Part shown: positions 1 to 64,000 of the stretch, piece by piece | Numbering within the stretch: the stretch's first letter is position 1 | Layout of the letters: every line of letters starts with the position of its first letter | Source: Candidatus Manganitrophus morganii | GTDB lineage: Bacteria > Nitrospirota > Nitrospiria > SBBL01 > Manganitrophaceae | Direction: 5' to 3' | DNA length: 64,000 bases | Assembly (NCBI GenBank): GCA_021651055.1 | Contig: JAJHOH010000001.1 | Span: 2,666,001 to 2,730,000, forward strand | Notes under the pieces: model-generated | What the model saw: the letters and a program-made list of their open reading frames with translations, nothing else | Told to the model about the DNA's origin: nothing | Databases searched by the model: none | Made by a program: the position numbers and the translations under genes

Positions 1-1
1 T

Positions 2-307
2 CGAGAGATGACCCGCTGGCGGATCGAGGTGGATGCCCGCAAGAAGGGGCTCCGCGAGATTAACCCCTCGATTATCGATGCAAAATACAGTGAATGGGCG
101 CAGCTTTCCCGGAATGTCGAGCGACATCACGCCTGGGATGCTGATGCGGAGGGCCGAATCGCCCGCATCCCCTCTTTCGTCCGGGGAACGGTGATCAAGG
201 AGATTGAATCGTACGCCAATGAGAAGGGAATCGGCCGGATCACCATCGAGATCCTCGATCAAGTCACCGAGCGGTGGGCGGAAGCGATGCGGTCGCAAGG
301 TTTCTAG
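2..307 (+). CDS. PCP_red-module protein, C-terminal part (5' truncated by window edge)
   Basis: The frame is open to the left window edge, so this is probably the tail of a longer protein; the ATG at 8 may be internal. Residues from about 40 of the ATG-started form match the protochlorophyllide-reductase-like C-terminal module (PCP_red): a Trp, then AEGRIARIPSFVRG, then an amphipathic helix ending in ITIEILDQV. The same pattern recurs at the end of the radical SAM protein downstream and four times in the next gene. PCP_red is best known from the C-terminus of BchB/ChlB; elsewhere it is uncharacterised. The catalytic part of this protein, if any, lies outside the window. A 156-base gap with no clear terminator separates it from the next gene. 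Confidence 0.7.
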   Translation, partial: REMTRWRIEVDARKKGLREINPSIIDAKYSEWAQLSRNVERHHAWDADAEGRIARIPSFVRGTVIKEIESYANEKGIGRITIEILDQVTERWAEAMRSQGF

Positions 308-463
308 TCGCCTGTCCATGAACGGCCACCTGCTACGTTCTCGGTCGCTCGGCAATCCTCATGTACCACACAGTACATTCCGGTTGCCTCGCTCCCTGCG
401 GCCTTGCATCTGGCCATTCCTGAACAGGCTTACTGTTTTGTATTTTCATTAGAGATTCTTTCA

Positions 464-1861
464 ATGGCACATCAAGCGTACTCCGTTTCATGGAACCTCA
501 CCCAGCGCTGCAATCTCTTCTGCACCCACTGCTACATGAGTGCCTTTCCCCACGCCGATATCTCGCACGACTTCACAACCGAAGAGTGCTTCAAGGTCAT
601 CGACGACATGGCGAAGGTCAACCCGAATCTCTTCCTGATCCTGACCGGAGGGGAGCCGCTTGTCCGAAAAGACATCTTCGACATCGCCTCGTATGCTTCC
701 GACAAGGGCTTTACCTGTGTTCTCGGCACCAACGGCGTCTTGCTCGGTGAGCGGGAAGCAAGACGGATGCGCGAGAGCGGCCTGCAAGGGGCCTCGATCA
801 GCCTCGATTCGGTCGATCCGCAACGGCACGACAACTTCCGTCAGCTGGCCGGATCGTGGAAGTCGGCGCTCCGCGGCATTGAGCATCTCAAAGCGGAAGG
901 GCTCGATTTTTCCCTGCACATGAGTGTGATGTCGTGGAACGTCTCCGAAATTCCGCCGATGATCGAGCTCGCGCGCAACATCGGGGCGAAGGTTCTTAAC
1001 TTTTTCTTTCTCGTCCAGACCGGCCGCGGCGAAAACCTGATTGATATCCGTCCCAGCCAGTATCGGGAGATCCTGACCTATCTCGCGCGGGCGCAGGGGG
1101 TCGGTGCCAAGGAAAACAATCCGAGCCTCTTCCAAAATTTTGATGACCCCTGGACCTCCTCCGCCGGGCAGCTGGGCGATCTGATCCTTCGGGCCAAATG
1201 CGCCCCGCATTTCCGCAAGATCATCTATGAGCTCGATCCGAATTCTCCCTTGTTAAAAAATTATGCGCAGGGGAGCTGCCCCGCCGGCAAGCATTATTGC
1301 CGGATCACACCGGAAGGGGACATCACCCCCTGTCCGTACATGCCGGTCTCGGCGGGAAATCTTCGGAGGCAGACCTTTGACGAAATATGGAATACCTCTC
1401 CCATTTTAAATGATCTGCGCGAGCCGCAGCTCGGTGGGCGATGCGGAGAGTGCGAGTTCTCTCAGATTTGCGGCGGCTGCCGCTGCCGTGCGTATGCCGT
1501 GAACGGCAGCTACCTGGCGGAAGATCCCGCCTGCGATTATCAGCCGGGGCAATATGGGGGAAAACGAATCGAGCTTCCGGCGGAGCAGACCTTTGGGTTC
1601 GAGGCGAAGTTTACCTTGAACTGGTCGATCGCGGCAAAAGAGCGTCTCAACAGGCTTCCTTCCTTCGCAAGGGGAATGGTGGCGAGCAGTGTGGAGCGGT
1701 ATGCGACCGAACACCAGATTGATCTGATCACCCCGGAGGTGATGCAGAAGGTCAAGGAGGAGGCCGAAGTCCGTCTCGGGAGGAGCTTCAAATTTTCCGA
1801 ATTCACCCGAACGGTTCCGGAGAAGACATCGGCCATTGGTAAAGATCTCTTCCCCGGTTAA
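464..1861 (+). CDS. Radical SAM/SPASM protein (NirJ/AhbC/AhbD-like) with C-terminal PCP_red module
   Basis: Residues 16-23 give the CxxxCxxC motif (CNLFCTHC) that binds the SAM-cleaving 4Fe-4S cluster, followed by the GGEP motif. The C-terminal SPASM region (about residues 275-375) has CPAG, PCPYMP, GN, IW and CGECEF..CGGCRCRAYA, the layout of tetrapyrrole-modifying radical SAM enzymes (NirJ, AhbC, AhbD). The last 60 or so residues form a PCP_red module (RLNRLPSFARG). I chose the ATG at 464: the upstream in-frame codons to 404 show no family similarity. Seen: all motifs. Inferred: the substrate is a haem or related tetrapyrrole, because both the SPASM type and PCP_red point to tetrapyrrole chemistry. 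A peptide-modifying role cannot be excluded. The next gene starts 23 bases downstream and also carries PCP_red modules, so they are probably co-transcribed. Confidence 0.85.
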   Translation: MAHQAYSVSWNLTQRCNLFCTHCYMSAFPHADISHDFTTEECFKVIDDMAKVNPNLFLILTGGEPLVRKDIFDIASYASDKGFTCVLGTNGVLLGEREARRMRESGLQGASISLDSVDPQRHDNFRQLAGSWKSALRGIEHLKAEGLDFSLHMSVMSWNVSEIPPMIELARNIGAKVLNFFFLVQTGRGENLIDIRPSQYREILTYLARAQGVGAKENNPSLFQNFDDPWTSSAGQLGDLILRAKCAPHFRKIIYELDPNSPLLKNYAQGSCPAGKHYCRITPEGDITPCPYMPVSAGNLRRQTFDEIWNTSPILNDLREPQLGGRCGECEFSQICGGCRCRAYAVNGSYLAEDPACDYQPGQYGGKRIELPAEQTFGFEAKFTLNWSIAAKERLNRLPSFARGMVASSVERYATEHQIDLITPEVMQKVKEEAEVRLGRSFKFSEFTRTVPEKTSAIGKDLFPG

Positions 1862-1884
1862 TTTTAAGAATTTGAGGTCATGAT

Positions 1885-2871
1885 ATGGGAAATGCAAATG
1901 AAAACGAAATCACCTGGACGCCGGACGCGGAAGATCGCCTGAAAAAAGCGCCTTTCTTTCTACGGGGGATGGTCCGCAAGCTCTCCGAGAAAAAAGCGCG
2001 GGAGCTCGGAATCACCACCATCACCGAAGAGGTCCTCGCCGGATTTAAAGATAAGATGATGAACCCGATGGCCGGCGCCGGGACCGGCGCGGCGCACAAG
2101 GCGGCGGGGGTCGAGACGAAGCCATTGGCCTGGACGCGCGAAGCGCAGGAGCGCCTTGAGACAGTTCCGGAGTTCATGCGGGCGATGATCAAGCAGATCG
2201 CGGAGGAGGTTGCTCTGGAGCGGGGGCATCTCGAAGTCGACCTGGCCCTTTTGGAAAAAGCGGAGGCGTTGGGAGATGAACCTCAGGAAGAAGCGCATCC
2301 GGAGCTTCCTTGGACCGATGCGGCGAAGGTCCGCCTTGATCAGAAGATCGCCGAATCTCCCGAGATGGCCCGGGATTTCGTCCGGACGATGTTGAAGAAT
2401 GACGCGGAGGATCTGGCGCGGGAGTTGGGGATCGCGCGGATCGACATGGCGGCGCTGACCCAGATTTGGGACGCGCCGCGCGCCGACGTGACCTGGACTG
2501 AAGAAGCCCACAAGCGGTTGATGACCTCGCCCGATTTTGTCCGAAGCGGAATCAAGAAAGCGGCCGAGCGCCGCGCCCGCAAGATGGGGGTCACCACCGT
2601 GACTTCAGAGCTGTTGACCAAGTTCCGCAATGAAGCGATGATGAAAGCGATGAAGCGGCTTCGCGCCTTCGGATACGATGAAATGACCTTCGACGCCTTC
2701 GAAGATGCGAAAGAGAAGATCCGCCGTCTCAAAGACAACACCGAAGCGTCGAAGCGATTGGATGATATAAAAGATTATATGGGAAAACGGGGGAAGGTCG
2801 GTCTCATCGATGAAGAGATGCTTCAGAAGATGAAGGACTACCTCAAAGACCCGACAAAAAAGGAGATGTAA
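1885..2871 (+). CDS. Tandem PCP_red repeat protein (four modules)
   Basis: A 328-residue, charged, predicted soluble protein made almost wholly of four PCP_red-like modules starting near residues 6, 75, 135 and 205. Each begins with W-T-x-x-A and continues R-L, then F/M-x-R-x-x-(I/V), a Lys/Glu-rich helix and a T-E-x-L or equivalent segment (WTPDAEDRLKKAPFFLRG, WTREAQERLETVPEFMRA, WTDAAKVRLDQ, WTEEAHKRLMTSPDFVRS). The third is more divergent. The C-terminal 90 residues are helical and Lys-rich. No enzymatic domain, signal peptide or membrane segment is visible. It lies directly behind the radical SAM gene, which carries one copy of the same module, so a scaffold or tetrapyrrole-carrier role for that enzyme is plausible but unproven. 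Confidence 0.75.
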   Translation: MGNANENEITWTPDAEDRLKKAPFFLRGMVRKLSEKKARELGITTITEEVLAGFKDKMMNPMAGAGTGAAHKAAGVETKPLAWTREAQERLETVPEFMRAMIKQIAEEVALERGHLEVDLALLEKAEALGDEPQEEAHPELPWTDAAKVRLDQKIAESPEMARDFVRTMLKNDAEDLARELGIARIDMAALTQIWDAPRADVTWTEEAHKRLMTSPDFVRSGIKKAAERRARKMGVTTVTSELLTKFRNEAMMKAMKRLRAFGYDEMTFDAFEDAKEKIRRLKDNTEASKRLDDIKDYMGKRGKVGLIDEEMLQKMKDYLKDPTKKEM

Positions 2872-2925
2872 TGTCGTGGGGCGTTTGTCGCCTCACTCCT
2901 CACCCCTCACGTTACTTCGGTGTAA

Positions 2926-3390
2926 ATGAATTTCTTCGCTGTCCTCAATCACTGGCTTCATCTGATCTCCGTCGTCATCTGGGTGGGGGGAGCGGCTTTT
3001 CTGGTTTTTGTCGCCGCGCCCCTGCTCAAAACGGGAGACCCCTCTTACGATTTCCTGAAAGGGGTCAACCATCGATTCCGTCGCATCGTTGGTCCGCTTC
3101 TCTTCATCTTGGTTGTCACCGGCGGGATCAATTTCGGGGTCCGGACCAAAGGATATGAATTCGTCCCTCCCGGTTATATCTCTGCGCTGGGGGTGAAGGT
3201 CTTTCTGTTCGCCGCGATTGCCTCGATTTATTTCTTCAGTATTCTTCGTTCTCGTTATAAAGATGAGCAGGATGAGAGACCGAGAGAGAATCAACCGGCC
3301 CTTCCCGAATTTGTAAACACCCGATTGACGCTGATTATCGGACTCATTATCATCTTCCTCGCCTCGATGTTAAGGCAGTGGAAGTTTTAG
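2926..3390 (+). CDS. CopD-family-like integral membrane protein
   Basis: A 154-residue protein with four predicted transmembrane helices (about 6-27, 45-63, 77-99, 131-149). The first helix has NHWLHLISVVIWVGG, with the His and the W-x-G-G typical of CopD/DUF2269-like membrane proteins; helix 2 is preceded by RFRRIVGP and followed by TGGIN. These families include copper-resistance CopD and HemJ-like haem-binding proteins, so metal or haem binding through the conserved His is possible. No cytoplasmic enzymatic domain is seen. It follows the PCP_red genes by 54 bases in the same direction and may belong to the same transcription unit. The ribosome-binding site is weak, so the start is moderately sure. 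Confidence 0.65.
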   Translation: MNFFAVLNHWLHLISVVIWVGGAAFLVFVAAPLLKTGDPSYDFLKGVNHRFRRIVGPLLFILVVTGGINFGVRTKGYEFVPPGYISALGVKVFLFAAIASIYFFSILRSRYKDEQDERPRENQPALPEFVNTRLTLIIGLIIIFLASMLRQWKF

Positions 3391-3476
3391 AGTGTGGCGT
3401 CGCGCCGATTCCGTCGCTCTCTCCCACCCGTCGGGTTTTCCGAGCGCTTTTTCTCTCTTTTATATAAAAGGTGTTT

Positions 3477-4088
3477 ATGGTTGACCGGTTTCGGGTGAAT
3501 CGGGGAGGCTTCAAACCGCTCTGGAGGGGAGCCTTCTGTGCGGGAATGCTGCTTTTGATGCTCCGTCCGCCTGATCTGCATGCGATTCATTTTGTCATCA
3601 ACAGCAATGAGCGTATTCAACGAGAACATGGCCCGCTGAAATTGGGGATGGCCCTTCCCGATTTTCTTCAAGCGGTCAAAAGCAAGGAGGCAGCGTTAGA
3701 AATTGGACAGTTTGAGGAAGAAAAACGCTTCCATGCCGATCCCGCTCTTTTTGCGCCGGCCGCTTCCGGTGTTCTTGCCGATTTTTTTAAGGGGCAGCTT
3801 TTTCGAATTGAGATCAACTATCGCCCTGTCGATAAGGAATCGAGCGCCGTAGAAGAGCTGAAAGCGCAGATCACCGCGCGTTATGGACCTCCCCGGATCA
3901 ATTCCCTTCCCGGAACCGATTTATTCTTCTGGGATGACGGAAAGACCCGCCTGATTTTGGAGAGAGATGAATTGGAGGAAGGGATCGGTTATTCGACCAC
4001 CTACCTCGATGATGATCTTTTTCATCAGGCAAGTCACGATCGGGTAAAGAAAGAGACCGATGGAAAATCATCCTATGGACGCAAATGA
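3477..4088 (+). CDS. Hypothetical exported protein
   Basis: I recognise no family. The start is ATG 3477, behind AAAAGGTG; a GTG at 3471 in the same frame overlaps that site and is less likely. The N-terminus has a basic stretch and then a hydrophobic segment (about residues 18-35, ending near LHA), which reads as a signal peptide. The mature part of about 165 residues is mixed alpha/beta, with EELKAQITARYGPP followed by a W-D-D-G-K-T-R strand, reminiscent of small periplasmic proteins that compare substrate-length segments; no Cys or clear catalytic motif is visible. It is separated by 86 bases from the CopD-like gene. An AT-rich gap follows. Confidence 0.6.
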   Translation: MVDRFRVNRGGFKPLWRGAFCAGMLLLMLRPPDLHAIHFVINSNERIQREHGPLKLGMALPDFLQAVKSKEAALEIGQFEEEKRFHADPALFAPAASGVLADFFKGQLFRIEINYRPVDKESSAVEELKAQITARYGPPRINSLPGTDLFFWDDGKTRLILERDELEEGIGYSTTYLDDDLFHQASHDRVKKETDGKSSYGRK

Positions 4089-4125
4089 GTCACCCTTTTT
4101 CTTGATTGGAAGGGGTTTCCCCACG

Positions 4126-4159
4126 TTTTCCACAGAATATGTGTATAAACTGTGGATAA
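4126..4159 (+). other. Pair of inward-facing DnaA-box-like sites
   Basis: TTTTCCACA at 4126-4134 and TGTGGATAA at 4151-4159 (the exact complement of TTATCCACA) face each other across 16 AT-rich bases, within the AT-rich gap 4089-4248. One box is perfect and one has a single mismatch to the bacterial consensus. No dnaA, dnaN, parA or gidA gene lies nearby, and no third box was found, so calling this an origin is not supported. DnaA titration or regulation of a neighbouring gene is possible, as is chance. Confidence 0.4.
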
Positions 4160-4248
4160 AATTGTTCCGAACGTCATATTTAACGCGTCTTTCCGGCTTG
4201 AAAAGAAGATTGCTCAAAAATTAGGCATTAACTTTCATTTATATTTCA

Positions 4249-4482
4249 ATGCCTTATGTCTATTTTGGGGGCCACTTCGGGTTTCTTCGTAAAAGTCGCC
4301 AAATGAGGCCTTTAGATAGAGCACTATATGTTGAAAAGCGGGGGAAAAGAACACCATATATGGTTTTGGAGGAATTCAGAAGAGATCCATCCGCTTCAAA
4401 AAAATGGATCGAGAAAATGAACCGAAGGGTTTCTTGCCTTGTTGAAGGCAAAGGTTGTGAAATCCATTTAGATATGGTATAA
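4249..4482 (+). CDS. Small hypothetical protein (77 aa)
   Basis: An ORF in an AT-rich stretch that ends 10 bases before the PilZ gene. The product is basic, starts MPYVYFGGHFGFL and has a helical, Lys/Arg-rich middle and two Cys near the end. I do not recognise it. No good ribosome-binding site precedes the ATG, and base composition differs from neighbouring genes. It may be a small recently acquired gene, or not coding. The tight spacing to the PilZ gene is the best argument for it. Confidence 0.35.
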   Translation: MPYVYFGGHFGFLRKSRQMRPLDRALYVEKRGKRTPYMVLEEFRRDPSASKKWIEKMNRRVSCLVEGKGCEIHLDMV

Positions 4483-4492
4483 GGTCAAAGTT

Positions 4493-4849
4493 ATGGAGAA
4501 GCGTCGGCATTCACGCATTCCTTTTTTCGGCAAAGCAAAGATCTCCACGGCCGTACGACCGGTCGAGGTCATGATCAGCAACATTAGCCTCGGCGGTCTC
4601 CTCTTTCATTCCAAAAAAGACTTTGAACTCGGCAAGGAGATGGTCATTCAGATCAAAGGAACCCATCGAGGAAAAGAGTTCGAGGAAAAGGTGACCGGGA
4701 GAATCGTGGCGGTTCACCGAGGCAGCGCCGGCAATTCCTTTGGGCTTCAATTCGGCGCTTATCTTGACGAGTCGCGTCAGCCGTTCCTCCTTGCTTCCGT
4801 GACGGGGAGCCGAAAAAAAGGAATCACCTCCTTTTTAAGGGATAACTGA
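4493..4849 (+). CDS. PilZ-domain protein (c-di-GMP effector)
   Basis: A single-domain PilZ protein of 118 residues. The RxxxR motif is RRHSR at residues 3-7, and the DxSxxG-equivalent is NISLGG at about residues 30-35, where Asn replaces the usual Asp. Both motifs bind cyclic di-GMP in this family; the beta-barrel strands follow (MVIQIKG, EEKVTGRIVAV, SFGLQF). A full GGDEF-EAL protein is encoded at 12722-14839. The target of this effector cannot be told from context; type IV pilus genes (pilT, 55799) are far away. Length is normal for stand-alone PilZ proteins. Confidence 0.8.
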   Translation: MEKRRHSRIPFFGKAKISTAVRPVEVMISNISLGGLLFHSKKDFELGKEMVIQIKGTHRGKEFEEKVTGRIVAVHRGSAGNSFGLQFGAYLDESRQPFLLASVTGSRKKGITSFLRDN

Positions 4850-4954
4850 TCCTCCATCCCAGAGACTGCCCGATCATCCTGCGGATCGGTCTCGCACGGC
4901 TCTCCTCTTGTTGTCGTCAGGGACGATAAGAGACCTCCTCATAGGAATCGAACC

Positions 4955-5356
4955 ATGTATCAAAAGTGGTTTTCTCTCCTCCTCCTCTTTTTGTTTTTCG
5001 GCTGTGCTCCGATGGCGGCCCGTGTCGCCCTTCCTCAATCGACTGTTCCCTACGACCGCGCCTGGCAGGTCGCCCTCAATACCAGCCTGAACTATTACGA
5101 ACGGATCGCCGTCGAGGATAAAGAGGGGGGATTTTTTCAGACCGCCTGGAATATCGAAAAGAGCGGTTTGAACATCGGAATCCCGGTGAGACGCAACCGT
5201 TTAATCGGCCATGTCGCCAGCAAATCTCCTTTTCGCCTCCATCTCACCCTGGAGGTGGAAGCCTTCTCGATGGAGTTGGGGCGATGGGTAAAAGAGACGA
5301 ATGACCCGCTCCTGGCCCAGATTTCCCAAGACATGAGCTCCAAGCTTCAGTTCTGA
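4955..5356 (+). CDS. Small lipoprotein
   Basis: The N-terminus is a lipoprotein signal: a Leu/Phe-rich hydrophobic segment ending in the lipobox LFFGC, with Cys17 as the lipid-attached residue. The mature part of about 115 residues contains VPYDRAWQVALN, a motif seen in BamC/NlpB-like and other small envelope lipoproteins in which an N-terminal helix is followed by a short alpha/beta domain. Function is unknown; outer-membrane anchoring in the periplasm is the likely location. ComM follows by 33 bases on the same strand but is a cytoplasmic DNA-processing factor, so shared function is not implied. Confidence 0.6.
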   Translation: MYQKWFSLLLLFLFFGCAPMAARVALPQSTVPYDRAWQVALNTSLNYYERIAVEDKEGGFFQTAWNIEKSGLNIGIPVRRNRLIGHVASKSPFRLHLTLEVEAFSMELGRWVKETNDPLLAQISQDMSSKLQF

Positions 5357-5389
5357 CGTGCCCGCTCGACCCCACCCGAGGGTCCGATC

Positions 5390-6922
5390 ATGCTCTCAAA
5401 GATCTTCAGTGCCGTCCTGTATGGAATCGAGGCCCAGCCGATCGACGTGGAGGTCGATCTATCTCAGGGCCTTCCGCTGCTGAATATCGTCGGCCTTCCC
5501 GACCTTGCGGTCAAAGAGAGCAAAGACCGCGTCCGCTCCGCCATCAAGAACACCGGCTTCCACTTTCCCATCAAGAAAATCACGATCAACTTGGCCCCGG
5601 CCGATCTTAAGAAAGAAGGCGCCGCCTTCGATCTGCCGATGGCGCTCGGCATTCTCGCCGCCGACGGGGTGCTGAAAGAAGACCGGCTCGGCCATTACCT
5701 GATCGTCGGAGAGTTGTCGCTCGACGGCCGGATCAAGGAGATCAAGGGGACATTGGCGATGGCGATCTTGGCGAAGCGGGCCGGAAAGCGCGGCCTGGTC
5801 GTGCCCGCGAAAAACGGTCCCGAAGCGGCGGTCGTCTCTGGAATCGAAGTCCTCGGGGTCGAGACGCTTCCGCAGGTGGTCGAATTCCTCAACGGCCAGC
5901 TTCCCCTCTCGCCGGTCGAGACCCCCCTCTCCCCCCTCTTTGCCGAGCAGGCGCTTTATGCAGAGGATTTTTCAGAGGTCCGCGGCCAGGCGCACGCGAA
6001 GCGGGCGTTGGAGATCGCGGCCGCCGGCGGCCACAACATTTTGATGGTCGGTCCCCCCGGCTCCGGAAAAACGATGCTCGCGAAGCGTTTCCCGACGATC
6101 CTTCCGAACATGAGCTTCGAGGAGTCGCTGGAGACGACGCTGGTTCACAGCATCTTCGGTCTTCTCACCGAGAAGCCGTTGATCGTCGCCCGCCCCTTCC
6201 GCTCCCCGCACCATACCGTCTCCGACGCCGGCTTGATCGGCGGCGGGCAACTCCCGCGGCCCGGCGAGGTGAGCCTGGCCCACAACGGGGTTCTTTTTTT
6301 GGATGAGCTGCCGGAGTTTAAGCGCAACGTCTTGGAGGTATTACGGCAGCCCTTGGAGGAAGGAAGGGTCACAATCGCGCGCGCGAGCGCATCGTTGACT
6401 TATCCGTCACAGTTCATGTTGGTGGCGGCAATGAATCCCTGCCCCTGCGGTTACCTGACCGATCCCACCCGAAGCTGCTCCTGCACGCCGGTCGCGATCC
6501 AGCGCTACCGCGCCAAGGTCTCCGGCCCCTTGCTCGACCGGATCGACCTGCATATCGAAGTCCCCGCCGTTCCGTTCCGCGATCTGACGACCGAGACCCA
6601 AGATGAAAGCTCCGAGATCATCCGCAAGCGGGTCCTCGCCGCGCGCGAGGTCCAGCGGGCGCGCTATGAGAAGGATGGAATCCGCTGCAATGCGCAGTTG
6701 CGGCCGAGACAGATCAAGAAATACTGTCCGATCGACGAGCCTTCCCGGCGCTTGGTGGAGATGGCGATGGAGCGGCTGGGTCTCTCCGCCCGCGCGTACA
6801 ATCGCATTTTAAAAGTGGCCCGCTCGATCGCCGACCTGGAGCAGCGCGAGCGGATCTCGGCGACCGACATCGCCGAGGCGGTGCAATACCGGAGCTTGGA
6901 TCGGAAGACGTTCGGGGGGTAA
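5390..6922 (+). CDS. comM: YifB/ComM family Mg-chelatase-like AAA+ ATPase
   Basis: 510 residues, the normal length for ComM. The N-terminal third is the Lon-protease-like fold (residues 1-175, with VVGLPDLAVKESKDRVRSA). The AAA+ core has Walker A GPPGSGKT near residue 223, the RSPHHT...GGG signature of the family, Walker B LFLDELPEF, and a zinc-binding-like CPCGY...CSC insert. The C-terminal lid has ARAYNRILKVARSIADL. ComM proteins are hexameric branch-migration helicases that extend incorporation of DNA during natural transformation. No other competence gene is in the window, though pilT at 55799 may serve DNA uptake as well as motility. Confidence 0.93.
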   Translation: MLSKIFSAVLYGIEAQPIDVEVDLSQGLPLLNIVGLPDLAVKESKDRVRSAIKNTGFHFPIKKITINLAPADLKKEGAAFDLPMALGILAADGVLKEDRLGHYLIVGELSLDGRIKEIKGTLAMAILAKRAGKRGLVVPAKNGPEAAVVSGIEVLGVETLPQVVEFLNGQLPLSPVETPLSPLFAEQALYAEDFSEVRGQAHAKRALEIAAAGGHNILMVGPPGSGKTMLAKRFPTILPNMSFEESLETTLVHSIFGLLTEKPLIVARPFRSPHHTVSDAGLIGGGQLPRPGEVSLAHNGVLFLDELPEFKRNVLEVLRQPLEEGRVTIARASASLTYPSQFMLVAAMNPCPCGYLTDPTRSCSCTPVAIQRYRAKVSGPLLDRIDLHIEVPAVPFRDLTTETQDESSEIIRKRVLAAREVQRARYEKDGIRCNAQLRPRQIKKYCPIDEPSRRLVEMAMERLGLSARAYNRILKVARSIADLEQRERISATDIAEAVQYRSLDRKTFGG

Positions 6923-6958
6923 GAAAAGGTTGCATTTAATGTTCGTGGGAGGGGAGCA

Positions 6959-8203
6959 TTACCCTTCGTCGAACATCAAACCCTTTACCGGATTGTCGAT
7001 CTGATAGAGGTAACGCCGCGTTTGATCTTGGCAAACCGATTTCAGCTCCTCGTCTCTCATCGTTTGGCAGGCGACCTTCAACGCCTCCGCCCGCTCATGG
7101 CCCTTCTTTCGAAGGAAGAGGCCGCTGACGCAAAGTTTTCGATCGGTTGCATTTCCGTACTGACAGGTAAAATTGACCTCTTTGGGATGCGCAGCGATGT
7201 AAGAATGGCCATAGGCGCCCGCCGCGTAAAAGCAACTCAGGCGGGACTTCCCCTTTAATCCGGCGCATTGGAGGGCGACGGCATCGATTTGGCGAAGCGC
7301 GGTCGGGCGTCCCAAAAAGAAATGAAGACAGGAGCTCGGCCACTGCGTGTTATTGAGGCAAAAATCCATCTCCGCTTCCCATTTTTCTCCCGTGGCATTC
7401 TGTGCCAACTTCTTCTGAATCTCCTCGCGCAGTTCCATGAAAAGACCCGACTGGCAATAATACTGCATGGCGGCCTCCTCGAAAAGGGTGCAGTACTCTT
7501 TTGCCGTCGGGACGTTCTGGGCGATGTTGGCGAAGGCATGTCCCACCGCATGGGCGCAATTCCCGCGATAAAAGTCCTCCATGACGGTGGAGTCCTCTTT
7601 ACAGAGCTGGTGGACATCTTGTTTCAGCCGCTCGGTCTCCGGGGTGAGCCCCCCCTCGTTCAGAGAAAAATCGGCCTGCTCGATCTGATAGTCTGAGAAG
7701 TGGGCCTTCAGGACCCCATGAAGACAGGCATAAGTGCAGGCATCCTGACAAAGCTGAAAAGAGGTCTCCAGATTGTTGGTCCGCTCGCGGATAATGCTTC
7801 CGAGGGCGTGGAGCTCGCCATGGCAGAAGGGGTTTTGACCTTGAATGTGCTCCACGATCCTTCTGACGCCGAGATCGTCGATGAACTCCAGATAAATCGA
7901 TCGCTCCGTCCTCGTTTTAATCTGCTCTAACGCGGTGATGAACTCTCTCATCCGAAGGTTTTGTTCCTGCCCCCGAAGTCTTCCCAGCCAGAGAGGATGA
8001 TTCCGAATGGTTTCTTGATCTCCGAATCGGGATGGAGTCATCTCCCCGTCATCGGCCATTCCATGCGTCATTTCATGGGTTACTTCGTGCTCGATCGCAT
8101 CCATCGTCGACTCTTCTGCTGAAATCGAGAGGCTCCAGAATGAAGCCAACCCCAACCCGACCAGAGTCGCCAAAACAGTGAACTTCGAAAGTTTCAAAAG
8201 CAT
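6959..8203 (-). CDS. Secreted Cys/His-rich protein, paralog A
   Basis: 414 residues with a signal peptide (about 1-29, ending near SISA). The mature protein has about 16 Cys, many set in short repeated Cys-His-Gly units: CHGELHALG, CTYACLHGV, NCAHAVGHAF, YYCQSGLF, SCLHFFLG. There is no CxxCH, so it is not a c-type cytochrome. The units are spaced like helical repeats, suggesting a disulfide-stapled or metal-binding alpha-solenoid; similar C-x-H-G/G-H repeats occur in proteins of unknown function elsewhere. The start has AAAGGAT behind it. The next gene upstream is a close paralog in the same direction, with a 219-base gap between them. Residues about 124-253 are encoded by DNA identical to the paralog. 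Function unknown. Confidence 0.8.
   Translation of the reverse strand: MLLKLSKFTVLATLVGLGLASFWSLSISAEESTMDAIEHEVTHEMTHGMADDGEMTPSRFGDQETIRNHPLWLGRLRGQEQNLRMREFITALEQIKTRTERSIYLEFIDDLGVRRIVEHIQGQNPFCHGELHALGSIIRERTNNLETSFQLCQDACTYACLHGVLKAHFSDYQIEQADFSLNEGGLTPETERLKQDVHQLCKEDSTVMEDFYRGNCAHAVGHAFANIAQNVPTAKEYCTLFEEAAMQYYCQSGLFMELREEIQKKLAQNATGEKWEAEMDFCLNNTQWPSSCLHFFLGRPTALRQIDAVALQCAGLKGKSRLSCFYAAGAYGHSYIAAHPKEVNFTCQYGNATDRKLCVSGLFLRKKGHERAEALKVACQTMRDEELKSVCQDQTRRYLYQIDNPVKGLMFDEG
7443..7835. repeat. 393-bp direct repeat, copy 1 (inside paralog A)
   Basis: Reading line by line against 8907-9299 (offset 1464) I found no mismatch over 393 bases. The first differences are at 7442/8906 and 7836/9300. 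Outside this block the two genes differ clearly, including at silent positions. Confidence 0.92.
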
Positions 8204-8422
8204 AGAGATCCTTTATTTTTCAAAGTAATATTACGAAACATGAATGGATCGGAAAAGAGGGAGAAGAGAAACCTTTAACGAGAGAGGGAAAGCCATTCCG
8301 CAGGATGTATTATCGTTGAGGACTGATTTCATTCATAAATCATAGCTAAGATAACCCGGTCATTTTGTTTTTGTCAATAAAAAATAGCGCTGCTCTGCTT
8401 TCGAGGCATCACGAGAAATGCA

Positions 8423-9634
8423 TTATCCTTCGTCGAACATCAGACCCATTACCGGATTGTCGATCTGGTAGAGGTAACGCCGCGTTTGATCTTGACAGAC
8501 CGATTTCAGCTCCTCGTCTCTCATCGTTCGGCAGGCGACCTTCAGCGCCGCCGCCCCGCTATGGCCCTTCTTTCGAAGGAAGAGGCCGCTGATGCAGAGT
8601 TTGCGATCGGTTGTGTTTCCATACTGACAAGTATAATTGACCTCCTTGGGGGCTGCGGCAACATAGGCGCTGCTAAAGACGCCTACTCCGAAAAAACAGC
8701 TCAGGCGAGACCTTCCCTTCAATTCTGCGCATTTGAGGGCGACGGCATCGATTTGGCGAAGCGCGGTCGCATGTCCCAGGAAGAAATGAAGGCAGGCGCT
8801 CGGCCACTGGGAGTTGTCAAAGCAAAAAGCCACTGCTGTTTCCCATCTCTCTCCTACGGTATGGGAGGTCAGCTCTTTTCCAATTTCATCTCGCAGGTCC
8901 ATGAAGAGACCCGACTGGCAATAATACTGCATGGCGGCCTCCTCGAAAAGGGTGCAGTACTCTTTTGCCGTCGGGACGTTCTGGGCGATGTTGGCGAAGG
9001 CATGTCCCACCGCATGGGCGCAATTCCCGCGATAAAAGTCCTCCATGACGGTGGAGTCCTCTTTACAGAGCTGGTGGACATCTTGTTTCAGCCGCTCGGT
9101 CTCCGGGGTGAGCCCCCCCTCGTTCAGAGAAAAATCGGCCTGCTCGATCTGATAGTCTGAGAAGTGGGCCTTCAGGACCCCATGAAGACAGGCATAAGTG
9201 CAGGCATCCTGACAAAGCTGAAAAGAGGTCTCCAGATTGTTGGTCCGCTCGCGGATAATGCTTCCGAGGGCGTGGAGCTCGCCATGGCAGAAGGGGTTTA
9301 TCCCTTCAATATATTCGACGATTCTTCTGACGCCGAGATCGTCGATGAATTCCTGAAAAAGAGACCGCTCGGTTCTCATCTGAATCTTTTTCAAGGCGGT
9401 GATGAATTCTCTCATCCGAATACTTTGTTCCTGTCTGCGAAGCTTTCCCCGCCAGAGCGGATGGTTCCGAATGGTCGCTTGATCCTCAAGTTGAGATGAA
9501 GTCGTTTCTTCGTCATCGGCCATTTCCATGATTTTGTCTATCGCCGAATCTTCTGCAGAAACAGAAAGGCCCCAAGGTAAAGTCGACCATAACCCGATCG
9601 GAATGGCCAAAAGGAGGAGTGTCGATCGACGCAT
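8423..9634 (-). CDS. Secreted Cys/His-rich protein, paralog B
   Basis: 403 residues, same architecture as paralog A: signal peptide (about 1-26, ending GLSVSA), acidic spacer, then the Cys-His-Gly unit repeats and the same ending (NPV.GLMFDEG). It is preceded by AAAGGAT. Paralog A has an extra 11 or so residues of His/Met/Glu-rich sequence (HEVTHEMTHGM) after the signal peptide that B lacks; these could be metal ligands in A. The middle third is identical in DNA to A, while both flanks have diverged (for example the unit after the identical block is ELTSHTVGERW in B against KLAQNATGEKW in A). Function unknown; periplasmic or secreted. Confidence 0.8.
   Translation of the reverse strand: MRRSTLLLLAIPIGLWSTLPWGLSVSAEDSAIDKIMEMADDEETTSSQLEDQATIRNHPLWRGKLRRQEQSIRMREFITALKKIQMRTERSLFQEFIDDLGVRRIVEYIEGINPFCHGELHALGSIIRERTNNLETSFQLCQDACTYACLHGVLKAHFSDYQIEQADFSLNEGGLTPETERLKQDVHQLCKEDSTVMEDFYRGNCAHAVGHAFANIAQNVPTAKEYCTLFEEAAMQYYCQSGLFMDLRDEIGKELTSHTVGERWETAVAFCFDNSQWPSACLHFFLGHATALRQIDAVALKCAELKGRSRLSCFFGVGVFSSAYVAAAPKEVNYTCQYGNTTDRKLCISGLFLRKKGHSGAAALKVACRTMRDEELKSVCQDQTRRYLYQIDNPVMGLMFDEG
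8907..9299. repeat. 393-bp direct repeat, copy 2 (inside paralog B)
   Basis: Second copy of the block at 7443-7835, with no mismatch found by eye. It encodes the central Cys-rich units from FCHGELHALG to about SGLFM. Confidence 0.92.
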
Positions 9635-9819
9635 CGGTATCCTTTCGTTATGCGGTAATGAGCTGTTTGGAGGAAATGGATGGAATCGAAAAGGAGTGAA
9701 CGGGAAGACAAGCGAATAAGAGCGGAGAGTGTATCCGCAGGGATTCGAGCCGCTTGACCGGTTGTTCCATCCTCAATAATCATTAAGATAGCCCGGCTGC
9801 TGAATTCTGTCAAATGAAC

Positions 9820-10395
9820 TTAGGAAATGGGGCTGCTTTCGACCGACTGTCGCTTGAGGGATCGGAAGAGAAGGCCGCGCGGAACGATCACCAGCTCGAT
9901 CAATCCGGTTTTATCCAATGTTTCTTCGCGAGGATCGACGATGATATTTCCGGACCGCCCGGCTGTCAGCTGCTGAAGCGTCATCCTCCCTTCCATGAGC
10001 CGCTCCGCCGTCTGATCGAAGGGAGCGCTCTCCGGAAGGTGGATGGCTTCGCCGGCTCTCTTCACGACCATGGAGAGCGATCTTTTTTCGAGGGCGCTGA
10101 TCAGGATGCCGTTTTTGGTTTTGCGTTGATAAAGAATCAAATCGCTCAGGTCAGGCTTGACCAGATAGGCCTGATGGAAGGAGACCACCTCCACCGGGGC
10201 ATTATCGATGCCCGGAATGAATCGAGAATTCCGCACCGCGATCACCTGCCCTTTGCTCGCCCAGATTCCGATTTGGGTTGAGTTCCAAGAAGAGGCGGCG
10301 CCGTCGGGCGGGAGGGGAATTTCCCGATCGAGAATCACAAAGTAGATGCGCGCGGGATCGACCGTTTTATAAAGTTCGGAGAGTGGAACGATCAT
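9820..10395 (-). CDS. Hypothetical protein (191 aa)
   Basis: No family recognised. The ATG at 10395 has AGGAGAATC eight bases upstream. The product has no signal peptide or membrane helix. It is strand-rich in the first half (RIYFVILDREIPLP, GQVIAVRNSRFIPG, VEVVSFHQAYLV) and has a helical segment (TAERLMEGRMTLQQL) followed by two strands (NIIVDP, LIELVIVPRGLL). It sits 185 bases upstream (in map terms) of the Cys/His-rich paralogs' promoter side and on the same strand; no functional link is evident. Codon use looks typical of the window, and no frameshift is seen. Confidence 0.55.
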   Translation of the reverse strand: MIVPLSELYKTVDPARIYFVILDREIPLPPDGAASSWNSTQIGIWASKGQVIAVRNSRFIPGIDNAPVEVVSFHQAYLVKPDLSDLILYQRKTKNGILISALEKRSLSMVVKRAGEAIHLPESAPFDQTAERLMEGRMTLQQLTAGRSGNIIVDPREETLDKTGLIELVIVPRGLLFRSLKRQSVESSPIS

Positions 10396-10663
10396 GTGAG
10401 ATTCTCCTACTCAGAGGCTTGTCCGTGCAGCCTCGATCAAGCTGTTTTGCAAAGAAAGGGCCTTCTTTTCAGAGCAGCGGAACCGAGGCGTCGGTTCAAT
10501 TCGGAGCGTACGTTTGAGGAGGGGGTTTCTCCTGGTGTGAAAAAACTCCTGCGCGAGGGAGATGTTCCGATCCCCGGAATCCGATTTCGAATATCGGAGA
10601 TCCGAAAGCGCGTGGAGAGGGTGGATGAAATCCCACCCCCTCCCTTTATATCGCATCATTCCC

Positions 10664-10795
10664 CTAGTCCTTACGCAGCCGGTCGGCTCCGCCTCTCCTG
10701 GTTTCTTTCGGCAAGTCTGTGTCGTGGGTGAGCACCACAAACGCCGTAAAGACCGGAGCGATTAAAAGGAGAAAATATAGGATCTCTTTTGACAT
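10664..10795 (-). CDS. Small single-span membrane peptide (43 aa)
   Basis: Reading the minus strand gives a 43-codon ORF, ATG at 10795 to TAG at 10664, behind a strong ribosome-binding site GGAGGTG (10801-10807) at ideal spacing. The peptide starts MSKEILYFLLLIAPVFTAF, a hydrophobic span of about 20 residues, followed by a polar basic tail (KETRRGGADRLRKD), so an N-out/C-in membrane peptide is likely. Spacing, Shine-Dalgarno strength and the classic hydrophobic-plus-basic layout support it despite the size. Function unknown. The 268 bases downstream (10396-10663) hold only overlapping, unconvincing ORFs and an imperfect GC-rich hairpin near 10617-10650 that could end this transcript. Confidence 0.6.
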   Translation of the reverse strand: MSKEILYFLLLIAPVFTAFVVLTHDTDLPKETRRGGADRLRKD

Positions 10796-10984
10796 TGAAG
10801 CACCTCCATGGTTGATCGATTTTGAAGCGTTCTCTTCTTTCATCCCGGAGGGTAACAGAGGAGGAGAGAGTGATCTTGGTCTTTGAATGGTCTTTCTTCG
10901 GTTTTTAGTTGGATTCTGGATAGAGATTGATTGATAGCCGTCAAAAAGAGCCGTTCGATCGGCTTCGGGCCTTAGCGGATTTTC

Positions 10985-11012
10985 TTGACAGAGGACTCCC
11001 CTTTGATATACT
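10985..11012 (+). promoter_or_regulatory. Sigma-70-type promoter for the nfeD-slipin pair
   Basis: TTGACA at 10985-10990 and TATACT at 11007-11012 with a 16-base spacer, about 60 bases before the NfeD-like start. A perfect -35 and 5/6 -10 make it one of the clearest promoters in the window. Confidence 0.65.
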
Positions 11013-11072
11013 TCGTTCGCCTCTGTTTATACTTAGCCGGTTTCTCTTGCAGCGTGTAGATTGGAGCGTGAA

Positions 11073-11507
11073 ATGATGCCTTGGTGGGGATGGCTGTTAC
11101 TCGGCCTCTTCTTTTTGCTGGCGGAGATGATGACGCCGGGCGGATTTTATCTCATTTTCTTCGGCGCCAGCGCCCTGATCGTGGGGACGCTCGCAGCATT
11201 CAAACTCACCGGGCCCGAGTGGATGGAATGGCTGCTTTTCTCTCTGTTTTCGATCGTTACATTGTTGTTTTTCCGGCAGCCGCTGCTGAAAAGGTTTCAA
11301 ACGGCCGATACGGGCAAAGAGATCGACAGTCTGGTCGGGGAGGTTGCCGTTGCTCTCGATCCGATTGCGGTCGATGCAATCGGGAAGGTTGAGCTGAGAG
11401 GGGCGGCCTGGAGCGCGCGGAATGTCGGAGAAACCCCGGTGACGAAAGGACAGCGATGCAAGGTCGTTCAGGTGGAAGGTTTGACCTTGTGGGTGCGGAG
11501 CGCCTGA
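11073..11507 (+). CDS. NfeD-like membrane protein
   Basis: 144 residues from ATG 11073, which has GGAG six bases upstream; an in-frame TTG at 11061 is possible but overlaps that site. Three hydrophobic helices (about 5-22, 29-45, 53-70) are followed by a cytoplasmic OB-fold-like domain (GEVAVALDPI, GKVELRGAAWSA, VTKGQRCKVVQVEGLTLWV), which is the short NfeD (NfeDII/YbbK-partner) layout. NfeD proteins pair with SPFH-domain proteins in membrane microdomains, and the SPFH gene follows by 55 bases in the same direction. Confidence 0.85.
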   Translation: MMPWWGWLLLGLFFLLAEMMTPGGFYLIFFGASALIVGTLAAFKLTGPEWMEWLLFSLFSIVTLLFFRQPLLKRFQTADTGKEIDSLVGEVAVALDPIAVDAIGKVELRGAAWSARNVGETPVTKGQRCKVVQVEGLTLWVRSA

Positions 11508-11562
11508 AGGGTCTCTAACGGAGGTCGTTCTAGAAACGGAATGAATCTAAGGGAGAGAAACA

Positions 11563-12513
11563 ATGAGTGAAGGGATGATTGTTGTTCTGGTCCTCGCGGC
11601 GGTCGTGATCGTCGTCCTGGCAAAGACCGCGGTGGTCGTGCCGCAGCAGAGCGCCTACGTCGTCGAGCGGCTGGGAAAGTTCAGCGGGACACTCGACGCC
11701 GGTTTCCACATCCTCCTTCCTTTTCTCGATGTCATTCGATACCGCCATTCCCTCAAAGAGCAAGCGCTCGATATCCCGGAGCAGCTCTGTATCACCCGGG
11801 ACAACGTCCAGGTCGGCGTGGACGGGGTGCTCTATCTCAAGGTGATGAATCCGGAGCGGGCCTCCTACGGCGTCACCGATTATACCTTTGCCATCATCCA
11901 GCTGGCGCAAACAACTCTCCGGAGCGAAGTCGGAAAAATTGAATTGGACCGGACCTTCGAGGAGCGAAGCACAATCAATCTGGCGGTCGTCAGCGAGCTC
12001 GACAAGGCGACGGAGCCATGGGGGATCAAGGTGCTCCGTTATGAGATCAAGAACATCACCCCACCCGAAGATGTCCTTGCCGCCATGGAAAAACAGATGC
12101 GGGCCGAGCGGGAGAAGCGGGCGGTGATCCTCAACTCCGAGGGGGTCCGCGATTCGGCCATCAATGCGGCCGAAGGGGAGAAGCAGCAGGTGATCAAGGC
12201 CTCGGAAGCGAACAAACAGCAGCAGATCAACGAGGCGGAAGGGGAAGCCGCCGCCATCCTCACCGTGGCCGAGGCGACCGCGCAGGGGATTCGCAAGATC
12301 GCCGAAGCGATCCAATCCCCCGGCGGCTACCAGGCGGTTCAGCTCCGGGTGGCCGAACAATACATCAACCAATTCGGAAATCTGGCCAAAGAGGGAAATA
12401 CCCTCGTGGTCCCCGCCACGCTCAGCGACGTGAGCGCCATGATCGCGATGGCGATGAACATCATCCGCCCCGGCGCCAACCCGGAGTCGCCGCCTGCCGT
12501 GTCTCAACGATAA
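11563..12513 (+). CDS. SPFH/stomatin-like protein (paraslipin, QmcA-type)
   Basis: 316 residues: an N-terminal membrane helix (about 5-22), the SPFH domain (residues 25-190; VPQQSAYVVERLGKF, ITRDNVQVGVDGVLYLKV, DRTFEERSTIN, WGIKVLRYEIKNI.PP), an Ala/Glu-rich coiled coil (about 195-250) and a C-terminal tail. This is the QmcA/paraslipin layout. Such proteins form large membrane rings and organise protease or lipid microdomains. Co-transcription with the NfeD partner directly upstream is the usual arrangement. Start ATG 11563 follows AGGGAGA. Confidence 0.9.
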   Translation: MSEGMIVVLVLAAVVIVVLAKTAVVVPQQSAYVVERLGKFSGTLDAGFHILLPFLDVIRYRHSLKEQALDIPEQLCITRDNVQVGVDGVLYLKVMNPERASYGVTDYTFAIIQLAQTTLRSEVGKIELDRTFEERSTINLAVVSELDKATEPWGIKVLRYEIKNITPPEDVLAAMEKQMRAEREKRAVILNSEGVRDSAINAAEGEKQQVIKASEANKQQQINEAEGEAAAILTVAEATAQGIRKIAEAIQSPGGYQAVQLRVAEQYINQFGNLAKEGNTLVVPATLSDVSAMIAMAMNIIRPGANPESPPAVSQR

Positions 12514-12721
12514 ACCTTGTTTTATCTGTTTGTCCGCTCGTCCTTGTGAAGGTTCCCCTCGCCATTATCCCAAATTGACAACAGACTAAAACCTGTTAAT
12601 CTTTTGAGGAATGTGGGCAAAGTGCCGTCGTTCTTTTTCTGCATCGCCCGGTATACCGGTTGAACTTCGGACAGAACAACATCGCCCTCTCCTTGATAGG
12701 TCCATCCGGATTGACTCGCCA

Positions 12722-14839
12722 ATGACCGACAAACTTCAAGAAACCATCCTCATCGTCGAAGACGACGAGACCACGGCGGTCCTCGAGCGCAGGTGCTTGG
12801 AGCGGGCCGGTTACAGCATCCTTACCGCCGCGACCGCTGAAGAGGGGGAGGAAAGGGTGGTACAGGAAGAGATCGATTTGGTTCTGCTCGATTATACCCT
12901 TCCGAAGGGAATGACCGGCCTCGATTTTTATATGAATCTAAAGGTGAAGGGACAAGATCTTCCTGTCATCATGGTGACGGCATTCAGCGATGAGGCGACC
13001 ATTATCAAAGCGCTGCGGGCGGGCGTTCGTGATTTTGTGACGAAATCAACCGCATATCTCGATTATCTTCCGGAGGCGGTTAAGCGGGTGCTTTCCGACG
13101 AGCGAACGAAGAAGGCGCTGGCGCGATCCGAGGGTGAGCTCAAACGTTCGGCCTCCCTGATTTTGTCGACCCTGGAGGCGACGGCAGACGGCGTTTTGGT
13201 CGTCGATCAAGACGGGAAGATGATCCGCTTTAATCGGAAATTTGCAACGATGTGGCGGATTCCACAGCAGATCCTCGACACGAAGGACAACACGAAAGCT
13301 CTCAAATTCGTCATGACGCAGCTGAAGGACCCGGAGCGATTCCTTACCAAGATCAAAGAGGTCTATGCCAACCCTCTTGCCGAGAGTTTCGATCTGCTGG
13401 AGTTCAAGGATGGAAGGGTCTTTGAACAACTTTCGCAACCCCACCTTTTGGACGGGGAACCGGTCGGGCGGGTCTGGAGTTTCCGCGATGTAACCGACTG
13501 GAAGCGGGCGGAGGAGCGGCTGATCGAGCTGGCTCATTTCGACCAGCTGACCGGGCTTCCGAACCGGACGCTTTTCCAGGATCGACTACGCCAAGCGCTC
13601 CCTCAGGCAAGCCGCAACGGAAAGCTGGTCGCGCTCCTTTTTCTCGACTTGGATCGCTTTAAACTTGTCAACGATTCGCTCGGGCATACCGTCGGCGATC
13701 TGTTGCTGAAGGAGGCCGCCGGCCGGTTGACGCATTGCGTCCGGAAAAGCGATACCGTTGCCCGCCTCGGCGGCGATGAGTTTATCGTGATTCTGACCAA
13801 TATCACCTCCGTTCATGATGCCGCCAAAGTGGCCCAGAAAATCCTCGATGATTTCTCGCGCCCCTTTGGGTTGCAGGGGCCGGAGCTTTTTGTCACACCG
13901 AGCATCGGAATCACCCTTTATCCGTTCGACGGCGACGACATTGATCTTTTGTTGAAGAATGCAGACACCGCCATGTACCGCGCCAAACAGATGGGCCGCA
14001 ATAACTATCAATTCTACTCCGCCGAGATGAACACGGCGACGATCGCGCAGCTGACGCTGGAGAGCAGTCTCCGTTATGCATTGAAGCGGGAAGAGTTCCT
14101 CATTCACTATCAGCCCCAGGTCGATCTGAAGACCGGTCGGATTGCCAGCGTGGAGGCGCTTTTGCGTTGGCAACACCCTTCGTTGGGACTGGTGAGCCCA
14201 CAAGAGTTTATTCCAATTGCGGAGGAGACGGGGCTGATCGTGCCGATCGGGGAGTGGGTGCTGCGCACCGCCTGCGCGCAGGCGGCCGCCTGGCAGAAGG
14301 CGAACCTCCCCTTGATGCACATGGTGGTCAACCTCTCGATCCGGCAGTTCAAACAGCCGCAACTCATCGAAACCGTTGAACGGATTCTAGGAGAGACAGG
14401 CCTCTCCGCGCGGCATCTTGGTTTGGAATTAACGGAGAGCATGCTGATGGAGAATGAAGAGAGAACGGTTGCCACATTAACCCAATTGAACAAGCTGGGG
14501 ATTCAGATTTCGATCGATGATTTCGGCACCGGTTACTCCTCCCTTCGTTATCTGAAATGTTTTCCGATTCACATTCTGAAGATCGACCAATCCTTTGTTC
14601 GGGAGATTGAAACGAATGCCACCGACGCGGCGATTGTCACCTCCATCATCGCCCTCGCGCGGAACCTCGGCCTGAGGGTGGTCGCAGAGGGGGTTGAGAG
14701 CGCGGCGCAGCTAAAATTTTTACGCGCAAACGGGTGTGATGGAATGCAGGGGTATTACTTCAGCAAGCCGCTTTCCTCCGAAGCGCTTGAGAAAAAACTA
14801 AGCGCTCCATGGTCGATGCAATTGGATCAGGAGGGATAA
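12722..14839 (+). CDS. Response regulator-PAS-GGDEF-EAL protein (c-di-GMP turnover)
   Basis: I chose ATG 12722, where the receiver domain begins; an in-frame ATG at 12611 would add 37 unrelated residues. Domains of the 705-residue protein: receiver 8-125 with phospho-acceptor D57 (LLDYTLP) and K102-region FVTKS; PAS about 140-260; GGDEF 275-440 with intact GGDEF (ARLGGDEFIVIL); EAL 455-695 with EALLRWQHP, HYQPQ, ELTES and DDFGTGYSSL. Both catalytic signatures are complete, so it may make and degrade cyclic di-GMP, with phosphorylation setting the balance. No sensor kinase is adjacent. It may act on the PilZ protein or on type IV pili. Confidence 0.92.
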   Translation: MTDKLQETILIVEDDETTAVLERRCLERAGYSILTAATAEEGEERVVQEEIDLVLLDYTLPKGMTGLDFYMNLKVKGQDLPVIMVTAFSDEATIIKALRAGVRDFVTKSTAYLDYLPEAVKRVLSDERTKKALARSEGELKRSASLILSTLEATADGVLVVDQDGKMIRFNRKFATMWRIPQQILDTKDNTKALKFVMTQLKDPERFLTKIKEVYANPLAESFDLLEFKDGRVFEQLSQPHLLDGEPVGRVWSFRDVTDWKRAEERLIELAHFDQLTGLPNRTLFQDRLRQALPQASRNGKLVALLFLDLDRFKLVNDSLGHTVGDLLLKEAAGRLTHCVRKSDTVARLGGDEFIVILTNITSVHDAAKVAQKILDDFSRPFGLQGPELFVTPSIGITLYPFDGDDIDLLLKNADTAMYRAKQMGRNNYQFYSAEMNTATIAQLTLESSLRYALKREEFLIHYQPQVDLKTGRIASVEALLRWQHPSLGLVSPQEFIPIAEETGLIVPIGEWVLRTACAQAAAWQKANLPLMHMVVNLSIRQFKQPQLIETVERILGETGLSARHLGLELTESMLMENEERTVATLTQLNKLGIQISIDDFGTGYSSLRYLKCFPIHILKIDQSFVREIETNATDAAIVTSIIALARNLGLRVVAEGVESAAQLKFLRANGCDGMQGYYFSKPLSSEALEKKLSAPWSMQLDQEG

Positions 14840-14858
14840 GGCGATGTCTTCGGTCGTT

Positions 14859-17549
14859 TTATTGAAGTGCTGCCTCTTTATGGATCGACACTTCCGTATG
14901 GTTTAGGTTCAGGGTATACCCCACCCCGCGGCGGACCGCAATCAGATTCTCGATCTCTTCGGAGAGAATCACCCGCTTCTTCTGGTTTCCCACCGCTTTC
15001 CGGATCTGGGCTAAAATTTTTCTCTTGTGATCGGCGAGCTGGCGCTCATACGGCCTGTCATCTTCGTCTTCTTTCTCCGCGCTTCCATAAAGCGCATCGT
15101 AGAGGGTGACCTTGTTGACCACCCGGCCCGGCGTTCGGGCGAGGGCCGCCAGGAGCTTGAAGGGATAGGAGGAGAGCTCGACCCGAATTTCCTTGTAAGT
15201 GATCAACTGCTGATCCAAATCGATCGACAAAACGGGGGAAGCCTCGGACCGGCGGGGGTATCCCGGCGACGGCTCGCGGGCGTGATCCCTCTGCCGGTGG
15301 AAATCCGGAATCTCCTGCTGAATGGGATCGTTCTCCAGAGGGCTGAGAGAAAGGGCCGCGGCGACCCGCTCCGATAGGTATTTCTCCAGAATCTCGATCG
15401 GAAGCGAGAAGAGCGCCTCCGGACTGTCGTAGCCCTCTCTGACCAGACGGGCGATGGCGGTTCGACTTAACCCCCTGATGCGTATTCGCGACAACGCCAG
15501 CCCTTGGGCGGTCACCCCTTGGAGGAGCCGCTCGGAAAGCTCGGAGAGGCTCCGGACCGTCTCCGGCGTCCAGCCGATCTCCCGGGCAAGGGCCGAGGCC
15601 GCCTCCGCCAGCCGGGAGAAGGCCTCGCCGATCCGCGAAATCGCGCCGGCATGGATGTCGTACGACTGTTCGATCTCGACAGTCGATCGGGAGGTGATCC
15701 ATTCCCGGAGAATCAGCGCTTTTTTGACGGCGCGCGCTTCCTCCGCTTCGCTCGGCCGCACGGCGTCGGAGCGTGGCTGAAAAATGCTCTTCCCCCCTTC
15801 CTGTTGATGCGCAATTTCTTTCCGGAGGAGGGTCGGGTAATTCCTGGCCCGGCGCTCCCGGTAGGGGAGGGGAACGTAGATCCGCTTTGCATCTTCGGTG
15901 AGGGCGAGCGCGTAGAGTATCTCGATCTCGGTCAGGCGGCTCGGATCGGTTGCCTTTATCCAACGGCTGATTTCAACGGCGGTCGCGAGCCGGATTCCTT
16001 TCAGCACGGTGATCTTCCCCTGTTCGGTCGCGACAACACGATCCTCTCCGACCGCTTGAAGGGCTCCCTGGTTTTGGCACTTCTCGACGGCCGATTCGAT
16101 CAGCGGTTCGAGACCGTCCGTTTTTTCTCCCCACCTTCGTTGAGCGGTGTACGTCGACTTGAGAAACCCCGCCAGCTCCTTTGACGTTGCCGCTTCGCCG
16201 GAGGCAACCAGGTTCAGGAGGATTTCTTCTATCTCCTCCATTCGGAGGGCCGGTTCCAGCGGCTCGATCATCCCGGCGATATATTGATCCATCCAGACTT
16301 TTTTTCTGAACGAAGAATGGGTCACCAGGATCGCCCGGCCGAAATCGCCGATGTAGCCGTAACGCCCTCCCCGGCCGGCCATGTTCTCATGGAGGGAGCG
16401 GGGAAGCGGCCGGGTGTCGGTCCCGTGATAACGCCGGAAGTAATGCCACTGGCGGGATTCGATCAGGACATTTTTCGCCGGGCAGTTGATCCCCATCGCC
16501 AAGGTGCTTGTCGAAGCGAGGATGCGGATCGCCCCCATCCGAAAGTGGCGCTCGATCACCTGCCGCTGCTCCAGGGGAAGATCGGCATGATGGATTCCGA
16601 TCCCTTTTCGAAGGAGCCGGATGAGGAAGTCGCGGGCCGTGGTCTCTTCCAACGCCAGTAGCTCCTCAACCGCCTCCTCGGCGGGGGCAAGGCCGACCTG
16701 CTCGCCGATTTTGACGGCGACTCTCTCCACCGTCGGCTTGTCTTTGAGAAAGAGCAAGGTCGACTCTTCCCGCTCCCCGCCGAGAAAAGAGGCGAGGGGA
16801 ACCATCAGATCGATCTCTTCCTCCCCCCGCATTTCTTTCCAGAGCTCTTCTCCTTCTTTGCCGCTGTTGTGTTCCCGATAGGAAAAAATCCCGCGGCAGA
16901 AAATTCCTTTCCGCAGTTCAACCGGCCGCTTCTCCTCGATTAAAAGATCGGCCTGAAGCCAGCGGGCCAGCGCCTCTCCCTCGCCGAGGACCGCCGAGAG
17001 CCCCAGAAATTGCGGCCGGACCCGTGCGTGAAGGAGCTTGGTCAGCAGCAGCTCGATCGTGGGGCCCCGCTCTTCGTCCGCGATCATCTGCAACTCGTCG
17101 AGGATCACCACGCCGACCTCCTCCAGCAGACACGGACGGGTCACCAGGAGCGATTGAAGTTTTTCATAAACAACGATCGCGATATCGAAACCCTTCGACA
17201 GAATCGCCGCGTCCCACTCCCGATGATCGCGCGTGGAGATCGCCGTGACAATGCCGAGGGATCGGTACGCCTCCCGGAATTGAGCGAACTTTTCCTCGGC
17301 GAGCGACTTGGTGGGGACCAGATAGAAGACCCGTTTCCCTTTCCGGATCGCGAAGATCGACAGGATCTCCGCGATGAAGGTTTTTCCGGAAGTCGTGGGA
17401 GCAAAGACGACGAGGTTGCCCCCTTGAAGGAGCGACGTGTGTTGAATCGCCTTTTCCTGGACGGGGAGGAGCTCCGGTCCGTAGCGCTTCTCCCAGATCG
17501 GGATGACGTCGGTATCGATTCCGACCTTCTCCAGAAACCGCATTTTCAT
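14859..17549 (-). CDS. Ski2/Hel308-like DEAD-box helicase with C-terminal OmpR-type winged helix
   Basis: 896 residues. RecA-like domain 1 holds Walker A APTTSGKT (50-57), motif Ia VPTKSLAEE and Walker B as DELQ (151-154). Domain 2 has GIHHADLPLEQRQ, LASTSTLAMGIN and the motif VI MAGRGGR, as in Ski2/Hel308 enzymes. A helical HhH-like part follows (IRIRGLSRTAIARLVREGY). The last 110 residues match an OmpR/PhoB winged helix: LSSYPFKLLAALARTPGRVV, then RQLADHKRKI and the closing RRGVGYTL. This second DNA-binding module is unusual for the family. Start ATG 17549 follows GGGAGGACC. It ends 20 bases from the oppositely oriented GGDEF-EAL gene. lexA lies upstream in the same direction, 94 bases away, so a DNA-repair role is plausible. 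Confidence 0.85.
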   Translation of the reverse strand: MKMRFLEKVGIDTDVIPIWEKRYGPELLPVQEKAIQHTSLLQGGNLVVFAPTTSGKTFIAEILSIFAIRKGKRVFYLVPTKSLAEEKFAQFREAYRSLGIVTAISTRDHREWDAAILSKGFDIAIVVYEKLQSLLVTRPCLLEEVGVVILDELQMIADEERGPTIELLLTKLLHARVRPQFLGLSAVLGEGEALARWLQADLLIEEKRPVELRKGIFCRGIFSYREHNSGKEGEELWKEMRGEEEIDLMVPLASFLGGEREESTLLFLKDKPTVERVAVKIGEQVGLAPAEEAVEELLALEETTARDFLIRLLRKGIGIHHADLPLEQRQVIERHFRMGAIRILASTSTLAMGINCPAKNVLIESRQWHYFRRYHGTDTRPLPRSLHENMAGRGGRYGYIGDFGRAILVTHSSFRKKVWMDQYIAGMIEPLEPALRMEEIEEILLNLVASGEAATSKELAGFLKSTYTAQRRWGEKTDGLEPLIESAVEKCQNQGALQAVGEDRVVATEQGKITVLKGIRLATAVEISRWIKATDPSRLTEIEILYALALTEDAKRIYVPLPYRERRARNYPTLLRKEIAHQQEGGKSIFQPRSDAVRPSEAEEARAVKKALILREWITSRSTVEIEQSYDIHAGAISRIGEAFSRLAEAASALAREIGWTPETVRSLSELSERLLQGVTAQGLALSRIRIRGLSRTAIARLVREGYDSPEALFSLPIEILEKYLSERVAAALSLSPLENDPIQQEIPDFHRQRDHAREPSPGYPRRSEASPVLSIDLDQQLITYKEIRVELSSYPFKLLAALARTPGRVVNKVTLYDALYGSAEKEDEDDRPYERQLADHKRKILAQIRKAVGNQKKRVILSEEIENLIAVRRGVGYTLNLNHTEVSIHKEAALQ

Positions 17550-17643
17550 TCGGTCCTCCCGGGTGTGATGGTTTTTACATGATGAAATTAGAAATCCTTC
17601 GCGGGGTTTTCATGAGCGCGGATGCTCAGAGTGACCGGTTCAG

Positions 17644-18258
17644 TCAGTCGATCGGGCTTTCCAGGGAGCGAATGACCGCGACGGCCTTTCCGACGATCCG
17701 GAAGTCGCCGCTTTGCGGGGTCACTTCGATCGGTCGATAAGCGGGGTTGGCGGAGTGGAGGAGAATGCGCTCTCCTTTTTTTTCAAAACGTTTCACCGTC
17801 GCCTCTCCATTCAAGAGGGCGATGACGATCTCTCCCTCCTCGGCGCCCGGCTGCGGCTTCACCAGAAGATAATCCCCTTCCAGGATCCCGGCCTGGATCA
17901 TGCTGTCTCCTTTTACCTTCAGAAGAAAAGCATCTTTCCATCGGGCGAGGCTTCGATTGAGGTCGATTCTCCCTTCGATATTCTCGGTCGCCAAAATCGG
18001 CTCCCCTGCCGCGACCTTTCCGACCACCGGAATGCCGCGGGTTGCTCCGCGCAGTTCCAGCGCTCGCGCGCCGCGATGGGGCCGGCTCAAATGGCCTTTC
18101 TTCTCCAGCGCTTCCAGATGGCGTGCGACCCCCCGGGTGCTCTTCATCTTAAACCGCCGCATGATCTCTCGCTGCGTCGGCGGAAATCCGTGGTCGGCGA
18201 GGTAGCCGGTAATAAATTGGAGGACCTGTGCCTGACGGTCTGTCAGCGACTGAGTCAT
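17644..18258 (-). CDS. lexA: LexA repressor
   Basis: 204 residues, near the usual 200. The N-terminal winged helix is residues 1-65 and the peptidase domain 75-204. The self-cleavage bond A84-G85 lies in VAAGEP, and the catalytic pair is S119 (GDSM) and K156 (ATVKRF), at the same numbering as E. coli LexA. The recognition-helix region KSTRGVARHLEALEKKG differs from both the E. coli and the Bacillus forms. A perfect palindrome sits just upstream of the start (18267-18296), overlapping GGAG of the ribosome-binding site, so autoregulation is expected. The helicase gene downstream may be part of the same SOS unit. Confidence 0.95.
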   Translation of the reverse strand: MTQSLTDRQAQVLQFITGYLADHGFPPTQREIMRRFKMKSTRGVARHLEALEKKGHLSRPHRGARALELRGATRGIPVVGKVAAGEPILATENIEGRIDLNRSLARWKDAFLLKVKGDSMIQAGILEGDYLLVKPQPGAEEGEIVIALLNGEATVKRFEKKGERILLHSANPAYRPIEVTPQSGDFRIVGKAVAVIRSLESPID

Positions 18259-18266
18259 CTTAATCT

Positions 18267-18296
18267 CCGGATAGTATTCAAATGAATACTATCCGG
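18267..18296. promoter_or_regulatory. Putative LexA operator (14-bp perfect inverted repeat)
   Basis: Arms CCGGATAGTATTCA and TGAATACTATCCGG are exact reverse complements around a 2-base centre (AA). The core is TAGTATTC-N4-GAATACTA. It begins 9 bases upstream of the lexA start codon and touches its Shine-Dalgarno. It matches neither CTG-N10-CAG nor GAAC-N4-GTTC. No second copy was found by eye in the window. Confidence 0.75.
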
Positions 18297-18445
18297 TTGC
18301 GGCGTTCCTGTCAAGCGAATTTTGCCGGCGAAAGGATCTGGAGGAGATTGAAGAAGTTCATACTCGAAAGAGTTAACTCTTTGCGGCAAATAGACAGGCC
18401 GCCGGGCAAAAGACTAAGTTTGTTCTAATAGAAAGGAGGTTCGTC

Positions 18446-19024
18446 ATGGCAGAGAATATCAGATTAGAGGGACTGCGGGTTGCGATTTTGGTCACGGATG
18501 ATTTTGAGCAGGTGGAGTTAACGGAGCCGAAGAAGGCACTGGAGGAGGCCGGTGCGACAACAGCCATTATCTCTCCCCATCCCGGTCAGGTCCAGGGGAT
18601 GAATCACGATGAGAAGGCCGACCGCTTCAATGTCGATCAGACGCTCGATCAGGCGAACCCCGATGATTATGATGCGGTTCTTTTGCCCGGCGGGGTGATC
18701 AACGCCGATGCCTTGAGAATGGAGCGGAAAGCGCAGGAGTTCGTGAGGATGATCGAAGCGGCCAACAAGCCGATCGCTTTTATCTGCCACGCGCCGTGGC
18801 TGCTTGTCTCGGCGGGGCTGGTCAACGGCCGAACATTGACCAGCTACTACACTCTCCAGGACGACATCCGCAACGCCGGAGGACGCTGGTGGGATCTGCC
18901 GCTGGTACATGACGATAACTGGGTCAGCAGCCGCTTTCCGAAAGATATCCCGATTTTTAATCAAGGAATGATCGAGCTTTTCTCCGACTATCAAGAGATG
19001 GAGGAATACGAAGAAGCGGCGTAG
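18446..19024 (+). CDS. DJ-1/PfpI family protein
   Basis: 192 residues, one DJ-1/PfpI (type 1 glutamine amidotransferase-like) domain. The nucleophilic elbow is AFICHAPWLL, with Cys near residue 114 and the following His; the conserved Glu on the early strand is in DDFEQVEL, and ALLLPGG-like DAVLLPGGVIN precedes the elbow. Members act as general stress proteases, deglycases or hydratases; which one cannot be decided here. The start is fixed by a strong GAAAGGAGG. It is divergent from lexA across 187 bases and ends just before a 14-bp inverted repeat. Confidence 0.88.
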   Translation: MAENIRLEGLRVAILVTDDFEQVELTEPKKALEEAGATTAIISPHPGQVQGMNHDEKADRFNVDQTLDQANPDDYDAVLLPGGVINADALRMERKAQEFVRMIEAANKPIAFICHAPWLLVSAGLVNGRTLTSYYTLQDDIRNAGGRWWDLPLVHDDNWVSSRFPKDIPIFNQGMIELFSDYQEMEEYEEAA

Positions 19025-19026
19025 GC

Positions 19027-19055
19027 GTAGAGACGTCCCGCCGGGACGTCTCTAC
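19027..19055. repeat. GTAG...CTAC palindrome at a 3' end
   Basis: Arms GTAGAGACGTCCCG and CGGGACGTCTCTAC are perfectly complementary with one spacer base. It lies 3 bases after the PfpI stop and 17 bases from the stop of the convergent DsbA-like gene. It resembles the palindromes at 48937 and 55664 and could work as a bidirectional terminator or be a dispersed repeat. Confidence 0.75.
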
Positions 19056-19071
19056 GGATTTCCCATCCGCA

Positions 19072-19770
19072 TTAGGGTTTCACGGCTCTCTTCATGGAGG
19101 CGAGGGCCGTTTCGACCTCTCGTTTGAAGAGGGAATAGGGGATCGCCCCTTCCACCTTGCGCCCGTTGATGAAGAAGGTCGGCGTCGCCCGGACCCCCCG
19201 TTCGATCGCTTCGTTATAATCGGCCTCCATCCGGGTGATAAGACTCCGATCGCCCAGGGAGGACTCAAACCGCGCCATGTCGAGATTCAGCCGGCGGGCA
19301 TAACCGAAAACGTCGTCTCGGGCGACGCGGTCCCGGTTTTCAAAGAGAAGATCGTGCATCTCCCAGAAGCGGCCCTGCTCGCCGGCGGCGATGGCGACCA
19401 TGTGGATCGCCGGGGCGTTTGGATGAGATTCAAAGACCGGAAAGTGGCGGAAGACCCATCGGACCTCGCCGGGGTACTCTTCGAGAATCTGCTTGACGGT
19501 TGAAACGCTCCGGGCGCAGAAGGGACATTGAAAATCGGAGAACTCCTCGATCGTCACCGGCGCCGCCGGTGCTCCCCGGACCGGAAATTGGGCCGGGACC
19601 GGTTTGGGTGGAGCAGGGGGAGCGCTCTCGGCCTCACGCCGCTCCGCTTGGACGGGGGCTTCCGAACGGAAGGTGTAGATCGCAAAGAGACCCGCGGCCG
19701 CTCCCACCAGAAGCACAATCCATAAAAGCGGATTCGCCCTTTTTTCTTTTGGCAATTCCTTCTTTTTCAT
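19072..19770 (-). CDS. Membrane-anchored DsbA/thioredoxin-like protein
   Basis: 232 residues: a short cytoplasmic basic start (MKKKELPKEKR), one membrane helix (about 13-32), a Pro/Ala-rich linker, then a DsbA-type thioredoxin fold (thioredoxin_4). The active site is CPFC in FSDFQCPFCARSV, followed by WVFRHFPV and, near the end, the cis-Pro element ATPTFFINGRKVEGA. The arrangement predicts a periplasmic disulfide oxidase or isomerase tethered to the inner membrane. The window encodes two very Cys-rich secreted proteins (6959-9634) that could be substrates, but they are not linked by operon. No dsbB or vkor gene is adjacent. Confidence 0.88.
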   Translation of the reverse strand: MKKKELPKEKRANPLLWIVLLVGAAAGLFAIYTFRSEAPVQAERREAESAPPAPPKPVPAQFPVRGAPAAPVTIEEFSDFQCPFCARSVSTVKQILEEYPGEVRWVFRHFPVFESHPNAPAIHMVAIAAGEQGRFWEMHDLLFENRDRVARDDVFGYARRLNLDMARFESSLGDRSLITRMEADYNEAIERGVRATPTFFINGRKVEGAIPYSLFKREVETALASMKRAVKP

Positions 19771-19819
19771 TTCGAAGAAGGAGTGTACAGACGAACCGCC
19801 GGAGAGTCAATCGCCCTCC

Positions 19820-19849
19820 TTGACACCTCCCTTATCTATTCCTTACGCT
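19820..19849 (+). promoter_or_regulatory. Probable promoter of the lone MmgE/PrpD gene
   Basis: TTGACA at 19820-19825 and TACGCT at 19844-19849, spacer 18, 48 bases before the start codon. The -35 is perfect; the -10 is moderate. Confidence 0.45.
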
Positions 19850-19896
19850 AGAGGTAAGCCGCACTCGGCATCCTTCTCAAAATAGGGGAGACGTCC

Positions 19897-21285
19897 ATGA
19901 CCCTTGTCGAACAGCTCGCTTCATTCGTCGTCAATGCATCTTATGAAAACCTCTCCGAGGCCGCCCGTCAGGCGCTGAAGATCCGCATCCTCGATTCGAT
20001 CGGTTGCGCCATCGGTGCGCTCGATGGAGAGCCGATCCGATTTATCCGAGCGCATCTGGAAGACTTCGGCGGCGCCGAGCGCTGCACCCTCGTCGGCGGC
20101 GGGCGGAACGCCCCCGATCGGGCCGCTTTCTACAACAGCGCCCTGGTCCGCTACCTCGACTTCAACGACAGTTATCTGGCAAAGGGGGAAACCTGTCATC
20201 CGAGCGACAACCTCGGGTCGGTCCTGGCCGCCGCCGAGTATTCGGATCGATCGGGCAAAGATCTCCTCGCGGCCCTGGCGGTCGCCTACCAGGTTCAGTG
20301 TCGCTTAAGCGACGTCGCTCCCGTCCGGGACAAGGGGTTCGATCATACCACCCAGGGGTCCTACGCCGCCGCGGCGGGAGTAGCCCGGGCGCTCGGTCTC
20401 GACCCAACCCGGACCGCGCATGCCGTCGCCATCAGCGGAACCGCCTTCAACGCGCTTCGGGTGACCCGGACGGGGCTCCTCTCCCATTGGAAGGGGCTGG
20501 CCTATCCGAACACCGCCTTCGGCGCAACCCACGCGGCCTTCTTGGCGATGCGCGGGATCACCGGTCCTTTGGAGGTCTTCGAGGGGAACAAGGGGTTCAT
20601 GGAGAGCATCGCGGGGCGGTTTGAGATCGATTGGCAGAGAGAAGATCTCGAACGGGTGACGCGCACCATCATCAAGAAGTACAACGCCGAGATTCATTCC
20701 CAATCGGCGATTGAAGGAATTTTGGAGCTCAAGCAGGAGGACCCTTTCTCTCCGGCCGACGTGGAACGGATCGAGATCGAGATCTTCGACGTCGCGCACA
20801 AAATTATCGGCGGAGGAGAAGAAGGGGACAAGACGATCGTTTTAAACAAAGAGCAGGCCGATCACAGCCTGCAATATATGGTCGCCGCCGCCCTCCTGGA
20901 TGACCAGGTGATGCCGGAACAATATCTCCCTGACCGGATCGAGCGGCGGGACGTTCAGACGCTCCTTCATAAGATCACCGTCCGCCCCCGGAAAGATTTC
21001 AGCGACCGGTTTCCCGACGAGATGCCGTGCCGGCTGATCGTCTCTCTACGAGACGGGCGGATGCTCATCAAAGAGAAACGGGATTATGAAGGGTTCTACA
21101 CCCGCCCGATGCAGTGGGAGACCGTCTCCCGGAAATTCGAGCAGCTCAGCAAACGATACGCGGACGCCTCCCTGCGCCGCGATATTCGGGAGGGGGTCTC
21201 ACGGATCGAAGCGCTCCGGACGCGGGACCTCATGCAGCTTTTGTCCCGGGTTCAGTTCTCGACCGATTTAAAAGCGGCTTCATAG
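19897..21285 (+). CDS. MmgE/PrpD family protein (first copy)
   Basis: 462 residues, full length for the family, which includes 2-methylcitrate dehydratase and cis-aconitate decarboxylase. Family hallmarks: LDSIGCAIGAL early, the YLDFNDSYLAKGETCHPSDN segment around residue 85-105 lining the active site, GTAFNALRVTRTG, and KYNAEIHSQSAIEG. No cofactor is needed by these lyases. It stands alone with its own promoter, unlike the second family member at 32553, which is in a methylcitrate operon; the two share the same motifs but are clearly diverged. The substrate is therefore open. Confidence 0.85.
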   Translation: MTLVEQLASFVVNASYENLSEAARQALKIRILDSIGCAIGALDGEPIRFIRAHLEDFGGAERCTLVGGGRNAPDRAAFYNSALVRYLDFNDSYLAKGETCHPSDNLGSVLAAAEYSDRSGKDLLAALAVAYQVQCRLSDVAPVRDKGFDHTTQGSYAAAAGVARALGLDPTRTAHAVAISGTAFNALRVTRTGLLSHWKGLAYPNTAFGATHAAFLAMRGITGPLEVFEGNKGFMESIAGRFEIDWQREDLERVTRTIIKKYNAEIHSQSAIEGILELKQEDPFSPADVERIEIEIFDVAHKIIGGGEEGDKTIVLNKEQADHSLQYMVAAALLDDQVMPEQYLPDRIERRDVQTLLHKITVRPRKDFSDRFPDEMPCRLIVSLRDGRMLIKEKRDYEGFYTRPMQWETVSRKFEQLSKRYADASLRRDIREGVSRIEALRTRDLMQLLSRVQFSTDLKAAS

Positions 21286-21515
21286 CCGACCTTCTCTCAG
21301 CTTGCCTCATTCGCCTTTTCTCAAAAGGTGTGTCCCTCGTCACTTTTTTTCGCACCTCTTCATTACAAAAATCATCGATAAAACCCTGCTAAGTGTTTTC
21401 ACACCCCTGTACTAAGACAATTCCCAATAGTCACAAAAATAATCTCTGTTATCTTTGGCCGTGGGCTTACTGTAGAGCTTGTTCTCGGTAAGGAGACTTT
21501 TCCGCGATCATCGCC

Positions 21516-21537
21516 CGGAGGGGGGGCGCTCCCCCTC
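21516..21537 (+). other. GC hairpin in the leader of the DUF4091 gene
   Basis: GGAGGGGG (21516-21523) and CCCCCTCC (21530-21537) form an 8-bp stem with loop GGCGCT, about 33 bases before the start of the next gene. The rest of the 284-base gap 21286-21569 shows no gene and no clear promoter. Confidence 0.4.
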
Positions 21538-21569
21538 CTTATCATCAACGCCTATGTAATGGAGGTGGA

Positions 21570-23687
21570 ATGAGAGAGAGAAAGTCTGTTTTCGCAACCA
21601 CGGCCCTCGCCGCGCTCACCCTTTTTGTGTTGCTCTGGTCCGCCGGCGCGGCCGATGCGATGACCGTCTGGACGGAGCATGCCACCGTCAAAATTCGAAG
21701 AACAACTTCTCCGAAAACAAACCAGACCGCCGCCGTCCTGAAAGCGGCCAGAAACGAATTCGAAGCCTTCCAGCTGGTGGTGACGGCGAACAGCGGCGCC
21801 CTTTCGGGTGTCGATGTAAATGTGAGCGATTTGCGCGACGCTCACGGCAATACGATCCCCGCCGATCAGATCATGATTTATAATCAGGCTTACATCAACG
21901 TGGCCACCGTTTCGACCATCCAGGGGGGGACGGGAGAGTGGCCCGACGCGTTGATTCCGAAGAAGGATGCCTACTTCGGCGAAGTCCGAAACGCCTTCCC
22001 CTTCTCTGTCGCATCCGGCAGAAGCCAACCGGTCTGGATCGAGGTCTACGTTCCGTCCACGGCGACGGCGGGGGTCTATTCCGGCTCGGCGACCGTGACG
22101 GCCTCCGGACGGAGCCCGGTGATCGTCCCGATTCAGCTGACCGTCTGGAATTTTACCCTTCCTTCCACTTCAACCCTCAAGTCGGCGCACTCCATCGATT
22201 ACCACCTTGTGCCGGTCGGGCACGGTTTGGGTTCTTATACTTCCCCCCCCAGTTCGAGCCATCTTAGACTGGTAAAGCTCTACGCGAAAGCCAATCTGCT
22301 TCATCGGCTGACGACAAATTATCTGCCGGCGCCGCAAGCCATGGGGGGGCTCTCCAACAGCCAGATCGACTGGGGACCGTTCGATACGACCTTCGGCCCC
22401 CTCTTTGATGGGACGGAGACGCTTCCGGGGGGAAAGCTCCCGGGGGCAAAGATGACGAGCTATAGTATGTCTTTCTCGGGACAAGATACGAACACCACTT
22501 TTCTCCGAGGCATCGCGACGCATGCGAAGGCGAAGGGATGGTTCGATCGTCTCTTCCAGTACACCCTCGATGAGCCGAGCACGAGCGCCCATTGGCAGAC
22601 GATTCGAACCCGGGCCAACGCCCTCCATCAGGCCGACCCCGAACTTATGGCGGGGGTCACGACCAGCATTCAAAACGCCACCTCGAACAACGTGGCGGGT
22701 CTCATCGACCTGTTCATCCCGACCATCCGGTTCATGGACAACAAGCCGTACGGACGGGAACCGGGGGGCGAGGTCCCCGGCGGCGCGGGAACCATCGGGA
22801 ATCAGCGGAGCAAATATCCCCAAGAGACCTGGTGGTATCAGGCCTGCGGCAGTCACGGCTGCGGGATGGTGGGGGGGGGAGTGTTCGACTCGGAGGGGTA
22901 CCATCTCGATTGGCCCAGCTATATGATCGATCTCCCCGCTCTGTTCAGCCGGATCATGGAGTGGATGAGCTTCAAATATAATCTTCAGGGAGAGCTCTAC
23001 TACGACATGGTTTACGCCTTCGGACAGAGAGATCCTTGGGTCGGCCAGTATGATTTCGGCGGCAACGGCGACGGGACCCTCTACTATCCGGGGCGGCCGA
23101 ACAAGATCGGCGGGACGAGCCACATTCCAATCGAGTCGATCCGGTTGAAGCTTCTTCGGGAGGGGATGGAAGATTACGAATATATGCATCTCCTAAAGAC
23201 CCTCGGGGAGGAAGCTTATGCCGATGAGCAGGTCGCCCAGGTGGTCACGAATGTCTACACCTGGAGCAAGAACCCGCTCCTCCTCTACGACGCCCGTGAG
23301 AAAATGGGGACGCGGATATCGGTTCTCCAGGGTGGAGCGAATCCTGCACCGACCCCCGAACCCCCTCCGCCGGCCGATCCCGGTTCCGATCCGGACCCTG
23401 ACGCCGGGGCGGGGGCCGGATCGGGAACGGACCCTGATCCTGATTCGGAATCGGATCCTCCCATTTCGAAAGATCCCGATCCAATCTCAAAAGATCCCGG
23501 TCCGATTACCCCCTCCACTGGAGAGAGCGGATCTTCTTCGGGTGTGCAATTTGGCGGGTGCAGTCTCTTGCGAACGACGGGGGAGGCATCCCGCCCGATG
23601 GAAGCGGTCGCTTATCTTCTCCTCTTTTTCTCCCCCTTCTGCGGGGTGGTTTGGAGGAAGATTCGGGTTTTGGCTCGACTCCGCTAA
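21570..23687 (+). CDS. Secreted DUF4091 (GH123-like) protein with C-terminal sorting-like tail
   Basis: 705 residues. Signal peptide about 1-30 (ending GAADA). Residues 30-200 are beta-sandwich (WTEHATVKIRR, RNEFEAFQLVV, QPVWIEVYVPSTATAGVYSG), the N-terminal module that accompanies GH123/DUF4091 catalytic domains. Residues 200-600 are the DUF4091 barrel, with YTLDEPS as the likely acid-bearing strand and ESIRLKLLREGMEDYEYMHLL near the end. An Asp/Pro/Gly-rich linker with repeated DPDPDS and SKDPDP units follows (about 615-660). The tail has FGGCS, a 17-residue hydrophobic helix and a basic end (RLR), like Gly-Cys sorting signals such as JDVT-CTERM. A glycan-active surface protein is likely; the substrate is unknown. 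Confidence 0.75.
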   Translation: MRERKSVFATTALAALTLFVLLWSAGAADAMTVWTEHATVKIRRTTSPKTNQTAAVLKAARNEFEAFQLVVTANSGALSGVDVNVSDLRDAHGNTIPADQIMIYNQAYINVATVSTIQGGTGEWPDALIPKKDAYFGEVRNAFPFSVASGRSQPVWIEVYVPSTATAGVYSGSATVTASGRSPVIVPIQLTVWNFTLPSTSTLKSAHSIDYHLVPVGHGLGSYTSPPSSSHLRLVKLYAKANLLHRLTTNYLPAPQAMGGLSNSQIDWGPFDTTFGPLFDGTETLPGGKLPGAKMTSYSMSFSGQDTNTTFLRGIATHAKAKGWFDRLFQYTLDEPSTSAHWQTIRTRANALHQADPELMAGVTTSIQNATSNNVAGLIDLFIPTIRFMDNKPYGREPGGEVPGGAGTIGNQRSKYPQETWWYQACGSHGCGMVGGGVFDSEGYHLDWPSYMIDLPALFSRIMEWMSFKYNLQGELYYDMVYAFGQRDPWVGQYDFGGNGDGTLYYPGRPNKIGGTSHIPIESIRLKLLREGMEDYEYMHLLKTLGEEAYADEQVAQVVTNVYTWSKNPLLLYDAREKMGTRISVLQGGANPAPTPEPPPPADPGSDPDPDAGAGAGSGTDPDPDSESDPPISKDPDPISKDPGPITPSTGESGSSSGVQFGGCSLLRTTGEASRPMEAVAYLLLFFSPFCGVVWRKIRVLARLR

Positions 23688-23694
23688 ACGTTGA

Positions 23695-23727
23695 ACGGGA
23701 GAGGGATTCTAAAGATCCCTCTCCCGT
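23695..23727. terminator. Bidirectional hairpin terminator
   Basis: Arms ACGGGAGAGGGAT and ATCCCTCTCCCGT pair over 13 perfect base pairs with a 7-base loop, between convergent genes. There is no U tract on the plus side, so termination may be factor-assisted. Confidence 0.6.
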
Positions 23728-23756
23728 CTCTCATTTAAAAACCAACCTGAATGATT

Positions 23757-23993
23757 CTAAGGGACGTGGTCCGGCCCGTAGACGGTGAAGCCGTGCAGCT
23801 CCAGGACCATCTTCGCTTGATCGGCCTCGGCCCGATCGGCAAACCACCAATCGAATTTTTCCGCTTTCTCGGCGGCGGTAAATTCCGAGGTCGCAACCCG
23901 GTAAGCGGTCTGATTTTCATCGTTCATGGGAAACTCATCGATACCGACATGCCACAAGGCCGACTCGCCGCATGGATCTTCTTTCTTCGCCAT
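23757..23993 (-). CDS. Small hypothetical protein (78 aa)
   Basis: No family recognised. The product is acidic, has HVGIDEFPMNDENQTAYRVA, a helical Lys/Glu section and FDWWFADRAEADQAKMVLELHGFTVYG, which looks like a compact alpha/beta domain with no signal peptide. A modest purine-rich site (GAGAGAAAGAG) precedes the ATG. It is set off from the convergent DUF4091 gene by a strong hairpin and lies 57 bases downstream of the SDR gene on the same strand. Confidence 0.5.
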   Translation of the reverse strand: MAKKEDPCGESALWHVGIDEFPMNDENQTAYRVATSEFTAAEKAEKFDWWFADRAEADQAKMVLELHGFTVYGPDHVP

Positions 23994-24050
23994 CTCTTTC
24001 TCTCTATAAAAGGGATTTTCTAAAATGAGGATGCAACGCCATCCTTTTCC

Positions 24051-25145
24051 TTAAGGGATAGAGCGACCGAACATCCGACCGGCGATCGCGTGTCCAACGG
24101 CTTCCGCCAGCGGGCTTAGGAAATCGATCATGCGTGGCGCGCTTCTCCTCGGAAGAGCGGTTCTCATGCCGAGACGAAACCATGCCATCAGCAAGATCGG
24201 TGCAAGGATCGCCGCTCCCCCTACGGCGGAACGGCGAAGGGAGAGGTGACCGTTGACCTTCCATCCTCCGCGAATACCGGTCCACTCGGGGATCGGTTCG
24301 AAGAGGTTCCCCGCCGTGGGAGGAATCGGTTGATCTTTCATGAGCTGCATTTTGTCGGTCATGACCGCAAGTTGTCGCTCCGTCATTTCAGGCGCCAGCA
24401 GAGATTCGAAACTCAGCGTGCGGGCCGCATTGCCGACGTAAACCTCATGGCGCGGATTCTCTGCCAGACGGATGAACGTTTCGGCGACCTGGTCGGGCGT
24501 ATAAACCGGGGGGAGCGGCTTGGCGGCGCGGCCGGTGTAGTTGCCGGCATGCTGGTAGAGAGGCGTGTCGATGCTGGCCGGAACCACCGTGCAAACATGG
24601 ATGTTCTCGGCCCCCTCCAGCAGGAGCTCTTGTCTCAGACTCATGCTCAGGCCTCGGACGCCATGATTGGCGGCGACATAGGCGCTGAGGTAGGGTTGAG
24701 AGAGTTTGGCGGCGAGAGAGGCATTGTTGATCAGCACGCCGCTTCCCTGCTCGCGGAAGTAGGGGAGCGCGGCCCGTGCCCCATGGATAAAGCCGAACAG
24801 TTTTGTCTCAATCACACGCCGGTAGGCCTCGATCGGTGCATCTTCAAAACGGGCGAAAAGGGTGACGGCCGCATTATTGATCCAGACATCGAGCCGACCG
24901 AAATGCTCCACGGTGCGCCGCGCCAGATTCCGAACGGCCGCTTCATCGGTCACGTCGGTCGGCACCGCGAGCGCCTTTCCACCCAAGTTTTTGCATTGCG
25001 TGACAATTTCACGCAACGGTTGCTCCCGCCGAGCGGCGATGACGACCGATGCTCCCTTTTTCGAGAAGGCCAGCGCGGCGGCGCGGCCGATACCGCTTGA
25101 GGCACCGGTAATGACGATCACCGAATCGCTGATCCTCCTACGCAT
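24051..25145 (-). CDS. SDR-family oxidoreductase, catalytic Lys replaced
   Basis: 364 residues; the first 250 are a classical Rossmann SDR with the cofactor motif TGASSGIG (13-20), NNAAV (90-94) and a Ser-Tyr pair at 143 and 156. The usual Tyr-x-x-x-Lys is Tyr156-V-A-A-Asn160, so the catalytic Lys is absent. The C-terminal 100 residues extend beyond the domain and include a hydrophobic stretch (about 318-335) and an Arg-rich end. R-R after the nucleotide strand (AARR) suggests NADP preference. Substrate unknown. No operon partner is obvious; an intergenic stretch of 514 bases lies upstream. Confidence 0.85.
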   Translation of the reverse strand: MRRRISDSVIVITGASSGIGRAAALAFSKKGASVVIAARREQPLREIVTQCKNLGGKALAVPTDVTDEAAVRNLARRTVEHFGRLDVWINNAAVTLFARFEDAPIEAYRRVIETKLFGFIHGARAALPYFREQGSGVLINNASLAAKLSQPYLSAYVAANHGVRGLSMSLRQELLLEGAENIHVCTVVPASIDTPLYQHAGNYTGRAAKPLPPVYTPDQVAETFIRLAENPRHEVYVGNAARTLSFESLLAPEMTERQLAVMTDKMQLMKDQPIPPTAGNLFEPIPEWTGIRGGWKVNGHLSLRRSAVGGAAILAPILLMAWFRLGMRTALPRRSAPRMIDFLSPLAEAVGHAIAGRMFGRSIP

Positions 25146-25515
25146 CGAACCCTCCTTGCCGGTGAATAAGTGGGATATTTAGGATGATTAAAAAGCAATA
25201 TCCGTACCGGATGAAGGTGCCTGTTTCTCCTTTGCTTTCGCCAAGAGAAAGAGGGAGAGGGGATCGAGTGATCTTAATTTGAGAGAGACATCACTGGGGC
25301 GGAAGAGGATGAGTGTGTCGGTGGCAGGAAGTTTGGATCAACATGCATGAAAGTGCGTGATTTTTACCTGCCGGTAAGATGGGCGGGATTATCTCTGAAG
25401 ATGGGTGGTGTTCTGGGCGACTTCCGGCTTGGCGGTTTTGACCTCCAAGGCCCGGACCGCGCGTTGGAGCAGCCAAATCTTAAAATGAATCCGTAATTGA
25501 ACAAAGGGGGTGAAC

Positions 25516-25632
25516 ATGTTAAAGGTTCCTCCGATGAAACGCGTTTTCTTCTTCGTGTTGAAGGAAGGGAAACGATCCGGCGATCATTTCTCCCGATGTT
25601 GTATATTACTGTATGGTATAAATTCATTTTGA
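25516..25632 (+). CDS. Possible small ORF (38 aa)
   Basis: ATG 25516 follows AAAGGGGGTG at good spacing and reads 38 codons (MLKVPPMKRVFFFVLKEG and onward) to TGA at 25632. The site is good but the peptide resembles nothing I know and has no clear membrane segment; chance is a fair alternative. Confidence 0.25.
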   Translation: MLKVPPMKRVFFFVLKEGKRSGDHFSRCCILLYGINSF

Positions 25633-25637
25633 GCAAT

Positions 25638-25653
25638 CCCCTCGAAAGAGGGG
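25638..25653. terminator. GNRA-loop hairpin downstream of the lipoprotein gene
   Basis: CCCCTC and GAGGGG pair perfectly around GAAA. It sits 7 bases beyond the stop of the minus-strand lipoprotein gene and may end its transcript. Almost the same hairpin recurs at 41144-41158. Confidence 0.45.
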
Positions 25654-25659
25654 GGCGGG

Positions 25660-27804
25660 TCAATCCCCGCCGGACACCGTCCTGAAGACCTGACCCTGAC
25701 CCGCGATCCAGCCGTTGTTCTGATCGAAGAAAAAGACCCGGCGCAGTTGGCTGGACGTCCCGCTTGTCTGCTGCCTCCAGCTTGCTCCTCCGTCACCGCT
25801 GTGGAGAATCAGCCCGCCCCACCCCGCCATCCAAATGTCGGAGGGGGAGAGGAAGGCAAGACCGTAATAGGCGTTGGAGAAGTTCGACGCCGATCTCACC
25901 TGACGCCATGTTTGACCCCCGTCGGTTGTCTGCAGGGCATTGGCGCGGGCCGTTCCGTTTCCCCCGACCGCCCAGCCGATCGGCCCTGCCGAGCCGTCCG
26001 CGTTTCGGCTGAATTTAAGGTCAAAGAGACGGCCGTTTCCTTCGAGTTGTCCGCCGTTTTCGGCCTCATAGAGGTACCGCCACGTCTGCCCGCCGTCGGT
26101 GGTGTGCCCGAGCATCCGAAGCCAGCCGGTCGCGCACGGTTCGTCCGCCTCCGATCCGCCTCCGATCCAGACTTCGTTCGGGGAAATGACATCGACCGTA
26201 AAGAGATGGGGATTATAAGAAACCACGTCCGGCCGCGGCTGACCGGCCTGCGAATGTCCCGCCGGATAGGTGCACGGCACCGGAAGGGGGCGGACGGCGC
26301 TCGTCTGCGGGATGGCCCGCCAGGTCGCCCCGCCGTCGTCGGTTTTGAAAATGAATCCGAAGCGTCCGACGGTCCACCCATTCCGGGCGTCGGCAAACCC
26401 GACCTTGCGCAGGTAGACGCCGACCTTTTTGCTGCAATATTGTTCTGTGCTGTTCCAAGTCGTGCACCAGTCTTGATGGTCCCATGTTCCGTCTCCGTTG
26501 CGGTCTCCCCAGTAAACGCGATGCAGATGTTGCTCTACCCAGGTGGCGCCGCCGTCGGTCGTCTTAAAGATTGCCTCCGGCCAGCCGACCGCCCATCCGG
26601 TCCGGGCGTCGGTAAAGAAAACATCGTAGAAATCAATCGGCGCGGCGTCTGGCGAAGGCGATCCGTTGAAAACCAGGTTCTTCTGGAGTACCCAAGTGGC
26701 GCCGCCGTCGGTGGTGTGGGCGATCACCTCGTCGATTCCGACGGCCCATCCTTCGGAGGCGGAGACGAAGTGAACCCCGAAGAGATCGCCATTCACCCCG
26801 CTGCGCCGCCAACCGGCTCCGGGCGGCGGGGGAGGAGACGGCGAATTTGCCGTGATGGTGGCGGACGTTCTCCCGAGAGCCCCTCTGTTGTCGGCCACTT
26901 CGAGCGTGGCCGTGAACTCGCCGGTGCTCTCATACGTGTGGTTAATGACCGAGCCCTGTACGGAGGGAGAGCCGTCACCAAAAGTCCAAGTATAAGAGAG
27001 AATTGAACCGTCGGGGTCGGACGATCCTGCGGCGTCGAAGGTGACCGTGAGGGGGGCGATCCCGCTCGTCGCGGTGGTCGTGATCCGAGCGGTGGGAGCA
27101 ATGTTGTCGGCGCTCACCATGACCACCGTTGAATTGTTGATGCCGTTTTCCGCCGTCGCAGTGACGGTGGCGCTTCCGGCCGCCAGCGCCGTCGCCGATC
27201 CGCGCGGGTTGATCGATATGACCTCCGGAGCGCTGGAAGTCCATGTAAAGGTCACGCCGGGGATTTGTTTTCCATCGGCATCTTCCGCCGTTGCGACGAA
27301 CTGGGCCTGGTTGCCGACGAAGAGCGGCTGAGATGGGCCGGTCAGATCGATTGAGGCAACGGGAGGGAAAGGGGAGGGCGGCACGACGTTTAAGGTTGCG
27401 GGGTTGCTGGTTACCTCTCCAATGAAGGCGGTCAACGTCGTCGTCCCCTCTTTGAGTCCCTCCACGGAGCCGTCCGAAGAGACCCGCCCGACCGTCGGAT
27501 CGGCGATTTTCCAGGAGACCGCGATCCCCCTTATTGCTTCACCCGCTTCATCGAGGACGGTCGCCGCGAACGGCCGGATCTCTCCGACCAGAAGGGTCGC
27601 TTCCGTCGGGGCGATTTCTATCTTTGAGACAACCGACGGCTGTTTCGATCGGGAATCGGGCAGTTTGGGATTGGGTGAAGAGGTTGAGGCGCCGCTCCCG
27701 CAGGCGATGAGGAAGAGTGACAAGAAAAACGGCGCGAAGACCCGGAAAGAAGTGGTGAGTTTGAATAGAAACGAGATGAGACGGCGAGAGAAAACAGGGT
27801 TCAC
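25660..27804 (-). CDS. Lipoprotein with Ig-like, PKD and Ycf48-type seven-bladed propeller domains
   Basis: 714 residues. Lipobox LIACGS with Cys35. Two BIG2-type Ig domains (about 60-140 and 150-232), a PKD domain (about 236-320; FDAAGSSDPDGSILSYTWTFGDG), a Pro linker, then seven repeats of the W-(A/T/I)-(V/A)-G ... TTDGG(A/Q)TW type from about 335 to the end (EGWAVG, TGWAVG, NGWTVG, EVWIGG, IGWAVG, DIWMAG, NGWIAG). Seven repeats suit a complete beta-propeller like Ycf48/HCF136 and BNR proteins. An EF-like DRNGDGTWDHQD insert may bind calcium. It is an outer-surface or periplasmic binding protein; the ligand is unknown. Confidence 0.82.
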   Translation of the reverse strand: MNPVFSRRLISFLFKLTTSFRVFAPFFLSLFLIACGSGASTSSPNPKLPDSRSKQPSVVSKIEIAPTEATLLVGEIRPFAATVLDEAGEAIRGIAVSWKIADPTVGRVSSDGSVEGLKEGTTTLTAFIGEVTSNPATLNVVPPSPFPPVASIDLTGPSQPLFVGNQAQFVATAEDADGKQIPGVTFTWTSSAPEVISINPRGSATALAAGSATVTATAENGINNSTVVMVSADNIAPTARITTTATSGIAPLTVTFDAAGSSDPDGSILSYTWTFGDGSPSVQGSVINHTYESTGEFTATLEVADNRGALGRTSATITANSPSPPPPPGAGWRRSGVNGDLFGVHFVSASEGWAVGIDEVIAHTTDGGATWVLQKNLVFNGSPSPDAAPIDFYDVFFTDARTGWAVGWPEAIFKTTDGGATWVEQHLHRVYWGDRNGDGTWDHQDWCTTWNSTEQYCSKKVGVYLRKVGFADARNGWTVGRFGFIFKTDDGGATWRAIPQTSAVRPLPVPCTYPAGHSQAGQPRPDVVSYNPHLFTVDVISPNEVWIGGGSEADEPCATGWLRMLGHTTDGGQTWRYLYEAENGGQLEGNGRLFDLKFSRNADGSAGPIGWAVGGNGTARANALQTTDGGQTWRQVRSASNFSNAYYGLAFLSPSDIWMAGWGGLILHSGDGGASWRQQTSGTSSQLRRVFFFDQNNGWIAGQGQVFRTVSGGD

Positions 27805-27896
27805 AGTTTCTTTCTTACAGAAAGGTCTATTCCGATCGAATGATGGTTCACCCTCTTTCGGAACTACTCCGAGAGAGTAGCAAAGCCGATGCCATC

Positions 27897-27927
27897 CGCT
27901 AATTTCCGAATCATTCGGAAATTAGCG
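27897..27927. promoter_or_regulatory. Perfect 14-bp inverted repeat in a divergent intergenic region
   Basis: CGCTAATTTCCGAA and TTCGGAAATTAGCG pair around TCA, between the divergent starts of the lipoprotein gene (27804) and prmA (28036). The position suits an operator; a leader hairpin is the alternative. No U tract. Confidence 0.45.
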
Positions 27928-28035
27928 AAGGAGTGGCGCCTCGGTTACAACGGCCTGATTTTCTTTGCAGAATAAATGCAATGATTTTCCGGATCGGAAT
28001 GGAGCCTCCGCCCGGTTCCATGTTACAATCGCCCC

Positions 28036-28905
28036 ATGTCCACCGAAGGCGCCCATTGGCGAGAGATCACGGCGACCGTGCCGGCCGAGGATGAAGCGCG
28101 CGTTTCTGCCTTTCTCATTGAACAGGGAGCGGGTGGAGTATGGGTTGAATCGAATGGCTCCCAGGTGCATCTCCATGTTTTTTTCCCTCTCCAAGAGGGG
28201 GGAAGAGTCGACGCCGTCCGGAAAGGGCTTCGCCGACTGGTCTCGAAGGGGAAGGTCGCATTCCTCACCGCGCTCCGGCCGGAGGAGGCATGGCAAACCG
28301 CTTGGCAGAAGCATTCCGTCCCGGTTCAGCGGATCGGGAAACGTTTGTTGATCGGCGCGACATGGCATTTCCCCCTTGCGAACCGTTCCGGGCGAGAGGT
28401 TATTCGACTGACGCCGGGAATGGCTTTCGGAACCGGAACACACGCGACGACAAAAAGCTGTCTGATCCTCCTGGAAAAACGGCTCGGGGATGAGGAGCGG
28501 GGGAGGCTCCTCGATATCGGGACGGGGAGCGGCATCCTGGCGATTGCCGGGGCGAAATTGGGCGCGATTGGAGTGACGGCGGTCGAGGTCGATCCGGTCG
28601 CTCTCGCCGTGGCCAGAGAAAATGCGCGGATCAATGGGGTGGCTTCCAAAATCGTTTTCCGCGAGATGCTTCCTTCCCGTTCCCGCTATCGGTGGGTCGT
28701 TGCCAATGTCACGGCGCCGGTCTTGATCGCGTTCTCTGAAGCCGTGACCGATCGGGTCGGCCCGGGAGGAACGCTGATTCTCTCCGGAATACTGGCATCG
28801 GAATGGCGCGGCGTGTTTCTCCGATATCGCGAGCGCTTTACCCTGGTTCGAAGAATACAAAGGGGAGAATGGATCACCCTTCTTCTGGAAAAGAAAAAAA
28901 AATAG
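28036..28905 (+). CDS. prmA: Ribosomal protein L11 methyltransferase
   Basis: 289 residues, usual length. The N-terminal substrate-recognition domain (about 1-90) is followed by a linker and a class I methyltransferase domain: GMAFGTGTHATTKSC (substrate loop of PrmA), motif I LDIGTGSGILAIAGAKLGA, VEVDPVA, and the NVTAPVL segment replacing the NPPY motif, as in PrmA. It trimethylates L11 at Lys and N-terminal amines. The next gene, an rRNA pseudouridine synthase, overlaps it by 37 bases. Confidence 0.9.
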   Translation: MSTEGAHWREITATVPAEDEARVSAFLIEQGAGGVWVESNGSQVHLHVFFPLQEGGRVDAVRKGLRRLVSKGKVAFLTALRPEEAWQTAWQKHSVPVQRIGKRLLIGATWHFPLANRSGREVIRLTPGMAFGTGTHATTKSCLILLEKRLGDEERGRLLDIGTGSGILAIAGAKLGAIGVTAVEVDPVALAVARENARINGVASKIVFREMLPSRSRYRWVVANVTAPVLIAFSEAVTDRVGPGGTLILSGILASEWRGVFLRYRERFTLVRRIQRGEWITLLLEKKKK

Positions 28906-29714
28906 CGAAAAGGGGTCGCCCCGGCTCTCCGGGACGCCCGCTGGAGCGAAAGGTGAGTCTGGGGCGCGCCCTCTCGAAGCTCGGTTTTACCTCGCGCAGC
29001 CAGGCGCGGCCGCTGATCGAATCGGGGCGGGTCTCCGTGAATGGGCGATTGATTCGAAATCCGGAGGTCCGCGTCGATCCCGATCGGGAGGTGATCCGGG
29101 TGGATGGGCAAATCATCCGCTCTGCGGCCCCGGTTTATCTGATGATGCACAAGCCGAAAGGGGTGGTGACGACCCGTTCGGATGAAAGGGAAAGGAAAAC
29201 CGTCTATGATCTCCTTGGAAAAGATGAACAGTGGCTCTTCCCGGTCGGTCGTCTCGATAAAGAGACCTCCGGACTGTTGCTCCTGACCAATGATACGCAG
29301 TGGGGAAATCGAATCACGGCGCCGGAATCAAAAGTTTCCAAGATCTACCATGTGAAGCTGAACAGGCAGATCTCAGAGAACGATTTGGAGCGGCTTCGGT
29401 CGGGTGTCGTTCTTGAGGAGGGGCAAACCGCCCCCGCGGAAGCGACCCGCCTGAGGCAGGCTGAAGGTAAGGAGTGTATTTCGCTGGCCCTCCGGGAGGG
29501 GCGAAACCGCCAGGTGCGCCGGATGTGCGAGGCGCTCGGCTATCAGGTTGAAGATCTCATCCGGGTCCGAATCGGCGATCTGGCATTGGGAGATCTCCCG
29601 ACGGGGGGGCATCGACCGTTGACCCCGGCGGAGGTCCGGCGGTTCGCGGCTCCTTCCAAAACAAACCGCTTTAAAAAAGACGCGTCGCTTCCCGATCTAT
29701 CATTAGATCGATGA
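28869..29714 (+). CDS. rRNA pseudouridine synthase, RluB/RsuA family
   Basis: 281 residues from ATG 28869, behind AAGGGGAGA inside the end of prmA; an upstream in-frame codon at 28803 would lie deep in prmA. The N-terminal S4 RNA-binding domain (about 28-85; LSKLGFTSRSQARPLIESGRVSVNG) precedes the catalytic domain, with the active Asp in GRLDKETSGLLLLTND and the RsuA-family end LREGRNRQVRRMCEALG. RluB acts on 23S rRNA U2605 and RsuA on 16S rRNA U516; length and motifs favour RluB. Pairing with prmA suggests a translation-apparatus modification operon. Confidence 0.88.
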   Translation: MDHPSSGKEKKIAKRGRPGSPGRPLERKVSLGRALSKLGFTSRSQARPLIESGRVSVNGRLIRNPEVRVDPDREVIRVDGQIIRSAAPVYLMMHKPKGVVTTRSDERERKTVYDLLGKDEQWLFPVGRLDKETSGLLLLTNDTQWGNRITAPESKVSKIYHVKLNRQISENDLERLRSGVVLEEGQTAPAEATRLRQAEGKECISLALREGRNRQVRRMCEALGYQVEDLIRVRIGDLALGDLPTGGHRPLTPAEVRRFAAPSKTNRFKKDASLPDLSLDR

Positions 29715-29760
29715 GGGCGACGCGCCTTGATCGTTCAGGAGAATCTTTCAGAATCCCCCC

Positions 29761-30540
29761 TCAGGTTCTTACCGGCCGGTCGTAATAACCGCGCCGCGAG
29801 AATCCGAGATGTCCTCCCCAGACAGCGGCCCCGAGAGACAAGAGCGCCGTGATGAAGAACCACCATGCTGCGGCGGCACCAAACTTCGCGGTTGTTTCGC
29901 CAGCCTCCGCCGCTTGCTGCTTCATCTGCTCGGGATTGCCGAGTTGATCGACGGCGCTTTCCGCCTGTTCCCGCGACATCTGGGTGGTATTCATCAGGTT
30001 TTGAATCATCGACTCACGGTCCATCTCCGCTCCGCCACCTGCACCGCGTCCCACGTTTTGATCCCCCTGTCCCATTTGTGAGGCGGCCCCTTGTGCGCCT
30101 GCCTGGACACCCTGCCCGACCACGCCCATGAGACCCCCAAGGGCCGTGCCGACCCCCATCGTGGCGATCCAAATAAAGAAGATCAGCGAGAGCGACCAGA
30201 CGAGGGCGCCCTGGAGGGAACCTTCACCCCGTTCAGGAATCGACGTGTAGCGGCCCGCGACCCAGGCACCGATAAAAACAGAGATGATCGACGAGAGAAT
30301 CGTCCAAATTCCGGCCCCGATGCCGATCGCGGCTCCGGAAGTTTGTCCCTCTGCGCCGACCATGCTTAATCCGATGGCGACACCGAGTGTGTTGAGTAAG
30401 ATCTGCGTCACCGTAGCGATAAAAAACCCGGCAATCACCGCACCCCACCCGATTCGACTCACCGGATAGAGGGAAGATTCTCTCGTTGTTGGATAAGGCT
30501 CTCTATACGGCTCCCTGACTCCTTCACGTTCCATTTCCAT
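29761..30540 (-). CDS. Glycine-rich multi-span membrane protein
   Basis: 259 residues from ATG 30540, which follows AGGAGG; a TTG 24 bases upstream overlaps that site. It has four hydrophobic spans: about 25-48 (GWGAVIAGFFIATVTQILLN), 60-80, 98-125 and 222-245. A Gly/Ala/Gln-rich loop with DRESMIQNLMNTTQMSREQAESAV separates the last span. The layout fits unnamed YrzE-like membrane proteins annotated in some genomes as PhnA-like. No catalytic motif. It is on the minus strand convergent with the pseudouridine synthase, with a 204-base gap upstream of it to the next minus gene. Confidence 0.6.
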   Translation of the reverse strand: MEMEREGVREPYREPYPTTRESSLYPVSRIGWGAVIAGFFIATVTQILLNTLGVAIGLSMVGAEGQTSGAAIGIGAGIWTILSSIISVFIGAWVAGRYTSIPERGEGSLQGALVWSLSLIFFIWIATMGVGTALGGLMGVVGQGVQAGAQGAASQMGQGDQNVGRGAGGGAEMDRESMIQNLMNTTQMSREQAESAVDQLGNPEQMKQQAAEAGETTAKFGAAAAWWFFITALLSLGAAVWGGHLGFSRRGYYDRPVRT

Positions 30541-30743
30541 TATGAACCTCCTCTTCCTCGACAATAAATTGCTGCTATTGAAAAAGGAAAAATGGATTTG
30601 TAATACCCCTATATAAGATTTTGCAAAAAGGGTGCCTCTAAGGAAGTGAAGGGGATGATGGAGTCTGAAGGCAATGTGGTAGACCGGGCCAGAATGCGCC
30701 CGCCTGGATGGGAAGGATCACGTCAGATTCGGTATTTCTCCTC

Positions 30744-31721
30744 TTACGAATGTGTTTTTTTTGCACGTGGAGAGAGAGAATAGAAGAGGTTGGCTTTCTT
30801 GAGCATCGGGATGGCGGCATTGCGGACGGGGATTCCTCCGCGGGTCATGCCTCGTTCTCGACCGTGGTGCGCATGGCCGTGAACGACAAGATCGGCTCCC
30901 GCTTCGTCGATCGCTTTTCCCAAGAGATAGCTCCCCAAGAAGGGGAAGACCTCGGCGCGCTCGCCGGCAAGGGTCTCTCGGATCGGCGCATAATGGAGAA
31001 GCGCAATTTTGAGATCGGTCTCCAAGGAGAGGAGGGTTTCCTTCAACCGGCTGGACACCTTTTCGGTATGGGCGATAAAATGTTTCATCTCCGGCTCGCC
31101 GAAGACGGTCCCGCAGGCCCCCTCGAATCCCCCCGCGAACCCCTTCGTCCCGGCGATGCCGATCGACAGCTCCCGGCAGTGAACCACGGTGGAATCTCCT
31201 TCCAAGACCGTGACCCCGGCTTCTTCCAACAGTCGATGGACCTCTTTGACTTGATTGCAGTGATAATCGTGGTTCCCTAAAACGGCGACGATCGGGATCC
31301 GGAGTTCTTTTAAGTCTTCGACGAGGACGGCGGCTTCTTTAGCGGTTCCCGTGTCGGTCAAATCGCCGGCCAAAAGGAGAAGATCGGCCTCTCCCTCCAG
31401 CTTCTGGAAGTGAGAACGAAGCTTCCCGCGTGAGAGCGCGTCGTAGTGAAGGTCGCCCGCTGCCGCGATCCTCACATAGGGGCCTTCCGGTGGGGGGGCT
31501 TCCGGCGGGATCGGCGGGGTGAGCTCGCTGATGACCTCAAAATCGGGCAATTGCCGCTGAACGACCGTTCGCGCGTACTCTCCTTTCTCCGGAGAGGAGA
31601 CCTCTCCATAGAGAATGATCCGCTTCCCCTCGATCTGGACCCGGACGTTCAGAATGCCGACATGGGGGTCGGTCGCAAGGGTCTGCCTGATTTTTTCCCG
31701 GAGATAATGATCTTCTGTCAT
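30744..31721 (-). CDS. BON domain-metallophosphoesterase fusion
   Basis: 325 residues. Residues 5-68 form a BON domain (IRQTLATDPHV, NVRVQIEGKRIILYGEVSS), which usually binds phospholipid or partner proteins in the envelope. A Pro-rich linker (PPIPPEAPPPEGP) leads to a calcineurin-like phosphoesterase with all metal motifs: GDLHYD, AGDLTD, LGNHDYH and GHAHHG. No signal peptide precedes the BON domain, so a cytoplasmic location is likely, which is unusual for BON. The substrate is unknown. The nucleotidyltransferase gene ends 12 bases upstream on the same strand, so they are probably co-transcribed. Confidence 0.85.
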   Translation of the reverse strand: MTEDHYLREKIRQTLATDPHVGILNVRVQIEGKRIILYGEVSSPEKGEYARTVVQRQLPDFEVISELTPPIPPEAPPPEGPYVRIAAAGDLHYDALSRGKLRSHFQKLEGEADLLLLAGDLTDTGTAKEAAVLVEDLKELRIPIVAVLGNHDYHCNQVKEVHRLLEEAGVTVLEGDSTVVHCRELSIGIAGTKGFAGGFEGACGTVFGEPEMKHFIAHTEKVSSRLKETLLSLETDLKIALLHYAPIRETLAGERAEVFPFLGSYLLGKAIDEAGADLVVHGHAHHGRERGMTRGGIPVRNAAIPMLKKANLFYSLSPRAKKTHS

Positions 31722-31733
31722 CGCTTCCTCAAA

Positions 31734-32351
31734 TCATTCAAGATAGGTATGCAAGATGTCCAAGACGGCGCGATCGGGGACCGGCAGATCGATTGATTGC
31801 GCATAGAAGAGAAGACCCAAGACCCGGCGGGGTCCATGTTTGGCGCGCCGTTTTAAATAGTCCCAATCGATCTTTCCGGATTTGATTACATCGAGGGCGT
31901 CGAACCAGTGGTGTGGGCCGAACTCTTCCGTGGCCAGGCTCTTCATGACGATGAGATCTTCGGCGGGAAGAATCGGAATTCGCTTTCCCATAAAATCGAT
32001 CGGCGTCGCCCTTCGAAAGGTCTCGTCATCGAGATAAATATTTCCCGCCGATTTAAAAATGATATCGATGGGAACGTCGTCTTTCTTGGCTTTGTAGAGC
32101 CATTTCGGGTCGGTCATCTCGGTCTTAAACCCGATCTGGTCCAGGGCGCTGAGCAGCCGCTCGGCATGCTCCGGCCGCACGAAGATATCGATATCTTTTG
32201 TCCGTCGCTCCCTTCCCAAACATTTGGCGGCAAGGCCTCCTCCAAACACATAAGGTATTTGGGTTCGTTCCTGCACTAGGATGAGATCATCCAGCACGCT
32301 TTGGATGTCGTCATCTTCGATTAATTTGCGTGGGGATGGTTCTGTTTGCAT
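31734..32351 (-). CDS. AbiEii-like nucleotidyltransferase
   Basis: 205 residues from ATG 32351, after GGGAG; a TTG 14 codons upstream is less likely. The nucleotidyltransferase core is GGGLAAKCLGRERRTKDIDIFV (read in two parts, GG-x-A and TKDIDIF, about residues 37-60), with the paired metal-binding Asp-x-Asp, then the IPILPAEDLIVMK region typical of the DUF1814/AbiEii and related families. AbiEii is a toxin that works with AbiEi; no AbiEi-like antitoxin is next to it, so a toxin role is not supported. It is likely translated with the phosphoesterase gene behind it. Confidence 0.7.
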   Translation of the reverse strand: MQTEPSPRKLIEDDDIQSVLDDLILVQERTQIPYVFGGGLAAKCLGRERRTKDIDIFVRPEHAERLLSALDQIGFKTEMTDPKWLYKAKKDDVPIDIIFKSAGNIYLDDETFRRATPIDFMGKRIPILPAEDLIVMKSLATEEFGPHHWFDALDVIKSGKIDWDYLKRRAKHGPRRVLGLLFYAQSIDLPVPDRAVLDILHTYLE

Positions 32352-32492
32352 GGAAAATACTCCCGGGTGGAAAAGAGGCTTGGCGACGCGCAACTCAGAA
32401 AAAAATCGAGAAGGACGAACGCATATTGATTATAACATGGTGAGTTAACGGGGAGGAAGAGGGGCGGTTCAAGCAAACGATCCACGGTTGCA

Positions 32493-32521
32493 TTGACACT
32501 TCCCGCAAAGGTTTGTAGACT
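32493..32521 (+). promoter_or_regulatory. Promoter of the methylcitrate operon
   Basis: TTGACA at 32493-32498 and TAGACT at 32516-32521 with the optimal 17-base spacer, 31 bases before the start of the prpD-like gene. Confidence 0.6.
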
Positions 32522-32552
32522 AAAACCATCGAAAATAAAACAAGGAGGAGCG

Positions 32553-33947
32553 ATGGCCCACACCGCCCATCCCAAAGTCGATTCCACGTTGGCAGAGCGG
32601 CTCGCGCGTTTTAGCCGCGAATTATCTTACCGCCATCTGCCGCCGGAAGTGATTCATGAGGTGAAGCGCCGCCTGATCGACACGCTCGGCTGCGCCTTCG
32701 GCGGCTGGAAAGACCCCCCGGCGAAGATCGCACGCAAGGTGACCCGGTCGGTCCGGTTCCGAGAAGGTGCCACGCTCCTCGGGGAGGCGCATCGAACGAC
32801 GGAGGACCTTGCCGCCTTCGCCAACGGCACCGCCGTCCGCTATCTCGACTATAACGACACTTACCTGTCCAAGGAGCCGGCCCACCCGAGCGACAACATT
32901 CCGGCCGCTCTGGCTGCGGCCGAGGCCGCGGGGCGGGGCGGAAAGGCGCTGATCGAGGCGATCGTCCTCGGCTACGAGATTCAATGCCGTCTCTGTGACG
33001 CCGCCGCCCTTCGTCCGCGGGGATGGGATCATGTGACCTACGGGGCCTTCTCCAGCGCGCTGGTGGCGACCAAGCTCTGGAGACTGACAGAGGCAAAGAC
33101 GATCCACGCCGTCGGCCTGGCCGGCACGCCCAATCAGGCGCTCCGCCAGACGCGGGTCGGGGAGATCTCGATGTGGAAGGCGGCGGCCTTCGCCAATGCG
33201 GCGCGCAACGGGCTTTTCGCCGTGGAGCTCGCCCGGCTGGGGATGACCGGTCCGGCGCCGATCTTCGAGGGAGAGAAAGGTTTCATGCGGATTGTTTCGG
33301 GCGAGTTCGACCTCCCGCCGCTCCATCCGTCCGGTCCGTTCAAGATCATGGAAACGTACATCAAATATTTCCCGGTGGAGTACCATGCCCAGAGCGCCGT
33401 CCAGGCGGCGCTTCTGCTGCGGGAGCGAATGGGAGGGGGGATCGATTCGATCGACGCGATCACAGTCCGCACCCCCGATATCTCTTATGAGATCATCGGG
33501 CGCGACCCGGAGAAGTGGCATCCGAAGACCCGGGAGACGGCCGATCACTCCCTTCCCTATTGTGTCGCGGTCGCTCTGATGGATGGAGAAGTGGGGCTTC
33601 GGCAGTTTGGACCGCGGCGTTTGATCGATCCGAAACTTCATCTCCTGATCCAGAAGGTGCGTGTCCTCTCCGACCCCGATCTCTCCGCCGCTTATCCCGG
33701 CGCCATTGCGAATATCGTCGAGATGGAGGCGGGGGGAAGACGCGAGATTGAGCGGGTCGACCACCCGAGAGGCCATCCGAAGAATCCGATGACCGACGCC
33801 GAGGTGGAGGAGAAATTCCGGCGGTTGGCCGGCCGGCTCCTTTCGAAAAGACAAATTGAAGGGGTGCTGGCCCGGATTTGGGCGTTGGAGAAGGTGAAAT
33901 CGATGGGGGAAATTTTAAACCTGCTGAAGGTGAGGGGGAAGGGATGA
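32553..33947 (+). CDS. prpD: MmgE/PrpD family protein, probable 2-methylcitrate dehydratase
   Basis: 464 residues from ATG 32553, set by AAGGAGGAG. Family motifs: RLIDTLGCAFGGW, YLDYNDTYLSKEPAHPSDN (about 88-106), GTPNQALRQTRVG, EKGFMRIVSG and EYHAQSAVQAAL. Its stop overlaps the start of the PEP-mutase/ICL-family gene (ATGA), which in turn overlaps the citrate synthase gene, giving the gene set for the 2-methylcitrate cycle: propionyl-CoA plus oxaloacetate to pyruvate plus succinate. Dehydration of 2-methylcitrate is therefore the likely reaction. PrpD and MmgE proteins need no Fe-S cluster. A second, lone member is at 19897. Confidence 0.8.
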   Translation: MAHTAHPKVDSTLAERLARFSRELSYRHLPPEVIHEVKRRLIDTLGCAFGGWKDPPAKIARKVTRSVRFREGATLLGEAHRTTEDLAAFANGTAVRYLDYNDTYLSKEPAHPSDNIPAALAAAEAAGRGGKALIEAIVLGYEIQCRLCDAAALRPRGWDHVTYGAFSSALVATKLWRLTEAKTIHAVGLAGTPNQALRQTRVGEISMWKAAAFANAARNGLFAVELARLGMTGPAPIFEGEKGFMRIVSGEFDLPPLHPSGPFKIMETYIKYFPVEYHAQSAVQAALLLRERMGGGIDSIDAITVRTPDISYEIIGRDPEKWHPKTRETADHSLPYCVAVALMDGEVGLRQFGPRRLIDPKLHLLIQKVRVLSDPDLSAAYPGAIANIVEMEAGGRREIERVDHPRGHPKNPMTDAEVEEKFRRLAGRLLSKRQIEGVLARIWALEKVKSMGEILNLLKVRGKG

Positions 33948-34846
33948 CCTCTCCCGGCAGACGGCTCCGGCAGATCATCGAAAAGCGCACCCTTCTCCTG
34001 CCGGGGGCGTTCAACGCCTTCTCCGCGGAGTTGATCGAGCGGGCCGGCTTCGAGGCGGTTTACATCTCCGGGGCCGGCCTTGCAAACGGGGTGGCGGGGG
34101 TTCCCGACGTCGGGCTTCTCTCTCTGGCGGAGGTGACGGCCCAGGCGGCCTATATCGCGCGGGCGGTGAAGATTCCGGCGATTGCCGACGCCGATACCGG
34201 CTTCGGCGAAGGGATACACCTGGTCCGGGCGGTCGAGGCGTTCGAGACGGCCGGGGTGGCCGGGATTCAGATCGAAGACCAGGCTTTCCCGAAACGATGC
34301 GGTCATCTGCCCGGAAAAAGTCTGATCCCCGCCAGGGAGATGGTTCAGAAGATCCAAGCGGCGACCCGCGCGCGGCGCGATCCCGATTTTCTGATCATCG
34401 CCAGAACCGACGCCAGGGGGGTGACCGGCTTTCGTGATGCCGTCGATCGGGCGCGCCGTTACCTCGACGCCGGCGCCGATGTGATTTTTCCGGAAGCGTT
34501 GAAGTCGGCAGAGGAATTTACGAAATTCGCGGAGAAGATCAAGGCCCCTTTGTTGGCGAACATGACCGAATTCGGCAAGAGCCAGCTTCTTTCCGCCGAA
34601 GAACTTTCAAGGATCGGCTATCGGTTGATTCTCTTCCCGATGACCCTCTTTCGAACGGCGGCAAAAGCGATGGAGGAGACCCTGGAGGTGCTGAAGAAGG
34701 AGGGGACGTCGAGGCGATTGCTGGGGCGGATGCAGAGCCGCCGAGAGCTCTATGAAGTCATCCGATATGCCGATTATGAGCGGCTCGATCAGGATCTGGC
34801 TTCCCAGAAACCCGGCCCGAGGCGAAGCAACCGGAGGAAAAAATGA
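33944..34846 (+). CDS. prpB: Isocitrate lyase/PEP mutase family, probable 2-methylisocitrate lyase
   Basis: 300 residues; ATG 33944 overlaps the preceding stop by four bases. The alpha/beta barrel has LLPGAFNAFSAELIE, YISGAGLANG, the metal-binding IADADTGFGE, IQIEDQ and the catalytic loop KRCGHLPGK, with the active Cys, as in PrpB. Residue spacing and length (about 295 in PrpB) fit. Oxaloacetate hydrolases and carboxy-PEP mutases are relatives, but the operon with prpD and a citrate synthase supports 2-methylisocitrate cleavage to pyruvate and succinate. The next start overlaps by four bases. Confidence 0.85.
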   Translation: MTSPGRRLRQIIEKRTLLLPGAFNAFSAELIERAGFEAVYISGAGLANGVAGVPDVGLLSLAEVTAQAAYIARAVKIPAIADADTGFGEGIHLVRAVEAFETAGVAGIQIEDQAFPKRCGHLPGKSLIPAREMVQKIQAATRARRDPDFLIIARTDARGVTGFRDAVDRARRYLDAGADVIFPEALKSAEEFTKFAEKIKAPLLANMTEFGKSQLLSAEELSRIGYRLILFPMTLFRTAAKAMEETLEVLKKEGTSRRLLGRMQSRRELYEVIRYADYERLDQDLASQKPGPRRSNRRKK

Positions 34847-35985
34847 GTGACGTTCGCAAAGGGGACGCCGATCGGGTTTATCATGGGCTCGAAGGGATTC
34901 TGGCGGGAGAGTCCGAGATTTGTGACGTGGAGGAGACGACCGGGGGACTCTTCTATCGCGGCTACCGGATCGAAGATCTTTCCGAGCGGGCCTCGTTCGA
35001 AGAGGTGGCCTATCTTCTGCTGATGGGAAAACTGCCCAATCGAAAAGAGCTCTCCGATTTTTCGGGGGAGCTGGTCCGGTCGCGCCCGCTTCCCGAAACC
35101 GTCCGCCGTTTTCTGAAGACCGTTCCGACCTCCGCCGGCCCGATGGACATGCTCCGGACTGCGGTTTCCTTTCTCGGGCTCAACGATCCCGATCGGGGAT
35201 CGAACGACCGCCCGGCCAATCTTCGCAAGGCGATCCGGCTGATTGCTCAGATCCCCTCGCTTTTGGCCGCGTTCCGGCATGCGCCCGAAGAGCCTCCTTC
35301 TTCCGATCCGTCCCTGTCGCACGCGGCGAGCCTTCTCTATTTGATCACCGGAAAACGGCCCGATCCGTTCTCGGAGAAGGTGATGGAGATCTCGCTGATT
35401 CTTTATGCCGAACATGAATTCAACGCCTCGACTTTCGCGGCGCGGGTGACCGCCTCTTCCCTCTCCGATATGCACTCCGCAATCACCTCGGCGATCGGGT
35501 CGCTCAAGGGACCGCTGCACGGCGGCGCGAACGAGGCGGTGATGAAGATGCTTCTGGAGATCGGCGGGATTGAAAACGAGGAGCGATACATCCGTGACCG
35601 CTTGGCCCGGAAGGAGCGGATCATGGGGTTCGGCCACCGGGTGCTGAAGGGGGGGGATATCCGATCCGATATCATCAAGAGATATTCAAAGGAGTTGGGG
35701 GAAAAGAAGAACGACCGAAAATGGTTTGCGCTCTCAAGCCGGATCGAGGAGAGAATGCGGCAGGAGAAGGGGCTTCATCCCAATCTCGATTTCTATTCCG
35801 CTTCGGCCTACTACCTTCTCGGCCTTCCGGTCGAGTTCGACACCCCGCTTTTTGTCTGCAGCCGGATCGCCGGCTGGTCGGCCCACGTCATCGAACAGCA
35901 CGACCACAACCGATTGATCCGCCCGCGCTGCCTTTATACCGGCCCCAGGGAGCTTCCTTACCTCCCGATCGAAGCCCGCCCATAA
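34843..35985 (+). CDS. prpC: Citrate synthase family, probable 2-methylcitrate synthase
   Basis: 380 residues, the size of PrpC and of short type I citrate synthases. Active-site features: EHEFNASTFAARV (His and nearby), GPLHGGANEAVM with the catalytic His, GFGHRVLKGGDIRSD with the second His and Arg, and near the end FDTPLFVCSRIAGWSAHVIEQ and DHNRLIRPR. Condenses propionyl-CoA with oxaloacetate in the methylcitrate cycle. It overlaps prpB by four bases. A pure citrate synthase cannot be ruled out from sequence alone; context favours PrpC. Confidence 0.82.
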   Translation: MSDVRKGDADRVYHGLEGILAGESEICDVEETTGGLFYRGYRIEDLSERASFEEVAYLLLMGKLPNRKELSDFSGELVRSRPLPETVRRFLKTVPTSAGPMDMLRTAVSFLGLNDPDRGSNDRPANLRKAIRLIAQIPSLLAAFRHAPEEPPSSDPSLSHAASLLYLITGKRPDPFSEKVMEISLILYAEHEFNASTFAARVTASSLSDMHSAITSAIGSLKGPLHGGANEAVMKMLLEIGGIENEERYIRDRLARKERIMGFGHRVLKGGDIRSDIIKRYSKELGEKKNDRKWFALSSRIEERMRQEKGLHPNLDFYSASAYYLLGLPVEFDTPLFVCSRIAGWSAHVIEQHDHNRLIRPRCLYTGPRELPYLPIEARP

Positions 35986-35999
35986 AAGCTCCGCATTCG

Positions 36000-36263
36000 T
36001 CAGAGGGTCTGCAACTCCGCTTGTAGCTGTTTTGCCAACAATCCGGGATCTTCCGCCTTTGCAACCGCCTCCTGAATCATTTCTCTCAGGTATCGGTTCA
36101 TTCCGACTTTTTGAATCAGATTTTCAAAGAATCGCGTCTGGTCGAGCTGCGTACTCTCTTTCAAGGTCTGGACCAGTTCGGGCTCGAGCGCGATGGAATA
36201 ATCTCCAACGTGGAGGTAAGCGGGATAGATGGGGCCTGGGAGCTTTTCAAATCTCAAGTTCAT
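36000..36263 (-). CDS. Hypothetical protein (87 aa)
   Basis: No known family. ATG 36263 has AAAAGGAGAAT at good spacing. The product is mixed: an aromatic N-terminus (LPGPIYPAYLHVGDYSIALEPE) followed by a helical, acidic rest with no Cys, consistent with a small cytoplasmic helical bundle or a regulator of about 90 residues. It is convergent with prpC, 14 bases apart. The 335 bases between it and the response regulator gene (36264-36598) contain no convincing gene; I saw no repeat or RNA motif there. Confidence 0.5.
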   Translation of the reverse strand: MNLRFEKLPGPIYPAYLHVGDYSIALEPELVQTLKESTQLDQTRFFENLIQKVGMNRYLREMIQEAVAKAEDPGLLAKQLQAELQTL

Positions 36264-36598
36264 TGGATCGATTCTCCTTTTGAGGATAAGGCGAAGCCGG
36301 TTAAGCGGTCGCCCTTCTGGTCGGACCGGCGGTTGCCGCGAGCAATCGGCGCGAACAATCGAATTGATAAGGAGCCAACGCCTTATCTTAATCCTTCAGA
36401 AATATTTTTCAAGCTCTTTCGGGATTTAACCCCAGCCGGAGGCGTTTTTCTATGAGAGAAACCCTCTTTCCTTGCGAAAAACAGGGGCCTCACTATTTTT
36501 ACGTATTTTATTGAAATCGGGTTTCTCCATTGATTAGAATAACAACATTTGCTTCGTTGCATCAGTTGGGTGAGGGGAAAGTCTCCTCTGATGCGGGA

Positions 36599-37000
36599 AT
36601 GGGGGAGGGTGGTTCTTTGTCAAAGCGGATTCTGATTGTCGATGACAATCAAGATACGATCCATATTTTAACGGTGATCTTAAATCAGGGGGGGTATTCC
36701 ACCTTTGCGGCCAGGGACGGCGTCGAGGCCCTCCAAAAGATTCAGGAAGCGGCGCCGGCGCTTATTCTCTTGGATATCATGATGCCGAAGCTGGACGGTT
36801 TTGGGGTGATGGAGGTCATGCGGGGCGATTCAGGGATGAGTCAGATTCCGGTGGTGGTGATCTCGGCGAAAGTCGATCACGCTTCCAAGGCGCGCAGCAT
36901 GGAATTGGGGGCGAAAGATTATATCGTGAAGCCGATCAATCCGGATGAAATCCTCTTGAAGGTCAAAGAGCACTGTCCCGCGTTGAAGACATTAGTGTGA
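36599..37000 (+). CDS. Stand-alone response regulator (receiver domain)
   Basis: About 134 residues from ATG 36599; a TTG at 36617 after GGGAGGG is a credible alternative start. A single receiver domain: acidic pair VDDN, phospho-acceptor Asp in LILLDIMMPKLDG, Ser in VVVISAKV and Lys in YIVKPINPDE. There is no output domain. Partners of such CheY-like regulators are unknown here; no kinase lies nearby. Confidence 0.8.
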   Translation: MGEGGSLSKRILIVDDNQDTIHILTVILNQGGYSTFAARDGVEALQKIQEAAPALILLDIMMPKLDGFGVMEVMRGDSGMSQIPVVVISAKVDHASKARSMELGAKDYIVKPINPDEILLKVKEHCPALKTLV

Positions 37001-37052
37001 GGAAAGTTGATCTTCTTCCCTCCGGATTGATCCGATTCATCCTTTATTCTTC

Positions 37053-38549
37053 TCAAAGGGTGCTGGCCAAGAGGCGCTCCAGCCGCTTCGGTTCGATCTC
37101 AATGTAGATGTTTTTCTCCTGGGAGACGAGGACGGCCCCCGGCTTGGCCCCTTTCGGTTTCTGGATATACTTCCGAAAGGTATAAACGACATCTCCCTTC
37201 CCCTCTTTCCTCCCGTCGCTGAAATGAAGCGCCAGGGTCGCCGCGTCGAGCAGGGTCTGGTAGGGGATCTCCTTCCCTCGGTCCATCCGGACGATCAGAT
37301 GGGACCCGGGAACGCCGCGGGCGTGAAACCAGAGATCGTTTCCCCGCGCCGTCCGGAAAGTAATCTCTTCGTTTTCCCGATGATTTCTTCCGACGATCAC
37401 GCTCCAGCCGTCTGCCGAGAGAAAGGTGGGAGGGCCGGCCCGCTTCCCCTTCTCCCTTCGGGTCGGGACGGGCGTTTTTCCCGCCATGGCGACGGTCCCC
37501 CCTTCCAGAAGGACCGTTCGATTCCGTTCCAGCGCTTCCAATTCTTTTTTCGTCTTCTCCCTCTGCGTCTGAAGGGCCGCCTGCGCCGCCTGGGCTTTTT
37601 TATATCTCTTGAAGAACCGTTCCAGATTTTCCGACGGGGAGAGGGCGGGGTCCAACGAAAGAGTCATCTCCGCCTGATCCGGATGCGCTGGATCGGGAAT
37701 CTTCACCTCAGTCATTCCTGTCCGGACTTGGCGAAGATGACCCTTCAGGAGCTCTCCTTCGTAGCGAAACCGGTCGGCTTTTTCGGCCTCGGCCAGGCCG
37801 ATGGAGATCTGCTGTAACTTTTTCCGGCAGCGGCGAATTCCCTCATCGATCAGGGCCGTCAGCCGCCTCTTCTCTTCCTCCGCGGCCGTTTTTTCCTGCA
37901 GGGGGCGATAGGTGGCCTCCACCGACCGGTTGAATCGGTGGGGACCCGGTTCGACAAGGAGAATCTCCGTTTCTTTAAAGAGACCGGTCGGATGCAGCGC
38001 AGGAGGGAGGTAGGGGAGACCGACCTGTAAGGCGCGCCCGGCGGGAGGGGGGAAGAGCGAGCCCAAAACAATCCCTTGATGGTCGATTAAAAAGAAATTC
38101 GACGCCGTCCCCATCAGCTCCGCGACCAGAGAGAGGGTTTGCGTCTCTCCTTCTTTCGTTGATGAAGGTGGTAGGGCATCGCCTCCGACTTCTTGTGACG
38201 TTTCCGTCTTTATCTCCGTTCGGGTCGAAGGCCAGGCGCAGGTCATTCGGACGATCCGGTCTCCTCCGATCTGTTCAAGAGAGACGATCTGTTTCCATCG
38301 AAGATGCGCCCGCAGGAGTTGGCAGAACCGGGGAGGGGAGGAGGGGTTGGGATGTTTTTCGTTGGTCAGGTGGATTCGGGAGAAGCGCCGCTGTCCGGAA
38401 AAGTAGAGGTGATATCTCTCCCGCCGATGATGAATCTCGAAAACCAGGCTCCAGGGTTGGGGCTGATCGATTTTCTGAAGGACCCCGCCCCGCAGCGTGT
38501 CCCCGATCTCTGCAAGGACCTCCCCAATCTGTCCGGCGCTGAGCGACAT
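37053..38549 (-). CDS. rqcH: RqcH/NFACT family ribosome quality control factor
   Basis: 498 residues. NFACT-N domain about 1-185, with D97-R98 (GGDRIVRMTC) at the very positions needed for Ala-tail synthesis in Bacillus RqcH. A helical coiled-coil middle follows (about 240-330), then NFACT-R with ISVIVGRNHRENEEITF-like GWSVIVGRN, DLWFHARGVPGSHLIV and KPGAVLVSQEKNIYIEIEP. It binds the 50S-nascent-peptide complex and recruits tRNA-Ala. It is short for the family (about 550-570), so the middle domain is reduced. It is divergent from mutS2, 139 bases apart. Confidence 0.9.
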   Translation of the reverse strand: MSLSAGQIGEVLAEIGDTLRGGVLQKIDQPQPWSLVFEIHHRRERYHLYFSGQRRFSRIHLTNEKHPNPSSPPRFCQLLRAHLRWKQIVSLEQIGGDRIVRMTCAWPSTRTEIKTETSQEVGGDALPPSSTKEGETQTLSLVAELMGTASNFFLIDHQGIVLGSLFPPPAGRALQVGLPYLPPALHPTGLFKETEILLVEPGPHRFNRSVEATYRPLQEKTAAEEEKRRLTALIDEGIRRCRKKLQQISIGLAEAEKADRFRYEGELLKGHLRQVRTGMTEVKIPDPAHPDQAEMTLSLDPALSPSENLERFFKRYKKAQAAQAALQTQREKTKKELEALERNRTVLLEGGTVAMAGKTPVPTRREKGKRAGPPTFLSADGWSVIVGRNHRENEEITFRTARGNDLWFHARGVPGSHLIVRMDRGKEIPYQTLLDAATLALHFSDGRKEGKGDVVYTFRKYIQKPKGAKPGAVLVSQEKNIYIEIEPKRLERLLASTL

Positions 38550-38688
38550 TCGTTTGACCCTTTTCCAAGCGTTGTGTTAATTTACCTCGTTGCGAAGTCC
38601 TGATTGTACCGGGACGTTTTTATTTAAGCAACCTGGTCAGGCTTGCGCATCGCTGAAGTGGATCATTAGAAGAAGGAACAAGATCGAC

Positions 38689-41043
38689 ATGCAATCGAAC
38701 CCTCTCTACGAACAGTCATTCACCTCACTCGGCTGGCCCGAGATCGTTGAATTTCTCGCCCGGCAGGCCGCGTTGCCGATCACGGCGGAGCGCTGCCGCG
38801 CCCTCCCTTTCCTGGAGGAACCGGGAACGGTTCGGGAGCGGCTTGCGGTTGTTTGGGAGGGGGTTCTCCTTTTAAAGGAGGGGAGCCATATCCCTCTCTC
38901 CTCTTTTACCGATCCCCGCCCATTCTTGGCCCGCGCGACCAAAGGAGCGGTTCTGGAGGGAATCGAGTTGCGGGGGATCCATGATCTGCTCGAACAGGCC
39001 GAGTCGGTCCGCTCTTTCTTGATCCGAAAAAAAGAGGAGGCTTCCCGCCTTTTTCAGATCGCGGTGCAACTGGAGCCGCCGGCCGGTTTAAGACAAAAGA
39101 TCGCGGCAGCCGTCGACCCGGAGGGACGGATTCAGGAGGGAGCGACGCCGGCCCTCCGCGCCCTGACCGCCGAGGCGGCCCGGGCGCGGGAGGCGATCAC
39201 CGATCAGCTCGAAAAGATTCTTCGATCGGCCCGTTATGAAAAACTTTTGCAGGAGCCGTATTATACCGAGCGGGAGGGACGGTATGTCCTCCCCTTCAAG
39301 ATCGCCGATCAGAACAAAGAGGGAGGGGTCGTTCATGATCTCTCGGCGAGCGGGGCGACCGCATTCGTCGAACCGAGAGAGCTGGTCGGGTCGAACAACC
39401 GCCTGAGGGTCGCCCAGTTGGCGGTCTCCCGTGAAGTGGAGCGGATCTTGCGATCGCTCAGCGAGGGGGTCGGAAGAGAAGCGGGGCGGCTTACGCGGAA
39501 CCTGGAGATCCTTGCCGAGATCGATCTGCTCCGCGCGTCGGCGAACCTGGCCGAACGGATCGGCGGGATCTGCCCGAAGGTGAATGCCGGGGGTGCGATC
39601 GGTCTCTTCGAGGCCCGGCACCCGCTCCTCCTGCTCTGGAAGGGAAGCATCGTTCCCAACGACATCCTTTTGGAAGAGGGGCGCCGCGCCTTGATTCTCT
39701 CCGGTCCGAATACCGGCGGGAAGACGGTCCTCTTGAAGACCGTCGGCCTTTTGGCGCTGATGGTTCGAGCCGGTCTTCCGATTCCATGCCGGGAGGGTTC
39801 GGAGATTCCCCTCTTCCCGGCGGTCATTGCCGACATCGGCGATGATCAAGATCTCTCGCGCGACCTTTCGAGCTTCTCGGCCCACCTCCTTAAAATTTTA
39901 GCCATCCTGGAAACGGCTCCGGGTGGATCGCTGATTCTGCTCGATGAATTGGTCACTTCGACCGATCCCGCCGAAGGGGCAGCCCTCGCCGCGGCGATAT
40001 TAACGGAGTTGGCCGATCGGGGAATGCGGATCGTGACGACGACGCATTATCCCTCCCTCAAAGGACTGGCCCAGGCCGATCCTCGATTTTTGAATGGAAG
40101 TCTTGCCTTCGATCTGGAACAACTCGCCCCCACGTATCGCCTGGTGTTAGGAACTCCCGGTCGAAGCGCCGCCCTGGAAATGGCGGCCCGTTTGGGGCTG
40201 CCCGACTCGATCCTTGCGCGAGCGAAAGAACATCTTCGTCCCGACGAGACGACGCTGGAACGGATCATATCCGAACTGGAGCGAGAACGTCGTAAGGCGG
40301 AAGAAGAGCGACAACGGTGGGAGGCCCTCCGAGCGGAGGCGGAAGCAGCGGCCGCCGCGCAAAAAGAAGGGGCCGCCCGCTGGGCGATGAGCGAGCGGGA
40401 GATTCAGAAAAAGGTCCGTCAAAAAGTCGCAGAAGCGGTTGCGGAGGCCCGATCCGAAATTGCAACGCTGGTGGCATCTCTAAAGGAGAAGCGTGATCCG
40501 GCCCTGATCAAGAAAGGTCAGAGTCTCCTGATGGAAATAGAAAAAAAGGCCGGCGGCACGGCGGCCCCGAGGGAACCCTCATCCGCTCCAATGCCGTTAC
40601 GGGCCGGCCAGCGGGTTGAGATCGTCCCGCTCGGCAAGCGGGGCTTTTTGCTCGATGCTCCGGAGGGATTAAAAAAAGTCCGTGTTCAGATTGGAAGCCA
40701 GACCCTTTCTGTCTCACCCGATGCCATTGAGGGGGTCCTGGAGGAGAACGTAGAAGAGATTCCGACGGCCCCGGCATTTAAATCGGCGGGGTCGTCCGAG
40801 TCCACCGTGGATCTCATCGGGAAGCGGGTGGAGGAGGCGCTGGAGATTCTGGAGCGTTTTTTGGATCGGGCGATCCTGGGGAACGAACGGGAGATCCGCC
40901 TCGTCCATGGACATGGAAGCGGAAAGCTAAAAAAGGCCGTTCGGGAATATTTACCAACCTCGCCCTACGTCGCGCGATTTCGCCCCGGGGACCTTCTGGA
41001 GGGGGGAGATGCCGTCACGATCATTACCCTGAAGGAAGAATGA
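38689..41043 (+). CDS. mutS2: MutS2 ATPase with Smr domain
   Basis: 784 residues from ATG 38689, after AAGGA; an ORF extension to 38590 is unlike the family. It lacks the MutS mismatch-recognition domain and begins with the core and clamp. The ATPase has Walker A GPNTGGKTVLLKTVG (near residue 345), LLDELVTSTDPAEGAALA and TTHYPSLK. A long Ala/Glu/Arg coiled coil (about 530-620) precedes a KOW-like segment and the C-terminal Smr endonuclease domain (VDLIGKRVEEAL, VHGHGSGKLKKAVREYL). In Bacillus, MutS2 recognises collided ribosomes. Being divergent from rqcH supports that role here. Confidence 0.93.
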   Translation: MQSNPLYEQSFTSLGWPEIVEFLARQAALPITAERCRALPFLEEPGTVRERLAVVWEGVLLLKEGSHIPLSSFTDPRPFLARATKGAVLEGIELRGIHDLLEQAESVRSFLIRKKEEASRLFQIAVQLEPPAGLRQKIAAAVDPEGRIQEGATPALRALTAEAARAREAITDQLEKILRSARYEKLLQEPYYTEREGRYVLPFKIADQNKEGGVVHDLSASGATAFVEPRELVGSNNRLRVAQLAVSREVERILRSLSEGVGREAGRLTRNLEILAEIDLLRASANLAERIGGICPKVNAGGAIGLFEARHPLLLLWKGSIVPNDILLEEGRRALILSGPNTGGKTVLLKTVGLLALMVRAGLPIPCREGSEIPLFPAVIADIGDDQDLSRDLSSFSAHLLKILAILETAPGGSLILLDELVTSTDPAEGAALAAAILTELADRGMRIVTTTHYPSLKGLAQADPRFLNGSLAFDLEQLAPTYRLVLGTPGRSAALEMAARLGLPDSILARAKEHLRPDETTLERIISELERERRKAEEERQRWEALRAEAEAAAAAQKEGAARWAMSEREIQKKVRQKVAEAVAEARSEIATLVASLKEKRDPALIKKGQSLLMEIEKKAGGTAAPREPSSAPMPLRAGQRVEIVPLGKRGFLLDAPEGLKKVRVQIGSQTLSVSPDAIEGVLEENVEEIPTAPAFKSAGSSESTVDLIGKRVEEALEILERFLDRAILGNEREIRLVHGHGSGKLKKAVREYLPTSPYVARFRPGDLLEGGDAVTIITLKEE

Positions 41044-41143
41044 TCGCTTCCTGCTGAAATCAAAGAGGATTCTCCCGATCTTCTTTTTTTACAGGGCGAT
41101 CTTTCTATCCCTTTCTAGATTATCCCTATTAGGGGTTGCCGAT

Positions 41144-41158
41144 CCCCTCGAAAGAGGG
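41144..41158. other. GNRA-loop hairpin, second copy
   Basis: CCCCTC-GAAA-GAGGG repeats the hairpin at 25638-25653 with 15 of 16 bases alike, here directly before a promoter-like sequence. Confidence 0.35.
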
Positions 41159-41160
41159 AG

Positions 41161-41189
41161 TTGACTCGGCGGGATAATTTTAGTAAAGT
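41161..41189 (+). promoter_or_regulatory. Promoter-like sequence before the transglycosylase gene
   Basis: TTGACT at 41161-41166 and TAAAGT at 41184-41189, spacer 17, ending 9 bases before the start codon; that leaves almost no untranslated leader, so the true start point may differ. Confidence 0.35.
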
Positions 41190-41197
41190 AGCGCCGC

Positions 41198-41893
41198 ATG
41201 ATACAAAAAACGAAAAAATATATGAGACCTTGCTTTTTTACCCTCTCGTTGGGATTTTTTCTTCTCCATCCTTTCTCGACCGAGTTTTCCCAGACCGCCT
41301 CTTTGCCGATTCATTCCTCTTCCGTTGAATTGTCGCCGGCTCCTCAGGAAATGGACCTCAAGGCGCGGGAGAAAAAGGTTCTGCAGATCTTATCGAATTT
41401 CAAGACGGGACTGCGGCCGGATAAAAAGCGGGAGCTGGCGACCTTCATTAATGAAGAGAGCCATCGGTACGGCTTCGATCCGGAATTGGTGATGGCCGTC
41501 ATCTCCACGGAGAGTTCCTTCTATAATTGGTCGATGTCGCCGAAGGGGGCGGTCGGTTTGATGCAGATTATTCCGACGACCGGAAAAGCATTGGCCGAAA
41601 CAAACAATATCGTTTGGCACGAGAAAGATCCCCTTTTGGACCCGTTCATCAATATCAAATTGGGGATTCATTACCTCTGGGAGCTCTACCTGAGATTCGG
41701 TGATCTTCCCGTCGCGTTGACGGCCTACAATTACGGCCCTACGGCCGTGGCGCGCTGGCTCCATTCGGGAGAGGAGATCCCTGTGAAGTATGCTGAAAAG
41801 GTCATCAAGCGTTACGAAGAATTCCTCGGCTTAAACGTGGAAGAGAGCGCGGAGCCTGAGGAGGAATCTTCATCCGATATCACCCGCCTCTAA
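41198..41893 (+). CDS. Lytic transglycosylase (SLT domain)
   Basis: 231 residues. An N-terminal basic stretch and hydrophobic helix (about 11-30) serve as signal peptide or anchor. The goose-lysozyme-like SLT domain (about 85-215) has the catalytic Glu in AVISTESSFYNWSMSPKGAVGLMQI (in pieces: STESSF and GAVGLMQI), then LTAYNYGP. It cleaves peptidoglycan in the periplasm with 1,6-anhydro products. The 65-residue N-terminal region and the acidic tail are not conserved. It is on its own behind mutS2. Such enzymes often serve envelope-spanning machines, but none is adjacent. Confidence 0.9.
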   Translation: MIQKTKKYMRPCFFTLSLGFFLLHPFSTEFSQTASLPIHSSSVELSPAPQEMDLKAREKKVLQILSNFKTGLRPDKKRELATFINEESHRYGFDPELVMAVISTESSFYNWSMSPKGAVGLMQIIPTTGKALAETNNIVWHEKDPLLDPFINIKLGIHYLWELYLRFGDLPVALTAYNYGPTAVARWLHSGEEIPVKYAEKVIKRYEEFLGLNVEESAEPEEESSSDITRL

Positions 41894-41997
41894 TCTGATT
41901 TTCTGAAGAAAACGTCTTTTCGATCCCTCCGGTCGTCCGGGTCCTTGCTTGCCTCCCTTCTTGCCATCCGACCGTCGATTTGTAATAATGATGGACG

Positions 41998-43008
41998 ATG
42001 AAGATTCCGCACGTCCAGCCCGCTAAAATTCAGATCTATGAAAAGCCCGTCAGTGGTGCCGATATCCGAATTCGGCATCTTCTCCCGCCATACGAGGGGC
42101 AACCGGTTGTGGCAGGCCTTCTCGGAGCGCCGTCGGACGCCGGCGTCGTTCAGGGAGGGGGTCGCGCCGGCGCCGCCGAGGGGCCTTCGGCGATCCGGCT
42201 TCAATTAAAACGGTATGGCACCGCCTACAACTTCGAACAGGACGCCGATCTCTCAACCCTTCCTTTGGCCGATTTCGGTGATCTTGTTCCGGACGAGAAA
42301 TCGGTGGAGCAGACCCACCTTCGCCTCACCGCCGCGGTGGAGGCGATTATCGACCTCGGCGCCATCCCGATCGTCCTCGGAGGGGGCCACGATTTAACGT
42401 TCGGCGGCGTCCGGGCGCTCTCCCGGCGGACCGAGGGAACCGTCGGCGGATGGACCCTGGATGCGCACTTCGACGTTCGGGAGGCGGTGAGCGGCATCCC
42501 GACCAGCGGCACCCCTTTTCGAAATATTCTCGAAAACTTAGGAAATGTTCCCGGCGATCACTTCATCGAAATCGGCGGGAACGGCTTGGTCAACGCCAAG
42601 GAGCACTTCGATTATCTGATCGGCAAGAGGGCGCGGATTTTTTCTCTCTCCGAGACCCGCCGGAAGGGGATCGGTGCGGTGATCGAGAAGACCCTTCAGA
42701 TCGCCGGCCATGGCGCCGAAAAGATTTTTTGCTCAATCGATATCGATTCGGTCGCGCAGGCCTTTGCCCCCGGCGTCTCGGCCCCCTCCCCGGACGGGTT
42801 CACCCCCGAAGAGGTTTTTCTGGCGGCCGCCCTCGCCGGTCTTCATCCGAAAACGGCCTACTTCGACATCATGGAATTAAACCCGATCTTTGATCAGGAG
42901 GGTCGAACCGCCCGTCTGGCGGCTGCCCTGATCCTTCATTTCTTGGCGGGGCTGGCCAAGCGGGAGAAGAGGGAGAAGAAGGGGATCGGTTTTATGCGGA
43001 GAGAATAA
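41998..43008 (+). CDS. hutG: Formimidoylglutamase (arginase family)
   Basis: 336 residues with the ureohydrolase manganese sites: [19 protein letters not shown] and [22 protein letters not shown]. The N-terminal [20 protein letters not shown] is the family substrate loop. Followed directly by hutU (stop and start share TAATG) and then hutI, it is best read as HutG, which cleaves N-formimino-L-glutamate to glutamate and formamide. Agmatinase or arginase is less likely given context. The ribosome-binding site is weak. Confidence 0.88.
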
Positions 43009-44693
43009 TGAATCGACCGATGTTCGAGGAACTCCGACCCCCCGATCCCATCCATGCCCCGATCGGAACCCGGCGGAGCTGCAAGACCTGGGATGCCGAA
43101 GCGGCGCTCCGGATGTTGATGAACAACCTCGACGAGGGGGTGGCGGTCGATTGGAAAAACCTCATCGTTTATGGCGGGACGGGCCGGGCGGCGCGGAACT
43201 GGAAAGAATACCATCGAATTGTCGCCGCGCTGAAGTCGTTGGCGCCGGACGAGACCCTCTGCATTCAATCAGGGCGGCCGGTTTATGTCGCCAAGACCGA
43301 TCGGGAGGCGCCCCGTGTAATTTTGGCCAACAGCAACCTCGTTCCGGCCTGGGCGACCGCCGAGGAATTCGATCGGCTCGATCGGATGGGCCTGATGATG
43401 TATGGGCAGATGACGGCGGGGAGCTGGATTTACATCGGCACGCAGGGGATTCTGCAAGGAACCTATGAGACCTTCGCGGCGATCGCCAAACAGGCTTTTA
43501 AAACCGAGTCGCTCTGCGGAAAATGGATCTTGACCGCCGGGATGGGGGGGATGAGCGGGGCGCAGCCGGTGGCGGCGACGATGAACGAAGCGGTCATCCT
43601 CGACGTCGAAGTCCGGCCGGAGCGGATCGAGCGGAAGGTGAAGGAGGGGTATTGCGATCGGATGACCGATCGGTTGGATGAGGCGCTCGAATGGGTTGCC
43701 ACCGCCTGTCGCATCGGCCAGCCGCTCTCGATCGGACTCGTTGGAAATTCCGGGGAGGTTTATCCCGAGCTGGTCCGGCGGGGGAAAATCCCCGACATTG
43801 TCACCGATCAAACGCCCGCGCACGATCTCCTCTCATATCTCCCCATTGGCGATGTCGCCGAGCTCGACCGGCTTCGGGAGCGCGATCCAAAAGCGTATCG
43901 CCAAAAATCGCTCGACACGATTGCTCGCCATGTGGAGGCGATCTTGGCAATGCAGTCGGCCGGGTCGATTGCCGTTGATTACGGCAACAATCTCCGTGCG
44001 CAAGCGGCCGCCGCCGGTGTGCCGGTTAAAAATCCCGACGGCTTGTTTAAGTATCCGGGGTTTGTTCCGGCCTACATTCGTCCCCTCTTCTGCGAAGGGA
44101 AAGGGCCGTTCCGATGGGCCGCCCTTTCCGGTGATCCGAAAGACATCCATCGGATCGACCGAGCGTTGAAGGGGGCCTTTCCGAAAGACCGGGCGCTCAA
44201 ACGATGGGTCGATCTGGCGCAAAGAAAAATTCCGTTCACCGGCTTGCCCGCGCGGATCTGCTGGCTCGGCTATGGGGACCGGGCGAAGTTCGGTCTGATC
44301 ATCAACGATTTGGTCCGAAAGGGAGAGGTCAAAGGTCCGATCGTGATCGGGCGGGACCACCTCGACTGCGGGTCGGTTGCCTCCCCTTATCGTGAGACGG
44401 AGGGGCTGGCCGACGGCTCCGACGCCGTCGGCGACTGGCCGCTTCTTAATTTCGCTTTGAATGCCATCTCCGGCGCGTCGTGGGTCTCGTTTCATCATGG
44501 CGGCGGCGTTGGGATGGGGAATTCCCTCCATGCCGGCATGGTGATCGTCGCCGATGGGACCAAGCGACGGGCGCAACGATTGGAGCGGGTTCTCACCGTG
44601 GACCCGGGAATTGGCGTGGCCCGGCATGTCGACGCCGGTTATGATCTGGCCAGACAGACCGCACAAAAGAAAAAGATCAAAATCCCAAAGTAG
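43008..44693 (+). CDS. hutU: Urocanate hydratase
   Basis: 561 residues, the normal length. It has the tightly bound NAD motif [25 protein letters not shown]-like [11 protein letters not shown], and the family signature [25 protein letters not shown] (in pieces) followed by [12 protein letters not shown]. The N-terminal [10 protein letters not shown] and QSGRPV also fit. It converts urocanate to 4-imidazolone-5-propanoate. It starts within the hutG stop, so the three hut genes are translated as a unit. Confidence 0.95.
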
Positions 44694-44729
44694 TAAATCC
44701 GTTCCTCTTATTTAGAAAAGGACAATGCA

Positions 44730-45983
44730 ATGCCGTTTGCGTTCGATCTCGCGATTTTGAACTGCGGCGAGCTCCTTACGTTGGCAGGGGAGCGCCGCGA
44801 GCCGAGGCGCCGGTCAGAGTTGATAGAGCTCGGTCTGATTCAAAACGGGGCCGTCGGGATCTCCCGTGGAAAGATCGCCTGGGTTGGCACGCAGAGGGAG
44901 TATCGCCGACAAGGGCGCGCCCGGCGGGAGATCGATGCCTGCGGAAAAGTCGTCCTGCCCGGCTTCGTCGATCCGCACACCCACGCCGTTTTTGCCGGGA
45001 GCCGGGAGGGGGAGTGGGCCGAGAAGCTGCGCGGGGTTCCTTATCTTGAAATTCTCCAGCGGGGAGGGGGCATTCTCAGCACGGTGGAGGCGACCCGCGC
45101 CGCGTCACTGAAGTCGCTGACGGAAACCGCCGAGCATTTTCTGAGACAGATGCTGGCGTGCGGGACGACCACGGTGGAGATCAAAAGCGGGTATGGCCTT
45201 GATCTTAAAAACGAGGTCAAAATCCTGAAGGTGATCGAGCAGCTCAAAAAGCGGGTCCCGATCGATCCGGTCCCGACCTTCCTGGGGGCGCATACGATTC
45301 CGAAGGAATATTCGGATCGGCCCGAAGCGTATGTCGATCAGGTCATCGAAATGCTCCCGGCCGTCCGGGGGCGGGCCCGGTTCTGCGATGTGTTCTGCGA
45401 GGAGGGGGCCTTCAATGATGACCAAACCCGGCGCATCCTCGAAGCGGCCAAGGGCGAAGGATTTGGGATCAAGCTTCATGCGGGGGAGTTTTCCGATCAG
45501 GGGGGGGTGCGGCTGGCGGCGGAGTTCGGGGCGGTGTCGGTCGATCATCTCGATCACATCCGGCCGGAGGAGATGCCGCTCTTGGCGCAAAGCGGCGCCG
45601 TCGGTGTTCTTTTGCCGGGGGTGTCGCACTTTCTCATGTCGAAACATCTTCCGCCGGCGCGCGCCTTGATCGAAGCGGGGGTGCCGATTGCGCTGGCGAC
45701 CGATTTTAATCCCGGCTCTTCACCCACCCTTTCGATGCAGGAGATCATTCATCTGGCGGTGCGCGATTTCAAGTTGAGTGCGGCGGAAGCGATTTCGGCG
45801 GCGACCATTAATGCGGCGCATGCAGTGGGGATGGGAGAGGTCGTCGGGAGTTTGGAGGTTGGGAAACAGGCGGATATTCTGATTCTCGATTTAGAACATT
45901 ATGAACGGTTGCCTTATTTCTTTGGGGTAAATCATCTGGAGAAGGTTTTGAAGAAAGGAAAGGTAGTTTATTCATCGTGCTGA
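44730..45983 (+). CDS. hutI: Imidazolonepropionase
   Basis: 417 residues, an amidohydrolase with metal ligands in DPHTHAVFAGSREGEW, the family AGEFSDQGG-containing HAGEFSDQG, VDHLDHI and ATDFNPGSSPTLSM. It opens imidazolone-propanoate to N-formimino-L-glutamate, the substrate of HutG encoded first in this operon. It starts 36 bases after hutU. No hutH (histidine ammonia-lyase) or hutC regulator is in the window, so the pathway's first step must be encoded elsewhere, or urocanate is taken up. Confidence 0.94.
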   Translation: MPFAFDLAILNCGELLTLAGERREPRRRSELIELGLIQNGAVGISRGKIAWVGTQREYRRQGRARREIDACGKVVLPGFVDPHTHAVFAGSREGEWAEKLRGVPYLEILQRGGGILSTVEATRAASLKSLTETAEHFLRQMLACGTTTVEIKSGYGLDLKNEVKILKVIEQLKKRVPIDPVPTFLGAHTIPKEYSDRPEAYVDQVIEMLPAVRGRARFCDVFCEEGAFNDDQTRRILEAAKGEGFGIKLHAGEFSDQGGVRLAAEFGAVSVDHLDHIRPEEMPLLAQSGAVGVLLPGVSHFLMSKHLPPARALIEAGVPIALATDFNPGSSPTLSMQEIIHLAVRDFKLSAAEAISAATINAAHAVGMGEVVGSLEVGKQADILILDLEHYERLPYFFGVNHLEKVLKKGKVVYSSC

Positions 45984-46027
45984 GCGTCGGGACGAGGCGC
46001 TGCTTCGCCCTTTCTTTCCGGACATCC

Positions 46028-46474
46028 TTATCTCTTCAACTTTTTCACAAACTGAACAATCTCTTCCAGCGGTGTGCCGGGGGTGAAGATTTCGCGGATC
46101 CCTTGTTTTTTGAGGTCGCGGATATCTTCGTCGGGGATGATGCCGCCGCCGAAGACGGCGATGTCGGTGGCCTTTTCTTTTTTGAGAAGTTTTAAGACCT
46201 CTTCGAAGAGGGTCATGTGGGCGGCAGAGTGGATCGAGAGGCCGATGGCGTCGGCATCCTCCTGAATCGCGGAGGCGACGATTTCGGCGGGGGTGTGGTG
46301 CAGCCCGAGGTAGATCACCTCGTTCCCGCCGTCGCGCAGGGCGCGCGCGACGACTTTGATCCCGCGGTCGTGGCCGTCGAGGCCGATCTTGGCGAGCAGC
46401 ACCCGCTTTCGCCGTTCGACCGGCTTCTTTCGATCCGATGATTTTACGGGGGCGTTCTTGACTGCTCTAGGCAA
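46028..46474 (-). CDS. B12-binding subunit of a split acyl-CoA mutase
   Basis: 148 residues, almost only the B12-binding Rossmann domain: AKIGLDGHDRG with the DxHxxG base-off/His-on motif, then VIYLGLHHTP, GLSIHSAAHM and VFGGGIIPDED. Start is TTG 46474 behind GGAGGAGG, overlapping the MBL gene by 8 bases; that strong site decides the start. Size matches IcmB (isobutyryl-CoA mutase small subunit, about 136) and archaeal MCM small subunits. It pairs with the catalytic subunit at 47311. See that entry for substrate. Translated from the same operon and last in it. Confidence 0.85.
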   Translation of the reverse strand: MPRAVKNAPVKSSDRKKPVERRKRVLLAKIGLDGHDRGIKVVARALRDGGNEVIYLGLHHTPAEIVASAIQEDADAIGLSIHSAAHMTLFEEVLKLLKKEKATDIAVFGGGIIPDEDIRDLKKQGIREIFTPGTPLEEIVQFVKKLKR

Positions 46475-47309
46475 CCCGGACCTCCTCCAATTGGTATCGG
46501 CCTTCTTTCTTCTTTAAATATCCCATTCGAATTTTCGGATCGTGCTGGAAAATCAAAAGCCAGTGCTCCTCGTGCGCCTGCGCCAGCAGTTCCCGCTTGG
46601 TCTCCATCGTCGTCAACGGAAAGAGATCGTATCCCATGATGTAGGGAAGCGGAAGATGCGTAGCGGTCGGGATGAGATCGCCGATGAAGAGGGCCTTCTC
46701 GCCGTTTGATTCGACCAGAATCGATTGGTGGTGTTCGGTGTGGCCCGGAGTCCGGACGACGGAAACCCCCTTCAGAATTTCCGAGTTTCCGTCCAAAAGA
46801 TCAAGGCGTCCTTCTTTCGGGAGGACTTCGTAGTTTTCGAGAAGATAACTTCCGCGGGTCCGCTCGTTCGGGGTGTTGGCGAACTCCCACTCTCCCTTTT
46901 GGATGAAGTAGGTCGCCCTCGGAAAGGTCGGATGGATGTGGCCGTGATCGTCCCGCCGGGTGTTCCCGCCGGCATGGTCGAAGTGGAAATGGGTGTTGAT
47001 CACCAGCGCGATGTCTGTGGGGGCGAGGCCGTGTTTCGCGAGCGACGCCTCAATCGACGGCGTCCGGTTCACGGCGTAAATTTCGTTAAACTTCTCGTCT
47101 CCTTTGTTTCCGATTCCGGTGTCGACGAGAATGTTCATCCCGTGTGCCCGGATCAGCAGAACGCCGAGCTCAAGATGAATTCGGTTTCGGTCGTCGGCCG
47201 GATGGTGTTTTTCCCAGAGGACCTTCGGGACGACGCCGAACATGGCACCGCCGTCCAATCGAAAGGTGCCGTCGGTAAGGGGTTGGATTTCAAAGGTGCC
47301 GAGTTTCAT
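46467..47309 (-). CDS. MBL-fold metallohydrolase between the mutase subunit genes
   Basis: 280 residues from ATG 47309, one base after the mutase stop; the longer frame from 47342 lies inside that gene. Zinc ligands are HFHFDHAGG, with further ligands in TPGHTEHHQSIL and FIGDLIP and FQHDP. The N-terminal GTFEIQPLTDGTFRLDGG and VDTGIGNKG resemble the AttM/N-acyl homoserine lactonase-like branch and other hydrolases of small molecules and thioesters. Its place between subunits of one enzyme suggests a linked substrate, perhaps a CoA thioester or an acyl lactone; this is inference. Confidence 0.83.
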   Translation of the reverse strand: MKLGTFEIQPLTDGTFRLDGGAMFGVVPKVLWEKHHPADDRNRIHLELGVLLIRAHGMNILVDTGIGNKGDEKFNEIYAVNRTPSIEASLAKHGLAPTDIALVINTHFHFDHAGGNTRRDDHGHIHPTFPRATYFIQKGEWEFANTPNERTRGSYLLENYEVLPKEGRLDLLDGNSEILKGVSVVRTPGHTEHHQSILVESNGEKALFIGDLIPTATHLPLPYIMGYDLFPLTTMETKRELLAQAHEEHWLLIFQHDPKIRMGYLKKKEGRYQLEEVRVA

Positions 47310-47310
47310 A

Positions 47311-48924
47311 TCAAAACGAGACCGACTCGCGGTACTCCCCATAAACTTTTCTAAATACGTCGGAGATCTCTCCGACCGTGGCGGAGGCCCGCACGGTGTC
47401 GAGGATCAACGGCATCAGATAAGCGCCGGCCTCTGCGGCGGAAGTAAGCCGTTGTAACGTCTGTTGGAGTTTTTTCGGATCGCGCTCTGCCTTGATCTTC
47501 TTCAGCCGTGCGACCTGCCGCCGCTCCACATCCCCCGTGACCTTGAGGATCTCGATCCGGCGTTCTTCCTTTTCGATAAAGGCGTTCACGCCGACGATGA
47601 GCCGATCTTTCCGATCGATCTCCTGCTGATAGGCGACGGCAGCGCGGTGGATCTCCCGCTGCGGAAAGCCCTTCTCGATGGCACGGACCATCCCCCCCAT
47701 CCCATCGAGCTTCTTGAAGTAGCGCTGCGCCTCTTTCTCCATCCGGTTCGTCAGCGACTCGATATAGTACGATCCCGCCAATGGATCGACGGTGTCGGTG
47801 ACGCCGCTCTCGTGGGCGATGATCTGCTGCGTCCGAAGGGCGATCTTCACCGCCTCTTGCGTCGGGAGGGCGTAGGTCTCATCCATCGAGTTCGTATGAA
47901 GCGACTGGGTGCCACCCATCACGGCGGCCAGCGCTTGCAGCGCCACCCGAACGATGTTGTTGTACGGCTGCTGCGCGGTCAGCGTGCAGCCGGCGGTCTG
48001 TGTGTGAAACCGAAGTGCCATTGATCGGGGGTCTCTTGGATGAAACCGCTTCTTCATCTCCCGCGCCCAGAGCCGCCGGGCGGCGCGGTATTTCGCGATC
48101 TCCTCGAAGAAATCGTTGTGGGCATTGAAGAAGAAGGAAAGCCGCGGGGCAAAGTCGTCGATCTTTAAGCCCGATTTGATGGCCGATTCCACATAGCTGA
48201 GACCGTCATAGAGGGTGAAGGCGAGCTCCTGCACCGCCGTCGAGCCCGCTTCCCGGATATGATAACCGGAGATGCTGATCGGGTGAAAGAGGGGCGCTTC
48301 TTCGACGCAGAACCGGACGGTGTCGTTGATCAACTTGAGCGACGGCTCCGGCGAGGTGATCCATTCCTTCTGGGCGATGTACTCTTTGAGGATATCGTTC
48401 TGAAGGGTTCCCCGGAGCTGGTTAAAGGAGACCCCTTGTTTCTCGGCGACGGCAAGGTACATGGCAAAGAGGACGATCGCCGGGGCGTTGATCGTCATGG
48501 AGGTGCTGACCCGGTCGAGGGGGATGCCGTCGAAGAGCCGTTCCATATCATGAACCGTGTCGATGGCGACGCCGCACTTCCCGACTTCGCCGAGCGACTT
48601 CGAATGATCGGAGTCGTATCCCATCAACGTCGGGAGATCGAACGCAACAGACAGGCCGGTCTGGCCGTGATTCAGAAGATAGTGGTAGCGTTCATTGGTC
48701 TCGGCGGCGGAGGCGAAGCCGGAGAACTGCCGCATCGTCCAGAGCTGCCCGCGGTACATCGTCGGATAGATGCCGCGGGTGAAGGGGAACGCTCCCGGCC
48801 GGCCGAGGTCGGTGTTGGGATCAAGGGAGCGGGTGGCTCGATCGGTATAGAGCCGATCGATCTCAATGTCTGAGAGATTTTTGAACTTCGGTTTTCGTTC
48901 TCTTTTGGAGAGATCTTTCTTCAT
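47311..48924 (-). CDS. B12-dependent acyl-CoA mutase, catalytic subunit (isobutyryl-CoA mutase-like)
   Basis: 537 residues, a TIM-barrel mutase subunit lacking the B12 domain, like IcmA and archaeal MCM large subunits. Conserved: [54 protein letters not shown] and [11 protein letters not shown]. In methylmalonyl-CoA mutase Tyr89 and Arg207 hold the substrate carboxylate; here the aligned residues are Phe67 and Gln185 (EYIAQKEW), the pair reported for IcmA. It therefore probably interconverts isobutyryl-CoA and butyryl-CoA, not methylmalonyl-CoA. The next genes in the operon, acyl-CoA dehydrogenase, 3-hydroxybutyryl-CoA dehydrogenase and thiolase, would oxidise butyryl-CoA. No G-protein chaperone (MeaB) gene is present. 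Confidence 0.85.
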
Positions 48925-48936
48925 CAGATGCCTGTC

Positions 48937-48964
48937 GTAGGGGCGTATTGCAATACGCCCCTAC
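48937..48964. repeat. Perfect GTAG...CTAC palindrome between operon genes
   Basis: GTAGGGGCGTATTG and CAATACGCCCCTAC pair exactly with no loop spacer. It overlaps the stop codon of the acyl-CoA dehydrogenase gene and precedes the mutase start. It belongs with 19027 and 55664 as a stop-codon-associated palindrome. Confidence 0.8.
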
Positions 48965-50106
48965 ATGGATTGTAACAAATGCCGCGCAATCACCATCCGC
49001 TGGACCTCCGAGGTTCCCTCATACAGGGTGGTGATCCGGGCATCTCTGTAAAATCGCTCGACCGGAAAATCTTTGATAAAGCCGTAGCCGCCGAAGATCT
49101 GGACCGCCTTGTAGGCGACCCGGTTCGCCATCTCCGAAGCATAAAGCTTCGCCTCGGCGGCGATCGCCGTGACCGGTCTTCCTTGGTGACGGCTCCAGGC
49201 GGCCCGGTGGGTGAGGAGCCGGGCGGCGTCGATCTCGGTCTTCATGTCGGCGAGCATGTTTTGAATCGCCTGAAAGTCGCCGATCGGCCGGTTGAACTGC
49301 TTCCGCTCTTTGGCATACGCGAGGGATTCTTCGAGACAGCCCTGCGCGATCCCGAGCGCCTGGGCGGCGATCCCGATGCGCCCGCCGTCAAGCGTCGCGA
49401 GCGCGATCTTGAATCCTTCGTTCTCCACCCCTAGGAGGTTTTCAGGCGGCACGCGGCACTCCTGGAAGATCAATTCAGTGGTGTCGGAGCCGCGCAGCCC
49501 CATCTTGTCCTCGATTTTTCCGACGACAAAACCGGAGAACGCTTTTTCAACGATGAAGGCCGAGATCCCTTTTTTTCCCCGCGCCGGATCGGTTACCGCG
49601 TAGACGATCGCCACATCGGCATTCTTTCCGTTGGTGATGAAGAGCTTCGTCCCGTTGAGAACGTAGTGACCGCCGTCCCGCCGCACCTGTGTTGCAATCC
49701 CTCCGGCGTCGGAGCCGGCCCCCGGCTCGGTTAACGCATAACATCCGAGGAGACGGCCTTGCGCGAGCGGGACGAGGTACTTCTCTTTCTGCGCCTTGGT
49801 TCCGAACCGGTTGATCGGATCGCAGGCGAGCGAGTTGTTGACCGTCATGATGACGCCGAGGGAGGCCCACGCCTTGGAGATCTCCTCCATGGCGAGAATG
49901 TAGGTCAGCAGATCCATCCCGGAGCCGCCGTATTCCGTCGAGATAAAGGCTCCCATCAATCCCATCTCACCCAGCGCTTTGACCAGCGCGTGCGGAAACT
50001 CCGAGGCGGCATCCATTTTGGAGGCGACCGGCTTCACCTCTTTTTCAGCGAAGCCCCGAATCGTTTCCAGGACCATCTGTTGCTCTTCGGTGAAATGCAA
50101 ATTCAC
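48961..50106 (-). CDS. Acyl-CoA dehydrogenase (short-chain type)
   Basis: 381 residues from a GTG at 50106 that overlaps the previous stop. FAD-binding ALTEPGAGSDA and FITNG, and the catalytic Glu in LYEGTSEVQR near residue 365, as in butyryl-CoA and other short/medium-chain enzymes. Start and length are normal. In this operon it would turn butyryl-CoA into crotonyl-CoA. An enoyl-CoA hydratase gene is not in the window. Confidence 0.92.
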   Translation of the reverse strand: MNLHFTEEQQMVLETIRGFAEKEVKPVASKMDAASEFPHALVKALGEMGLMGAFISTEYGGSGMDLLTYILAMEEISKAWASLGVIMTVNNSLACDPINRFGTKAQKEKYLVPLAQGRLLGCYALTEPGAGSDAGGIATQVRRDGGHYVLNGTKLFITNGKNADVAIVYAVTDPARGKKGISAFIVEKAFSGFVVGKIEDKMGLRGSDTTELIFQECRVPPENLLGVENEGFKIALATLDGGRIGIAAQALGIAQGCLEESLAYAKERKQFNRPIGDFQAIQNMLADMKTEIDAARLLTHRAAWSRHQGRPVTAIAAEAKLYASEMANRVAYKAVQIFGGYGFIKDFPVERFYRDARITTLYEGTSEVQRMVIARHLLQSM

Positions 50107-50972
50107 GGGGGCAATTCCTGCGTTTTGTAGTAGTAGAAGCCGCGTCCGGTTTTCTTTCCAAGGAGGCCGGCCTCCACATATTTGCGCAAGAGGGGGGCCG
50201 GGCGGTATTTGCTGTCGCCGAATTCGGTGAAGAGGACTTCCATGATGTCGAGGCAGGTGTCGAGACCGATCAGATCGGCGAGCGCGAGCGGGCCCATCGG
50301 ATGGCGAACCCCCATCGTCATCGCTGTATCGATCTCCTGCGGTGTTCCGACCCCTTCCATGACGGCGAAGATCGCTTCGTTGATCATCGGCATCAGAATT
50401 CGGTTGATGATGAAACCGGGAAAATCTTTCGAGACGACGACCGTCTTCCCCAATTTCTCGACGAAATGTTTCGCCTGGAGAAACGTCTCATCGGAGGTCT
50501 GCCACCCCCGGACAATCTCGACCAATTCAATGATGGCAGCCGGGTTCATGAAGTGGATGCCGATGAATTTATCGGCCCGCTGTGTCACGGAGGCAAGCCG
50601 GGTGATCGAGATCGAGGAGGTGTTCGTAGCGAAGACGACCTCTTTCGGACAAATCGAATCGAGGAGCTCGAACGTCTCCATCTTGATCTCTTCCCGCTCC
50701 GGGGCCGCCTCGATGATCATGTGGCAGTGGGCGCAGTCTTCCAGCCGGGTTGTCAGCTTGATGTTCTTGAGCGTTTTTTCCCGAACCCACTCCGTTAGTT
50801 TTCCCCGCTTGACCGCCGTGTTGAGTCCCTCCGTAATTCGTTCGACGGCGGCCTCCAACACTTTCGCGTCAAGGTCGTAAAGAAGCACGTGGTATCCGCC
50901 GGTGGAGACAACCTGGGTGATGCCGCTTCCCATCTGTCCCGCGCCGACCACGCCGATGATGCTGATTTCCAT
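50103..50972 (-). CDS. 3-hydroxybutyryl-CoA dehydrogenase
   Basis: 289 residues, usual length for Hbd. NAD-binding VVGAGQMGSGITQV at the start; the HCDH signature IHFMNPAAIIELVEIV and DFPGFIINRILMPMINEA follow, and the C-terminal dimerisation domain ends KKTGRGFY. It oxidises 3-hydroxybutyryl-CoA to acetoacetyl-CoA. It lies 9 bases after the thiolase gene and overlaps the acyl-CoA dehydrogenase gene by 4 bases. Confidence 0.93.
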   Translation of the reverse strand: MEISIIGVVGAGQMGSGITQVVSTGGYHVLLYDLDAKVLEAAVERITEGLNTAVKRGKLTEWVREKTLKNIKLTTRLEDCAHCHMIIEAAPEREEIKMETFELLDSICPKEVVFATNTSSISITRLASVTQRADKFIGIHFMNPAAIIELVEIVRGWQTSDETFLQAKHFVEKLGKTVVVSKDFPGFIINRILMPMINEAIFAVMEGVGTPQEIDTAMTMGVRHPMGPLALADLIGLDTCLDIMEVLFTEFGDSKYRPAPLLRKYVEAGLLGKKTGRGFYYYKTQELPP

Positions 50973-50981
50973 CGGTCTACC

Positions 50982-52199
50982 TCACAGTCCTTTCTGATTT
51001 GATTTTTTTGATTCGGTCTTGGACGGCCGCTCGATCAATAAGGCGACCGCTTCTCCTCCGCCGATGCAGAGGGAGGCGATGCCGCGGGAGAGATCGAGGT
51101 CTTCCAAGAGATGGATCAGGGTGGTGAGAATGCGGGCGCCGCTGGCGCCGATCGGGTGTCCCAGCGCGATCGCCCCGCCGCGTCGATTGATCTTCTTCGA
51201 ATCGATTTCCAAGTCCCGCATCACCGCAATCGAAGAGGCGGCGAACGCCTCATTGATCTCGAAGAGGTCAATGTCGGAAGGGGTGAGCCGGACTTTTTTG
51301 AGCAGCGCGGTGATGGCCGCGGCCGGGGCCACGGTAAAGCGGGCCGGTGCGGTCGCCGTGGTGGTGTATCCGATAATCTCGGCGCGGGGTCGGGCTCCGA
51401 GGCGCTGCGCTTGCTCTGCCGACATCATCACGACGGCGGCGGCCCCATCGCTGAGGGAGGAGGCGTTTCCCGCCGTGATCCGGCCCTCTTTCTCAAAGGC
51501 CGGCTTGAGCTTGCGAAATTTGTCGAAGTCGACCCGCTTCGGCTCCTCGTCTTCTGAAAGGACCGCCGGTCCCTTTCGTCCCGCAATCTCAATTGAAATG
51601 ATCTCTCTTTTGAACTCGCCCCGCTGTTGCGCCTCTTGCGCCCGGCGATAACTTTCCAGTGCAAAGTCGTCCAACTCTTCGCGGCTGAGGTGATACTCCT
51701 CCGCGCATTGCTCCGCGGCCGAACCCATGTGAAAGTTGTTGTAGACGTCCCAGAGGCCGTCTTTGATAATGCTGTCGATCAGGGTGCCGTGACCGAGACG
51801 ATAACCCGATCGGGCACGCTCCAAGAGATAGGGGGCATTTGTCATGCTCTCCATCCCCCCGGCCACCACGACGCTCGCATCACCGAGGGCGATCGCCTGG
51901 GCGCCGATCATCACCGCCTTGAGTCCCGAGCCGCAGACTTTGTTGATCGTCGTGCAGGGGACCGAATCGGGAAGGCCGGCCCCGAGCGCCGCCTGCCGGG
52001 CGGGGGCTTGGCCAAGTCCGGCGGAGAGGACGTTGCCCATCAGAACCTCATCCATTTGATCGGGCCGAAGCGCCGCGCGCGAGATCGCCTCGGCGATGGC
52101 GCGGCTTCCGAGTTGCGGCGCCGTGAGGGGGCTAAACGCCCCTTGAAAGGCCCCGATCGGTGTGCGAACGGCGCTGGTGATGATCACTTTTTGAGTCAT
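50982..52199 (-). CDS. Acetyl-CoA C-acyltransferase (thiolase)
   Basis: 405 residues from ATG 52199, after AGAGGAACG; a longer form from 52229 has no family support. Active residues: Cys in KVCGSGLKAVM near residue 90, GHPIGASGARI, and the second Cys in SLCIGGGEAVAL. Likely cleaves acetoacetyl-CoA to two acetyl-CoA here. First gene of the operon that runs to 46028. Divergent from the E1alpha gene across about 130 bases that contain TATAAT-like -10 boxes for both directions. Confidence 0.93.
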   Translation of the reverse strand: MTQKVIITSAVRTPIGAFQGAFSPLTAPQLGSRAIAEAISRAALRPDQMDEVLMGNVLSAGLGQAPARQAALGAGLPDSVPCTTINKVCGSGLKAVMIGAQAIALGDASVVVAGGMESMTNAPYLLERARSGYRLGHGTLIDSIIKDGLWDVYNNFHMGSAAEQCAEEYHLSREELDDFALESYRRAQEAQQRGEFKREIISIEIAGRKGPAVLSEDEEPKRVDFDKFRKLKPAFEKEGRITAGNASSLSDGAAAVVMMSAEQAQRLGARPRAEIIGYTTTATAPARFTVAPAAAITALLKKVRLTPSDIDLFEINEAFAASSIAVMRDLEIDSKKINRRGGAIALGHPIGASGARILTTLIHLLEDLDLSRGIASLCIGGGEAVALLIERPSKTESKKSNQKGL

Positions 52200-52328
52200 G
52201 AAATCGTTCCTCTTTTTCCTAAGGCTCATTATAACACATCACTCTTTGACAAACAGCCCGCCCGACCCCAACCGGAGCAATCGCTCGAATGGATATGTTA
52301 TAATAAAAACGAAAATTGAGGGAGACCG

Positions 52329-53417
52329 ATGCCGAAGAAAGTCGTTCAACAATTTAAGATCGAATTTCTTCAGATTTTAGACGAGGCCGGACAGGTCGAT
52401 CGCGCCCTCTGGCCCGGTCTGGACGAAAAGGAGATCAAAGGTTTTTATGAATCGATGGTGCTGATCCGCACCTTCGACGAGAAGGCGCTGAACCTTCAGC
52501 GCGAGGGACGCCTCGGCACGTATGCCTCGGTCCAAGGTCAGGAGGCGGCGCAAGTCGGGAGCGCCGCGGCGCTTCGTCCTTCCGATTGGATCTTTCCCGC
52601 TTTTCGAGAGCCGGGTGTCTCCATTCTCCGGGGCCTCCCGATGAGGATGATCTACCAGTACTGGTCGGGCGATGAGCGCGGAAGCGCCATCCCCGAAGAT
52701 CAACACGACTTCCCGATCGCCATCCCGGTGGGAACCCACATTCCGCACGCGGTCGGCGCTGCCTGGGCGGCGCAATTCAAGGGAGATCCGGTCGCGGTCG
52801 CGGCCTTCTTCGGAGACGGAGCGACTTCCAAAGGAGATTTCCACGAAGGGCTTAACTTCGCCGGCGTCTTTCGCCTTCCGATCGTTTTCATCTGCCAGAA
52901 CAATCACTGGGCCATTTCGGTTCCGCTTTCCCGCCAGACCGCTGCGGCGACCTTGGCGCAGAAGGCGATCGCCTATGGGTTCGAAGGAATTCAGGTCGAC
53001 GGCAATGATGTCTTCGCCGTCTACACCGCCGTAAAGAATGCCCTGGAGAAGGCGCGGCGCGGGGAGGGCCCGACGTTGATCGAATGTTATACCTATCGCT
53101 TGAGCGATCACACCACCGCCGATGATGCCTCCCGCTACCGAAAGGTGGAAGAGGTGGCGACTTGGAGAAAAAAGGATCCGCTCGTTCGACTTCGCGCATT
53201 TCTTGAGCGGGAGTACCGTTGGTCGGAAGCCGATGAGCAGGCCCTCCGCCGGCAGATGCAGGAGCGGGTCGCCGCCGCGGTGCATGAATTCGAAGCGGTC
53301 CCCCCTCAGGATCCGCAGACGATGTTCGATCTTCTCTATGCGACCCCGACCCCCGACCTGATCCGTCAGAAAGAGATTCTTCGCAAGCGCCTTCAGCAGA
53401 AGAAGGAGAAAGAGTGA
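52329..53417 (+). CDS. pdhA: 2-oxoacid dehydrogenase E1 component, alpha subunit (pyruvate type favoured)
   Basis: 362 residues. Thiamine-diphosphate motif GDGATSKGDFHEGL to ICQNN (about residues 160-190), the phosphorylation-loop region HTTADDASRYR, and N-terminal GRLGTYASVQGQEAAQ as in Bacillus PdhA. The E1alpha-beta-E2 gene order and the sequence look nearest to pyruvate dehydrogenase of the Bacillus kind, but branched-chain 2-oxoacid dehydrogenase is a close relative, and the neighbouring isobutyryl-CoA mutase operon makes that worth testing. Start ATG follows GGGAGACC. Confidence 0.85.
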   Translation: MPKKVVQQFKIEFLQILDEAGQVDRALWPGLDEKEIKGFYESMVLIRTFDEKALNLQREGRLGTYASVQGQEAAQVGSAAALRPSDWIFPAFREPGVSILRGLPMRMIYQYWSGDERGSAIPEDQHDFPIAIPVGTHIPHAVGAAWAAQFKGDPVAVAAFFGDGATSKGDFHEGLNFAGVFRLPIVFICQNNHWAISVPLSRQTAAATLAQKAIAYGFEGIQVDGNDVFAVYTAVKNALEKARRGEGPTLIECYTYRLSDHTTADDASRYRKVEEVATWRKKDPLVRLRAFLEREYRWSEADEQALRRQMQERVAAAVHEFEAVPPQDPQTMFDLLYATPTPDLIRQKEILRKRLQQKKEKE

Positions 53418-54391
53418 GCAAGCTGAATGTCGTTCAAGCGATCAATCAGGCCCTCCGTCATGAGATGGAGCGGAATCCCGATCTTATCTTAATGGGAGAG
53501 GACATCGGGCGCGACGGGGGGGTCTTCCGCGTCACGGAGGGATTAATCGATCAATTCGGCGAGCGACGGGTCGTCGACACCCCGCTTTCCGAATCGGGAA
53601 TCGTCGGCATCGCCATCGGAATGGCGGCGTATGGTCTTACTCCGGTGGTCGAGATCCAGTTCATGGGCTTTCTTTATGCGGCGATGGAGCAACTGATCTC
53701 TCACGCGGCGCGTCTTCGGACCCGGACCCGCGGCCGTTACACCTGCCCGATCGTCGTCCGGACCCCCTACGGCGGCGGCATTCATGCGCCGGAGCATCAC
53801 TCGGAGAGCACCGAGGCTTTCTTCGTCCATACCCCCGGCCTAAAAGTCGTCGTCCCCTCGACCCCGGCGGAGGCGAAGGGGCTGATGCTCTCTGCGATCC
53901 GCGATCCCGATCCGGTGATTTTCCTGGAGCCGGCCAAGATCTACCGGGCCATCAAGGAAGAGGTCCCTGAAGGAGAATATGCGATCCCGCTTGGCGAGGC
54001 GCGGCTGTTGACGGAGGGGAAAGATCTGACCCTCATCACCTGGGGGGCGATGCTCCATCCGACGTTGAAGGCGGCCGACCGGATGGCGGAGAAAGGGGTG
54101 GAGGCGGAGGTGATCGATCTGAGGACCCTTTCGCCGCTTGATTCCGCGACGATCATCCGATCGGTCGAGAAGACCGGACGCGCCGTCATCATTCATGAAG
54201 CCCCAAAAACCTGCGGGCTCGGCGCGGAGATTGCCGCCCGTCTCTGCGAGGAGGCGCTTCTCTCACTCGAAGCCCCCGTGGCGCGTGTGACCGGGTTCGA
54301 CACGCCGATTCCCCTTCCTAAGAATGAGAAGTATTATCTTCCCGATGTCGATCAGATCGTTGAAGCGGCTGAACAGGTCGTCGGATTCTGA
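53414..54391 (+). CDS. pdhB: 2-oxoacid dehydrogenase E1 component, beta subunit
   Basis: 325 residues, start GTG 53414 overlapping the E1alpha stop, after AGAAGGAG. Hallmarks: LMGEDIGRDGGVFRVTEGL, EIQFMGFL, TPYGGGIHAPEHHSES, VVPSTPAEAKGL, FLEPAKIYR, and the C-terminal transketolase domain with HEAPKTCGLGAEIAA. Together with the alpha subunit it decarboxylates a 2-oxoacid and acylates the lipoyl group of E2. Typical length. Followed by E2 after 42 bases. Confidence 0.9.
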   Translation: MSKLNVVQAINQALRHEMERNPDLILMGEDIGRDGGVFRVTEGLIDQFGERRVVDTPLSESGIVGIAIGMAAYGLTPVVEIQFMGFLYAAMEQLISHAARLRTRTRGRYTCPIVVRTPYGGGIHAPEHHSESTEAFFVHTPGLKVVVPSTPAEAKGLMLSAIRDPDPVIFLEPAKIYRAIKEEVPEGEYAIPLGEARLLTEGKDLTLITWGAMLHPTLKAADRMAEKGVEAEVIDLRTLSPLDSATIIRSVEKTGRAVIIHEAPKTCGLGAEIAARLCEEALLSLEAPVARVTGFDTPIPLPKNEKYYLPDVDQIVEAAEQVVGF

Positions 54392-54433
54392 CTTTGCTCG
54401 TAATTTCTAAAAAAACAAATCAGGGACGAATCG

Positions 54434-55663
54434 ATGAGAAAAGAATTTAAATTCCCCGACGTCGGTGAAGGGATTGCCGAGGGGGAACTGGTCAAGTGGC
54501 TCGTCTCTCAGGGCGACTCGGTGAAAGAGGACCAGCCGTTGGTGGAGGTGGAGACCGACAAAGCGGTCGTGACCCTTCCCTCGCCTTATACCGGGAAGGT
54601 GATCGAGCTGCGCGGCAAACCGGGAGAGGTGATCCAGGTCGGAGCGGTCCTGGTGGCGGTGGAGACGGAGGAAGCGCCCGCCGCGAAGACGACGGAGAAA
54701 AAACCGACCGCTGAAATAAAGGAAGAGACCAGAAAAGATGCCGGCTCGGTCGTCGGGCGACTGGGACAAGAGGAAGAAGAGTTTAAAGTGCGGGCGATTC
54801 CCTCGGTCCGGGCGCGGGCGAAGGAGCTGGGGGTCGATCTCTCGAAAGTGCGGGGAACCGGCCCCAACGGGCGTCTCACGCGGGAGGATGTCGAGGGGGC
54901 CACTCAGCCCCGAAAGGAAGCCGCGCCGGTTCAACCCCATGCTGAAACGGGACCGCTCGGTCCGGTGGAGCGGATTGCGTTTCGAGGGGTTCGGCGAAGC
55001 GCGGCACGGCGGGTGAGCGAATCGTCCCAGAAGGTCGCCGCGGTCACCTTCACCGACGATGCCGATGTGACCGCGCTCGAAAAGGTCCGCTCCAAGAAGA
55101 AAAACCTGGCCGAGGAGCGCGGCTTTAAACTGACCTATCTCCCCTTCATCATCAAGGCGGTGGTCGCCGGCCTTAAAGAATATCCCTACTTGAATGCGAC
55201 CTTGGACGAAGAGAAAGAAGAGATCATTTTAAAAAAGTATTACAACATCGGGATTGCGGTCGACACGCCGGAAGGGCTGATGGTCTTCGTCATCAAACGA
55301 GCCGATGAGAAAAGCGTGCTCGATCTTTCGAAAGAGATCTCGTCCCTCACTGAGAAGGCCTTCTCCCGAATGATCGATCTTTCTGATTTGAAGGGGGGGA
55401 CCTTCACCCTCACCAACTATGGGGTGATCGGCGGCATTTACGGCACGCCGATCATCAACTATCCCGAGGTCGGCATCCTCGGCCTCGGCAAAATCGAGGA
55501 CAAAGTGGTCGCCCGGTCGGGTGAGATGGTGATCCGGAAGATCCTGCCGCTCTCCCTCACCTTTGATCATCGTGTGATCTACGGTGCCGAGGCGGCCCGG
55601 TTCATGAACACGGTCATTCAACATTTGGAAGATCCCGATTTGATGCTCATCGAAGGCAAGTAG
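54434..55663 (+). CDS. pdhC: 2-oxoacid dehydrogenase E2 (lipoamide acyltransferase)
   Basis: 409 residues: one lipoyl domain (1-80) with the lipoylated Lys in VETDKAVV, a linker, a peripheral-subunit-binding domain (about 120-155; SVRARAKELGVDLSKVRGTG) and the acyltransferase domain (about 180-409). The catalytic His motif is DHRVIYG (378-384): the usual second Asp (DHRxxDG) is replaced by Tyr383. E3 (lipoamide dehydrogenase) is not in the window. The stop codon lies in a palindrome. Confidence 0.9.
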   Translation: MRKEFKFPDVGEGIAEGELVKWLVSQGDSVKEDQPLVEVETDKAVVTLPSPYTGKVIELRGKPGEVIQVGAVLVAVETEEAPAAKTTEKKPTAEIKEETRKDAGSVVGRLGQEEEEFKVRAIPSVRARAKELGVDLSKVRGTGPNGRLTREDVEGATQPRKEAAPVQPHAETGPLGPVERIAFRGVRRSAARRVSESSQKVAAVTFTDDADVTALEKVRSKKKNLAEERGFKLTYLPFIIKAVVAGLKEYPYLNATLDEEKEEIILKKYYNIGIAVDTPEGLMVFVIKRADEKSVLDLSKEISSLTEKAFSRMIDLSDLKGGTFTLTNYGVIGGIYGTPIINYPEVGILGLGKIEDKVVARSGEMVIRKILPLSLTFDHRVIYGAEAARFMNTVIQHLEDPDLMLIEGK

Positions 55664-55684
55664 GGGCGGGTTTCAAACCCGCCC
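55664..55684. repeat. Palindrome after the E2 gene
   Basis: GGGCGGGTTT and AAACCCGCCC pair perfectly with one spacer base, right at the E2 stop; same stop-associated style as 19027 and 48937. It may act as a terminator. Confidence 0.6.
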
Positions 55685-55798
55685 TCCCTGTCGTTGATTC
55701 CCTCCCTAGGCCAAATCCATCCATTGTTCTCATCGACTTACAGATTTTTTATCCTATGGTAAACTTCCTTCCGTGCTTCTCAATAATTCGGAGTCCAC

Positions 55799-56887
55799 AT
55801 GCCTCAAATCGATGTCCTCTTCAAGGCGTTAAGAGAGAAAAAAGGGTCCGATCTTCATCTCTCGCCGCAGAACCCGCCGATGATGCGGGCGGCGGGAGAT
55901 TTGGTTTCGGTCACCCCCGAAAAACTGACCCACGAAGGAAACCAGAAGCTTCTCTACGAAATCATGAGCGATGTCCATAAAGGGAAGTTTGAAGAGACGC
56001 ACGACATCGACTTTGCCTACGAGGTTCCGGAGTTGCAGGCCCGCTTCCGAGCCAATATTTTCCTCGGCCGGCTCGGGATGAGCGCTGTTTTCCGGATGAT
56101 TCCCACCCAAATTCTAACGGTCGAGCAGCTGGGGCTCCCCGCCACCGTTTTAAAATTCGCTCAATTTAAGAAGGGGCTGGTTTTGGTGACCGGCGCGACC
56201 GGAAGCGGAAAATCGACGACGCTTGCGGCGATCATCGACTACATCAATCGGACCAAAAAAGAGCATATTCTGACCGTGGAAGATCCGATCGAGTTTGTCC
56301 ATACCAGCCAGGGGTGCCTGATCAACCAGCGCGAAGTCGGACGCGATACAAAATCGTTTGCCGCCGCGCTGAGAGCGGCCCTTCGGGAAGACCCGGACAT
56401 TATCCTTGTGGGGGAGATGCGCGATCTGGAGACGATCGAGCTGGCGATTACGGCGGCCGAAACCGGGCATCTCGTCTTCGGAACGCTTCATACGAGCAGC
56501 GCCGCCAAGACGGTCGACCGGATCATCAATGTCTTTCCGACCAACCAGCAGGAGCAGATCCGGGCGATGTTGGCGGAATCGCTCAAAGGGGTGGTCGCAC
56601 AGAACCTGGTGAAGACGGTGGACGGCAAGCGATGCGCGGCGCTGGAGATTTTGCTGGTGAACACCGCCACCTCCAACCTGATCCGGGAAGCAAAGACGTT
56701 CCAGATTCCCTCGGTCATCCAAACGGGAAAAGCCGAAGGGATGCAGCTGATGGATCAGGCCCTTCAGGCGCTGGTGGCCTCGAAGAAGGTATCGATGGAA
56801 GAGGCGCATAAATTCGCGTTAAACAAGGCCCTCTTCCCTTTGCCGGGGCAGGGAGCGGCCCCTCAAGGAGCGGCACCCCGTGGATGA
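55799..56887 (+). CDS. pilT: PilT-type retraction ATPase
   Basis: 362 residues of the GspE/PilT AAA+ family. N-terminal PAS-like domain with GSDLHLS; Walker A GATGSGKST (near 132); Asp box; His box; Walker B DPDIILVGEMRD. The ending ETGHLVFGTLHT and NLIREAKTFQIPSVIQ is PilT rather than PilB or GspE. It powers pilus retraction for twitching and DNA uptake. Other type IV pilus genes are absent. It overlaps the next gene by 8 bases. Confidence 0.92.
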   Translation: MPQIDVLFKALREKKGSDLHLSPQNPPMMRAAGDLVSVTPEKLTHEGNQKLLYEIMSDVHKGKFEETHDIDFAYEVPELQARFRANIFLGRLGMSAVFRMIPTQILTVEQLGLPATVLKFAQFKKGLVLVTGATGSGKSTTLAAIIDYINRTKKEHILTVEDPIEFVHTSQGCLINQREVGRDTKSFAAALRAALREDPDIILVGEMRDLETIELAITAAETGHLVFGTLHTSSAAKTVDRIINVFPTNQQEQIRAMLAESLKGVVAQNLVKTVDGKRCAALEILLVNTATSNLIREAKTFQIPSVIQTGKAEGMQLMDQALQALVASKKVSMEEAHKFALNKALFPLPGQGAAPQGAAPRG

Positions 56888-57329
56888 GCGAAAGATCGAA
56901 AAAGAGAACCGTCCGGTTTTGTTCGAGCTCTCCGACGGGAGCGAGGTCGAAGGGGAGGTCTTTCTTCGGCTCTATGAGGCGCACCATGCGGGGCTTCAAA
57001 AGGTCGGGGATCTTTTGCACGAGGAGAAAAAGTTCATCCCCGTGAGGACGAAGGGGGGAACCCTCCTGCTCAATCGGTCTCATATCGTCGTGGCGAAGGT
57101 CCCGGCGCAGATGGAAAAAGACGACCTCATGACGTTGGGGAAAAAATATTCCGTTTCTTTGAAGATGGTCCTGGGAAAAGTGATTGAGGGGGATGTCTTC
57201 GTCAATCTTCCCGAAGGATTCTGCCGGATGAAAGACTATCTGAATCAGCCGGTCCGCTTTTTCACCCTCATCCAACCGGAATTCGTCGTTTACATCAATC
57301 AGGAATTTGTCCTCTCCGTCCAAGATTGA
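56880..57329 (+). CDS. Hypothetical protein with duplicated beta-module
   Basis: 149 residues; the start is GTG 56880, overlapping pilT by 8 bases, behind AAGGAG. Two halves look alike: GSEVEGEVFLRLYE...KKFIPVRT...HIVVAKV and GKVIEGDVFVNLPE...VRFFTLIQPEFVVYIN. Each starts with G-x-V-x-G-(E/D)-V-F, a beta-module like that of DUF6812-type proteins. No signal peptide. Coupling with pilT suggests a pilus-linked regulator or partner. Confidence 0.65.
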   Translation: MDERKIEKENRPVLFELSDGSEVEGEVFLRLYEAHHAGLQKVGDLLHEEKKFIPVRTKGGTLLLNRSHIVVAKVPAQMEKDDLMTLGKKYSVSLKMVLGKVIEGDVFVNLPEGFCRMKDYLNQPVRFFTLIQPEFVVYINQEFVLSVQD

Positions 57330-57371
57330 CCTCCAAAAAATTACATCCTTCGCTCACGATTTATTTTTTAG

Positions 57372-57400
57372 TTGATTTCGTTCCGCCCCCCTGGTATAGA
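57372..57400 (+). promoter_or_regulatory. Promoter of the B12 salvage operon
   Basis: TTGATT at 57372-57377 and TATAGA at 57395-57400 with a 17-base spacer, ending 21 bases before the first riboswitch stem. Confidence 0.55.
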
Positions 57401-57420
57401 TTACCCGTTCGATAAAGAAC

Positions 57421-57598
57421 CCGTTCAGGTGATCCCGACGTCATGTCGGGATTGAAAAGGGAATCCCGTGTAAATCGGGAGCGGACCCGCCGCTGTCATG
57501 GGACGCGAAACCGACCAAACCACTCTCCGTATAAAATGTCCGGGGGGGAAGGGGTCGGGAGTAAGATCGTCCCAGAGCCAGAAGACCTGCCTGAATGG
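57421..57598 (+). ncRNA. Cobalamin riboswitch 1 (transcription-type)
   Basis: P1 is CCGTTCAGG (57421-57429) with CCTGAATGG (57590-57598), one G-U pair. The core has the cobalamin hallmarks in order: GGGAA, GTGTAAAT, GCGGACCCGCCGCTGT, CCACT-like CACT, GGGAAGG and the B12 box AGCCAGAAGACCTGCC. Downstream, GAATGGAAAG (57593-57602) can pair perfectly with CTTTCCATTC (57654-57663), which overlaps the 5' arm of the terminator. Ligand-stabilised P1 uses 57590-57598 and so frees the terminator arm: B12 turns the operon off. Confidence 0.9.
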
Positions 57599-57647
57599 AA
57601 AGCACTGCCTGTCTTCGATGGTCAAGACGGGGGCGGACTCATTCCAT

Positions 57648-57683
57648 CCCCTCCTTTCCATTCGAAAGGCGGGGATTTTTTTT
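57648..57683 (+). terminator. Intrinsic terminator of riboswitch 1
   Basis: CCCC-T-CCTTTC (57648-57658), 5-base loop, GAAAGG-C-GGGG (57664-57674), then A and T8 (57676-57683). The antiterminator of riboswitch 1 disrupts its 5' arm. Confidence 0.88.
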
Positions 57684-57705
57684 GGACAGAATTTAAATCA
57701 AATCA

Positions 57706-57856
57706 CCTGAAGGGTTGATCGGGAAAGCGGTGCAAAACCGCTGCTGCCCCGCAACTGTGATGGGAACGAAACCACAACGGCCACTGGAGAATATAAATGT
57801 TCTCCGGGAAGGCGTGGGAGTAGGTTGCCCTCAGCCAGGAGACCGGGCCTTTCAGG
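57706..57856 (+). ncRNA. Cobalamin riboswitch 2
   Basis: P1 is CCTGAAGGG (57706-57714) with CCTTTCAGG (57848-57856), one G-U pair. The core shows GGGAAAGCGGTGCAAA, CCGCTGCTGCCCCGCAACTGT, GCCACT, GGGAAGG and AGCCAGGAGACCGG. A short hairpin (CCTT at 57868-57871 with AAGG at 57875-57878) covers the start of the btuB Shine-Dalgarno AAGGGAGAGG, so this copy probably controls translation. It lies 31 bases before the btuB start and has no terminator. Confidence 0.9.
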
Positions 57857-57887
57857 ATCACATTTCACCTTTCGAAGGGAGAGGAAG

Positions 57888-59723
57888 ATGACCCCGTTCC
57901 AATGGCGTATTGCGTTTTGCTCATTTCTCGTTCTGATTGCAGTCGGCACCAACGTATCCGGCGCAGAAGAAACATCCCCTGAAGAGATTCCCACCTTTCC
58001 ACCGGTTTTCGTCACGGCCACCCAAACGGAGGTTCCGTTGAAGGAGACCGCCGCTTCCGTCACCCTCATCGACGAGAAGACAATTGAGGAGAAACATCTC
58101 ACCACCGTCGAGGAAGTCCTCCGTGAAGTGCCGGGTCTTGCCGTTGTCCAAAGCGGGGGGCTTGGCGGAACGACCTCGGTCTTCATCCGTGGGACGAACC
58201 CGGATCATACCCTTGTTTTGATTGACGGCGTTCAGGTCAATAGTCCATTCTCAGGATTTTTCGATTTTGCCAACCTGACAGTCGAGAATATCGAGAGGAT
58301 CGAGGTCATTCGGGGTCCACAGAGCACCCTCTACGGATCGGACGCAGTTGGCGGGGTCATTCAAATTTTTACAAAGAAGGGCCAAGGTCCTCCGACCGGT
58401 TCTCTTTCATTCGAGGCGGGAGCGTATCGCACCTTTCGGGAGACGGCGGGGGTAAGCGGATCGACGGAACGGTTCGATTATTCTCTTTCGGCCGGCCGGA
58501 TCGACAGCCAAGGATTTTCAAGAGCGGCCGGCGGCCGGGAGGATGACGGCTATGAGAATACCACGCTCTCCTCGCGCCTTGGGATCGACCTGACGTCACA
58601 GACACGCTTGGAGTGGACCGGCCGTTATACCGATTCGGAAAGCGATCTGGATAGTCCGCCGACGGACATTCGAAACTTTGTCCAAGCCGAAAAAAAACTA
58701 GCAACCTCTCTCGCTCTGTTGACCACCCTTTTGGAGGGATGGCGGCAGGAGCTGAAGGTTTCTTTCACCACTGAAGAGCTGGAGGGAAGAGATCCTGTTA
58801 CATCTTTCAATAACTATAAGTTTGAAGCGCAGGGACGGCGAGTGGACTGGAGGCATCATCTCGACCTCGGCCGCGCAGCGCTTCTGACACTCGGCTACGA
58901 ATACGAACTTCAAGAAGGGGAGAGCCGAGGCGGTATTGAAGAGGAATCACTGACCAATCACGCCATTTACGCCTTTAACCAGTTCCGTCTTTCCCCCATT
59001 ATTCTGAACCTGGGCGTTCGGTACGACGACAACGACCGGTTTGGAAACGAGACGACTTACAAGATCGAAGGAGCCTATCTCGTGAAATCGACAGCAAGCA
59101 AGATCCATGCGGCATACGGCACCGGCTTTCATGCCCCGACCCTTGTGGATCTCTTTTTCCCCTGCTGTGGCAATGAAGATCTGAATCCAGAGAAAAGTAG
59201 AAGTTATGAAGCTGGCGTCGAGCAGTCCTTTCAGAACGAGCGGGTCCGGGTTGGAGCAACTTATTTTCAGAATCGGATTGAACAGCTCATCGTTTTTGAC
59301 TTCGTCCGAAGTATTCCGATCAACCTTGCTAAAGCAAGAATGAACGGATGGGAGTTTGACATCTCGGCAAGGCCGGCAGAAAACGTCAGCCTGTCAGCAA
59401 ATTACACCCTCTTGAATACCGAAGATGAAGATGGCGGCGAGCTGATACGCCGACCCCGTTATCAAGCGGGAGGAAATCTCTCAGTTCGGCCCATTCATCC
59501 CCTCCTCCTGATTCTCCAGGTTCGATATGTGGGAGATCGTTCTGATTTTGCTGGAAAGATGGATGACTATACCGTCGTCGACCTCTCAGGGACCTACGCC
59601 GTTCACCGGAACGTCTCACTTTTTGCACGGGTTGAGAACCTCTTTGATCGGGAGTATGAGGAGGTCATCGGCTATGCGACGGCGGGGTTCTCCGGCTACG
59701 GCGGCGTAAAGGTCACCTTTTGA
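57888..59723 (+). CDS. btuB: TonB-dependent vitamin B12 receptor
   Basis: 611 residues from ATG 57888, after AAGGGAGAGGAAG; in-frame codons upstream lie in the riboswitch. Signal peptide about 1-25 (ending VSGA); TonB box region PVFVTATQTEVPL; plug domain about 50-160 (VEEVLREVPGLAVVQSGG, RIEVIRGPQSTLYGSDAVGGVI); 22-strand barrel to the end, with the C-terminal aromatic GVKVTF. It carries cobalamins across the outer membrane. Being behind two cobalamin riboswitches supports the ligand. Confidence 0.9.
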   Translation: MTPFQWRIAFCSFLVLIAVGTNVSGAEETSPEEIPTFPPVFVTATQTEVPLKETAASVTLIDEKTIEEKHLTTVEEVLREVPGLAVVQSGGLGGTTSVFIRGTNPDHTLVLIDGVQVNSPFSGFFDFANLTVENIERIEVIRGPQSTLYGSDAVGGVIQIFTKKGQGPPTGSLSFEAGAYRTFRETAGVSGSTERFDYSLSAGRIDSQGFSRAAGGREDDGYENTTLSSRLGIDLTSQTRLEWTGRYTDSESDLDSPPTDIRNFVQAEKKLATSLALLTTLLEGWRQELKVSFTTEELEGRDPVTSFNNYKFEAQGRRVDWRHHLDLGRAALLTLGYEYELQEGESRGGIEEESLTNHAIYAFNQFRLSPIILNLGVRYDDNDRFGNETTYKIEGAYLVKSTASKIHAAYGTGFHAPTLVDLFFPCCGNEDLNPEKSRSYEAGVEQSFQNERVRVGATYFQNRIEQLIVFDFVRSIPINLAKARMNGWEFDISARPAENVSLSANYTLLNTEDEDGGELIRRPRYQAGGNLSVRPIHPLLLILQVRYVGDRSDFAGKMDDYTVVDLSGTYAVHRNVSLFARVENLFDREYEEVIGYATAGFSGYGGVKVTF

Positions 59724-59735
59724 GGGGAGGAAATC

Positions 59736-60326
59736 ATGAAAACGTTCGAAAATAAAAAGCTTACTCTGATTATTTTCCTCTCACTTGCAATCCTCATGGC
59801 CGCGACCCGTTTTCCCTCGATCGGATCGGTGGTGGGACTCCACAATGCGTCGCTGGCGGTCTTCTTTCTTTCCGGGTTCTATCTCCGATCGATCTTCTTC
59901 TCTCTGTTTTTCGCGGAGGCGGCGCTGATCGATTATGCCGCGTTCATGGGGGGCCAAAGCGATTGGTGCTTCACGCCGGCCTATCTTTTCCTGATTCCGA
60001 CGTATGCGGCCCTCTGGTGGGCGGGTCGCTGGTATGTAAGTTGGTATCGTCCCGTCTGGCGGACGCTGATCCCGTTGGGCCTGGCGCTGTTTGCCAGCGC
60101 CAGCCTGGCGTTTGTGATCTCCAACGTCAGCTTCTATTTTTTCTCCGGGTATTTTGTGGAGATGGGATTCGGACAGTATGCCGTAGAGGTGGCTGAATAT
60201 TATCCGCCGTATGTGGCCCGTCCCTTTTTCTATATTGCGTTTGTCGTCGGCTTTCATCTCCTCGCTGAGGTGTTCGGGCGCTCGAAGCGATTCTTCGCGC
60301 GGCTGGTGCCGGGAGCTTCTTGGTGA
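59736..60326 (+). CDS. btuM: BtuM-like cobalamin transporter (ECF S-component type)
   Basis: 196 residues with six predicted membrane helices. The N-terminal ATRFPSIGSVVGLHNASLA and the segment SDWCFTPAYLFLIPTYAALWW resemble BtuM (DUF6580-like). BtuM of Thiobacillus denitrificans binds B12 through a Cys at position 80; here Cys78 is at the matching place. It lies 12 bases after btuB, between outer-membrane uptake and cobU, with GGGGAGGAAATC as its ribosome-binding site. No btuCDF ABC transporter genes are seen, so this is the likely inner-membrane step. The next gene overlaps its stop. Confidence 0.72.
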   Translation: MKTFENKKLTLIIFLSLAILMAATRFPSIGSVVGLHNASLAVFFLSGFYLRSIFFSLFFAEAALIDYAAFMGGQSDWCFTPAYLFLIPTYAALWWAGRWYVSWYRPVWRTLIPLGLALFASASLAFVISNVSFYFFSGYFVEMGFGQYAVEVAEYYPPYVARPFFYIAFVVGFHLLAEVFGRSKRFFARLVPGASW

Positions 60327-60886
60327 ATCGTCTGATCCTCATTCTCGGCGGCGCCCGCTCCGGCAAAAGCCGGTTTGCATTGGAGCGGGGAGAAACGCTG
60401 GGTGAAGAGAAGATCTTCATCGCCACAGCGCGACCGTCCGATGCGGAAATGGCGCGGCGGATCGAGCGGCATCGGCGCGAGCGGCCGGAGGGCTGGAAGA
60501 CGCTGGAAGAGCCGCTGCATCTTGCCGATCGGCTCCAGTCAATGCAAGGAAAAGGTGTGGCGGTGATCGACTGCCTGACCCTTTGGCTTTCCAACCTTTT
60601 GACGGCCGTTGGGGAAGATGAGGAGAAGATCCTCGGCGCGATCGACCGGTTGGTCAGCGTGGCGCGATCGGTCAATTTCTCGATCATTGCCGTTTCGAAC
60701 GAGGTCGGATTGGGAATTGTTCCCACCGATCATTCCCTCTCCCGGCTCTTCCGGGATCTCTCCGGCCTCCTTCACCAACGGTGGGCCGCCGAGGCCGATG
60801 AAGTCTTTTGGATGATGGCGGGAATCGCCGTCCCCATCAAAAGGAAGCATGATGAAAAAGCTGCAGTTAGTTATCGGCCGGATTAA
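60323..60886 (+). CDS. cobU: Adenosylcobinamide kinase/guanylyltransferase
   Basis: 187 residues, GTG 60323 overlapping the previous stop, behind GGGAG. P-loop GGARSGKSRFAL, IATARPSDAEMARRI with the active His in ERHRRERP, and IDCLTLWLSNLL. It phosphorylates and guanylylates adenosylcobinamide for assembly of the nucleotide loop. Overlaps cobT by 38 bases. Confidence 0.92.
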   Translation: MNRLILILGGARSGKSRFALERGETLGEEKIFIATARPSDAEMARRIERHRRERPEGWKTLEEPLHLADRLQSMQGKGVAVIDCLTLWLSNLLTAVGEDEEKILGAIDRLVSVARSVNFSIIAVSNEVGLGIVPTDHSLSRLFRDLSGLLHQRWAAEADEVFWMMAGIAVPIKRKHDEKAAVSYRPD

Positions 60887-61916
60887 GCCGCTGGAAGAAT
60901 CGGGACGCCTTCTTGCTCAGAAGCGTCTCAACAGCCTGACCAAGCCGCTCGGCAGCCTCGGCCGCTTGGAGGAGTTGGCGGCCTGGTATATCCAGGTGAC
61001 CGGAAAGATTCCTTCACCGCCGTTGAAGAAAGTCATTTGCGTCTTCGCCGGCGATCACGGGGTGGTGGAGGAGAAGGTCAGCGTCTATCCCAAGGCGGTC
61101 ACGGCGCAGATGGTTTACAACTTCCTTCACGGCGGGGCCGCGATCAGCGTCCTCGCGAAGCAGGCGGGGGCCGACGTCCGCGTGATCGACATCGGGGTCG
61201 ACCACCCCTTTGGGAAATTGCCGGGATTGATCGATCGAAAGATCGATCGGGGAACCCGGAACATGAGACTCGGGCGCGCCATGTCCCGGAGACAGGCGCT
61301 GTCGGCGATCGCCGTCGGATGCGACCTGGCGGAAGAAGAGGCCCGTCGCGGCACGAATCTATTGGGGACCGGCGAGATGGGAATCGGCAATACCACTCCC
61401 AGCAGCGCCATCACAGCCCTCTTGACCGGCTCGCCGGTGGAGGCGGTGACCGGACGGGGCACCGGGATCGACGAGCCGACGCTCCGTTTGAAGCGGACCG
61501 TCATCGAGGAGGCGCTTCGGGTCAACCGGCCGAATCCGGAAGATCCGATCGATATTCTCGCCAAGGTCGGCGGGTACGAAATCGCCGGAATCGTCGGCTT
61601 GCTCCTTGGCGCGGCGGCAAATCGAATCCCGGTGATCGTCGATGGCTTTATCTCCACCGCCGCGGCCTTGATCGCCGTGGCCATTGCGCCGGAGGTCAAC
61701 GGATATCTCGTCGCCGCCCATCGCTCGGCGGAGTCGGGCCACCGGATCGCGTTAGACAAGCTGGGACTCGTTCCACTCTTGGATTTGAACATGCGGCTGG
61801 GCGAAGGGACCGGCGCGGCGTTGGGAATGGGATTGGTCGAGAGCGCCGTTCGCATTCTCACCGAGATGGCGACCTTCGATGAGGCGGGTGTCTCCGGTCC
61901 GGAGCGGAAACGATGA
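60849..61916 (+). CDS. cobT: Nicotinate-nucleotide-DMB phosphoribosyltransferase
   Basis: 355 residues, normal length. CobT signatures: LTKPLGSLGRLEELA, FAGDHGVVEEKVSVYPKAVTAQM, NFLHGGAAISVLA, GEMGIGNTTPSSAI and LDLNMRLGEGTGAAL, with the catalytic Glu in the last. It makes alpha-ribazole phosphate from nicotinate mononucleotide and dimethylbenzimidazole. Two adjacent ATGs (60849 and 60852) are possible starts. Overlaps cobS by 4 bases. Confidence 0.94.
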   Translation: MMKKLQLVIGRIKPLEESGRLLAQKRLNSLTKPLGSLGRLEELAAWYIQVTGKIPSPPLKKVICVFAGDHGVVEEKVSVYPKAVTAQMVYNFLHGGAAISVLAKQAGADVRVIDIGVDHPFGKLPGLIDRKIDRGTRNMRLGRAMSRRQALSAIAVGCDLAEEEARRGTNLLGTGEMGIGNTTPSSAITALLTGSPVEAVTGRGTGIDEPTLRLKRTVIEEALRVNRPNPEDPIDILAKVGGYEIAGIVGLLLGAAANRIPVIVDGFISTAAALIAVAIAPEVNGYLVAAHRSAESGHRIALDKLGLVPLLDLNMRLGEGTGAALGMGLVESAVRILTEMATFDEAGVSGPERKR

Positions 61917-62644
61917 GAAGCTTCTTCACCGCGATCGGCACCCTCACCATCGTCCCATGCCATCATTCAATGATCGCCACCGAGCGCGACCTCGGCCGCT
62001 CGGTCCTCTTTTTCCCGGTAGTGGGATTGGCGATCGGCGTTTTCTTGATGGGGCTCGCCCAACTCCTGGGACTGATTCTCACGCCGGTCCTCTCGGCGGC
62101 CCTGCTCCTTCTCGCTTTGGTTTTGATCACCGGCGGGCTCCATCTCGATGGATTGGCCGACCTCTGCGACGGCCTGGCCGCGGGCGGGGGCCGGGAGCGA
62201 ATTCTCTCCGTGATGAAGGACCCACATATCGGCGCGTTCGGCATGATCGGTTTGGGGGTGGTCTTGATCTTGAAATATGCTCTCTTTGGTGAGATGATTC
62301 GTAGGGGGTGGCTGACCGCGTTTCTCCTGATGGGGCTCCTCAGCCGGTGGGCGATGGTCCTGGCGAGTTTTTTCGGGAGGTATGCCAGAGAGAGCGGGAC
62401 GGCGCAGCCCTTCATCGGGCGGATCAGCCGGTTCCAATGCGCCGGGGCGACTCTGATGACTCTCGCGGGCGCGTTTCTGATTTCAAAGGGAATCGGATTG
62501 ATTGCCGTATCGCTCGTCTTTTTATCGGTTTTGGTTTTTAATCGATTTCTCGAATCAAGGATCGGCGGCTGGACGGGGGACGCGCTCGGGGCGCTCTCGG
62601 AGATGGTAGAAGTGGGGGTGCTCCTCTTCATCAGCGCAGTTTAG
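61913..62644 (+). CDS. cobS: Cobalamin-5'-phosphate synthase
   Basis: 243 residues, multi-span membrane protein with the CobS Asp motif GGLHLDGLADLCDGLAAGG near residue 80, preceded by the N-terminal TLTIVPC. Joins GDP-cobinamide and alpha-ribazole(-phosphate), the last step of the nucleotide-loop pathway. It completes the cobU-cobT-cobS salvage set. No corrin-ring synthesis genes are present. Confidence 0.92.
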   Translation: MRSFFTAIGTLTIVPCHHSMIATERDLGRSVLFFPVVGLAIGVFLMGLAQLLGLILTPVLSAALLLLALVLITGGLHLDGLADLCDGLAAGGGRERILSVMKDPHIGAFGMIGLGVVLILKYALFGEMIRRGWLTAFLLMGLLSRWAMVLASFFGRYARESGTAQPFIGRISRFQCAGATLMTLAGAFLISKGIGLIAVSLVFLSVLVFNRFLESRIGGWTGDALGALSEMVEVGVLLFISAV

Positions 62645-62650
62645 ATTAAG

Positions 62651-62734
62651 CCGTCATTCCCGCGAAAACGGGAATCCAGAAGCCATTGATTTAAATAAAA
62701 CTGGATTCCCGATTAAACATTTCAGGAATGACGG
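62651..62734. repeat. 84-bp dispersed-repeat-like palindromic element
   Basis: Ends are CCGTCATTCC and GGAATGACGG, a perfect 10-bp inverted repeat; inside, GGGAATCCAG and CTGGATTCCC form a second pair. The layout matches the CGTCATTCCCGCG-type repeats scattered in many bacterial genomes. It sits between cobS and the adenosyltransferase gene. Confidence 0.75.
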
Positions 62735-62773
62735 ACAGAGAGCTTTTCAAGGAATGATGAAAGGAGTTCATTG

Positions 62774-63337
62774 ATGCCGCGAATTACAAAGGTCTACACG
62801 CGAACCGGAGATGATGGGAGCACCGGGCTCGGCAGCCGGCGGCGGGTCCCGAAGGACTCCGCGCGGATTTCATCGTATGGCACGGTCGATGAGCTCAATT
62901 CCCAGATCGGCGTCGCCATGGCCGCCGGGCTCGACACGGTCCTGATGAAGGCCTTGGCCGGGATTCAGAACGATCTTTTCCACCTCGGCTCCGACCTCTG
63001 CATTCCGGAAGAAGATAAGGTGAAGATGAATGTGCCGAAGATCGAGCAGCGCCACATCGACGCGCTTGAAGAGTTGATGGACCGTCTTTCGGAAGCGCTT
63101 ACGCCGCTCGAAAATTTCGTTCTTCCGGGCGGTACGCCCGGCGCGGCGCAGCTTCATGTCGCCCGGACCGTCTGCCGCCGGGCGGAGCGGGAGGTGATCG
63201 CCCTCCGGCGGGTCGAAGCGGTCGGCCCCTTTACGGTCCCCTATCTGAATCGCCTCTCCGATGCGCTCTTCGTCATGGCGCGATACGAGAACAAAAAGCG
63301 GGGGATCGCCGATCTGTTGTGGGACAGCCGGGCGTGA
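62774..63337 (+). CDS. PduO-type ATP:cob(I)alamin adenosyltransferase
   Basis: 187 residues, ATG 62774 after AAAGGAG; TTG 62771 is also in frame. Signatures [37 protein letters not shown] and [10 protein letters not shown]...[13 protein letters not shown] are those of PduO/MMAB. It makes adenosylcobalamin, the form used by the acyl-CoA mutase in this window. It can also adenosylate cobinamide for CobU. Confidence 0.93.
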
Positions 63338-63354
63338 GCGAAGAGGAAATATAG

Positions 63355-64000
63355 ATGAAGAAAAAAACCTGGCTTTCCTGGAGCAGCGGCAAGGACAGCG
63401 CTTGGTCGCTCTTTCGTCTCAGGCAGCAGCCCGATATCGAGGTGACCGGACTGGTCACGACAGTGAACGAGCGGCATCAGCGGGTGGCGATGCATGCGGT
63501 CCGGTTGAGCCTCCTTCAGGCGCAGGCCGAAGCGGCGGGGCTTCCCCTTCACGTCGTGCCGATCCCTTCTCCATGCAGCAACGAGGCATACGAGGCCGCG
63601 ATGCGCCGGCTCATCGAAGAAGCGAAGCAGGAGGGGGTGACGCAGATGGCCTTCGGCGATCTTTTTCTGGAAGACATCCGAGCGTACCGGGAGCGGCAGC
63701 TTGCCGGCACCGGGATCACGCCGCTCTTCCCCCTCTGGCAGATCCCGACCGACCGCCTCGCCCAAGAGATGATCGCCGGGGGTCTGTCTGCCGTCATCAC
63801 CTGCATCGATCCGCGGCATCTTGCGCCGACCTTCGCCGGGCGAACGTTCAACGCATCCTTCCTGGATGACCTCCCGAAAGAGGTCGATCCGTGTGGGGAG
63901 CGGGGGGAGTTCCATAGCTTTACGGTCGCGGGGCCGATGTTCCGCCATCCGCTCTCCGTCACGGTTGGCGAGGTCGTCACGCGGGACGGGTTTGTTTTTG
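63355..64000 (+). CDS. DUF71/COG2102 ATP-pyrophosphatase (B12-salvage type), cut by window edge
   Basis: 215 codons with no stop before the window ends. N-terminal PP-loop WSSGKDSAWSLF, then GDLFLEDIRAYRERQL and CIDPRHLAPTFAGR, as in diphthine ammonia ligase-like (Dph6/DUF71) proteins. Diphthamide is not made by bacteria; a bacterial branch of the family is known from comparative genomics to cluster with B12 transport and salvage genes, as here. Its reaction is not established. It starts 17 bases after the adenosyltransferase stop. Confidence 0.85.
   Translation, partial: MKKKTWLSWSSGKDSAWSLFRLRQQPDIEVTGLVTTVNERHQRVAMHAVRLSLLQAQAEAAGLPLHVVPIPSPCSNEAYEAAMRRLIEEAKQEGVTQMAFGDLFLEDIRAYRERQLAGTGITPLFPLWQIPTDRLAQEMIAGGLSAVITCIDPRHLAPTFAGRTFNASFLDDLPKEVDPCGERGEFHSFTVAGPMFRHPLSVTVGEVVTRDGFVF

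Follow-up and report, generated by a model that had tools for sequence, protein, structure and literature searches.

We have found that three adjacent genes of Candidatus Manganitrophus morganii, rich in copies of the small domain PCP_red and arranged around an AhbD-lineage radical SAM enzyme, may belong to a conserved, hitherto undescribed system for maturation of the respiratory chain, a reading to which we would give a probability of about 0.4. The genes lie at one end of the stretch of 64,000 nucleotides that was analysed (the window), and all of them are on the forward strand. The initial annotation knew of no described system with such a gene set, and we also found no description of it in the literature searched, be it in the context of Nitrospira, of Usp or of radical SAM proteins.

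PCP_red is known mainly as the tail of light-independent protochlorophyllide reductase, a chlorophyll enzyme. Profile searches detected six complete modules in the window and 12 in the whole genome, 11 of which exceeded the curated Pfam cut-off (PF08369, 32.5 bits). Six was also the count given by the initial annotation for the three genes; it holds for the complete modules in the window, but the genes contain 10 in total, one of which crosses the edge of the window (module 4 of the first gene, from about -49 to 82; 34.2 bits). Five of the six window modules score 47 to 58 bits (E from 1.5e-11 to 4e-15, for one genome): module 5 of the first gene (134..262, 54.5 bits), the C-terminal module of the radical SAM enzyme (1622..1756, 47 bits) and modules 1, 2 and 4 of the tandem protein (1915..2037, 58.3 bits; 2131..2262, 51.3 bits; 2494..2622, 51.1 bits), the last being in the alignment the best conserved of the four. 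The exception is module 3 of the tandem protein (2311..2463, 29.0 bits), with an 8-residue insertion in helix 1, which is below the cut-off yet in tandem register. The modelled tandem protein matched 2KRU, the PCP_red domain of BchB as solved by NMR, with an rmsd of 1.4 Å and 40% identity over 52 columns (Foldseek, target TM 0.76, probability 1.00; the modest E of 0.019 reflects the small size of the domain), and also 2L09 (Nostoc Asr4154) and 2YNM_D, which confirmed the PCP_red fold for the model. A histone-like fold was rejected (E of at least 0.46, rmsd above 20 Å). The modules are indeed PCP_red, as had been annotated, the same small domain as at the C-terminus of BchB/ChlB. Unlike in BchB/ChlB, there is no nitrogenase-like body here, and one to five modules are carried by four types of protein (radical SAM, Usp, zinc-ribbon and tandem) in hosts without DPOR.

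The enzyme to which BchB belongs binds protochlorophyllide, and the radical SAM enzyme comes from a lineage acting on tetrapyrroles. The initial annotation had proposed on such grounds that the tandem protein carries or presents a tetrapyrrole; PCP_red would then bind it, and the protein would serve a chlorophyll-like or haem d1-like pathway. We consider this unlikely. No His or Cys is conserved among 379 aligned PCP_red modules; a role as metal or haem ligand was rejected on this basis, and substrate carriage is left unsupported. Moreover, the four-module tandem protein was seen only in Nitrospirota among the loci of relatives across phyla. The own genome matches the BchB model (TIGR01278) only at positions ca. 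444–511, whereas the nitrogenase-like catalytic body corresponds to positions ca. 1–420; in 17 genomes there was no match over the cut-off, and two (G119 and G164) had weak nitrogenase-like matches elsewhere. Cytochrome cd1 was not found in the own genome either (a weak 35-bit match only), and a strong match appeared only in a Scalindua genome (G162). A chlorophyll or haem d1 pathway was rejected for want of the DPOR body and of cd1 in the own genome; the absence of DPOR agrees with the non-photosynthetic host that had been deduced from the window, while the suggested co-occurrence with haem d1 genes was not borne out in this genome.

The first gene enters the window only with its C-terminal 101 residues (2..307). 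The full gene (L009:8629-11307) lies mostly upstream and encodes, from the chosen start, a protein of 892 residues with two Usp domains (E=4e-34), five PCP_red modules (E=4e-53, five stretches) and rubredoxin-like knuckles (RUBY_RBDX, E=2e-12). Its two GX2GX9GS motifs place the Usp domains in the ATP-binding type (Usp domain with GX2GX9G[S/T]), and at least one such motif is present in 45 of 45 Usp homologues. Between this gene and the next there is a palindromic, hairpin-forming element of 129 bp (308..436, fold z=-3.2), of which related copies occur in two other loci (L071 and L174); it was not found in the close relative L090, where the gap has another sequence, and it is probably a mobile intergenic repeat outside the system. 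The radical SAM enzyme (464..1861, 465 residues) is followed by the tandem protein (1885..2871, 328 residues; PCP_red E=1e-48 in four stretches), which by model and alignment has a conserved helical C-terminal extension, and by a small membrane protein of 154 residues (2926..3390) with weak similarity to CopD (E=8e-7) and HemJ (UPF0093, E=1e-3), both below cut-off. A conserved protein of 205 residues without Pfam match (3471..4088), whose gene is also adjacent in L050, L090-L095, L111, L115 and L123, is a candidate member only. The remaining two PCP_red modules of the genome are in a protein of 238 residues encoded at a second locus ca. 435 kb away, beside a Mrp/NUBPL-type ATPase and a TenA/haem-oxygenase-2-like protein. 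This ATPase shares with the Mrp/NUBPL Fe-S carriers (NF041136, NF008669) the P-loop NUBPL-type iron-transfer domain (E=3e-74); unlike MrpORP and ApbC it scores under the curated cut-offs and is encoded next to PCP_red genes. A TenA/HO-2-like protein adjoins PCP_red or Mrp genes also in L058, L070 and L071.

The radical SAM enzyme has ligands for three Fe-S clusters. The CX3CX2C motif (C16, C20 and C23) is invariant in all three positions, and the SPASM cysteines (C246-X25-C272-X17-C290-X36-C327-X2-C330-X5-C336-X2-C339-X17-C357) make up the complete eight-cysteine motif described for AhbD, CX20-33CX17CX36-37CX2CX5CX2CX17-35C (PMC10452713), which is also found in 88 of 91 relatives by a pattern with slightly widened gaps. 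The best NCBIfam models were AhbD (TIGR04545, 306.5 bits) and NirJ2 (TIGR04055, 301 bits), and these two came first for every family member tested (ca. 290–350 bits against 115–142 for PqqE). The AhbD/NirJ type of SPASM domain named by the initial annotation is supported by these results. However, neither score reaches its curated cut-off, which for AhbD is 500 bits; the clear AhbD-like proteins of the phylum score 427–489 bits. The matches to NirJ (TIGR04051, 197 of 515 bits) and PqqE (TIGR02109, 119 of 381 bits) are likewise below theirs. In the tree, the PCP_red radical SAM enzymes form one cross-phylum group apart from the AhbD-like proteins, with a modest support of 71. Besides, N11, Y24 and G88 stand where all AhbD-like proteins in the comparison have E, R and A, so that AhbD chemistry need not carry over. 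Further differences from AhbD and NirJ2 are the C-terminal PCP_red, the Usp, Mrp, CopD and respiratory setting, and the coexistence with AhbD-like proteins and apparently complete routes to haem b.

The SPASM fold is structurally nearest to PqqE, SkfB and SuiB, among structures that included no AhbD. Together with the TenA-like genes mentioned above, this would suit a maturase of peptides or proteins comparable to PqqE or MftC: a peptide-derived cofactor would be the joint product of a TenA/PqqC-like protein and the SPASM enzyme, and PCP_red would take the place of the peptide-recognition domain. This appears distinctly improbable to us, as the PqqE (119 bits) and mycofactocin (150 bits) scores are far below those of AhbD and NirJ2, and outside Nitrospiria the TenA-like gene was not linked in any of the loci examined.

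A simpler proposal is that the enzyme is just the AhbD haem b synthase, i.e., a coproheme decarboxylase, perhaps kept as an anaerobic backup for ChdC. The top profile score and the full set of SPASM cysteines speak for it, and AhbD is known to stand in for ChdC in some organisms using the coproporphyrin route (PMC7242693). We hold it to be quite unlikely, given the shortfall against the cut-off and what the genomes encode. Genes for UroD, ferrochelatase, a HemY/CgoX-type oxidase and a ChdC-family protein are present in the own genome. By their predicted activities these apparently complete the coproporphyrin route to haem b, which makes it improbable that the radical SAM enzyme serves as the haem b synthase here. 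Three genomes with the system (G119, G131 and G152) carry HemF, two of them HemN too, which corresponds to the protoporphyrin route, where coproheme is not an intermediate. At least six others (G006, G083, G111, G062, G127 and G143) have a separate AhbD-like protein beside the PCP_red enzyme. A haem b synthase filling a pathway gap was rejected on account of the own coproporphyrin route, the relatives using either route.

Relatives of the enzyme occur in 39 of the 40 Nitrospiria sampled, and also in Rokubacteria, Entotheonella, Poribacteria, anammox Planctomycetes and Nitrospinaceae. The hosts are non-photosynthetic bacteria and include manganese oxidisers, nitrite oxidisers and anammox bacteria. 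The link to a radical SAM gene that had been read from the window is conserved in them, in a neighbourhood that the initial annotation had not recognized. A tandem-Usp protein with ATP-binding motifs, usually also with PCP_red and rubredoxin knuckles, recurs together with the CopD/HemJ-like membrane protein, the Mrp/NUBPL-type ATPase and a protein combining zinc ribbon and PCP_red. Three of the components, the radical SAM enzyme, Usp and Mrp, occur in more than one phylum. Gene calls in the GC-rich Rokubacteria loci are rough, and linkage was for this reason recounted with profiles on stop-to-stop frames. Usp was found at 10/11, 11/11 and 9/9 radical SAM loci in the Nitrospirota sets and at 24 of 27 Rokubacteria-type loci, Mrp at 20 of the latter, and a CopD-like protein at 48 of 48 loci of three sets (11/11 Manganitrophus-type, 11/11 other Nitrospiria and 26/26 Poribacteria). 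These counts are not independent, as the loci from Rokubacteria and from Poribacteria belong to groups of related genomes, and the sole control was seven haem loci. One locus (L058) has the whole gene set within 9 kb, and in two others (L133 and L151) the Usp-PCP, Mrp, zinc-ribbon-PCP, CopD-like and radical SAM genes are close together. B12-radical SAM neighbours (in Nitrospira nearest to the slr0320 type, in f22 to lipid/hopanoid types, both below cut-offs) are not conserved and were rejected as part of the system.

Genes of respiratory complexes that contain haem, also absent from the first reading, accompany the system in several phyla, and the complex concerned varies from lineage to lineage. 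In Rokubacteria the order is COX2-COX1-CtaA-CtaB-COX3-COX4-DUF983-Usp-radical SAM-Mrp, with CtaB and COX3 in 22 of the 27 loci; some Poribacteria have COX3/Sco nearby, Scalindua and some Nitrospirota a bd-like oxidase plus an EB_dh-cytochrome c, and L151 Rieske/cytochrome b. Among Nitrospirota outside Nitrospiria, EB_dh is present in 13 of 16 genomes with the enzyme against 11 of 92 without (Fisher p=5e-8, ignoring phylogeny). The Manganitrophus locus does not adjoin cytochrome genes, and within 10 kb of most anammox loci, Scalindua excepted, there is neither a Usp nor a respiratory gene. COX1 was rejected as a tracking gene, since it occurs widely in the phylum and gave no match in many of the Nitrospiria that carry the system. 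In Rokubacteria and some Poribacteria the genes sit in or beside oxidase assembly operons (CtaA, CtaB, Sco1), but they are not a known assembly factor, and these operons retain their own CtaA and CtaB. A substitute for haem A synthase, suggested by the CtaB linkage, was rejected as a general role because genomes with CtaB-linked oxidase operons have CtaA as well, G156 within the operon itself, whereas there is none in the own genome.

The Usp domains with their ATP motifs, the rubredoxin and zinc-ribbon parts and the respiratory linkage could also be those of a stress or redox-response module, sensing ATP or redox state, with the enzyme in charge of repairing haem or protein damage in respiring cells. 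We give this little chance, since near-universality in Nitrospiria and the place inside oxidase operons suggest a constitutive role in biogenesis. The respiratory neighbours in several phyla lead us instead to propose for the system a possible role in the maturation or modification of a cofactor of respiration, which is probably haem. If AhbD chemistry is a guide, the radical reaction of the enzyme would most likely modify a side chain of a porphyrin or haem, and it would serve a respiratory complex and not bulk haem b. PCP_red, without conserved metal ligand and on four types of protein, is as expected of a docking module, and would assemble the partners: the rubredoxin knuckles may supply electrons, Usp may sense or use ATP, Mrp may load Fe-S clusters and the CopD/HemJ-like protein may hand on the product, with the tandem protein as a putative extra scaffold of Nitrospirota. 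In its widest form, which we regard as rather doubtful, this would be a new cofactor-maturation pathway that manganese oxidisers, nitrite oxidisers and anammox bacteria have in common with several other phyla. An AhbD-derived enzyme docked by PCP_red to Usp, rubredoxin and Mrp would there make a modified, perhaps high-potential, haem for respiratory complexes, and the PCP_red tail of the chlorophyll enzyme would be one use of a general docking module.

The gene set is near-universal in the sampled Nitrospiria and also occurs in anammox bacteria, which play a central part in the nitrogen cycle, and it represents a defined operon open to testing. If a respiratory haem is modified, this would add an extra step to haem biochemistry, give a function to PCP_red and provide a way into the question of how chains for electron donors of high potential are put together in such bacteria.

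The genome of Candidatus Manganitrophus morganii (G000) is a single 4.29-Mb contig, of which the window covers positions 2666001-2730000, and a profile search across it bore out the six complete PCP_red modules of the initial annotation; Pfam matched the domain in all three proteins, and the modules have the 2KRU fold. Six modules are indeed complete within positions 2-2871 of the window, but the count for the three genes is ten, because ORF1 continues upstream and its full protein has two Usp domains and five PCP_red modules, together with three CX2C...CX2C knuckles and, according to Pfam, two rubredoxin-like stretches. The genome holds twelve modules in total, the remaining two in one protein of a second locus (L010), adjoining a Mrp/NUBPL ATPase and a TenA/haem-oxygenase-2/CADD-like protein (L010:5300-5998, minus strand). 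The latter gene is also found next to PCP_red and Mrp genes in loci L058, L070 and L071. Genes farther along the second locus are presumably ATP sulfurylase- and AprAB-like. In L083 and L084 (Nitrospirota family f15) a single module sits in a protein of ~340-380 aa, with the rest of the system absent nearby.

ORF1 is separated from the radical SAM gene by a 129-bp palindromic element (308-436) whose fold beats shuffles (z -3.2). Diverged copies occur in another Nitrospiria family (two in L071, one in L174), and the element is probably mobile, since a search of the near relative L090 did not find it.

The radical SAM protein encoded in the window shares 99% identity with its counterpart in Candidatus Manganitrophus sp. 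GAC4. Its top NCBIfam models were AhbD (306.5 bits) and NirJ2 (301 bits), both under the curated cut-off of 500, with peptide maturase models far lower (PqqE 119), and five more members of the family gave the same ranking. The full AhbD SPASM motif is CX20-33CX17CX36-37CX2CX5CX2CX17-35C (Fix et al., PMC10452713); the spacings in the window enzyme are 25, 17, 36, 2, 5, 2 and 17, and the pattern was matched in 88 of 91 relatives. These cysteines also occur in the phylum's AhbD-like proteins, in which, however, E, R and A stand in place of the N11, Y24 and G88 of the PCP_red family; both kinds of protein are present in G006, G062, G083, G111, G127 and G143. A quick maximum-likelihood tree placed the 90 enzymes that carry PCP_red on one side of a branch with support 71, which is consistent with a single origin without arguing strongly for it. 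In the same tree the Manganitrophus-type enzyme clusters with Rokubacteria/Entotheonella, apart from other Nitrospiria, a grouping that suggests horizontal transfer. The enzyme is a distinct variant among AhbD-type SPASM enzymes, within an undescribed conserved gene set; a literature search, with most subscription journals outside its reach, found no description of this set.

Among the 40 Nitrospiria sampled, 39 had a radical SAM match and all had 9-12 PCP_red modules; among the best 80 matches of a separate scan were Rokubacteria, Methylomirabilota, Entotheonella, Poribacteria, anammox Planctomycetes and Nitrospinaceae. Counted as profile matches inside fetched loci, Usp was linked in 10/11 Manganitrophus-type, 11/11 other Nitrospiria and 9/9 other Nitrospirota loci, and in 24/27 Rokubacteria-type, 6/26 Poribacteria and 0/15 anammox loci; the anammox enzymes carry 2-3 PCP_red modules themselves. 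A CopD-like gene accompanied all 11 Manganitrophus-type, all 11 other Nitrospiria and all 26 Poribacteria loci, and Mrp 20 of the 27 Rokubacteria-type loci. The Nitrospiria locus L058 has the whole set, uniting two loci that are separate in Manganitrophus. In the Nitrospiria loci L053, L054, L056, L057 and L060, the Usp-PCP_red gene is preceded by genes for a UbiE-type methyltransferase and for a radical SAM protein of the B12-binding kind, the latter closest to the slr0320 type (444 bits, under cut-off).

Just beyond the window, a ferrochelatase identified by profile is clustered with what we take to be UroD and a HemY/CgoX-type oxidase, and G000 also encodes a ChdC-family protein. Searches of G000 found no HemF, and the sole match to the HemN model was far under cut-off, as expected for HemW. 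HemF is present in G119, G131 and G152, so that the system occurs in hosts of both haem routes and is apparently not required for making haem b. Neither the DPOR body nor cytochrome cd1 was found in G000, and the ORF at 5390-6922 resembles a gene for a YifB/ComM-type protein (Mg-chelatase-like AAA) and, judged by that resemblance, does not point to chlorophyll synthesis. Two adjacent, paralogous minus-strand genes (6959-8203 and 8423-9634; 87% identity across 1.1 kb) arose by recent tandem duplication and encode an uncharacterised, probably secreted protein. Tandem cobalamin riboswitches (Rfam RF00174, 109 and 100 bits) lie at 57410-57608 and 57695-57866, with 86 bp between them.

No respiratory neighbours were seen at the Manganitrophus locus. 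In Rokubacteria the system genes follow COX2, COX1, CtaA, CtaB, COX3, COX4 and a DUF983 gene. Ahead of the Usp gene, some Poribacteria loci carry COX3 and Sco, joined in one locus by CtaB. A bd-like oxidase and EB_dh-domain cytochromes c adjoin the system in Scalindua and at the Nitrospirota loci L067, L086 and L088; in L151 the neighbours are a cytochrome b cluster with a presumed Rieske protein. In Nitrospirota outside Nitrospiria, EB_dh was present in 13/16 genomes with the enzyme vs 11/92 without it, as raw counts over related genomes.

The composition, conservation, cluster ligands and linkage of the gene set are direct observations. PCP_red would be a docking module, because it occurs on four protein types and without conserved metal ligands, and family knowledge suggests possible roles for the Usp, rubredoxin, Mrp and CopD-like parts. 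From the enzyme lineage and the gene neighbours, the substrate is predicted to be a porphyrin or haem that serves respiratory complexes.

Follow-up and report, generated by a model that had tools for sequence, protein, structure and literature searches.

Paired cysteines and a five-histidine core in a divergent family of exported, predicted helical-hairpin proteins, with two tandem members in Candidatus Manganitrophus morganii

Two tandem genes for proteins rich in cysteine and histidine lie in the 64,000-nucleotide stretch of Candidatus Manganitrophus morganii DNA analysed here, which we call the window (contig JAJHOH010000001.1, positions 2,666,001 to 2,730,000; genome size 4.29 Mb). They raise the question of what so many cysteines and histidines are for, and of whether the two proteins, A and B, belong to any family that already has a name. 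The original prediction described exported paralogs with about 16 cysteines each and no CxxCH, in which regularly spaced Cys-His-Gly and Gly-His units suggested a repeat fold with disulfides or metal ligands. The reading at which we arrive is that A and B provide an extracytoplasmic metal centre, likely of copper, for electron transfer or copper handling, and we give it an even chance of being right. Its parts differ in strength: the paired cysteines and the five-histidine core are firm as features of the sequences, a metal site in the family is likely, and for copper redox chemistry or copper handling the odds are about even.

The features of the two genes are collected in Table 1. The reading frames are as predicted, and each protein has exactly 16 cysteines, every one of them in the mature part, alongside 16 histidines in A and 12 in B. 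The hydrophobic N-terminal segments, which are putative signal peptides, end in ...SLSISA, followed by EES, in A and in ...GLSVSA, followed by EDS, in B. The heme attachment motif CxxCH is indeed absent from both proteins, and on this ground we rejected a multiheme c-type cytochrome.

Table 1. Features of genes A and B, in window positions.
Feature	Position	Strand	Description or basis
Paralog A	6959..8203	-	ORF, 414 aa, exported-type
Paralog B	8423..9634	-	ORF, 403 aa, exported-type; 79% identity to A
A signal-peptide-like segment, residues 1-29	8117..8203	-	sequence only
B signal-peptide-like segment, residues 1-27	9554..9634	-	sequence only
A His/Met/Glu-rich EHEVTHEMTHGM, residues 38-49	8057..8092	-	absent from B; sequence comparison
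A CHGELHALG	7799..7825	-	conserved His 128 and 132; Cys 127-Cys 156 pair by covariation
A CLHG	7715..7726	-	conserved His 162; Cys 160-Cys 152 pair by covariation
A CAHAVGH	7538..7558	-	conserved His 218 and 222
A CQSGLFME	7433..7456	-	Gly 253 in at least 55/58, Met 256 in 54/58 representatives
B CHGELHALG	9263..9289	-	motif as in A; sequence comparison
B CLHG	9179..9190	-	motif as in A; sequence comparison
B CAHAVGH	9002..9022	-	motif as in A; sequence comparison
B CQSGLFMD	8897..8920	-	counterpart of A CQSGLFME; sequence alignment
Identical 393-bp tract, A half	7443..7835	-	A/B nucleotide comparison
Identical 393-bp tract, B half	8907..9299	-	A/B nucleotide comparison
Promoter-like TTGACA-18-TATCTT, upstream of A	8348..8377	-	alignment of both upstream regions
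Promoter-like TTGACA-17-TATCTT, upstream of B	9785..9813	-	alignment of both upstream regions

Neither A nor B reaches the cut-off of any Pfam or NCBIfam model, nor does the family when its relatives are included, and the sequences of the PDB gave no match with A or with the profile; the earlier statement that no known family fits is thereby borne out in these searches. A fold search of the PDB returned no match at E 0.001, and no description of the family was found in the literature searched, which includes passages of PMC9040806, PMC5581439 and PMC12931201. Absence from the Pfam, NCBIfam and PDB lists does not exclude membership of a known family. Three weak candidates were rejected: the SUN family of glucosidases (PF03856) scores 14.4 and 14.6 bits against a Pfam cut-off of 25, a fimbrial NCBIfam model lies far below its cut-off, and in PADLOC a single one of 24 members matches a defence model at E 0.01 (LmuA), which we take to be chance.

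Searching with protein A, we obtain matches in 19 of 98 genomes, the window's own counted; these include five of the six genomes of the genus (G003 among the carriers) and none of the 12 remaining genomes of the order. Profile A1 matches 38 of the 395 genomes of the phylum. Scanning named genomes for sequence patterns retrieves 37 loci. Their carriers comprise Nitrospirota, including Nitrospira defluvii (FP929003) and 'Candidatus Manganitrophaceae bacterium isolate GW715_bin.13' (SCUR01000602.1), gammaproteobacterial MAGs, Uhrbacteria, Peregrinibacteria, Parcubacteria and Saccharibacteria, as well as one Woesearchaeote, one Rokuibacterium and one Holophagales MAG. Two plasmid records also carry the family, one of Gemmatirosa kalamazoonensis and one of Kitasatospora purpeofusca. 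Taken over all records, the groups represented are Nitrospirota, Patescibacteria, Pseudomonadota, Woesearchaeota, Rokuibacteriota, Acidobacteriota, Gemmatimonadota and Actinomycetota; since many of the source genomes are MAGs, single loci among them may be misbinned. Within Patescibacteria the family occurs in 18 of 332 sampled genomes, three of which have five reported matches each. We conclude that A and B belong to a real, divergent, exported family that is nameless in the libraries searched.

The relationships within the family were examined in a tree of 58 representatives, which has several long branches and whose root serves for drawing only. A and B fall into one group (support 100/100) with three relatives from the genus and five rows from Pseudomonadota or Nitrospirota. 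The Nitrospira copies cluster with one Parcubacteria copy (99/87; L074, L088, L057), which is a sign of transfer across phyla and suggests that, as far as the tree can tell, the family has moved between free-living bacteria and CPR. Some Patescibacteria genomes (G595, G598, G734) hold arrays of several diverged family paralogs in a row (L142, L146, L189, L147), some of them fused to cupredoxin. Four of the paralogs in G595 and G598 are without the conserved methionine described below, and all four retain the five histidines.

To ask which residues define the family, we reduce 99 domain sequences to the 58 representatives, whose pairwise identity is below 70%. Fourteen of these are pattern-scan loci, retrieved with patterns that include some of the conserved histidines; the others derive from profile or protein searches in which the conserved histidines were not demanded. 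Residues are numbered as in full-length A; a residue of the AlphaFold2 model has this number minus 30. Only 15 columns are kept in at least 55 of the 58 representatives: five histidines (128, 132, 162, 218 and 222), eight cysteines (201, 216, 238, 250, 282, 292, 313 and 324) and two glycines (221 and 253), a degree of order well beyond what chance would give. The five histidines are thus near-invariant in domains that are otherwise less than about 25% identical, whereas each of the eleven remaining histidines of A is matched by histidine in at most seven representatives. Methionine 256 is present in 54 of the 58, and the complete set of five histidines and this methionine in 52; among the six exceptions, four miss the methionine only and two have serine at the first histidine. 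The family may accordingly be described as an HxxxH / CxHG / CxHxxGH / CxxGxFM solenoid, and both A and B have all five of its histidines.

The cysteines obey a rule of their own. Three pairs are kept or lost jointly without a single exception among the 58 representatives: 127/156 (model 97/126; both present in 43, neither in 15), 152/160 (model 122/130; 39 and 19) and 313/324 (model 283/294; 55 and 3). The covariation has p <0.001 for each of the three pairs in a calculation that ignores ancestry, and the Gemmatirosa and Kitasatospora sequences, which lie outside the 58, follow the same rule. In A and B the 16 cysteines make up eight pairs within hairpins, and all of them probably form disulfides, three pairs being indicated by covariation and five by adjacency. 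The expectation of disulfides is in this way supported by the sequences, and a regular repeat exists, although it consists of the cysteine pairs and not of the histidine units. Of those units, the ones at residues 127-135, 160-163 and 216-222 of A do contain the conserved histidines, but no conservation is seen for the CxH at 292 (read as residues 292-294) or for the GH at positions 332 and 368. The repeat of cysteine pairs and the cluster of histidines are two separate layers, the histidines being confined to the first hairpins.

The AlphaFold2 model of A, built on 24 sequences, is an all-helical hairpin solenoid with 22 helices of at least four residues (mean pLDDT 87.1, pTM 0.87), in agreement with the predicted repeat fold; pLDDT values below 50 are confined to model residues 1-27, the variable tail. 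In successive hairpins, the histidine motifs either begin the second helix or lie inside it (model 99-112, 129-140, 183-198 and 214-227), and the five histidines probably meet on one face. When the model is compared with the PDB by Foldseek, the best E is 0.47; VIA-align finds its best neighbours among HEAT/PC-type solenoids (Rpn2 and others), with Z 5.6 over 246 residues and an rmsd of 12.8. With Z below 8 and so large an rmsd, the likeness of the model to these proteins is that of a generic solenoid arrangement. HEAT/PC-type solenoid proteins are intracellular and are not known to have stapling cysteines or a histidine core. The Sel1-like repeats of Hcp proteins are disulfide-stapled helical repeats. 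Hcp proteins are, like A and B, exported tandem helical hairpins with one cysteine pair each; A and B, however, give no Sel1 profile match at E up to 10, nor do five relatives at E up to 1, and a conserved histidine core is not known from Sel1-like Hcp proteins.

The solenoid itself invites another explanation, namely that the family is a structural or binding scaffold for a protein, a glycan or a mineral surface, metal-free, with the histidines serving folding or ligand contact. Solenoids are commonly interaction scaffolds, the best structural neighbours, weak as they are, are generic solenoid repeats, and the paralog arrays of three Patescibacteria genomes would suit variable binding proteins. 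Five near-invariant histidines amid identities below about 25% nevertheless resemble a site more than an interface, and we regard a scaffold as rather improbable.

We prefer instead to read the histidines as metal ligands, as had originally been suggested; their near-invariance and the independent copper or redox gene context of relatives, described below, both point that way. On this proposal, A and B would be periplasmic or secreted members of a helical-hairpin solenoid family, in which five histidines and a mostly conserved methionine are spread over four consecutive hairpins. The cysteine pairs would be disulfides that staple the hairpins, while HxxxH, CxH and HxxxH, together with the methionine, would come together on one face to bind a metal centre. 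The metal would most likely be copper, mononuclear or dinuclear, and the domain would serve electron transfer or the handling of copper outside the cytoplasm, with cupredoxin as its partner wherever the two are fused or adjacent.

The gene context that favours copper comes mainly from Patescibacteria. In eight of the 18 carrier genomes a cupredoxin (Cupredoxin_1, PF13473) is fused or adjacent to the family domain. It is joined in the same frame on the N-terminal side in G707, G734, G717, G595 and G598 and on the C-terminal side in G509, and it is encoded by a neighbouring gene in G684, G734, G598 and the Saccharibacteria locus L058 of G408; in the other ten carriers, no linked cupredoxin was seen. 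The partner, of WPAS type, is well conserved and has four invariant histidines. Under random placement we expect 0.30 linked genomes as against the eight observed (tail probability 3e-12; this simple model takes no account of ancestry or gene clustering). A cupredoxin is present anywhere in the genome in 16 of the 18 family-bearing Patescibacteria as compared with 122 of 314 without the family, by a profile built largely from the linked cases (most of the eight linked genomes). When the eight linked genomes are left out, the association weakens to eight of ten versus 122 of 314 (p 0.017, ancestry ignored). A and B are not themselves cupredoxins, an identity that we rejected: PF13473 is unmatched in both, and the model is all-helical.

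Further context is found at two single loci. In the Saccharibacteria locus L058, the family domain follows a fused membrane domain with invariant histidines; relatives of this membrane domain stand alone, and in three of the five other aligned loci they have a cupredoxin gene beside them. The membrane domain itself is matched neither in Pfam, above cut-off, nor in the PDB. Ferric_reduct is matched by L186, a distant relative (E 3.1e-7), so that a ferric-reductase reading of L058 is suggestive at most. The Kitasatospora plasmid member, KPHV_86690 (L209:11935-12858), is directly followed by a Caa3_CtaG gene, with CcsB, a CopC-CopD gene and carbonic anhydrase in its vicinity, the first two within 9 kb. 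As Kitasatospora purpeofusca is an organism in culture, it offers a good genetic test case. These two loci can also be read in favour of a heme-binding protein, in which pairs of histidines on neighbouring helices would ligate a b-type heme without CxxCH: the L058 member is joined to a membrane domain that has invariant histidines, and another lies beside CtaG and near CcsB. The recurring partner is a cupredoxin, however, CxxCH is absent, and these analyses give no sign of a heme pocket, so that we consider heme highly improbable.

As an observation in its own right, L058:3238-3939 and L180-L184 define a small family of Saccharibacteria membrane proteins with two invariant histidines, which adjoins cupredoxin genes in several genomes.

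Other neighbourhoods give copper less support. In the genome of the window itself, the cupredoxin match is weak and generic (E 3.6e-5), and six of the 15 carriers tested have none (G039, G063, G412, G413, G414 and G416). We find no copper gene shared next to the family in the Nitrospirota, Pseudomonadota and window neighbourhoods, and no operon conserved with the window genes in the neighbourhoods compared. The neighbours of A and B are NfeD and Band 7 genes, a gene without assignment and a gene that is presumably ComM-like. The Nitrospira copies lie next to genes that are presumably GlnS-like and ABC-F-like, and the Manganitrophus relatives next to what we assume to be lipoate ligase-like and RND-like genes; neither set of neighbourhoods indicates a function. 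The copies of G378 and G261, moreover, adjoin a metal ABC transporter that looks to us like ZnuABC/TroA, and the L025 copy lies upstream of an ABC transporter that we presume to be of ferric type, so that zinc, manganese or iron would fit there as well. Given the weak cupredoxin match of the window genome, the six carriers without any, the unrelated neighbours of A and B and these transporters, copper is favoured and not more.

The same transporters lend some weight to a non-redox periplasmic binder or buffer of zinc, manganese or iron, in which the histidine cluster and tails would take up the metal, either to pass it to a transporter or to keep it in store. So do the additional His-rich stretches found at differing places in nine of the 58 representatives, compared with 2.6 expected by shuffling, although these stretches also speak for the metal centre that we prefer. 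The His/Met/Glu-rich insert of A, correctly said to be lacking in B, is one such variable tail and no defining feature of the family; it varies freely among relatives, and we therefore rejected it as the main metal site. A buffer working through its tails would not need five near-invariant histidines in a folded core. The direct fusions that recur are, furthermore, to cupredoxins, a copper electron-carrier domain, and one member carries a membrane domain of redox look. We hold such a binder to be possible, at perhaps one chance in four.

Returning to copper, a bolder form of the proposal may be stated. The family could be an undescribed class of exported cuproproteins in at least eight phyla, Patescibacteria and a Woesearchaeote among them, whose disulfide-stapled, five-histidine (and methionine) copper solenoid exchanges electrons with cupredoxin and possibly carries out redox reactions itself. 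Manganitrophus would then have, in two gene-converted copies, a periplasmic redox component that has escaped recognition. We offer this tentatively, as somewhat less than a one-in-three prospect. Its fold class and its copper setting are of known kinds. CopC/CopD and PcoE/SilE-type proteins are exported as A and B are, some family members have His/Met-rich tails, and CopC/CopD share a copper gene context with the Kitasatospora plasmid member; A and B, in contrast, have no sequence match to any of these and an all-helical, disulfide-rich fold. If the copper centre is real, the curated family libraries searched lack a metalloprotein architecture that a Manganitrophus-type organism shares with nitrite-oxidising Nitrospira, a Woesearchaeote and ultra-small Patescibacteria. 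The family would then supply a concrete, testable protein for the use of cupredoxin in cells that have few of the usual respiratory components, and manganese oxidisers would gain a new candidate for electron transfer in the periplasm. Should copper prove wrong, a five-histidine site that outlasts nearly all other identity would still merit biochemistry.

The recent history of the two genes is recorded in their nucleotides. The alignment of A and B is 83% identical overall and contains a stretch of 393 bp that is 100% identical, while the counterparts of this tract in the sister species G002 match it at 360 of 393 positions for A and 372 of 393 for B. At the level of sequence, A and B have therefore undergone gene conversion over the tract in the recent past; since the tract spans the conserved histidine core, this part of the two genes has lately been made uniform, whereas their ends have drifted apart. 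The upstream regions of A and B are related as well, and each gene has its own putative promoter-like pair. Elsewhere in the window, positions 2926-3390 encode a membrane protein whose match to CopD stays below threshold (8.2e-7; 29.8 bits, cut-off 32.1) and which adjoins a protein with four PCP_red stretches.
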